A stretch of 26,119 bases of DNA from a virus: the IMG/VR virus record IMGVR_UViG_3300032287_001012, positions 1 to 26,119 of that record; one strand, written 5' to 3'. The translations under genes and the position numbers were made by a program. Each line of letters begins with the position of its first letter. Position 1 is the stretch's first letter. The notes under the pieces were generated by a model, which had not been told where the DNA came from, searched no databases, and was given only the letters and a program-made list of their open reading frames with translations. Shown piece after piece: positions 1 through 26,119 of this stretch.

Positions 1-3000
1 ATTGGCAATGACGATGAACAAATTGCTCGTACTACCGACTTTGTATCTTGGACCATTGTAGACGATCAAACCAATGACTTTGAATATTGGAATGACATTG
101 CTGGCTTTGTTGGCACGGGTGGCACCGAAACTGATAGATTAGTCAATGGTGCTCAAACACTTGTGTTAAACGCCAACGGTTCAGTGACATTCCCAGATGG
201 TAGCATACAGACCACAGCCTATACCGGCGGCAATCTCAACACATGGGTACAGACATTTGAAACTTCATTGAGAGTCGCAGACATACCAGCAGTGGCCAAC
301 AGTGTTGAATATTTGGCCAACGGTGACATTGTGGCCTTGTTTGTTAATCTCAAAGACATAAATTTGGGATTTGACAATTACAATACCTACACTGGCGTGG
401 CCAGATTTGACAAAATTGGTAGACTAGTTTGGAGCATGAATTTCCAAGGCAACGACGAGTTTGAACAATTTACCGATGGTTGGGGGCTTGCTGTGGACAA
501 TGCCGACGATTATATCTATGTTGCCGGGCAGGTCGGTGCCTTCTTTGGTGGTAACGCAGCCACGTTGACTAAACTTAGTCAACTAGACGGCGGTGTAGAG
601 TGGAGCAAGATCTATGATGTTGGATATGACAACAGCAACACCGTGGTTGATGTGGCATCAGATGGCAATCCCATTGTGGTTGGTTATGCTGACAACGGTG
701 ATGACAATCAAGTAGTTACTACCAAAATCAACGGCGCCAATGGCACAGTTATTTGGTCAAGAGCACTGGACGGACAAGGCAATGAAGAAGCCTATGGTAT
801 GGCCGTGGGCCCAACCAATGAAGTGGTCACTGTGGGTTGGATGGCTCAATTTGGTATTACTGATGCTGCCGCAACACTATACACAGACCCAGTAAGCAAC
901 GTCAACTGGGCGCCACCAACGAGTATCGATATAACTGGCAGTAGTGGTGCTACCTATACTGTGTCATTCACAGGTGGTGTACCAACATTTACCAACATTG
1001 TTGACCCTGTAGGTAACCGTACAGTAGATCAAACTCTTGACACTATTGTAGGAGCAAGTTTTGGTGGAGAAACAGGCGTAGACGACATGATTGTCAAAGT
1101 CGGCACACTAGCCACCAACGACACAGACGATCGTATGTTAATAGTCAAGTACAACAGCGCAGGCTCAATACAGTGGCAAAAGTCCGTGGCAGTTGAAGCA
1201 GACTACGACTGTACAGGAGCAGATGCTGACATAGACAGTGCGGGCAATATTTACGTTTGCGGAAACTTTGAGCAAGACGGCGACAGCGCCATGATTATCA
1301 TCAAGTTCAACAGCCTGGGTGTTAAACAATGGACACGCAAGGTAGAGGGCAATTGTGGAAATTTTGCTACCAGCATTGTGGTTGGACCAGATGATCACTT
1401 GTATCTATCAGCAGTGACTGACAATGGCACTTTCCCCAATCATAACTACAACTTGGTCATTGCCAAGTACAACCTAGACGGCATAGTGGCTTGGCAGAGA
1501 TTGTTGGAAAACACAACCACTTCAACATTTGGCGGCGCTTGGTGGTTCACCAACAGTGGCGGCAGTAACTTGGCCGTGAGAGACGGTTATGTGGCAGTGG
1601 CAGGTAGTTTTGGCGAGGTAGCCGGTGCGGGCGTGTTGTTGACCGCCGCACTGGTAGCACAGTTTGACACAGCGGGCACAGAGTTTGAAATAGGCGACTA
1701 TGCGTTCGTGGCCGCTACATTTAGTGGAACATTAAATAGTTCAGCCAGCAACATCACAGTGGCCAACGCAAACAAAACAAGCAGTGACTATGCCAGTAGT
1801 ATCACCCCAAGTGATTTTAGTCCCGCAGTGGATCTTACCGGCGACCTAATTGGCACACTGTACTACGGTGACAGTGGCAGTGACGACAGATTGACCAACG
1901 GTGCTAACAATCTAGTGTTGACACCCGCTGGCGCAGTGACATTGCCCAAGGGCGGCACAATCTCAGAAGGGTACGTTACCAGCAATCCCACTATTCAACT
2001 GACACCAGCAAGGCCAGATGTGGTCAGTCAGAAGTTGGTGATCAAAGGTGGTGGCATTGGTTACTATGTCCAAAGTAATGGTCTATCCTTAAGTTGGAAT
2101 TACACTAATACTAATATTGGCGACACTATCAATTTCTCTGTGTACTCAGACACTTATGTTGGCCAAACACTGTACTGGTGGGTATATCCAGAGAATGCTG
2201 GCCTAGTTGATCTTGACCATGGCCAAGTGATAGTACCATCTGGAGGCTCGGGCGGCAACTTTAGTATTCTCATAGACAGCGATGACTACGAGTTTACTGT
2301 GCGTGTGTCACCTGAAAACAACAACTACGATCCTGACAATGTGGGTGTTGAATCATGGTCGTTCAATGGTGAAGCACCCACTTATCCAGAGCATCACCTA
2401 CACTTGACCACAGGCAACTTGGCTGAGACCAGCGTGTTCCTAGGCACTGACAATCACAATGTGCGTACCACACTTGATGGTGGCATACAAGTAACTACAC
2501 AAACAACAACTGTGGAACTACCGCACACCATAACAATCACGGGTGCTGATGTGGCCGCGGTAAATTTGGTCTACACCAGAGACCCGGTGGTGGTAACTCC
2601 AACTTGGAAGTCGCCTAATATTAATCCAGCCACGGATCCGTATATAAGGTTCCTTGATGGTCAGTGGGGAATAGTTGCTCCTGATTACGATCCAGTTACG
2701 CCACTTTATGTCAACACAGGAACGATCGCTGTGCCAATAGCACAATGGATTCTCAATCCCCCATTAGGAAGCATTGCTCCGTTCGGCATATACACATACC
2801 TTACTCCAGATGTTCATGTTTGGCAATTTGGCATAGATGGTGCTACAACATTCCCAACCCTGATAGTACCTATCAGCGACAATGCTACACCAAGTGGCAC
2901 TGGACAAACTATAAAGTTTGGCGACTCCTCACAGCAGGCCATCATATTTGGACCAGAAGCATTATCACCAAGTAGCCCAAGTGCTCAACGTGTTATCATC

Positions 3001-3915
3001 CAGGGTGCTCCTGGTTATACTGGCACAGCAGGCGAGGGCGGAGACGTTTATGTATGGGCAGGTCCAGGCGGTAGTACAGATGGCAATGGCGGGGATATCA
3101 AAGTACGTGCTGGGCAAGGCGATGGCACTGGTGGTGGCGGATACTTAAACTTCCAAGCAGGCGACAGTGGCACAGGTAATGGCGGATGGATCAATATCGA
3201 AAGCGGGCAATCTAATACATATGGCAATGGTGGAGATATTACTGTACAGGCGCATGATGGTGGAGAAATTTTCCTTAGAACACATAACAGTATAACTACT
3301 CAGACTTGGACACTTGGCGCAGATGGTACTACAACATTACCAGGCGCTGTGGTTAAGAGTACAGTGGCTAAGACTGGTGTACCTGACGATACAGGCATAC
3401 CTGTAACCTTAAGCGGCGGTATGACTGGGTTAGGCGTTGCGGATGGCACATACGGTCCATTTACTAAAGGCAACGTTACGTTCGAAGTAACAGTGTCTAG
3501 TGGTGGTATCAGTGGCTACATCAATATTAGTTCAACTACTTCTTATGCTGTGAATACTACCATTGGCCAACTGACTAGTGCGGATCTGGGCGATACTCCG
3601 GGTCAAAGCACAAACGTCAATGTAGACGCAGTTGATCAAGGGGTTACGGCTATAGACCTAACTAAAACCATTAACAAACTCACTGATGGTTATTATTATT
3701 TGGCTGACGGTGTAGAAGGGCAGATCATGTATGTAGTGAGACAGAACGGTTCAACTGCGGCAAATATATTTGTAGGAGTTGCCAACGCACGTTGGGACGG
3801 ATCTGTATATTCAGATCAACCTATTATTCCATTCCAAATTCCTTTTACTGATATGGTCACAATAATCTTTACAGACGGTGCTTGGCAATCAAGCACATTT
3901 GGCAGTTTAACTTAA
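1..3915 (+). CDS. Giant tail-fibre/adhesin protein with embedded beta-propeller (5' partial)
   Basis: The reading frame is open at base 1 and runs to TAA at 3913-3915, so the gene starts outside the window; the GTG at 163 is internal, since the frame before it already has the same fibre-like composition. Bases about 430-1500 encode repeating blades of the type W-(S/T)..., then D..GN.YV.G, then K.N..G..QW, as in SBBP/PQQ-like beta-propellers. About 850-1130 interrupts the blades like an inserted domain. Short segments of the form G.VT(F/L)P.G recur near 180, 1935, 2845 and 3325, a feature of phage fibre shafts. Bases 3000-3260 encode a Gly-rich stretch with GNGGDI-like turns that could form a beta-solenoid. 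Likely role: distal tail fibre binding the host surface. Family inference is good for 'fibre/adhesin'; the receptor is unknown. Confidence 0.8.
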   Translation: MGNDDEQIARTTDFVSWTIVDDQTNDFEYWNDIAGFVGTGGTETDRLVNGAQTLVLNANGSVTFPDGSIQTTAYTGGNLNTWVQTFETSLRVADIPAVANSVEYLANGDIVALFVNLKDINLGFDNYNTYTGVARFDKIGRLVWSMNFQGNDEFEQFTDGWGLAVDNADDYIYVAGQVGAFFGGNAATLTKLSQLDGGVEWSKIYDVGYDNSNTVVDVASDGNPIVVGYADNGDDNQVVTTKINGANGTVIWSRALDGQGNEEAYGMAVGPTNEVVTVGWMAQFGITDAAATLYTDPVSNVNWAPPTSIDITGSSGATYTVSFTGGVPTFTNIVDPVGNRTVDQTLDTIVGASFGGETGVDDMIVKVGTLATNDTDDRMLIVKYNSAGSIQWQKSVAVEADYDCTGADADIDSAGNIYVCGNFEQDGDSAMIIIKFNSLGVKQWTRKVEGNCGNFATSIVVGPDDHLYLSAVTDNGTFPNHNYNLVIAKYNLDGIVAWQRLLENTTTSTFGGAWWFTNSGGSNLAVRDGYVAVAGSFGEVAGAGVLLTAALVAQFDTAGTEFEIGDYAFVAATFSGTLNSSASNITVANANKTSSDYASSITPSDFSPAVDLTGDLIGTLYYGDSGSDDRLTNGANNLVLTPAGAVTLPKGGTISEGYVTSNPTIQLTPARPDVVSQKLVIKGGGIGYYVQSNGLSLSWNYTNTNIGDTINFSVYSDTYVGQTLYWWVYPENAGLVDLDHGQVIVPSGGSGGNFSILIDSDDYEFTVRVSPENNNYDPDNVGVESWSFNGEAPTYPEHHLHLTTGNLAETSVFLGTDNHNVRTTLDGGIQVTTQTTTVELPHTITITGADVAAVNLVYTRDPVVVTPTWKSPNINPATDPYIRFLDGQWGIVAPDYDPVTPLYVNTGTIAVPIAQWILNPPLGSIAPFGIYTYLTPDVHVWQFGIDGATTFPTLIVPISDNATPSGTGQTIKFGDSSQQAIIFGPEALSPSSPSAQRVIIQGAPGYTGTAGEGGDVYVWAGPGGSTDGNGGDIKVRAGQGDGTGGGGYLNFQAGDSGTGNGGWINIESGQSNTYGNGGDITVQAHDGGEIFLRTHNSITTQTWTLGADGTTTLPGAVVKSTVAKTGVPDDTGIPVTLSGGMTGLGVADGTYGPFTKGNVTFEVTVSSGGISGYINISSTTSYAVNTTIGQLTSADLGDTPGQSTNVNVDAVDQGVTAIDLTKTINKLTDGYYYLADGVEGQIMYVVRQNGSTAANIFVGVANARWDGSVYSDQPIIPFQIPFTDMVTIIFTDGAWQSSTFGSLT

Positions 3916-3956
3916 TGGGCGGAGCGTGGGATTAATTTCTAAACACTCTATATATC

Positions 3957-3964
3957 AATAAATA
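3957..3964 (+). promoter_or_regulatory. Late-type promoter AATAAATA
   Basis: Seven of eight match; predicted start near 3970, leaving a ten-base leader before the adhesin ATG at 3981. Confidence 0.6.
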
Positions 3965-3980
3965 TACAAAAGAGAATATA

Positions 3981-5546
3981 ATGGCCCTAAACGGAATATC
4001 AACACTGACAATAGCAAGCGGAACCACTCTCACAAAAAATGTTAATCCACCCCATTCTAATACTGAAATTGTCGCTCCTTTCTCAGCTATTTGGAGTTTA
4101 AATTATGTGGGTGCCTTAGGGGCAACAAATGATGTCTCATACAAATTATATGTAACATCGTTGGGCTTAGGCTCTGCTGTTACATTGACCAGTCATCAAA
4201 CAGGTGATTTCGCAGTAACAGCGGGTAACTTCTTGTATGATGAATACGGAAACAGTATTGGCATTATCAAGGGTAATACCACAATAGACAATTACATGGC
4301 CAAGGCCGCGGCTGTTTGTGGTGCATTGTCAAGTACTGTAATAACTGCCGCAACATACAAAGGCACATGGAACGCTTTTACTAACACTCCCACACTGACT
4401 GATGGTGTTGGTACCTTGGGAGATGCTTACGATACAACAGTTGCTGGAACCAGCGGCGCCTTTCCTGCGTATGGCGAACAAGACTGGCGCATCTATGACG
4501 GCTCTGTTTGGCAAAGAGTTGCTAAAACAACCACAACACAATGGACTATAACACCAGCAGTTGGCGGCTTAGCAGATAAAGAGGCTAGACAGATTGCTAA
4601 ACTTACTATTGCTGAGGCCAAGCGTCAAGGCAAGGTAGTTGCTACAGACGGAACGGTTACAGGTAGTGCGGATGATACAAAGCCTTATTATAGAGTGGCT
4701 AACACATTAGACATTGATCTACTACCAACAAAATACAATGGTAATGGCCTAACAGACAACCCCAACACAGGTGGACTAGTTGATGGACGTCCTTGGTCAA
4801 CAACCGATCCAGATACTGAAATCACAGTTATTGAAGAATCAGAAACTGGTGCTACTTTAATATTAAACTTAGACAGTCGCAACATCAACAGTCTAGCAAG
4901 AACTGCTAGTCCAGGCACTTGGTACGACCTAACTGACAACAATAATGATGCTACTATCTATGGCTCGGTAGCCTACGGCTCAGTGGGTGGACAATTCTGT
5001 GCTGTGTTTCCTGGCGGTGATGCCAACTACGCTCAGTGTGTGCCCAATGTTTACTTCGATGGCAACTCATTTACCATACAGAGTTGGGTGTATACTTCAG
5101 CATTGTCAAACTGGAACCGTATCATAGACTTTGGACGAGGAGCAGGATCTAACAACATCTTGTTGTCTAACACCTACGGAATGACTGGTAAGCCTGGTAT
5201 CTATATTGAAGGCACACAGTTTCAATCAACATACCCCGGAGCCAGCACAGTATTGTTAAATGCTTGGCATCAGGTCTGTGCTACATTTACTCGCAACACT
5301 AGCGGCAATACCAGTCAAGGCGTTGCTAAGATCTACATTGACGGACAGCCTCATGGATCAGGCACTACCAGCATACCAGTAAACATCACAAGAACCCTAT
5401 GCTACATTGGCAAGTCAAACTGGGGCAATCCTCCAGATCCTAATATGACAGGCGGCATTGGTGCCATACAGATCTATAACGGTGCTCTAACAGACGCAGA
5501 AATGCTGAGTAACTATAATACAACCAAGAGCTATTACGGGCTATAA
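3981..5546 (+). CDS. Virion adhesin with C-terminal LamG/ConA-like lectin domain
   Basis: 521 aa, ATG start 16 bases after a late-type promoter octamer, with a weak AAGAGA ribosome site. The N-terminal half is Thr/Ser/Gly-rich and beta-rich, typical of structural phage proteins; a short motif around DW-R-YDGS-VW looks like a fibre repeat. From about residue 290 the sequence fits a laminin-G/concanavalin-A-like jelly roll: LNLDSRN, then W-DL-DNNNDATI, SFTIQSWV, W-Q-VCATF and KIYIDGQP, ending in GAIQIYNGALTDAEM. In phages such domains bind glycans on the host surface. It directly follows the giant fibre and is likely an accessory adhesin or tail-fibre tip. Assignment of the LamG fold is by motif only. 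Confidence 0.75.
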   Translation: MALNGISTLTIASGTTLTKNVNPPHSNTEIVAPFSAIWSLNYVGALGATNDVSYKLYVTSLGLGSAVTLTSHQTGDFAVTAGNFLYDEYGNSIGIIKGNTTIDNYMAKAAAVCGALSSTVITAATYKGTWNAFTNTPTLTDGVGTLGDAYDTTVAGTSGAFPAYGEQDWRIYDGSVWQRVAKTTTTQWTITPAVGGLADKEARQIAKLTIAEAKRQGKVVATDGTVTGSADDTKPYYRVANTLDIDLLPTKYNGNGLTDNPNTGGLVDGRPWSTTDPDTEITVIEESETGATLILNLDSRNINSLARTASPGTWYDLTDNNNDATIYGSVAYGSVGGQFCAVFPGGDANYAQCVPNVYFDGNSFTIQSWVYTSALSNWNRIIDFGRGAGSNNILLSNTYGMTGKPGIYIEGTQFQSTYPGASTVLLNAWHQVCATFTRNTSGNTSQGVAKIYIDGQPHGSGTTSIPVNITRTLCYIGKSNWGNPPDPNMTGGIGAIQIYNGALTDAEMLSNYNTTKSYYGL

Positions 5547-6170
5547 ATGTTCAAGCGTCACAACACAAGTCTACGAAACGAAGTGGCCTGTGTTAAGGCA
5601 GTGGACATACTAGAACCTGCGGACTTTGCCTACTACGACAAAGACGGCTTTGAACTAAATCAAGCCGAACAGAAGTACTATCGTGCTATGGGATTCCCCA
5701 TAGACTATTCCATACTAAATCATCGTTGTTGGCAAGAGCCCTGGTTTGAACTAGAACGTAACGATCTAGGACTCATACTAGATCACTCAATGATGCTAGT
5801 ACGCTGTAACTACGAAAAAGCAGCAAAACAACAGCTCCTAGACTTCCAAGAACAACAACCATTAACACAGCAGTTAATAGATACTGTGCCCAAATGGGGA
5901 TTTGACTTTGATCTAAATGCCATAGCCGCAGACGGCACAGTCTACGAAGTCCTACACGTAGAATATGACAGCAGAGAATACGAAACATTTAAGAATCGTA
6001 TGTTAAACTTTGATTACACTGTGCGTCACACAGACTGGGTCGCTACAGCAGCTATGGTTTGGGAACGTAGGGCAGAGTGGCAGGATCTAAAAGGATTTGA
6101 ACAAAACCACTGGCGAGCACAGGAAATCCTGGGTTGGAACAAATCTGAATATCTAGAAAAAGCCAACTAA
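5547..6170 (+). CDS. Conserved-looking phage protein of unknown function (207 aa)
   Basis: The ATG follows the stop of the upstream adhesin directly, so translation is probably coupled. The product is soluble, acidic and rich in Trp/Tyr (for example motifs around HRCWQEPWFELER and PKWGFDFDLNA), without signal peptide or membrane segment. I do not recognise the family. Position right after two receptor-binding proteins suggests an assembly factor or chaperone for the fibres, as phages often place fibre chaperones there, but nothing in the sequence proves it. Confidence 0.7.
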   Translation: MFKRHNTSLRNEVACVKAVDILEPADFAYYDKDGFELNQAEQKYYRAMGFPIDYSILNHRCWQEPWFELERNDLGLILDHSMMLVRCNYEKAAKQQLLDFQEQQPLTQQLIDTVPKWGFDFDLNAIAADGTVYEVLHVEYDSREYETFKNRMLNFDYTVRHTDWVATAAMVWERRAEWQDLKGFEQNHWRAQEILGWNKSEYLEKAN

Positions 6171-6173
6171 ATA
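6166..6173 (+). promoter_or_regulatory. Late-type promoter variant ACTAAATA
   Basis: Overlaps the stop of the 207-aa gene. CTAAATA-type octamers are accepted variants in T4-like phages of cyanobacteria (recall). Leader of about 25 bases before the nuclease ATG. Confidence 0.45.
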
Positions 6174-6204
6174 ACTGATAACTTTATTACAAGGTCTGTA
6201 CCTA

Positions 6205-6975
6205 ATGCGTAAACTGCTACTATTATTATTAATTCCATTTGCCGCCCTGGCGAATCCCATTGACGATCAATGTCCCCAACACGTACTGCGTGGTGCACCT
6301 GTGAGTTCTATCACAGCAAACACGCAGTATCTTTGTAAACAAAACTACGCTATACACTATAGATACGATACCAAGACAGCAGAGTATGTTGTGCAACACG
6401 TTACACTACAATCTATTTCCGGACCTGCCAAAAGAAAAGACGATTTTAGACCAGACCCATCTATACCTAAACAACACCAATCACAGTTATCGGATTATGC
6501 TGGATTTCCTTTTGATAGGGGACATCTAAGCCCGGGCGCAGACAACACCATTAATGATGACATCATGAGCGAAAGCTTCTTCTTGTCAAACATGGTTCCG
6601 CAAGTTCCCAATCACAATCGTGGTATTTGGAAACAATTAGAAACAGCAGTGCGCAATTGGGTATCAGAAGGCAAAGATATCTATGTGGTATCCGGAACTG
6701 TGTATGCTCCGGGCTATCAAACCATAGGTGCTAATCGTGTAGGTATCCCTACGCACATGTGGAAAGTCGTTGTTGATCGTAAGAATTCTAAATCAATTGC
6801 TTTCTTATTTCCTAATGCTCCATTACCTGTTGCAGACTTGCCTAAGTATGCTACCAGCGTGGGCTCGATCGAACAGTACACCGGCATTAATTTCATGCCA
6901 CAACTAACAGCACAACAAAAGAAAGTCTTAGAAGACACTCCTCCAAATCTAGCTGAATGGTCTAGTTTAAAATAA
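6205..6975 (+). CDS. Exported DNA/RNA non-specific endonuclease (NUC1 / EndoG type)
   Basis: 256 aa. Residues 1-17 form a clear signal peptide (MRKLLLLLLIPFAALA, cut near ALA|NP), so the product goes to the periplasm or outside. Residues 104-110 DRGHLSP are the family signature with the catalytic His107; SNMVPQ (128-133) and NHNRGIW with Asn138 and QLE with Glu146 match the metal-binding helix known from Serratia nuclease. The enzyme hydrolyses DNA and RNA using a single Mg2+. A variant late-type promoter (ACTAAATA, 6166-6173) lies upstream and a weak AAGG site precedes the ATG. Phages usually keep nucleases cytoplasmic, so export is unusual; it may clear nucleic acid outside the cell or act on competing phage DNA during entry (inference). 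Confidence 0.85.
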   Translation: MRKLLLLLLIPFAALANPIDDQCPQHVLRGAPVSSITANTQYLCKQNYAIHYRYDTKTAEYVVQHVTLQSISGPAKRKDDFRPDPSIPKQHQSQLSDYAGFPFDRGHLSPGADNTINDDIMSESFFLSNMVPQVPNHNRGIWKQLETAVRNWVSEGKDIYVVSGTVYAPGYQTIGANRVGIPTHMWKVVVDRKNSKSIAFLFPNAPLPVADLPKYATSVGSIEQYTGINFMPQLTAQQKKVLEDTPPNLAEWSSLK

Positions 6976-6978
6976 ATA
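6971..6978 (+). promoter_or_regulatory. Late-type promoter AATAAATA, leaderless geometry
   Basis: Five bases (CACTT) separate the octamer from the ATG at 6984, so the predicted start is the A of the start codon. Confidence 0.6.
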
Positions 6979-6983
6979 CACTT

Positions 6984-7865
6984 ATGCGCCCAGAAACACT
7001 ACGATTATTTGCTCAATTCTGCGAAAGCTACTTGCCAGAAGCCAGTAGCTCTATGGATATTATCCAACAGAAACCAGGTGGCAAGGAAGTTATACAAAAA
7101 CTACACCGAGACGAAAAACTAGCACACGATATCAATTACAGTGCTGTACCAAAGATTTCTTGGAGTGATTTAAAAGACAGTTATAGAGGTGCTTGGGTCA
7201 TTATCCAAGGAGATCGCGGAACCGGTGCTATCAAAGCCTCGGGTGGAAATACCGGAACATATCTTGCAGTAGCCAGCACAGGCGGAGAACCTCGCACAGT
7301 CAAAGACAGCCGAGGCGGCAATGTTATTGATTTCCTCAAAGGTGAAATTGGCGGACTACGTAAGTTTTATGTAGGTAAGAATACTACCGCTGTCAGCGAC
7401 AAACAGAAGAAACGTACAGCTGATGCAGCTACCACAGGTTCTGCGGTTGTCAATAACGAAACATTGGTTAAGAAATTTAAACCGTTATGGGCCAAGGCCA
7501 TTAATGCTGCTATCGCAGACATTAAAGGTCACATTGCTAATATGATTAAGAATGATGCTTTTGAAAAAGCAAAGAAAAAACTCAATCATATTGAAAGTTT
7601 ACAAAACGGACTAGAACAACTAGAAGCCGGAACATTAAGTGATACTCCAGATTTTGTTGGACGTGCAGTCCAGACAGCAGTTATGATGTCCGCAGCACAC
7701 TACTATCCAGAACAAACAGGTGACATCACAAGAAGCTATGGCAGCAGTTATAGTTCTGCGAATGCCGAAGGACCAAGACAGTTATTAAAAGATATCTCAG
7801 AAGGCGACACAGCCAAACTAGGCACTATCTTAACATTCTTTAAAAGGGCTTTGATTTCAGGATGA
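6984..7865 (+). CDS. Unknown protein with candidate capsid-targeting N-terminus (293 aa)
   Basis: The ATG lies five bases after an AATAAATA late-type octamer (6971-6978) and there is no Shine-Dalgarno, so the message may be leaderless. The N-terminus MRPETLRLFAQFCESYLPEA contains LPE|A, which fits the T4 prohead protease rule (I/L)xE. The middle is Gly-rich (SYRGAWVIIQGDRGTGAIKASGG) and residues about 165-215 are Lys-rich helix with coiled-coil character. No catalytic motif recognised. It overlaps the next gene by ATGA, so the two are translated as a pair and probably act together. Confidence 0.7.
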   Translation: MRPETLRLFAQFCESYLPEASSSMDIIQQKPGGKEVIQKLHRDEKLAHDINYSAVPKISWSDLKDSYRGAWVIIQGDRGTGAIKASGGNTGTYLAVASTGGEPRTVKDSRGGNVIDFLKGEIGGLRKFYVGKNTTAVSDKQKKRTADAATTGSAVVNNETLVKKFKPLWAKAINAAIADIKGHIANMIKNDAFEKAKKKLNHIESLQNGLEQLEAGTLSDTPDFVGRAVQTAVMMSAAHYYPEQTGDITRSYGSSYSSANAEGPRQLLKDISEGDTAKLGTILTFFKRALISG

Positions 7866-9001
7866 GACTCGATCAATTAGAACAACATCTTAAAAAACGC
7901 AGGCCAATGGCAGAAGCCAATGTAGCTGCTAAGATTAAAGATCCTAAAACTATCAAGATGCTGGGCATCGCTATGCGCCATGACGGCACATTACCAAAAG
8001 CCAAAGTAGCTGCACTAGGACCTAAACCAGCAGAAGAACAAATATTACAACTATGGAGTGAAATGCTTGATGCATCATTGCGTTCAACAGACTATGGTGA
8101 TATCTCAGCAGACGGTAAGTTTGATGAATGGCTGACTCGCATGTATATCAACGGTGTTGCTGACTACGAAGATATCAACGGTGAAGGTGGAGATGCTCTA
8201 GGTGCTTGGAAAGCTCTAAGCATTCGCGGTAAACTAAAAGAAAAAGATCAAGACTTCAATAAGTTTAAGAACCTACGTCAGATACAGGCTATTATACAGA
8301 ATAGAGAGTACCGCGATGAATTGCGTAAGATTAAAGATGCTGAAGTAATTGAAAAACACAAGCGCGAAAAGAAAGAAACGGTCTTAATTGATGATGATCG
8401 TTACCTAGTCACTATTCCTTACAACTATGGATCGTGTTACAACTTTAATAATGCACACGGATTTAATGCATCGTTCTGTACAGGATCCAGCAGTGGTGCT
8501 ACTTGGTTTAATCGTTATGCAGATGACGGTCCTATTATTTCAGTATTCGATAAACAAAATGGTGACGATGTTAATGGCAAATGGCAGATACATGCTCCAA
8601 CTAATCAAATCAACAACGGTAATCAAACTATCCGTAGAGATGAAAAGTTTGCAGAATTGTTTCCGGGGTTGATGAAACGTATTGCAGATGCAGTACAGGC
8701 CAACGGCGATGAGATTAACAAGAACTCTACTGAGATTGTAAAAGGTGGATATGATATCAGCAAAGCTGTTAGTGATCTAAAGAATAAGTTTCCTATGAGT
8801 TATAACAGCGGAGAGCCAGAAGAGCCAGAAGCTGAAGAAGATCCAAATGATGGGCCTGGCACCTATGTTGTAACACAAATAGCATCTGGTAAACAAGCTC
8901 GAATCGAAGGCGAAAACCGCCAAGACATTATTACCAAGTTAACTACACGATACCCAGATTCAACAGAAGCTGATTATCGCATAGAAAAACAACAAGAATA
9001 A
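7862..9001 (+). CDS. Unknown phage protein with an 'FCTG...GPI' domain (379 aa)
   Basis: Start codon overlaps the upstream stop (ATGA). The N-terminus MRLDQLEQHLKKRRPMAEA is basic and could be a processed leader (MAE|A resembles a prohead-protease site, though with Met). Residues about 120-160 are a charged helix. A central block, SCYNFNNAHGFNASFCTG followed by WFNRY-DDGPI-SVFD and GKWQIH, resembles a domain I recall in several phage proteins with the pattern (W/F)CTA...F..Y...GPLY; I know no function for it. The C-terminus has an acidic Glu/Pro linker (around EEPEAEEDPND) and a small YVVTQIASGKQARIEGEN module. Confidence 0.7.
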   Translation: MRLDQLEQHLKKRRPMAEANVAAKIKDPKTIKMLGIAMRHDGTLPKAKVAALGPKPAEEQILQLWSEMLDASLRSTDYGDISADGKFDEWLTRMYINGVADYEDINGEGGDALGAWKALSIRGKLKEKDQDFNKFKNLRQIQAIIQNREYRDELRKIKDAEVIEKHKREKKETVLIDDDRYLVTIPYNYGSCYNFNNAHGFNASFCTGSSSGATWFNRYADDGPIISVFDKQNGDDVNGKWQIHAPTNQINNGNQTIRRDEKFAELFPGLMKRIADAVQANGDEINKNSTEIVKGGYDISKAVSDLKNKFPMSYNSGEPEEPEAEEDPNDGPGTYVVTQIASGKQARIEGENRQDIITKLTTRYPDSTEADYRIEKQQE

Positions 9002-9005
9002 ACTA

Positions 9006-9119
9006 ATGAAAACTATATTTGTTAGTTGTTTAATGTTAGTATCAAGTTTGGCTATAGCACAGGATGAATCTTACACTTGGTGTGATCCGACCTTTTGCTG
9101 TAATCTAACGAGAGTATAA
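9006..9119 (+). CDS. Tiny exported Cys-rich peptide (37 aa)
   Basis: Reads MKTIFVSCLMLVSSLAIA then QDESYTWCDPTFCCNLTRV, stop. The first 18 residues make a textbook signal peptide with an A-x-A type cut (AIA|QD), leaving a mature peptide of 19 residues with three cysteines. It starts four bases after the previous stop, suggesting co-transcription. No family recognised. It could be a periplasmic effector, a lysis-related peptide or an uncharacterised moron product. Small size means it could be spurious, but the near-ideal signal sequence argues for a real gene. Confidence 0.5.
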   Translation: MKTIFVSCLMLVSSLAIAQDESYTWCDPTFCCNLTRV

Positions 9120-9223
9120 GAACACCCTACCTTAGGACGTTATTGTTACTATAGGGTTGCCCGGCTGCTGGGCAGAGCGTTATCGGAGTCGTGCCCGGGA
9201 ATGGCGCACTGAAGTGAGCATTA
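9120..9223. other. GC-rich structured intergenic leader
   Basis: This 104-base gap is more GC-rich than its neighbours and has no ORF. Visible hairpins are TGCCC/GGGCA (9158-9162 with 9170-9174) and GCGCAC/GTGAGC (9204-9209 with 9214-9219, loop TGAA, one G-A mismatch), plus CCCTA/TAGGG between about 9125 and 9156. There is no T-run, so it is not a simple terminator. It may be a cis-regulatory leader of the next gene or a small RNA. Confidence 0.35.
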
Positions 9224-9883
9224 ATGAAAGCACTCAGCATGAAGATAGCGTTATTTGTGCATCAGCCTAAATGTTCGATAGAATCGGGCAATGGCATCCT
9301 TGAAGCTCTCCAACCGTATCACACATTTAAGATTTTCACCAAGTGGCGCTTAGACGCTGATTTTTTTGACGATGTTGATTGTGTAGCGTTTCCTGGAGGG
9401 ATTGGAGACAGTGAAAGCTGGCATTACCTAACACAACATCATACTGATCGTATTAAACAATTTGTACACAACGGCGGCAAATATCTAGGTATCTGTATGG
9501 GAGCTTATTGGGCCGATAAACATTACTTTGATCTACTGGTTGATGTTCAAGCAGATCAATACATTACTAGACCCAATGCAGATACTAGACGCCCTCATGC
9601 CAAAGCACAAAAAGTCTTATGGAAAGGACAGGAGGAGAAGATGTTTTTCTATGACGGCTGTGCTTTTCATGGTTCAGGTATAGACATATCAGATATCTAT
9701 GCACGATATCCCAATGGCGATCCTATGGCAATTATACAAGGTAGACTAGGTCTTATTGGCTGTCATCCAGAAAGCACATCCAGCTGGTACAGTGAATACT
9801 ATAGTTGGATGAAACCACATTATCACGGTAGAAAACACCACGAGCTATTATTAGATTTTGTTAACGATCTATCTAAACGATAA
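9224..9883 (+). CDS. Class I glutamine-amidotransferase-like protein (BPL_N type)
   Basis: 219 aa. The order of motifs fits the BPL_N/GATase-like fold: FPGG (56-59), GGKYLGICMGAYWA with nucleophile Cys91 in the sharp-turn elbow, and GCHPES with His181 and Glu183 completing a Cys-His-Glu triad. BPL_N proteins resemble the N-terminal domain of eukaryotic biotin-protein ligase; their bacterial and phage reaction is not well settled. No synthetase or acceptor domain follows, so the substrate is unknown. Start is uncertain: ATG 9224 and ATG 9239 (MKIALFVHQ) are both possible and neither has a strong Shine-Dalgarno. Followed nine bases later by the desaturase. Confidence 0.75.
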   Translation: MKALSMKIALFVHQPKCSIESGNGILEALQPYHTFKIFTKWRLDADFFDDVDCVAFPGGIGDSESWHYLTQHHTDRIKQFVHNGGKYLGICMGAYWADKHYFDLLVDVQADQYITRPNADTRRPHAKAQKVLWKGQEEKMFFYDGCAFHGSGIDISDIYARYPNGDPMAIIQGRLGLIGCHPESTSSWYSEYYSWMKPHYHGRKHHELLLDFVNDLSKR

Positions 9884-9886
9884 ATA
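9879..9886 (+). promoter_or_regulatory. Late-type promoter GATAAATA, leaderless geometry
   Basis: Five bases (TCTTC) separate the octamer from the desaturase ATG at 9892; no ribosome site. Confidence 0.6.
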
Positions 9887-9891
9887 TCTTC

Positions 9892-10599
9892 ATGATAGAA
9901 ATTATAGCAACGTTAGTGATGACGCACATCACAATAGTGTGTGTGACACTATACCTACACAGAAATCAAGCTCACAGAGGCATCGAATTTCATCCTGTCC
10001 TAAGTCATTTTATGCGACTATGGTTGTGGCTGACGACTGGCATGACTACCAAGCAATGGGTAGCCATACATCGCAAACATCATCAGAACACAGACGTAGA
10101 AGGTGATCCACATAGCCCGCACGTATTTGGCATTTGGCAACTGGTGTTCGGCGGAGTCAAGTATTATAATCGTGCTGGCAGCGATGCTCATATGGTTATG
10201 AAATACGGAGCCGGTACTCCCAAAGACTGGATTGAACGCAAACTTTATACACCCCACCATCGCCTTGGCATTCTTTTAATGCTGATCATAGATCTATTGT
10301 TCTTTGGGCCATGGGGATTTGTAGTGTGGGGTGTTCAGATGATATGGATACCATTCTGGGCCGCTGGTTTTATCAACGGCATTGGACACTGGTGGGGTTA
10401 TCGTAACGGCGAGACAAAAGATCATTCACACAATGTAATGCCTTGGGGTATTTTAATCGGTGGTGAAGAACTACACAACAATCATCACTTGGATCCTGCC
10501 AATCCTAAACTGAGCCGTCGTTGGTTTGAATTTGATATCGGCTGGATGTGGTTTAAATTGTTTAGCTATATAGGCTTAGCAAAACTTAGAAACGCATAA
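9892..10599 (+). CDS. Fatty-acid (acyl-CoA/acyl-lipid) desaturase
   Basis: 235 aa membrane protein. The three histidine boxes of the membrane di-iron desaturases are present: HRNQAH (23-28), HRKHH (60-64) and HNNHH (195-199), with hydrophobic segments at about 3-21, 40-50, 118-135 and 138-160. The family inserts a cis double bond into acyl chains using O2 and an electron donor. It is near the short end of the delta-9 type range but all boxes are intact. The ATG is exactly six bases after the last A of GATAAATA (9879-9886) with no ribosome site. It is an auxiliary metabolic gene; a role in remodelling host membrane fluidity during infection is inference. Confidence 0.88.
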   Translation: MIEIIATLVMTHITIVCVTLYLHRNQAHRGIEFHPVLSHFMRLWLWLTTGMTTKQWVAIHRKHHQNTDVEGDPHSPHVFGIWQLVFGGVKYYNRAGSDAHMVMKYGAGTPKDWIERKLYTPHHRLGILLMLIIDLLFFGPWGFVVWGVQMIWIPFWAAGFINGIGHWWGYRNGETKDHSHNVMPWGILIGGEELHNNHHLDPANPKLSRRWFEFDIGWMWFKLFSYIGLAKLRNA

Positions 10600-10602
10600 A
10601 GA

Positions 10603-10626
10603 AAAAGCAGCCCGGGGGCTGCTTTT
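10603..10626. terminator. Bidirectional intrinsic terminator
   Basis: AAAAGCAGCC, loop CGGG, GGCTGCTTTT forms a 10-bp stem with A-run on one side and T-run on the other. It sits between the convergent desaturase (plus) and 89-aa gene (minus) and should stop transcription from both sides. Confidence 0.9.
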
Positions 10627-10667
10627 CTTTTTCTCTAATGTATAATATATCGCTATGCGACGAATAA

Positions 10668-10937
10668 TTATTTCTTAGCTGCACCTTTATTTACAAAATC
10701 ATACATTTTCTCAGCAGCTTCAAGAACTTTCTCAAGTCCTGGAACTTCTGGCATACCTACAGTAGTTACGATCTGGCCAGTTTTATCGTCACGCTTTGCT
10801 GACATTTCCCAACCATTAAATTTATAACCGTATTCTGCTTGTACATGATCTTTAGCGAGTGCTAGGATATCTGCACGGATTTCATATCCGTTTTTGTTGA
10901 ACTTTACTTCTGGTAGTTTTGGTGTTTCGAATGACAT
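10668..10937 (-). CDS. Small unknown phage protein (89 aa)
   Basis: Reads MSFETPKLPEVKFNKNGYEI at the start, then a helical, charged body and a C-terminal helix around PEVPGLEKVLEAAEKMYDFV ending in a basic tail GAAKK. No signal peptide or membrane segment. A strong AAGGAG site lies eight bases before the ATG, and a sigma70-type promoter (minus strand, 10997-11025) sits upstream, so it is likely well expressed, perhaps early. General look is that of small soluble proteins conserved in marine T4-like phages, but I cannot name it. Last gene of the minus-strand island, ended by the bidirectional terminator. Confidence 0.75.
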   Translation of the reverse strand: MSFETPKLPEVKFNKNGYEIRADILALAKDHVQAEYGYKFNGWEMSAKRDDKTGQIVTTVGMPEVPGLEKVLEAAEKMYDFVNKGAAKK

Positions 10938-10996
10938 AATAATCTCCTTGTGTGTATGTCTGTTATTAACAACTACTTCTTTTTCGCTGTTAACTT

Positions 10997-11025
10997 ATTA
11001 TATATGCCTAGAGACAAAAAAGCAA
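10997..11025 (-). promoter_or_regulatory. Sigma70-type promoter for the 89-aa gene
   Basis: On the minus strand: TTGCTT (11025-11020), 17-base spacer, TATAAT (11002-10997). Perfect -10, good spacing. It lies in the gap between the hydrolase and the 89-aa gene, reading toward the latter. Confidence 0.6.
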
Positions 11026-11026
11026 C

Positions 11027-11602
11027 TTATTTCTTGAACTTTTTTATTCGTTCTTGAATCAATGTTACCACTTTATCGCTGAGCACTACTTCATAGTGGT
11101 TGCAATCTACTTCCACTAACTCCATATCCTCGTGATGCTTCTGACTAGCAACAGTAACCACACCGTCGTTGTGTGCTAACATAAACGGGCTTTGCCCTTT
11201 TACAGTAACAATATTAGTCCAAGGATGTTGTATTTTAATTCTATCAGCTTGTTTAAAAGCCCAGCTGTTTGGGCCAATGTCACGCATCAATCTGCTGAAT
11301 GGTAAAAAGTATTTGGCATAATCTGCTACTTCAGCACCGCCATAGGGTGTGCTTAGAGTAACAGCACCAACTACTTGATCGGGCATGGTATTGGCAACGT
11401 GTAGGCTATAGATACCTCCTAGACTATGCGCTATAAATGCAATGTCCTTTACAGACTTTAGGTGTTCAATAATCTCTGCTAGATTGTTTTCAAACCCATT
11501 TCGGCTATCATAGTTGATATCAATGCCTTCACCTAATTTGCTTCTAATGTAATTGAAGCTTTCGCTAGTAGCACTAGCACCATGAATATAAACTAGAGTC
11601 AT
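11027..11602 (-). CDS. Alpha/beta hydrolase (serine esterase/lipase-like)
   Basis: 191 aa from ATG at 11602 (a TTG two codons... one codon upstream is less likely because an ATG follows it). VYIHGAS provides the oxyanion HG; IAHSLGG holds the nucleophile Ser60 in a G/A-x-S-x-G elbow; HNDGVV gives Asp146 and CNHYEV His169, completing the triad. It is shorter than typical alpha/beta hydrolases, so the cap domain is minimal. LSTPYGG is common in lipase-like members. Substrate unknown. It begins just after the cupin stop (three bases between), so the two are one transcript; GGAAG upstream is a plausible ribosome site. Confidence 0.8.
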   Translation of the reverse strand: MTLVYIHGASATSESFNYIRSKLGEGIDINYDSRNGFENNLAEIIEHLKSVKDIAFIAHSLGGIYSLHVANTMPDQVVGAVTLSTPYGGAEVADYAKYFLPFSRLMRDIGPNSWAFKQADRIKIQHPWTNIVTVKGQSPFMLAHNDGVVTVASQKHHEDMELVEVDCNHYEVVLSDKVVTLIQERIKKFKK

Positions 11603-11605
11603 CAA

Positions 11606-12022
11606 TTACTTCCAAGGAGCAGGTGCTGGTATTTCACAAGGTCCTTCAGCAGGCTCTGTTCCGTAGTCAGCTGGCATAATAACTTCTAGGTATTCCATAT
11701 CTGGACTGTAGTCGTATAGGTAATGTACAATGCCAGGACGTTGCTGTACGCAATCACCTGCTTCGACTAGATGTATTTTGTCTTCATACATAAACTTGGC
11801 CCAACCCTTTAACATGTAAACGATTTGGAACTCAGCTACGTGGATATGCCAACCTGTGCCACCTGATCCTTCTGGGGGTAAATTAGCTTTTGTGATGTGT
11901 GCTAGAACACGACCGTTAGTAGCGTCTGCTACTCCTAGATCTTTGTATAGGAAAAAGTCGCGAAGTCCGCCACCTTTAAACTCTACTTCTGATCCCTTGA
12001 CGTGTGAAAACTTCGTGGTCAT
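11606..12022 (-). CDS. Cupin-domain protein
   Basis: 138 aa single cupin barrel. Motif 1 is seen as GWHIHVAEFQIVYMLKGWAKF and motif 2 as GDCVQQRPGIVHYLYDY; the histidines in WHIH and IVHY and the Glu/Gln between could bind a metal, though the canonical G(X)5HXH pattern is only partly kept. Such small cupins act as isomerases, dioxygenases or sugar/regulatory binders; the reaction cannot be told. Strong AGAAGGAG site precedes the ATG and a late-like AGTAAATA octamer lies upstream on the same strand. Co-transcribed with the hydrolase, suggesting one small pathway. Confidence 0.8.
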   Translation of the reverse strand: MTTKFSHVKGSEVEFKGGGLRDFFLYKDLGVADATNGRVLAHITKANLPPEGSGGTGWHIHVAEFQIVYMLKGWAKFMYEDKIHLVEAGDCVQQRPGIVHYLYDYSPDMEYLEVIMPADYGTEPAEGPCEIPAPAPWK

Positions 12023-12045
12023 CTAGAAGACTCCTTCTCTCTGTG

Positions 12046-12053
12046 TATTTACT
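12046..12053 (-). promoter_or_regulatory. Possible late-type promoter for cupin-hydrolase
   Basis: Minus-strand AGTAAATA, 7 of the 8 positions counted loosely as the TAAATA core plus a variant start, 23 bases from the cupin ATG. Weaker than the plus-strand examples. Confidence 0.3.
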
Positions 12054-12068
12054 TCGTGCAGCGCAAGA

Positions 12069-12167
12069 TTATTGGGCTATTATTAGATAGATAATAATAG
12101 CAACAATAGTCCATCCTGCTATCTTTTCACCGTACTTTGACTCAAATTCTTTAATAATATCCACCAT
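12069..12167 (-). CDS. Tiny single-pass membrane protein (32 aa)
   Basis: Reads MVDIIKEFESKYGEKIAGWT then VAIIIYLIIAQ. A charged amphipathic N-terminus precedes a hydrophobic helix (about residues 17-32) long enough to cross the membrane. An AAGGAT ribosome site lies seven bases before the ATG inside the upstream tiny gene, which it overlaps by 17 bases in another frame. No family recognised. Its ribosome site and genomic order support a real gene. Confidence 0.5.
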   Translation of the reverse strand: MVDIIKEFESKYGEKIAGWTIVAIIIYLIIAQ

Positions 12168-12252
12168 TGCGATATCCTTTACGACTGCGATATTCGTGTA
12201 GTGATTCAGCAAATGCGATTAAAAAATTCCAAATGTTTTTGATTAGTTTCAT
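12151..12252 (-). CDS. Tiny basic protein (33 aa)
   Basis: Reads MKLIKNIWNFLIAFAESLHE then YRSRKGYRNGGYY. The N-terminal half is an amphipathic or membrane-associated helix and the tail is Arg/Tyr/Gly-rich. Its ATG overlaps the stop of the previous tiny gene (ATGA) and an AAGGAG site lies eight bases upstream. It looks like host-type short proteins of proteobacteria rather than a virion protein, but I cannot assign a family. Confidence 0.5.
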   Translation of the reverse strand: MKLIKNIWNFLIAFAESLHEYRSRKGYRNGGYY

Positions 12253-12428
12253 AGGTATTGCTCCTTGTGAGAGTAGTTGAACTCGCGAATGTAATTTTCG
12301 AGTTGTGCGGCATCGGTAATGCCTTTGGTACTTAGATAGGTATCTAAGCGGGTTTGATAGCTGGATCCTGGAAACATCTCTGATAAACGTTCCAAAATAC
12401 TCAGCATTTTAGCTGATATAGTTTTCAT
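12249..12428 (-). CDS. Small protein resembling DUF3563 (59 aa)
   Basis: Reads MKTISAKMLSILERLSEMFP then a body with SSYQTRLDTYLSTKGITDAA and QLENYIREF. The pattern of a short linker, R...YL....D..QLE..IR is like my memory of DUF3563 small proteins found in proteobacteria; this is recall, not a search. An AGAGGAT ribosome site precedes the ATG and a late-type octamer sits 46 bases upstream on the same strand. First gene of the minus-strand island. Confidence 0.6.
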   Translation of the reverse strand: MKTISAKMLSILERLSEMFPGSSYQTRLDTYLSTKGITDAAQLENYIREFNYSHKEQYL

Positions 12429-12473
12429 TTCTATCCTCTGTAAGTGTGTGTAGACTCAGTGTTTCTACTGATG

Positions 12474-12481
12474 TATTTATC
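12474..12481 (-). promoter_or_regulatory. Late-type promoter for the minus-strand island
   Basis: Plus-strand TATTTATC reads GATAAATA on the minus strand, the same variant seen before the desaturase (9879) and tail spike (19877). Expected start near 12468 leaves a 40-base leader with AGAGG before the ATG at 12428. Confidence 0.55.
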
Positions 12482-12497
12482 TCTAGATGATTACAAC

Positions 12498-12526
12498 TTG
12501 ATTAAATAGAACAAACAGTGTATAAT
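12498..12526 (+). promoter_or_regulatory. Sigma70-type promoter upstream of the NTase operon
   Basis: TTGATT (12498-12503), 17-base spacer, TATAAT (12521-12526). Perfect -10 and near-perfect -35. With the late-type octamer at 12545 this gives the operon a host-polymerase promoter and a late promoter in tandem. Confidence 0.7.
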
Positions 12527-12544
12527 ATTAAATCATACATAGAG

Positions 12545-12552
12545 GGTAAATA
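12545..12552 (+). promoter_or_regulatory. Late-type promoter variant (GGTAAATA)
   Basis: TAAATA core 18 bases before the ATG at 12571; leader contains GGGAAGG as ribosome site. Confidence 0.45.
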
Positions 12553-12570
12553 CTACATCAGGGAAGGCAC

Positions 12571-12858
12571 ATGAAAATTAGAACAAGATCAATTTTGCAG
12601 GAACTTAACGAACTGGCAGAAGTGCGTAACAAAGACGCTCTTTTTGAAAGCCGTGCCGTTAATATTATCAATTCTGCAATTAATCTTTTGGAAAGTATTC
12701 ACAAGCATTATACCCCAGAAGATGCAGATGAGCTTGAACGTAGATTTATCAATTCTATCAAAGGGCAAGACACTGCTAAATTTACTCGTGGTATACGAAA
12801 AATAGTAGAATCAAGAAAGCACAATCAAAAGCTGTTGGAATCCAAAGAAGATGAGTAA
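12571..12858 (+). CDS. Small helical phage protein, first gene of NTase operon (95 aa)
   Basis: Reads MKIRTRSILQELNELAEVRN, then a helical, charged body with INSAINLLESIHKHYTPEDA and ELERRFINSIKG. No membrane segment. The N-terminus contains LQE|L, compatible with the T4 prohead-protease rule, so it might be a capsid-internal protein; alternatively a partner of the two enzymes that follow. GGGAAGG ribosome site. It overlaps the next gene by eight bases (ATGAGTAA), which implies translational coupling. Function unknown. Confidence 0.75.
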   Translation: MKIRTRSILQELNELAEVRNKDALFESRAVNIINSAINLLESIHKHYTPEDADELERRFINSIKGQDTAKFTRGIRKIVESRKHNQKLLESKEDE

Positions 12859-13663
12859 TACATTATTTGAGGGCGGAAACGTATTCAAAGGCCCAGACAA
12901 ACAACCACTAACACAACGTATCAGAACCAGCGAGGTACCTGCTACTATTGCTTGGATTGAAAAAGTCACAGGCTTAGACTTTACTAAAGAACTAGACCCG
13001 CACGATAAGAAACCTGTGAAATGGTTAGGCACAACAGGACGTAAGGAAGATCCAGATGGCACATTTGAACTAAACAGTTCTGGCGACCTTGATCTAAGTG
13101 TTGATGCCAACGAAGTAGATAAGAAACAATTTGCTGATAATCTAATCCAACAGTTTGGTAAAGAGTCAGTTAAATTAAGTGGTGACAGCGTACACTTAAA
13201 AACTCCTATCAACGGGGATGAGAAATTTGGATTTGTTCAAGCCGACTTTATGTTTTCGGCTAATCCTAAATTTCAACAAGGAAGTATGCTAGGAGGAACT
13301 GGAGAATATCGCGGTGAGCATAGACACATTGTACTCAGCAGCATTGCTCGTGCCCGAGGATTAAAATATTCACCCAAGTACGGTCTGCTACATGCAGATA
13401 CTAATGAACCACTCGAACACGGTGATGACTGGAATGTTATTGCTAAGAAACTGCTAGGGCAAACAGCCACAACCAAAGACATTCGTTCAGTTGATAGCAT
13501 TTTAAATTATATTGAAAAACTACCAAACTACGAAGAATTAATTGCAGGTGCAAGAGAAACATTAGGCAAGCAGGGTATTAAGTTACCAGAAGCAATTACC
13601 TTTGAAAGTGCTCAGACTGGAACACCGCAATGGTTCCGAAAGATGATGAGTAGAATTAGATGA
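12851..13663 (+). CDS. Nucleotidyltransferase-fold protein (270 aa)
   Basis: Residues 59-85 carry LGTTGR followed by SSGDLDLSVD, the G-S/T helix turn plus DxD (Asp79, Asp81) of the DNA polymerase beta-like nucleotidyltransferase fold; VQADFMF supplies the third acidic residue (Asp132) on the next strand. Such enzymes move an NMP to a protein, nucleic acid or small molecule using two metals. The N-terminus FEGGNVFKG...LTQRI is, as I recall, shared by homologues in marine T4-like phages. HRHIVLSSIARARGLKYSP follows as a helix and the C-terminus is basic (KMMSRIR). It overlaps the next gene by ATGA, so the ligase-like protein is its likely partner. Substrate unknown. Confidence 0.75.
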   Translation: MSNTLFEGGNVFKGPDKQPLTQRIRTSEVPATIAWIEKVTGLDFTKELDPHDKKPVKWLGTTGRKEDPDGTFELNSSGDLDLSVDANEVDKKQFADNLIQQFGKESVKLSGDSVHLKTPINGDEKFGFVQADFMFSANPKFQQGSMLGGTGEYRGEHRHIVLSSIARARGLKYSPKYGLLHADTNEPLEHGDDWNVIAKKLLGQTATTKDIRSVDSILNYIEKLPNYEELIAGARETLGKQGIKLPEAITFESAQTGTPQWFRKMMSRIR

Positions 13664-14760
13664 GAGCATTTGAGTTTTTAACTGAAGCAGAAGCACCTGC
13701 TCCTAAGAAGGTTGGACGTGAGTTTAATCACTTAGAGGATCTAGTGTTTACAGAACCCAACGGCGGTAAAAAGGCAGTTGAATTGTTAAAAGGTATCGCA
13801 CAAGATGCCAAGGATGTTAGTATCAAATGGGACGGCAATCCCACAGTCTATTGGGGACGTGAAGATAACGGACAGTTCCGTATGGTTGGTAAGAATAACT
13901 GGGGACGTGATGAAGGCAAAAGCTCAAGCCCAGAAGAACTTAAACAGTTTATCCTAAGTCGTGGTAAGGGCGAAGACTGGCGTGAAAAGTTTGCGTCGGA
14001 TATGGCCAGCCTGTGGCCTATCTTTGAAAAGGCAACTCCTGCAGATTTTCGTGGTTATGTCTACGGTGATATTTTATTCCATCCAGGCAAGCCCTATGAA
14101 GGTGCAGATGGTCGTATAAGTTTTACTCCTAATCAAACAACGTATGCCGTTCGTAGCACTAGTGATGTTGGACGTCGATTAGTCAAAGCTAAAATAGCGG
14201 TAGCTGTACACAAACATTTAGATTACTTCGGTGACAAGGGCGGTGAACCTATTAGCGATGTTGGCCAATTCAACGCTACTCCAGATCTAGTGGTATTTGG
14301 GCAGACCTATGTCAGCCATCAACCTGCAGTGAATGCAGACAATCTAGCAGCTATTGAAAAGATAGTTAATACTAAATCTGGATCAATTGATCAATTCCTT
14401 GCTCCGGTTGCAGGTATGGGATACCTACAAGATACTATCTATACATTTGTTAATAATCAAAGTAAAGCCAAACAACTAGATAATTTAAACTCAAAAGCGT
14501 TCTTTGAATGGCTAGGATCAAACCCTGCCAAACTTAAAAAGATCAGCGAACACAGCCAAAAACACCCAGGAGTAATGGATGTTATATTCCAACTGGTCAC
14601 AGAACTGATGAAAGCCAAGGACGAAGTCATCCGAGAGCTTGATGCTGCCAAGGGCGATATAGAACAGCACACGGGCGGCAAACCCGGCGGCGAGGGCTAT
14701 GTCTATAAAGATGCTAAACTAGTACCACGTGATCGCTGGACTCCTTTTAGAGCCGATTAA
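13660..14760 (+). CDS. KxDG ligase-like protein (DUF6267-like), candidate packaged enzyme
   Basis: 366 aa. SIKWDGNPTVYWG (54-66) has the KxDG motif I of covalent nucleotidyltransferases (DNA/RNA ligases, capping enzymes) with Lys56; FRGYVYGDILF (130-140) resembles motif III; ISFTPNQTTYAV and VKAKIAVAVH (175-184) could be the IV/V region. This arrangement matches my memory of DUF6267 proteins in marine myoviruses. The N-terminus MRAFEFLTEAEAPAP resembles the T4 capsid-targeting sequence (MKTYQEFIAEA in IPII/IPIII) and LTE|A fits the gp21 cleavage rule, so mature protein would begin at Ala10 and be packaged with DNA. Residues 320-345 form a charged helix; the C-terminus is GGKPGGEGYVYKDAKLVPRD. 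Ligase activity is inference. Confidence 0.7.
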   Translation: MRAFEFLTEAEAPAPKKVGREFNHLEDLVFTEPNGGKKAVELLKGIAQDAKDVSIKWDGNPTVYWGREDNGQFRMVGKNNWGRDEGKSSSPEELKQFILSRGKGEDWREKFASDMASLWPIFEKATPADFRGYVYGDILFHPGKPYEGADGRISFTPNQTTYAVRSTSDVGRRLVKAKIAVAVHKHLDYFGDKGGEPISDVGQFNATPDLVVFGQTYVSHQPAVNADNLAAIEKIVNTKSGSIDQFLAPVAGMGYLQDTIYTFVNNQSKAKQLDNLNSKAFFEWLGSNPAKLKKISEHSQKHPGVMDVIFQLVTELMKAKDEVIRELDAAKGDIEQHTGGKPGGEGYVYKDAKLVPRDRWTPFRAD

Positions 14761-14791
14761 GCATCCAAAAACCCTGATTTTTTACTCCCAA

Positions 14792-14799
14792 TATAAATA
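14792..14799 (+). promoter_or_regulatory. Consensus late promoter TATAAATA
   Basis: Perfect match to the T4 late octamer. Expected start near 14805; the leader carries a 7-bp hairpin and AAGGAG before the ATG at 14847. Confidence 0.8.
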
Positions 14800-14806
14800 C
14801 TATGCC

Positions 14807-14823
14807 GGTCCCGGAGCGGGATC
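14807..14823 (+). promoter_or_regulatory. 5'-leader hairpin with GAG loop
   Basis: GGTCCCG pairs with CGGGATC (one G-T wobble) around loop GAG, at the very start of the predicted late mRNA and 24 bases before its start codon. A similar CGGAGCG core occurs in the leader at 15733. Could protect the 5' end of an abundant mRNA. Confidence 0.45.
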
Positions 14824-14846
14824 ATTGATATAAGGAGAAATTAATC

Positions 14847-15212
14847 ATGGCAAACTTAACAAGCGCAACAATTGGTTCAACAACATTCGGTGCAAACTAC
14901 GAGCAATTAGTAAACACACAAGGTCTTAGCGGACGTTTTATCGTTGTAAGTATCGCTAAAGGCACAGGAAGTGCAACAGAAGCAGAATTAGTATCAACAT
15001 TAAAAGCACTAGGTAACGCAGGTGGTTCCGGTAACGGTTCCGACACAAATGGTCCAGACGCTTTCACTGTAGTTGGCTTCACTGCTGCTACTTTAGGTAC
15101 AGACCCAGCTTATGCTGTGTTACAAGGTACTGGTACACTATCTACAGGTGCTGGCGATTATGTTGCTGACATCACCGTTTCAGAAGTTGTAACATTTGGC
15201 TTAGCCGTTTAA
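14847..15212 (+). CDS. Probable abundant virion protein (121 aa)
   Basis: Reads MANLTSATIGSTTFGANYEQ at the start; the whole protein is small, Gly/Thr/Ala-rich, with few charged residues, beta-strand-like and without Cys or Trp. It has the best expression signals of the window: perfect TATAAATA, leader hairpin, strong AAGGAG seven bases... about eight bases before ATG, and its own terminator right after the gene. It is therefore expressed as a single-gene late transcript. Candidate roles are capsid decoration, tail or fibre component. No family recognised. Confidence 0.75.
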   Translation: MANLTSATIGSTTFGANYEQLVNTQGLSGRFIVVSIAKGTGSATEAELVSTLKALGNAGGSGNGSDTNGPDAFTVVGFTAATLGTDPAYAVLQGTGTLSTGAGDYVADITVSEVVTFGLAV

Positions 15213-15236
15213 TTTCCTAGGGATGGGAAGCAAATC

Positions 15237-15259
15237 AGGACTCTTCGGAGTCCTTTTTT
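15237..15259 (+). terminator. Intrinsic terminator with TTCG tetraloop
   Basis: AGGACTC, loop TTCG, GAGTCCT then T-run to 15259. A classic strong terminator; ends the 14847 transcript six bases before the next late-type promoter. Confidence 0.92.
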
Positions 15260-15264
15260 GTTGG

Positions 15265-15272
15265 TGTAAATA
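15265..15272 (+). promoter_or_regulatory. Late-type promoter variant TGTAAATA, leaderless geometry
   Basis: Seven of eight match TATAAATA. The ATG at 15279 is seven bases after the last A, so the predicted start is within one base of the ATG; no Shine-Dalgarno present. Confidence 0.55.
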
Positions 15273-15278
15273 ACAGAT

Positions 15279-15683
15279 ATGGCACGATATAAAATAATTA
15301 CATTTGTTGACATTACAAGATCTAATCCCTTACGCCAAGAAACAGACAAAATCAAATTAGGTCAGCAGTCAAACTTCAACAGTTTGATACAGGCTATTGG
15401 ATTACGTGCCAACGTTGATTGGCAACAAGATCCAGCAATGAACACAGGACGGCTACCACATCCTATGATTGGCAAAGCTAACCATTGGGTTTGGGAATTT
15501 GAAACTGAACGTGATTATCTCTTTCTAAAAGACACAGACCCTGTTGGGCTTTTACTAGAAGATCTAAATGGTGTTCCTATAGTAATCGACTTAAATAACA
15601 GTGTAGACATAACTCCGGCAGTATTTCGAACTCTAGGAGATAAACCCAATACCTGGGCATACGAAATATCAAATTCGGTATAA
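15279..15683 (+). CDS. Conserved-looking phage protein, unknown (134 aa)
   Basis: Reads MARYKIITFVDITRSNPLRQ at the start, then ETDKIKLGQQSNFNSLIQAI, with a compact alpha/beta composition and DTDPVGLLLEDLNGVPIVID near the C-terminus. No signal peptide, membrane segment or catalytic motif. Starts with no ribosome site immediately after a late-type promoter. Located among probable structural genes; likely virion or assembly protein by context only. Confidence 0.7.
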   Translation: MARYKIITFVDITRSNPLRQETDKIKLGQQSNFNSLIQAIGLRANVDWQQDPAMNTGRLPHPMIGKANHWVWEFETERDYLFLKDTDPVGLLLEDLNGVPIVIDLNNSVDITPAVFRTLGDKPNTWAYEISNSV

Positions 15684-15686
15684 ATA
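15679..15686 (+). promoter_or_regulatory. Consensus late promoter TATAAATA
   Basis: Perfect octamer overlapping the end of the previous gene (stop TAA at 15681-15683 is part of it). Leader of about 86 bases follows with hairpin and AAGGA ribosome site before the ATG at 15778. Confidence 0.78.
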
Positions 15687-15732
15687 CATTATCAAAGGCA
15701 AACCATTAGGCAGTTACTAACTTAGGCACATG

Positions 15733-15745
15733 GCTCGGAGCGAGC
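15733..15745 (+). promoter_or_regulatory. 5'-leader hairpin with GAG loop
   Basis: GCTCG, loop GAG, CGAGC: five perfect pairs in the long leader of the next gene. Shares the CGGAGCG seven-base core with the hairpin at 14807-14823. Confidence 0.4.
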
Positions 15746-15777
15746 ACTTGACTTAACATACAAGGAACATAGCCATA

Positions 15778-16200
15778 ATGGCCACTGCAACAATTAAAAA
15801 ACCACGTAGCGAAGCACAGGCGCAATTAGCTGAATTGCCAGAGCGTGTGGGTATTGTCGAAACTAAAGTTGAATCAATCAAGGAACAGCTTACAGAGCTT
15901 AAAGGCGATGTAAGAGAAATGCACGACTGTTTAGATCAAACTCGTGACAGTGTTATGGCAGAACTAGGTAAAATGCAAGACGAGTATCGGATCAACAGTC
16001 AGAAGTTCTTTGATCACGCAGATCGTCTACACGCAGAAGATGTAGAAACACACGGTAAACTAGGTTCTCGAATTGACGAACTAGAAAAAATCAAAAACAA
16101 ATGGACCATGTATGCTATGGTTGCATTGGCATTTGCCGCAGGAACAGGTTGGTTGAATTCAGTTAGTTTTCCACATATACTCAAGTTCCTAGGGCTATAA
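15778..16200 (+). CDS. Coiled-coil protein with C-terminal membrane segment (140 aa)
   Basis: Residues about 22-107 are continuous heptad-type coiled coil (IVETKVESIKEQLTELKGDV and so on), followed by a single hydrophobic segment at about 109-126 (WTMYAMVALAFAAGTGWL) and a short tail. This layout is shared by XhlA-like haemolysin/holin accessory proteins and by some tail or membrane-linked phage proteins. AAGGAAC ribosome site, late consensus promoter, terminator afterwards. Late timing plus one membrane anchor make a lysis or envelope role plausible, but no lysis enzyme is seen nearby. Confidence 0.72.
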   Translation: MATATIKKPRSEAQAQLAELPERVGIVETKVESIKEQLTELKGDVREMHDCLDQTRDSVMAELGKMQDEYRINSQKFFDHADRLHAEDVETHGKLGSRIDELEKIKNKWTMYAMVALAFAAGTGWLNSVSFPHILKFLGL

Positions 16201-16210
16201 AATATACCCA

Positions 16211-16218
16211 GTTAAATA
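16211..16218 (+). promoter_or_regulatory. Late-type promoter variant GTTAAATA
   Basis: TAAATA core abutting the terminator stem. Predicted start near 16224 falls inside the left arm of that stem. Confidence 0.45.
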
Positions 16219-16239
16219 AGGACCATAGGTCCTTTTTTT
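16218..16239 (+). terminator. Intrinsic terminator ending at a start codon
   Basis: AAGGACC, loop ATA, GGTCCTT and T-run to 16239; the next gene's ATG begins at 16240. It closes the 15778 transcript. Confidence 0.85.
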
Positions 16240-16668
16240 ATGACTGACATTTCAAAACGCTTAGAGCAGACACTACGCTCAGTAATCCAAAAAGCTCCAA
16301 TACTTCCTGTTAAGGTCGCTGGTGGAATTCTTGTTGGCAACGTTTTAATAACCAGCAATGGATCATTGAAAGATTTATGGCAGCACGATTCTGTTGTTTA
16401 TCGAGAAGTTAGCCTAAACAAAGTAGCTATTAAATTGGCTAATATGTTGGCTAAACACGGAAACAGCTATCAAACAGATACCATCTATAAAGCAGATCAA
16501 GAATACGGACGCTGGTTTAACGAAAGTCAGATACTGAGAACCCAATATCAAAAAGCTCTAAATAATCAGGACTATGATCGTGCAGATATGCTGTGGGCTA
16601 GGTACTGCGAAAGTAGAGATAAGGTATTATCTGCCAAGGCAAGAGCAGAAACTTTGGCAACTATCTGA
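16240..16668 (+). CDS. Conserved-looking phage protein, unknown (142 aa)
   Basis: Reads MTDISKRLEQTLRSVIQKAP at the start, then LPVKVAGGILVGNVLITSNG, and a C-terminal helical half with NNQDYDRADMLWARYCESRD. Soluble, no signal or membrane segment. The general arrangement resembles small proteins of marine T4-like phages, but I cannot name it. ATG directly follows the T-run of a terminator, with only a weak AGG as ribosome site. Function unknown. Confidence 0.7.
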   Translation: MTDISKRLEQTLRSVIQKAPILPVKVAGGILVGNVLITSNGSLKDLWQHDSVVYREVSLNKVAIKLANMLAKHGNSYQTDTIYKADQEYGRWFNESQILRTQYQKALNNQDYDRADMLWARYCESRDKVLSAKARAETLATI

Positions 16669-16675
16669 ATAAATA
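16668..16675 (+). promoter_or_regulatory. Late-type promoter AATAAATA
   Basis: Seven of eight match; overlaps the previous stop region (TGA 16666-16668) and lies 26 bases before the ATG at 16702. Confidence 0.6.
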
Positions 16676-16701
16676 TAGTATCAATCTGGACCCTTACAAA
16701 T

Positions 16702-18384
16702 ATGAAAACAACAGACCTTTTTAAATTTAATAGATCGAGCAAACGTATCAATGAAAGCATTGATAAAGTGTTTGGCAAAAAGTTAAATTTTGAAACTTTT
16801 GACACACCGCAGCTAGAAGATGCTAGAAACAAACTGCGTACTCAGATCCATTCGGCCCGAGCAGAAAGCGGTTTCAATGAAACTATTGAAAACGAAGCTC
16901 TAACACAAGCACAATGGATGCACGATGCTATTGTTGCAGAATTAATGGATCGCGAAGAACACATTGTAGACAATACATTTCAAGAAGAATCTGAAGACAA
17001 AGAAACGGTTTTAGGCAAGATTGCAGACGAAGAAGATTATGATGCTCTATATGATCTAATGAGCGATATTCACAGCGATGCAGGCAAGTGGATACAGAGT
17101 CAGATCGAAGACATTACTTCAGAAACAGGTCTACATCCGGATGACGACTTTGAAGAAATTGAAAATCGTTTAATGGATCGTATTGTTAGTGATTTTGGCG
17201 AAGGATTTGGACAACCACGTGATGACGAAGGTGGCGACACTGATGATGCCTATGCTCTAGCAAGTGCTGGACATGGAAGCGATGAAGATTACGGGTTTTC
17301 TGGACATGACGAAAGTGTAGAAACAGAAGGTGAGAGTCAGCACAGCGATGTGAGTATTGCTCAAGATGTCTATGCTGAAAATCCAGATTTGGATTCAGAA
17401 GATGATATTTTAAATGCAGCATTTCCGCATGTGGTTAAAATGATGGGCGGCAGTAAAAAACGTGCCAACTATATGTTTAACTATGATGAAGACTTTCCAG
17501 GCGAAATGATCGGTGCTTACAAATGGTTACAAAGACAAGCCCATGATGTAGGCGAAGCTACTGGGCGCGATGCATACCAAAGAGATTATGACAGCAGCGT
17601 GAGCGGAATGGGCCGTCAAGAAAGAGATTGGGACGAAGGTGATACAGAACCAGCCAACAACTTTGCCGTAGCAGTCAATGGTAAACAATGGAAGGTATTT
17701 AAAGGTCGTGGTCATCATGCAGATGACATGGCTGAAAGAAATCATTTCCGTCAACTAAAAGTCTGGGCTGCTAAGAAATCAGAAGCCACAGGCAAGAAAT
17801 GGACTGTTCATGTTACAGGCGAACCTGCAACTGAAAGTGTCAATTACGAAAATAAAGAACAAACAGGAGATAATATGAGTAACTTAAGAGAAGGTGAGAT
17901 TCAGCAAGCCAGCGCAATCGTAACCGCAAAAACAATGGTAGACAGAGTAGGCCGTTGGATTGAAGAACTTTCAGGAATGGAAAATGATACCTTGTTAACA
18001 TTAGGTGATTCAATCCGTGACGAAATGGGTGCAGAACAAGCCAAGACATTTATCAGTGCTTGTGCCCCGGCTATTCAAGCAGCTCTAGAAAATCTAAAAT
18101 CTACACGTGAAGCACTAAGCTCAAGCGTTCGCGCATTGACTGGTGAAGAACAAGGTGCTGAAATGTTAGGTGGTGAGCCAGCAGCAGGTGGTGATGAGTT
18201 TGGTGCAGACATGGCAGCTCCGGCAGAGCCAGATGCAATGAATGCAGGTGGTGATGAGTTTGGCGCTCCAGAAGATGACTTTGGTGCAGCAGAACCAGCA
18301 GCTGGTGGATTAGAGACAGCTGGACGTGAAAAGCGCGAAAGCATTGACCGTAGCAATCAATTACTAAGAGTATTGGCAGGATGA
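16702..18384 (+). CDS. Large acidic protein, candidate head-core/scaffold component (560 aa)
   Basis: Strongly acidic and hydrophilic. The N-terminus MKTTDLFKFNRSSKRINESI contains INE|S, which fits prohead-protease cleavage. Residues about 95-260 are Asp/Glu-rich; about 310-375 form a compact basic patch (AVNGKQWKVFKGRGHHADDM); from residue 392 (MSNLREGEIQQASAIVTAKT) a helical domain begins, followed by low-complexity Ala/Gly/Glu with a GGDEFGA repeat 20 residues apart. At 17865-17869 AGGAG stands five bases before the in-frame ATG of Met392, so a 169-aa C-terminal product may also be made. Late-type promoter upstream; ATGA overlap with the next gene. Scaffold/core role is inference from composition and order; no homologue recognised. 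Confidence 0.68.
   Translation: MKTTDLFKFNRSSKRINESIDKVFGKKLNFETFDTPQLEDARNKLRTQIHSARAESGFNETIENEALTQAQWMHDAIVAELMDREEHIVDNTFQEESEDKETVLGKIADEEDYDALYDLMSDIHSDAGKWIQSQIEDITSETGLHPDDDFEEIENRLMDRIVSDFGEGFGQPRDDEGGDTDDAYALASAGHGSDEDYGFSGHDESVETEGESQHSDVSIAQDVYAENPDLDSEDDILNAAFPHVVKMMGGSKKRANYMFNYDEDFPGEMIGAYKWLQRQAHDVGEATGRDAYQRDYDSSVSGMGRQERDWDEGDTEPANNFAVAVNGKQWKVFKGRGHHADDMAERNHFRQLKVWAAKKSEATGKKWTVHVTGEPATESVNYENKEQTGDNMSNLREGEIQQASAIVTAKTMVDRVGRWIEELSGMENDTLLTLGDSIRDEMGAEQAKTFISACAPAIQAALENLKSTREALSSSVRALTGEEQGAEMLGGEPAAGGDEFGADMAAPAEPDAMNAGGDEFGAPEDDFGAAEPAAGGLETAGREKRESIDRSNQLLRVLAG
17875..18384 (+). CDS. Possible internal in-frame start giving 169-aa C-terminal product
   Basis: AGGAG at 17865-17869, five-base spacing, then ATG in frame with the 560-aa gene (codon 392). 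The site is better than the ribosome site of the full-length gene, which has none clear. The product MSNLREGEI... has its own helical domain plus the acidic repeat tail. Compare lambda C/Nu3, where a scaffold protein is made from an internal start. Confidence 0.45.
   Translation: MSNLREGEIQQASAIVTAKTMVDRVGRWIEELSGMENDTLLTLGDSIRDEMGAEQAKTFISACAPAIQAALENLKSTREALSSSVRALTGEEQGAEMLGGEPAAGGDEFGADMAAPAEPDAMNAGGDEFGAPEDDFGAAEPAAGGLETAGREKRESIDRSNQLLRVLAG
18184..18263 (+). repeat. Two direct 20-base repeats, 60-base period
   Basis: GCAGGTGGTGATGAGTTTGG occurs at 18184-18203 and again at 18244-18263, coding for AGGDEFG twice in the acidic tail of the 560-aa protein. Looks like a recent in-frame duplication. 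Confidence 0.85.
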
Positions 18385-18782
18385 GATTAGACGAATTTGT
18401 CTCCGACAAAGAGCGTGAGCAGTTAGACGAGATACTTCCAGCATTGCTGGGAGCCGCTCGTGCTGTTGGCGCTGTTGGCGGTGCCGCACTTCGTGGTGGT
18501 GCTGCTGTAGCCAAGGGTGTCGGCAATGCCGCAGTCCAAGGTGCAAAGGCAGTCGGTGGTGCTGTGCAGAAAGGCGCACAGACAGTCGGTGGTGCTGTGC
18601 AGAAAGGTGTCAATGCTGCGGGAACTATTGCCCAACAGGCAGCAGGCGCAGTTGGCACTGAAGAAGACCCGGCAGCAGCAGCTCAACAAGTGGCAGCTCA
18701 GAAGAAAGAAGTACAAGATCAAATTAAATCAAAGCAACAAGAGTTACAACAGTTGCAACAACAGTTGGCGCAAATAAAATGA
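18381..18782 (+). CDS. Ala/Gly-rich protein with 11-residue amphipathic repeats (133 aa)
   Basis: N-terminus MRLDEFVSDKEREQLDEILP; then four tandem 11-residue units VGNAAVQGAKA, VGGAVQKGAQT, VGGAVQKGVNA, AGTIAQQAAGA (about residues 53-96), and a C-terminal Gln-rich coiled coil (KKEVQDQIKSKQQELQQLQQ). Hendecad repeats of this kind form long amphipathic helices in LEA proteins, apolipoproteins and synucleins and bind membranes or coat surfaces. Overlaps both neighbours by ATGA. Candidate roles: head-core component or membrane-acting protein; not recognised as a known family. Confidence 0.7.
   Translation: MRLDEFVSDKEREQLDEILPALLGAARAVGAVGGAALRGGAAVAKGVGNAAVQGAKAVGGAVQKGAQTVGGAVQKGVNAAGTIAQQAAGAVGTEEDPAAAAQQVAAQKKEVQDQIKSKQQELQQLQQQLAQIK
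18550..18607 (+). repeat. 33-base tandem repeat inside the 133-aa gene
   Basis: A 25-base perfect repeat starts at 18550 and again at 18583, a 33-base period equal to 11 codons. Confidence 0.85.
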
Positions 18783-19147
18783 GATTTTTTGAGTTCGTTG
18801 AAAACGATCCTACTGATAAACTAATTGTGGTTTTGAAGAACTACATAGGTCGTGCTGCCAGTAAAGGTGCTGGGAGCCAGTTAAATTGGAACGGTCTTAA
18901 TAAGATATTCCAAACCAGTGGTGTAGAGCTTGCAGCCGATTACGAAACATTTAAATCTATATACGATTCCAATCCAGTCGTACAGTCATTAGTCAAAGAC
19001 TTTAATCAAGATGGTATTAACCTGAATGTTCCTGGAGCACCGGACGATCAGGAACAAAGCCCACAAAAAAGCGGCGAAACTAGCCAAGATCAAGTAGATA
19101 AAATGGCAGCATCGGCTGCTCCACAACAATTAGCTGCCCAGGCTTGA
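18779..19147 (+). CDS. Probable virion/head protein of unknown function (122 aa)
   Basis: Starts MRFFEFVENDPTDKLIVVLK, the same MRxFEF pattern as the KxDG protein at 13660. The body has VLKNYIGRAASKGAGSQLNW and a helical segment DYETFKSIYDSNPVVQSLVK; the C-terminus is Gln/Ala/Ser-rich and probably unstructured. I recall similar small proteins in marine T4-like phages without function. ATGA overlap with the preceding gene, so third member of a coupled set beginning at 16702. The TTGACA of the next promoter lies across its stop codon. Confidence 0.7.
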   Translation: MRFFEFVENDPTDKLIVVLKNYIGRAASKGAGSQLNWNGLNKIFQTSGVELAADYETFKSIYDSNPVVQSLVKDFNQDGINLNVPGAPDDQEQSPQKSGETSQDQVDKMAASAAPQQLAAQA

Positions 19148-19172
19148 CAAACTAAAATCATTCCTGTAATAT
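19144..19172 (+). promoter_or_regulatory. Sigma70-type promoter, leaderless geometry
   Basis: TTGACA (19144-19149), 17-base spacer, TAATAT (19167-19172). Predicted start near 19179 and the nuclease ATG at 19180; no ribosome site. Confidence 0.65.
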
Positions 19173-19178
19173 ATACAG
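19164..19178. promoter_or_regulatory. Palindrome CTGTA-ATATA-TACAG overlapping the -10
   Basis: Perfect inverted repeat of five bases each side, covering the -10 and ending one base before the ATG. Reminiscent of a LexA box (CTGT-N8-ACAG) but with N7, so possibly an operator for another repressor. Confidence 0.4.
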
Positions 19179-19179
19179 A

Positions 19180-19881
19180 ATGACAACTAATTATACACCC
19201 CCACCGTTCGTTGAACGATTCCAATATAAAAATTGTAAACAGGTCAATGACCCTGTAACACGCAAACGTGTATATCTAACTCCAGACGGAGAAAGCCTGC
19301 CTAGCGTAACTACTATCCTTAGTGCCACTAAAGATATGACCCATTTAAACGAATGGCGTGATAGAATTGGGCATGCCAAAGCACAGCAGATTACCACAGA
19401 AGCAGCTGGTGTTGGGACAGCCATGCATTCTAACTTAGAACGATTTGTTGTTGGAGAGCAAAGACAACCAGGTGGCGCTCCTGTACACGTACAGGCACAT
19501 AAAATGGCAGATGTTATTATTGAAGAAGGTCTCAGCAAAGTAAATGAAATATGGGCTATGGAACAAAGTCTATACTTTCCGGGACTATATTCCGGCACCA
19601 CTGACCTAGTAGGAGTTTATGATAGCGAACCTGCTGTTATGGACTATAAGCAGACTAATAAGCCTAAAAAAGCAGAATGGGTCGAAGATTACTATATGCA
19701 ATTAGTGGCTTATATATTAGCACATAATGAAGTATACGGCACAGACATTAAGCGTGGTATCGTATTCATGTGTAGCCGCAATTTTGAATATCAGCAGTTT
19801 GAAGTAAAACCTGAAGATTTTAACAAGTGGCAAGACGCTTGGCTTAACAAGGTAGAGGAATACTACGCCCTAAGTAGATAA
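19180..19881 (+). CDS. RecB-family PD-(D/E)XK nuclease (Cas4/exonuclease-like)
   Basis: 233 aa. Motifs in order: GVGTAMHSNLE with His83, AMEQSLYF with Glu128, SGTTDLVGVYD with Asp142, VMDYKQ with Asp155 and Lys157, and QLVAY with Gln174. This is the complete RecB-like active site (H, E, D, D-x-K, QxxxY). The family makes DNA exo- or endonucleases used in recombination, repair and end processing. No Cys cluster for an Fe-S centre, unlike Cas4/AddB. Expression seems to be from a host-type promoter, so likely early, unlike the late genes on both sides. Precise role in this phage is unknown. Confidence 0.85.
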   Translation: MTTNYTPPPFVERFQYKNCKQVNDPVTRKRVYLTPDGESLPSVTTILSATKDMTHLNEWRDRIGHAKAQQITTEAAGVGTAMHSNLERFVVGEQRQPGGAPVHVQAHKMADVIIEEGLSKVNEIWAMEQSLYFPGLYSGTTDLVGVYDSEPAVMDYKQTNKPKKAEWVEDYYMQLVAYILAHNEVYGTDIKRGIVFMCSRNFEYQQFEVKPEDFNKWQDAWLNKVEEYYALSR

Positions 19882-19884
19882 ATA
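19877..19884 (+). promoter_or_regulatory. Late-type promoter GATAAATA
   Basis: Seven of eight match; overlaps the nuclease stop. Leader with AGAGG before the GTG start at 19911. Confidence 0.65.
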
Positions 19885-19910
19885 CTCTATCAAGCATAGA
19901 GGATACTAAA

Positions 19911-21485
19911 GTGGCCGTTGTCCAAATATCGAAAATACAGGTCCGTAGAGGACAGAAAAATTCCAACAGTGGTGTTCCGCAATTAAGTTCAGCTGAATTT
20001 GCATGGGCTGTTGATTCGCAGGAATTATTCATTGGTAACGGCAGCGTTGCTGAAGGTGCTCCTTATGTTGGCAATACAAAGATTATCACAGAACACGATA
20101 ATCTACTAGAACTAGCATCTAGTTATCAATTTGCTCCTGCATACCTCACTGGTAGTGTGCCAAGAAGCCTTCAAGGCAAATTAGATGAATACGTATCAAT
20201 ACTTGACTTCGGCGCCGTTGGCGATGGTAGTACTGATTGTACCGATGCATTTGAACTAGCATTTTTAGAATTATTCCGTAACACTAATCCTAATTACAAA
20301 AAAGTACTAACTATACCAAATGGTGAGTATCTATTCCTACGAGATTTAAAGATTCCCAGTGGAACTATCATTAGAGGTGAAACACCAGCGGGTGTTGTAC
20401 TAAACATTGATACTAATAACGTTCAATTTGTAACCAGTAATGGTGAAGAATTAGGCAGCTTCAACAGTATCAATCGTCCTACTAATATTCATATTTCTAA
20501 TATCACAGTTAGACGTTCATCAGGACAGTTAGTACTGTCCGGTGTTGCAGACAGTATATTCGAAGATATTACTTTTCAAGGCGAATACGATCTTGTAGAT
20601 GCTATTGCCGACATAAATGTTATACCTCCATCGATGTTCTGGCAGAATACAGACGACGGAACAAAAACCACAAACCTACTATTTAGAAATTGTAATTTTT
20701 TAAATGATGCGTTAAGTGTAAAATGTATTCAAGATGATGTATTCTCGACTGAAATTAAATTTGATAGTTGTACCTTTTTCATCAATCACACTTCTATTCT
20801 AATTAACGGTACAGCTGGACAAAACAATAGTTGGAAAATTAGCAACTGTACATTTGAAGAAGTATATGCGCAGGCATTTAAATCTACACAAGGTCGTTAC
20901 ACAATAATATCAGATTCAAATTTTGTTAATTGCGGTAACGGTAATTCTCCAACCATTCCATTGTACCCTATTGTTTACTTTGGAGAGAAAACTGGTAACG
21001 TATTGGTTAATTGTGTCAATGATCGAGCACAATTGAATCATGATACGGTTCAAAGTAATCCATTATATCCTTCAGAAACCACAGCAATAACTGAAGTTTA
21101 TAACAGTGATTATTCTACGTTTATTAATAGAAATTATGCAGCCATTTCATATTCTGTAAGTTATACTTCTCTTACAGTATTGTCAGCACAGAATAAATCA
21201 TACACAGTAAAATATTTCCTACAATTAGGAACACATACACGCACAGGAAAATTAACTATTTCTGTCAGTTCAGATTCAACCGATGTTGCAATCACTGACG
21301 AATATCAATATTCACCATCACTAGTCTTAGATCCAGGAGGAACAACAATGACCAATTTTGAATTTTCTGCAGTACTTGCAAATAATGATGCCGTAACTGG
21401 TAACGAAACTGTGGTGATAGGTTATAAGAATCCAACTAGTGGCGCTACCGGTCTTTTATCATACGACCTAGCGTACGGTGTTTAA
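19911..21485 (+). CDS. Tail spike/fibre with beta-helix (pectate-lyase-like) fold
   Basis: 524 aa, GTG start with AGAGG site. Residues about 5-45 (VQISKIQVRRGQ...QLSSAEFAWAVDSQELFIGN) match the N-terminal attachment module of many phage fibres. SILDFGAVGDGSTDCTDAFE (about 96-115) is the pectate_lyase_3/tail-spike signature that opens right-handed beta-helices; rungs such as NIHISNITVRRS, LLFRNCNFLN, IKFDSCTFF, WKISNCTFEE and IISDSNFVNC follow to about residue 345. The C-terminal 130 residues are a beta-rich domain. Spikes of this class bind or cut surface polysaccharide; no catalytic residues can be assigned. Late promoter upstream; overlaps the next gene by eight bases. Confidence 0.85.
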   Translation: MAVVQISKIQVRRGQKNSNSGVPQLSSAEFAWAVDSQELFIGNGSVAEGAPYVGNTKIITEHDNLLELASSYQFAPAYLTGSVPRSLQGKLDEYVSILDFGAVGDGSTDCTDAFELAFLELFRNTNPNYKKVLTIPNGEYLFLRDLKIPSGTIIRGETPAGVVLNIDTNNVQFVTSNGEELGSFNSINRPTNIHISNITVRRSSGQLVLSGVADSIFEDITFQGEYDLVDAIADINVIPPSMFWQNTDDGTKTTNLLFRNCNFLNDALSVKCIQDDVFSTEIKFDSCTFFINHTSILINGTAGQNNSWKISNCTFEEVYAQAFKSTQGRYTIISDSNFVNCGNGNSPTIPLYPIVYFGEKTGNVLVNCVNDRAQLNHDTVQSNPLYPSETTAITEVYNSDYSTFINRNYAAISYSVSYTSLTVLSAQNKSYTVKYFLQLGTHTRTGKLTISVSSDSTDVAITDEYQYSPSLVLDPGGTTMTNFEFSAVLANNDAVTGNETVVIGYKNPTSGATGLLSYDLAYGV

Positions 21486-21903
21486 TCAGTACGGCACAAA
21501 TAGATTAACCGAGTGGAAAGAATTTAGAGATAGGCTAGAAAACAGCAACAGGCCATTAGAAGATGTTGCAGAGTTTTGGAGCCATGCTCCATTCGTTAAT
21601 CGATATTTAAATCCAAATTCTCCAGACCAGTGGCCTGACCCTTGGCATTTGGTGCTGGATAATCACTATGACGATCTTGCAATCGCCCTAGGAATGCTGT
21701 ATACTATTAAATTAACACAGCGGTTTATGAAAACCAAATGCGAGATACATACGTCTATACTTCCAAAAGAAAAGTCTCCTAGGTATATTCTAGTAGTAGA
21801 TAATTCTAAGGTATTGAACCTGGAATACAAAAACGTAGTTGATTTTGATAGACTAGACGGTGTCCAAACCAACATGGTTTGGAAGATAGAGAATAGTTTA
21901 TAA
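21478..21903 (+). CDS. Unknown phage protein downstream of tail spike (141 aa)
   Basis: GTG start (VFNQYGTN as MFNQYGTN) overlapping the spike stop by eight bases, hence coupled. Trp-rich middle (EFWSHAPFVNRYLNPNSPDQ, WPDPWHLVLDNHYDDLAIAL) and a beta-rich C-terminus (SPRYILVVDNSKVLNLEYKN). No signal peptide or membrane segment. Pairing with the spike suggests an assembly factor, but homologues are not recognised. The start is tentative because there is no clear ribosome site. Confidence 0.65.
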   Translation: MFNQYGTNRLTEWKEFRDRLENSNRPLEDVAEFWSHAPFVNRYLNPNSPDQWPDPWHLVLDNHYDDLAIALGMLYTIKLTQRFMKTKCEIHTSILPKEKSPRYILVVDNSKVLNLEYKNVVDFDRLDGVQTNMVWKIENSL

Positions 21904-21906
21904 ATA
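21899..21906 (+). promoter_or_regulatory. Consensus late promoter TATAAATA upstream of nrdA
   Basis: Perfect octamer across the previous stop codon; leader of about 27 bases with AGAGG before the nrdA ATG. Confidence 0.72.
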
Positions 21907-21938
21907 TGATTCCATATAGAACAAAAGTAGAGGCGTAG

Positions 21939-24272
21939 ATGACAATTACAGTAATTAAGAGAAATGGTGCTAAAGAACCGTTGATGATTGAGAAATGGCA
22001 AGCTCAAGTAGCAAAGGTATGTAAAGGAATAGCTGACGTAAGTCAGTCAATGATTGAGATCAAAGCGCAACTGCATTTTTATGATGGAATTACTACAGAA
22101 GAAATTGACGGCATTACTCTACGTGCCATTGTTGATCTAATTGATGTAGAACACAATCCAGATGTAGGTCATACTAACTATCAGTATGTGGCAGGCAAGC
22201 AACGTCTCAGCATGTTACGCAAGGATGTATATGGATCGTATCAACCTCCCCACCTGTATGAAATTGTTAAGAAGAATGTAGATACTGGATTATATACTCC
22301 AGAGCTCCTAGAATGGTATAGTGAAGACGATTGGAATAAAATGGATGACTTTATCGACCACTCAAAGGATGAAGATTATTCATATGCGGCCATTGAGCAG
22401 TTAATTGAAAAATATTTGGTACGCAATCGTGCGACAAAGGAAATTTATGAAACTCCACAAGTTAGATATATGGTGGCGGCAGCAACTGTGTTCCATAAGG
22501 AAGAACCGAATAGTGCAAGGATGCGTTACATTAAAGAATACTATGCAGCGGCATCCGATGGTTTGTTTACTCTTGCTACACCTGTGTTGGCTGGTCTTGG
22601 CACTCCAACTAAACAGTTTTCTAGTTGTGTGCTTATCCGCAGTGACGACGATCTGGATAGCATATTTGCTTCTGGAGAGATGATGGCCAAGTATGCCAGC
22701 AAACGTGCGGGCATTGGTTTAGAGATTGGACGTCTACGTCCACTGGGCAGTCCCATTAGAGGCGGCGAGATCATGCATACTGGTATGATCCCATTCCTAA
22801 AGAAATGGTTTGGGGATCTACGTAGTTGCTCACAAGGAGGTATTCGTAATGCAAGTGCTACTGTATTTTATCCTATTTGGCATCTCCAGTTTGATGATCT
22901 TATTGTACTTAAAAACAACCAAGGAACAGAAGAAACCCGAGTCCGTCATATGGATTATGGGGTTGTGCTTAGTGCTTTCTTCTGGAGACGATTTAAAAAC
23001 AAAGAAGACATAACATTCTTTGATCCTAATGAAGTACCTGACTTATACGAGGCATTTTACAAAGATACAAACCTGTTCGAAGAATTATATGTAAAATATG
23101 AAAAGCGTAAAGACCTAAGAAAGAAAGTTCTTAGTGCTGAAGAAGTTTTCAAGGGTGGTATACTAAAAGAACGCACAGACACGGGTCGAATATATCTCGT
23201 ATTCATTGATAATGTAATGAATCAAGGACCATTTGATCCAGAATATCATACGATTTATCAAAGTAACTTGTGCTGTGAGATCCTATTACCAACACGTCCA
23301 TTTAAGAGATTAGACGACGATGCTGGACGCATAGCGTTATGTACACTGGGATCTATCAACTGGGGATCGTTCCGTAACCCAGAGGATATGCGTAGAGCCT
23401 GTAGAATTCTACAGCGTAGCCTGTGTAACATCCTTGACTACCAAGACTTCTTATCGATACAAAGCAAGCTCAGTAACGATGAGATACAACCACTAGGCAT
23501 TGGTGTTACTAACCTAGCCTATTGGCATGCCAAGCGTGGACTCAAGTATGGTGAGAAAGATGCCTTACAGGATGTTAAGAGCTGGATGGAGCATCAAGCC
23601 TTTTATCTTACCGAAGCAACTGTTGAACTTGCCCGAGAGCGTGGACCGTGTCTGCATAGCGCACATACACGATACGGTAAGGGAGAGTTTCCTTGGGAAC
23701 GCCGAGCCAACGGTGTTAACGACCTAGCAGACTTTAAACCTGAGTTGGACTGGGAAGGTCTAAGAGAGGACATGAAAAAATATGGAGTACGTAATGCCAC
23801 ATTAATGGCCATTGCTCCAGTTGAAAGTTCAAGTGTTGTTATAAACTCAACTAATGGTATCGAAATGCCAATGAGTTTGATATCAGTTAAAGAATCCAAA
23901 GCAGGATCATTTGTACAGGTTGTTCCAGAGTATCACAAACTCAAGAACAAATATCAAATGATGTGGGAACAGAAAGACTGTAATGGCTACTTAAAAACTG
24001 CCGCAGTATTGGCTGCTTATGTAGATCAAAGTATTTCAACTAACACATTCTATAATCCAGCACACTTTGCGGATCGTAAAGTTCCGACTACATTAATTGC
24101 TCGAAATCTCATGCAAGCACATGTATGGGGATTGAAAACATTCTACTACAGTCTAATCAATAAGGCTGGAAGTAAACAAGAAGCAGAAAGAACACCCGAA
24201 GTGCATTACAATGGATTTCATAACGAACGTGAATTAATTGAAGAAGAAGATTGCGAGGCATGTAAACTATAA
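21939..24272 (+). CDS. nrdA: Ribonucleoside-diphosphate reductase, class Ia alpha subunit
   Basis: 777 aa, close to E. coli NrdA. Catalyses NDP to dNDP in the cytoplasm together with NrdB. Residues about 3-93 form an ATP-cone (VIKRNGAKEPLMIEKWQAQV), so allosteric activity control is possibly kept. Catalytic residues: Cys230 in FSSC, Asn443-Leu-Cys445-Cys-Glu447 (thiyl radical Cys and Glu) and Cys468 in ALCTLGS; Tyr736-Tyr737 in the radical-transfer path; C-terminal CEAC (772-775) shuttle thiols for reduction by glutaredoxin. Motif PVESSSVVINSTNGIE is intact. AGAGG ribosome site. One-base overlap (TAATG) with nrdB; the phage glutaredoxin lies downstream, giving a complete set. Confidence 0.97.
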   Translation: MTITVIKRNGAKEPLMIEKWQAQVAKVCKGIADVSQSMIEIKAQLHFYDGITTEEIDGITLRAIVDLIDVEHNPDVGHTNYQYVAGKQRLSMLRKDVYGSYQPPHLYEIVKKNVDTGLYTPELLEWYSEDDWNKMDDFIDHSKDEDYSYAAIEQLIEKYLVRNRATKEIYETPQVRYMVAAATVFHKEEPNSARMRYIKEYYAAASDGLFTLATPVLAGLGTPTKQFSSCVLIRSDDDLDSIFASGEMMAKYASKRAGIGLEIGRLRPLGSPIRGGEIMHTGMIPFLKKWFGDLRSCSQGGIRNASATVFYPIWHLQFDDLIVLKNNQGTEETRVRHMDYGVVLSAFFWRRFKNKEDITFFDPNEVPDLYEAFYKDTNLFEELYVKYEKRKDLRKKVLSAEEVFKGGILKERTDTGRIYLVFIDNVMNQGPFDPEYHTIYQSNLCCEILLPTRPFKRLDDDAGRIALCTLGSINWGSFRNPEDMRRACRILQRSLCNILDYQDFLSIQSKLSNDEIQPLGIGVTNLAYWHAKRGLKYGEKDALQDVKSWMEHQAFYLTEATVELARERGPCLHSAHTRYGKGEFPWERRANGVNDLADFKPELDWEGLREDMKKYGVRNATLMAIAPVESSSVVINSTNGIEMPMSLISVKESKAGSFVQVVPEYHKLKNKYQMMWEQKDCNGYLKTAAVLAAYVDQSISTNTFYNPAHFADRKVPTTLIARNLMQAHVWGLKTFYYSLINKAGSKQEAERTPEVHYNGFHNERELIEEEDCEACKL

Positions 24273-25372
24273 TGAGTAAAGAACAATACAATTTAAACAC
24301 AAAGACAGACTATCTCAATCGCAAGATGTTCCTAGACCCAGCCGGTCCTGTTACTATCCAACGATTTGAAGAAGTAAAATATAAAAAGATTGCAGACTTT
24401 GAAACAACTGCACGTGGCTTCTTTTGGGTTCCAGAAGAAATCAGCCTTAGCAAAGACGCCAACGACTTTAAGGATGCATCAGATGCAGTTAAACATATCT
24501 TCACTAGTAACTTGCTTAGGCAAACTGCTCTTGACAGTTTGCAAGGTCGCGGCCCAAGTCAAGTCTTTGCTCCGGTCGTAAGCCTTCCAGAGTTAGAAGC
24601 ACTTATCTATAATTGGACATTCTTTGAAACTAATATTCATAGTCGTTCATACTCACATATTATTCGTAATATCTACAATGTACCTAAAGATGTATTTGCT
24701 ACTATTCACGATACTAAAGAAATTGTAGACATGGCATCGAGCGTTGGTGATTATTATGATTCATTACATCAAATCAATTGCCGTAAGGAAGCAGGTGAAA
24801 AGATTAATGAAAAGACACATATTAAAGCGATCTGGATGGCATTACACGCATCATATGCCTTAGAAGCATTCCGCTTTATGGTATCATTTGCTACATCGTT
24901 AGCAATGGTAGAGAATAAAATCTTTATTGGCAACGGCAACATTATCAGTTTGATACTCCAAGACGAATTACTACATAAGGGTTGGACTGCTTACTTAATT
25001 AATCAAGTGATTAAAGAAGATCCTCGCTTCGCTGATGTTAAACAGGAATGCGAATTAGAAGTATACAAACTTTATCTAGATGTTATTAGGGAAGAAAAAC
25101 AGTGGGCTGATTATCTATTCAACAAAGGACCGGTGATCGGGCTGAATGCTAATATTCTAAAAGAGTTTGTAGATTACACAGCCGCAGGCGCACTTAAAGA
25201 CATTGGTATCAAGTATCAAACACCAGCACCAAAATCTACACCAATTCCTTGGTTTAACAAACACAGCGATACCAGCAAGAAACAAACAGCACTACAAGAA
25301 TCCGAATCTACCAACTATGTGATCGGAGTTATGAGTGAAAATCTTGACTATGAGTCTCTTCCTGCTATATAA
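24272..25372 (+). CDS. nrdB: Ribonucleoside-diphosphate reductase, class Ia beta subunit
   Basis: 366 aa; carries the di-iron centre and tyrosyl radical for NrdA. Visible ligands: Asp in TALDSLQGR, Glu119 and His123 before Tyr127 (HSRSYSH), Glu in LEAFRFMVSF, and Glu/His in QDELLH. The radical Tyr127 is kept. The helix motif reads E-T-N-I-H, one residue longer than the usual ExxH of NrdB, so the first ligand spacing is unusual. The C-terminal tail (YVIGVMSENLDYESLPAI) is the NrdA-binding peptide type. Start overlaps nrdA stop. A sigma70-type promoter for the next small gene lies inside the last codons. Confidence 0.96.
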   Translation: MSKEQYNLNTKTDYLNRKMFLDPAGPVTIQRFEEVKYKKIADFETTARGFFWVPEEISLSKDANDFKDASDAVKHIFTSNLLRQTALDSLQGRGPSQVFAPVVSLPELEALIYNWTFFETNIHSRSYSHIIRNIYNVPKDVFATIHDTKEIVDMASSVGDYYDSLHQINCRKEAGEKINEKTHIKAIWMALHASYALEAFRFMVSFATSLAMVENKIFIGNGNIISLILQDELLHKGWTAYLINQVIKEDPRFADVKQECELEVYKLYLDVIREEKQWADYLFNKGPVIGLNANILKEFVDYTAAGALKDIGIKYQTPAPKSTPIPWFNKHSDTSKKQTALQESESTNYVIGVMSENLDYESLPAI

Positions 25373-25373
25373 T
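25344..25373 (+). promoter_or_regulatory. Sigma70-type promoter inside the nrdB end, leaderless geometry
   Basis: TTGACT (25344-25349), 18-base spacer, TATAAT (25368-25373). Predicted start 25379-25380, at the ATG of the 55-aa gene; no ribosome site. Confidence 0.6.
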
Positions 25374-25378
25374 ATATT

Positions 25379-25546
25379 ATGTACAAAGCGCAATTCAAAA
25401 GACACAATCCATATGAATCTTGGACAACTATTGGACATTACGGTAGTGAACAGGCAGCAATGTCTGCCGCTATGAATTATAAAAACAAAGGTATGTTAGT
25501 AGTGCGTGTTGTAGATAAAAATGGCAGTGTCATATATTCAAATTAA
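25379..25546 (+). CDS. Small unknown protein between nrdB and glutaredoxin (55 aa)
   Basis: Reads MYKAQFKRHNPYESWTTIGH then a helix-strand body (YGSEQAAMSAAMNYKNKGML, VVRVVDKNGSVIYSN). Soluble alpha/beta mini-protein with a beta-strand pair at the end, of the look of small single-domain phage proteins. No family recognised. It starts six bases after the nrdB stop and directly at the predicted start of a host-type promoter. Position within the nrd block suggests a link to nucleotide metabolism, not shown by the sequence. Confidence 0.6.
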   Translation: MYKAQFKRHNPYESWTTIGHYGSEQAAMSAAMNYKNKGMLVVRVVDKNGSVIYSN

Positions 25547-25560
25547 GTAAAGGACAAAAC

Positions 25561-25785
25561 ATGAGAGCGACAGTATGGAGCAAGTATCATTGTCCTTTTT
25601 GTGATCAAGCAAAAGCATTGTTGAAACAGAAAGGCATAGAGTTTGAAGAAAAGAAAATCGGAGATGGCTACTCAAAAGAGGATTTATTAGAAGCAGTACC
25701 AACAGCAAGAACAGTTCCACAAATTTTCCTAGACGGAGAATTGATTGGTGGTTTTACAGAATTAAAAAAGCATTTACAAGGATAA
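25561..25785 (+). CDS. Glutaredoxin
   Basis: 74 aa, the length of phage and bacterial mini-glutaredoxins. The active site CPFC is at residues 11-14, TVPQIF holds the cis-Pro loop and GELIGGFTEL the glutathione-binding GG. It passes electrons from glutathione or thioredoxin-type donors to the C-terminal CEAC of NrdA, completing the reductase system (functional equivalent of T4 NrdC). AAAGGAC ribosome site. Next gene starts one base after its stop. Confidence 0.93.
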   Translation: MRATVWSKYHCPFCDQAKALLKQKGIEFEEKKIGDGYSKEDLLEAVPTARTVPQIFLDGELIGGFTELKKHLQG

Positions 25786-25786
25786 T

Positions 25787-26077
25787 ATGTTAATTGACAA
25801 AGGTGTTACAGAAGGTGAAGTAGTTACCATTAAACTCACTTCAGGTGAAGAACTAGTTGCCAAACTAGTCGAAGATGGCCCTTTATACTATAAATTAAAT
25901 CGACCTATGGTTTTGACTATGAACCAACAAGGTCTAGGAATGGCTCCGTATTTGTTTACAGTTAGCAACGACAAAGATGTTAGACTATCAAAAGGCACAG
26001 TTACTATTATAGAAGCCACTGAAAAACAATTTGCTGACAGTTATATTCAAGGTACTACAGGTATCAAATTAGCCTAA
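25787..26077 (+). CDS. Small Sm-like beta-barrel protein (96 aa)
   Basis: Residues 8-40 (EGEVVTIKLTSGEELVAKLV then LYYKLNRPMVLTMN) show the Sm1-like pattern of a small five-strand barrel: hydrophobic strand, S/T-G-E-E-L turn, strand. Phages of this type often carry one such protein; RNA-binding (Hfq-like) activity is possible but the Sm2 motif is not obvious. AAGGAT ribosome site lies in the glutaredoxin end, so translation is coupled. Function unknown. Confidence 0.65.
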   Translation: MLIDKGVTEGEVVTIKLTSGEELVAKLVEDGPLYYKLNRPMVLTMNQQGLGMAPYLFTVSNDKDVRLSKGTVTIIEATEKQFADSYIQGTTGIKLA

Positions 26078-26078
26078 C

Positions 26079-26119
26079 ATGCCACGTCCTATCCAACGCC
26101 TTACAGATCCAAACAGTGG
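26079..26119 (+). CDS. Start of a possible PAAR-type spike-tip protein (3' partial)
   Basis: Only MPRPIQRLTDPNS is in the window, one base after the previous stop. Starts of the type MPR..QR..D.N are common in PAAR-repeat proteins (T4 gp5.4-like) that sharpen the tail spike. The evidence is 13 residues, so this is a weak call. Confidence 0.3.
   Translation, partial: MPRPIQRLTDPNS

Follow-up and report, generated by a model that had tools for sequence, protein, structure and literature searches.

What use could a phage have for a nucleotidyltransferase and a ligase-like protein that are encoded in one overlapping operon? The question is raised by a 26-kb fragment of an uncultured T4-like phage record, which was analyzed over its whole length of 26,119 nt (the window). 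An initial annotation had read the two proteins as coupled NMP-transfer chemistries and had suggested a dedicated system for the modification or repair of nucleic acids or proteins.

Layout, conservation and promoters of the operon

The operon is located on the plus strand and consists of SM (12571-12858, 95 aa), NT (12851-13663, 270 aa) and LIG (13660-14760, 366 aa). Coordinates and reading frames confirmed that the three genes overlap at both junctions, by 8 nt between SM and NT and by 4 nt between NT and LIG. SM matches phrog_11854 of the PHROGs database ('virion structural protein', E = 5e-18), its homologues in the phages 121Q, PBECO4 and Atu_ph07 carry the same annotation, and an L-x-E-L site is present near its N-terminus. 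From its sequence, SM is assigned to a phage virion-protein family. Rfam and tRNA scans of the whole 26,119 nt gave no match. Elsewhere in the window, positions 6205-6975 encode a DNA/RNA non-specific endonuclease (PF01223, E = 4.5e-49) with a signal-peptide-like N-terminus, in a phage, and positions 9224-12022 are a possible host-derived island with genes for a BPL_N-type amidotransferase, a fatty acid desaturase, an alpha/beta hydrolase and a cupin, the latter two on the minus strand.

IMG/VR scans provided 315 LIG and 571 NT candidate relatives, the best 80 of each were retrieved, and more divergent relatives were added with an NT profile. Gene order turned out to be conserved among the retrieved relatives: the trio is present in at least ~150 IMG/VR loci, and nearly all loci that were retrieved via one gene and are long enough also hold both of its partners, with the order unchanged. 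SM overlaps NT in every retrieved locus with both genes. The start of LIG overlaps the end of NT by 4 nt in 89 retrieved loci and in 38 more with a longest ORF that extends upstream, one or two genes are inserted between them in 24, and LIG still adjoins NT relatives at 44-50 % identity. NT also occurs without LIG, namely in Lak phages and on the 70.8-kb contig G004, where SM and NT are present, and the Pfam family of LIG, DUF6267, mostly occurs without NT. A search of genome contigs with NT gave no match, so there is no sign of NT as a chromosomal gene; a viral-contig scan with a jumbo-phage NT as query gave no match either. On both large trio-bearing phage contigs tmRNA genes are predicted (loci L231 6573-7023 and L251 6645-7091).

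Tandem host-type and late-type promoters had been proposed for the operon, and both were found upstream of SM and are enriched over shuffled sequences. The sigma70-like promoter (TTGATT-N17-TATAAT, 12498-12526, plus strand) combines TTGATT at 12498-12503 with TATAAT at 12521-12526 across a 17-nt spacer, and the late-type box TAAATA (12547-12552, plus strand) lies 18 nt before the SM ATG. Of 100 distinct regions upstream of SM in relatives, 98 have TAAATA at -40 to -12 (8.6 in shuffles), whereas TTGAY-N16-20-TAnnnT precedes SM in 32 of 100 distinct relatives (2.3 in shuffles), indicating that of the two promoters it is the late-type one that is conserved. An exact copy of the T4 late box, TATAAATA at 14792-14799, belongs to the gene after LIG.

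Motifs, folds and relatives of the two enzymes

The polymerase-beta-like DxD site recognized in the second gene held up in both sequence and structure comparison. NT contains the motifs G60-x-x-G63-x-K65, S77-G78-D79-L80-D81 and D132, and SGD[LIV]D and QxD[FL]M, with D79/D81 and D132, are kept in 125/125 relatives; S-G-D-x-D and Q-x-D are invariant as far as the Lak phages. The best PDB matches of an AlphaFold2 model (pLDDT 84) in Foldseek were DNA polymerase beta, then lambda, mu and TdT (E from 3e-3, probability up to 1.0, TM ~0.4). Motifs and model identify NT as a member of the Pol-beta nucleotidyltransferase superfamily with predicted activity. Searches with NT in Pfam, PHROGs and NCBIfam gave nothing above noise, and no nucleotidyltransferase was matched when the PDB was searched by sequence profile with NT, LIG, A4 and A5.

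A known system of this kind is RlaP (PF10127), a Pol-beta nucleotidyltransferase that occurs together with RNA ligases of the Rnl type (review: PMC7824862). Here as there, a Pol-beta nucleotidyltransferase gene of large phages is functionally linked to a ligase, with nucleotide restoration predicted before sealing. In contrast to RlaP, however, neither the NT members in general nor the NT genes of Atu_ph07, Phosso and the contigs G001 and G002 match PF10127, and NT was rejected as an RlaP; Atu_ph07 has a separate RlaP elsewhere. LIG differs as a DUF6267 protein without a match to Pfam RNA_ligase (PF09414) at E <= 1, and both proteins carry putative head-packaging leaders.

The KxDG lysine motif described for the third gene was also borne out: it corresponds to K56-W57-D58-G59, and K[WY]DG with K56 is present in 122/122 LIG relatives as well as in divergent cyanophage, Vibrio and Stenotrophomonas members. 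The protein had been presented without a family, but LIG falls in Pfam DUF6267 (PF19782, E = 3.6e-18, 66.5 bits vs a cut-off of 27), which is found in more than 400 phage records. Further motifs are GD137IL, PN158..Y162, E345GYV and K353LVxR, and GD(I/L)L, EG[YF] and K[LF]VxR follow in this order in 119-122 of the 122 relatives. An alignment of 18 members with 21-70 % identity to LIG has H24, E26, D27, K56, D58, G59, D137, N158, Y162, E345, G346, K353 and R357 invariant. Because the motifs of NT and LIG are kept in all of these relatives, with conservation down to 21-25 % identity, we do not regard them as chance; the changed motif residues named beforehand as contrary evidence were seen in none of these 125 NT and 122 LIG relatives.

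Motifs I, IV and V of LIG are canonical, and motif III, GD(I/L)L, carries D in place of the E found in most ligases. The P-N-x-x-x-Y after motif III resembles, as judged by eye, FEFVAPTNRIVLAY of T4 RnlA. With the T4 system of RnlA and PseT, LIG shares the motifs KxDG, EGYV and K, and in both P-(T)-N...Y comes after motif III; it differs in motif III itself, has no significant sequence match, and no kinase/phosphatase partner was found for it. Structure prediction and fold search, suggested as a check of both proteins, were clear for NT and less so for LIG (pLDDT 82), whose top 13 PDB matches are all ligase-type and each weak (E 0.03-0.75, probability <= 0.51). DNA ligase IV (Lig4 AMP-Lys complex) ranks first; the other top matches include fungal tRNA ligase, T4 Rnl1 and Naegleria Rnl. 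Compared with viral models, LIG found its own family first, including DUF6267-cytidylyltransferase fusions, and then RNA ligases among other proteins. A local profile match at motifs IV-V links LIG to RNA-ligase-like proteins of jumbo phages (E = 7.6e-4, vs 0.021 for an unrelated control); other settings align the motif I region, with 1 of 200 column shuffles nearly equalling the score. DUF6267 showed no significant hhalign match to T4 Rnl1, Rnl2 or gp30. Taken together, LIG is quite likely a member of the ligase superfamily and a putative Lys56 nucleotidyltransferase, with weaker support for its modelled fold than for that of NT.

DUF6267 proteins of cyanophages (phrog_455), to whose family LIG belongs, have no assigned function in any member; unlike LIG, they adjoin PD-(D/E)XK-like and NMNAT-like genes or form a fusion with the NMNAT-like one, and the members examined are leaderless. 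Since in many phages DUF6267 adjoins an NMNAT-like cytidylyltransferase or is fused with it, LIG could use or serve NAD, either as a NAD-dependent ligase whose NMN is recycled or as a nucleotidyl-modifying enzyme in NAD metabolism. Consistent with this, phrog_455 spans DUF6267 and a cytidylyltransferase domain, fused proteins occur in S-PM2 and uncultured phages, NMNAT-like proteins occur in virions, and G001 and G002 encode an NMNAT-like protein with an L-x-E leader. We nevertheless consider a role in NAD chemistry quite improbable: in the window lineage the neighbour of LIG is NT and not an NMNAT-like gene, and no NAD-binding domain Ia was recognised in LIG. In S-PRM1 (gp065-gp067, locus L260 3036-6282), DUF6267 is flanked by a PD-(D/E)XK-like gene on one side and by an NMNAT-like cytidylyltransferase on the other.

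Among isolated phages, NT was found in jumbo phages only, by direct search in Atu_ph07 and Phosso and with a jumbo query in Lak phages. Atu_ph07 and Phosso have an SM homologue near NT and, overlapping NT, a KxDG protein that is not DUF6267; in Atu_ph07 it matches RNA_ligase PF09414 weakly (E = 0.002). The jumbo NT and ligase homologues are annotated as hypothetical, not as structural. In PA5oct, a relative of the jumbo KxDG protein adjoins a PD-(D/E)XK-like protein (phrog_13937), and in S-PRM1 the phrog_13937 gene precedes DUF6267, the PD-(D/E)XK assignment being made by eye from sequence. As the two KxDG families share the same partners, they seem to occupy equivalent positions, and the fact that NT is paired in unrelated jumbo phages with a KxDG protein of another family favours a shared nucleic-acid repair task. 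Thus, of the purpose initially suggested, the pairing of two folds under late-type control and nucleic-acid repair gained support, whereas nothing points to protein modification.

N-terminal leaders and predicted head packaging

The most informative feature of the operon, missed by the initial annotation, is a pair of N-terminal leaders. LIG begins with MRAFEFLTEAEAP, and its putative capsid-targeting leader MRAFEFLTE (13660-13686, plus strand), disordered in the predicted model, would be cut before A10. The N-terminus of T4 IpII and IpIII, MKTYQEFIAE followed by A, is of the same kind, and T4 gp23 is cut at SFLTE/AEIGG (the slash marks the cut). The putative head-targeting leader of NT, MSNTLFE (12851-12871, plus strand), is expected to be cut before G8-G9. 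It has the form M-x-x-x-L-F-E/GG, and [LIV]-x-E/G[GA] is found in 122 of 123 relatives of the lineage; distant NT homologues without a leader, those of jumbo and Lak phages, start at the cut point as MGG or MSG. On the relatives' contigs, M[RK]x1-3[EQD]hhxE occurs at a near-start Met in 12 of 485 protein families, vs 1 at an internal Met. This comparison replaced tests (G001/G002; Shine-Dalgarno filter) in which the choice of start codon and translational coupling acted as confounders.

T4 IpI-IpIII and Alt, which have a capsid targeting sequence and are cleaved by gp21, are a close known parallel, with a leader of ~10 N-terminal residues, M[K/R]-x-x-x-E-F-[I/L]-x-E, and a gp21-type protease is encoded by the related contig G001. 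The related 280-kb contig encodes T4-like gp20, gp21 (E = 1e-19) and gp23 (E = 3e-42); no gp21-type protease or gp23 was found within the 26-kb fragment itself. Unlike in T4, the leaders are here on a nucleotidyltransferase and a ligase-like enzyme, with a predicted head location. For IpIII the first 10 residues suffice for packaging (PMC9026906). The internal proteins of T4 enter the host together with the phage genome, and IPI, probably also IPIII, acts against host defences (PMC9391042).

A published virion proteome is available for the cyanophage S-CREM2 (mass spectrometry, Table 3 of PMC10665884). A slightly widened leader motif occurs in 3 of its 219 ORFs, the SAM hydrolase gp6, gp13 and the cytidylyltransferase gp154; the kinase gp14, with a GTG start, is also leader-bearing, and all four are listed there as virion proteins. 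Leader ORFs account for 3 of 52 detected and 0 of 167 undetected proteins (p = 0.013, an optimistic value given that the motif was widened after gp154 had been seen). The original form has no match among the 219 ORFs of S-CREM2 and matches the NMNAT of S-SCSM1 (MKSFLQFLKE followed by A), which is a virion protein (PMC9602691). The leaderless DUF6267 protein gp87 of S-CREM2 does not appear in the virion table, which fits the leader rule but is no proof of it. A common FLxE leader is not mentioned in the consulted passages of the S-CREM2 paper.

Several further proteins have related features. S-CREM2 gp12 (Cas9-like) has a similar FMAE/A stretch (loci L267 and L269, with gp6, gp12, gp13, gp14 and gp154). 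Another Pol-beta-type nucleotidyltransferase of S-CREM2, gp156 (locus L269 33013-33726, PF01909, E = 3e-4), is listed in the virion table and encoded near the cytidylyltransferase; G001 encodes a homologue (locus L234). A gene between NT and LIG in locus L214 (6142-7263) combines an MRAFEFLNE leader with a DxD/third-Asp pattern like that of a second nucleotidyltransferase. In several proteins that otherwise differ (L082 6810-8054, L023 3131-3856, L214 6142-7263 and LIG of L174), the leader is followed by a cassette of ~30 residues, W-S-x-K-Y-K-x-S-I-N-C-S-x-P-K-G-F-S-Q-x-A-H-C-x-G-x-K-K.

The leaders suggest virion packaging, and LIG, less certainly NT, is predicted to be packaged into the head. 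Alternatively, the leaders could be coincidental or a mere scaffold tag, and the late enzymes would act in the producing cell. NT and LIG themselves are indeed known from genes and not from virions, none of their window-lineage relatives having been seen so far in any virion, and none of the cyanophage DUF6267 proteins examined has a leader. We regard action in the producing cell as unlikely, since the leader is kept in nearly all members of the window lineage and the same leader is found on unrelated proteins and on virion enzymes proven by mass spectrometry.

Proposed role and substrate of the pair

With the operon, the motifs, the Pol-beta fold of NT, the late-type box, the leaders and the conserved linkage computed, we infer packaging, activity, substrate and repair role and tentatively propose, at slightly less than an even chance, a late, packaged end-repair pair that is injected. 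SM, as a small head-associated protein, NT and LIG would be made late in infection, and the short leaders would direct LIG, as well as probably NT, to the prohead, where a T4-type prohead protease would cut after L-x-E. At the next infection NT and LIG would be injected with the DNA. NT could then add back one or a few missing nucleotides to a 3' end; LIG could activate the 5' phosphate via a Lys56-NMP intermediate and seal the break. In this way, damage by first-response host nucleases would be undone. Such damage would most likely consist of anticodon breaks in tRNA, or else of nicks or gaps in the DNA that enters the cell.

Two observations make us lean towards tRNA. Contig G001 encodes a gp30-like DNA ligase, but no member of Rnl1, Rnl2, PseT or the RNA_ligase family could be recognised on it, which leans towards an RNA role, and phage contig G002 carries 18 tRNA genes in one cluster (locus L249 11075-15282). 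A Pol X-like gap filler, either packaged or made late, might instead work with a ligase to mend nicks, gaps and restriction cuts in the phage genome, as in African swine fever virus, which has a repair polymerase and a ligase. The nearest solved folds of NT are DNA polymerases beta, lambda and mu, the top fold match of LIG is DNA ligase IV, and PD-(D/E)XK-like partners adjoin DUF6267 in cyanophages, all in line with DNA repair. Yet G001 already has a DNA ligase, the other top fold matches of LIG are RNA and tRNA ligases, and the jumbo KxDG counterpart matches RNA_ligase, so that we think a DNA substrate improbable, though less so than the NAD reading. As to tRNA end repair, the nucleotide lost to an anticodon nuclease such as RloC has to be restored before sealing (PMC7824862, PMC2610378). 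No kinase/phosphatase for preparing cleaved tRNA ends was found. Two other readings were set aside: a toxin-antitoxin pair, because no such family was matched and the late-type promoter and the leaders point elsewhere, and protein AMPylation, which nothing supports.

What is new is a Pol-beta nucleotidyltransferase/ligase pair from new families with predicted head-targeting leaders. It is possible, if somewhat less probable than the end-repair pair as such, that some T4-like phages inject a pre-made repair kit of NT and a DUF6267 ligase, ready before phage expression, and that DUF6267 is a new ligase family. The rule M[K/R]...[FL][LI]xE/, which fits two published cyanophage virion proteomes, would predict head-carried proteins of T4-like phages. 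If the proposal is true, the few anti-defence proteins known to be injected would be joined by a repair enzyme pair, and a function would be found for DUF6267, which is very common in phages and whose role is unknown.
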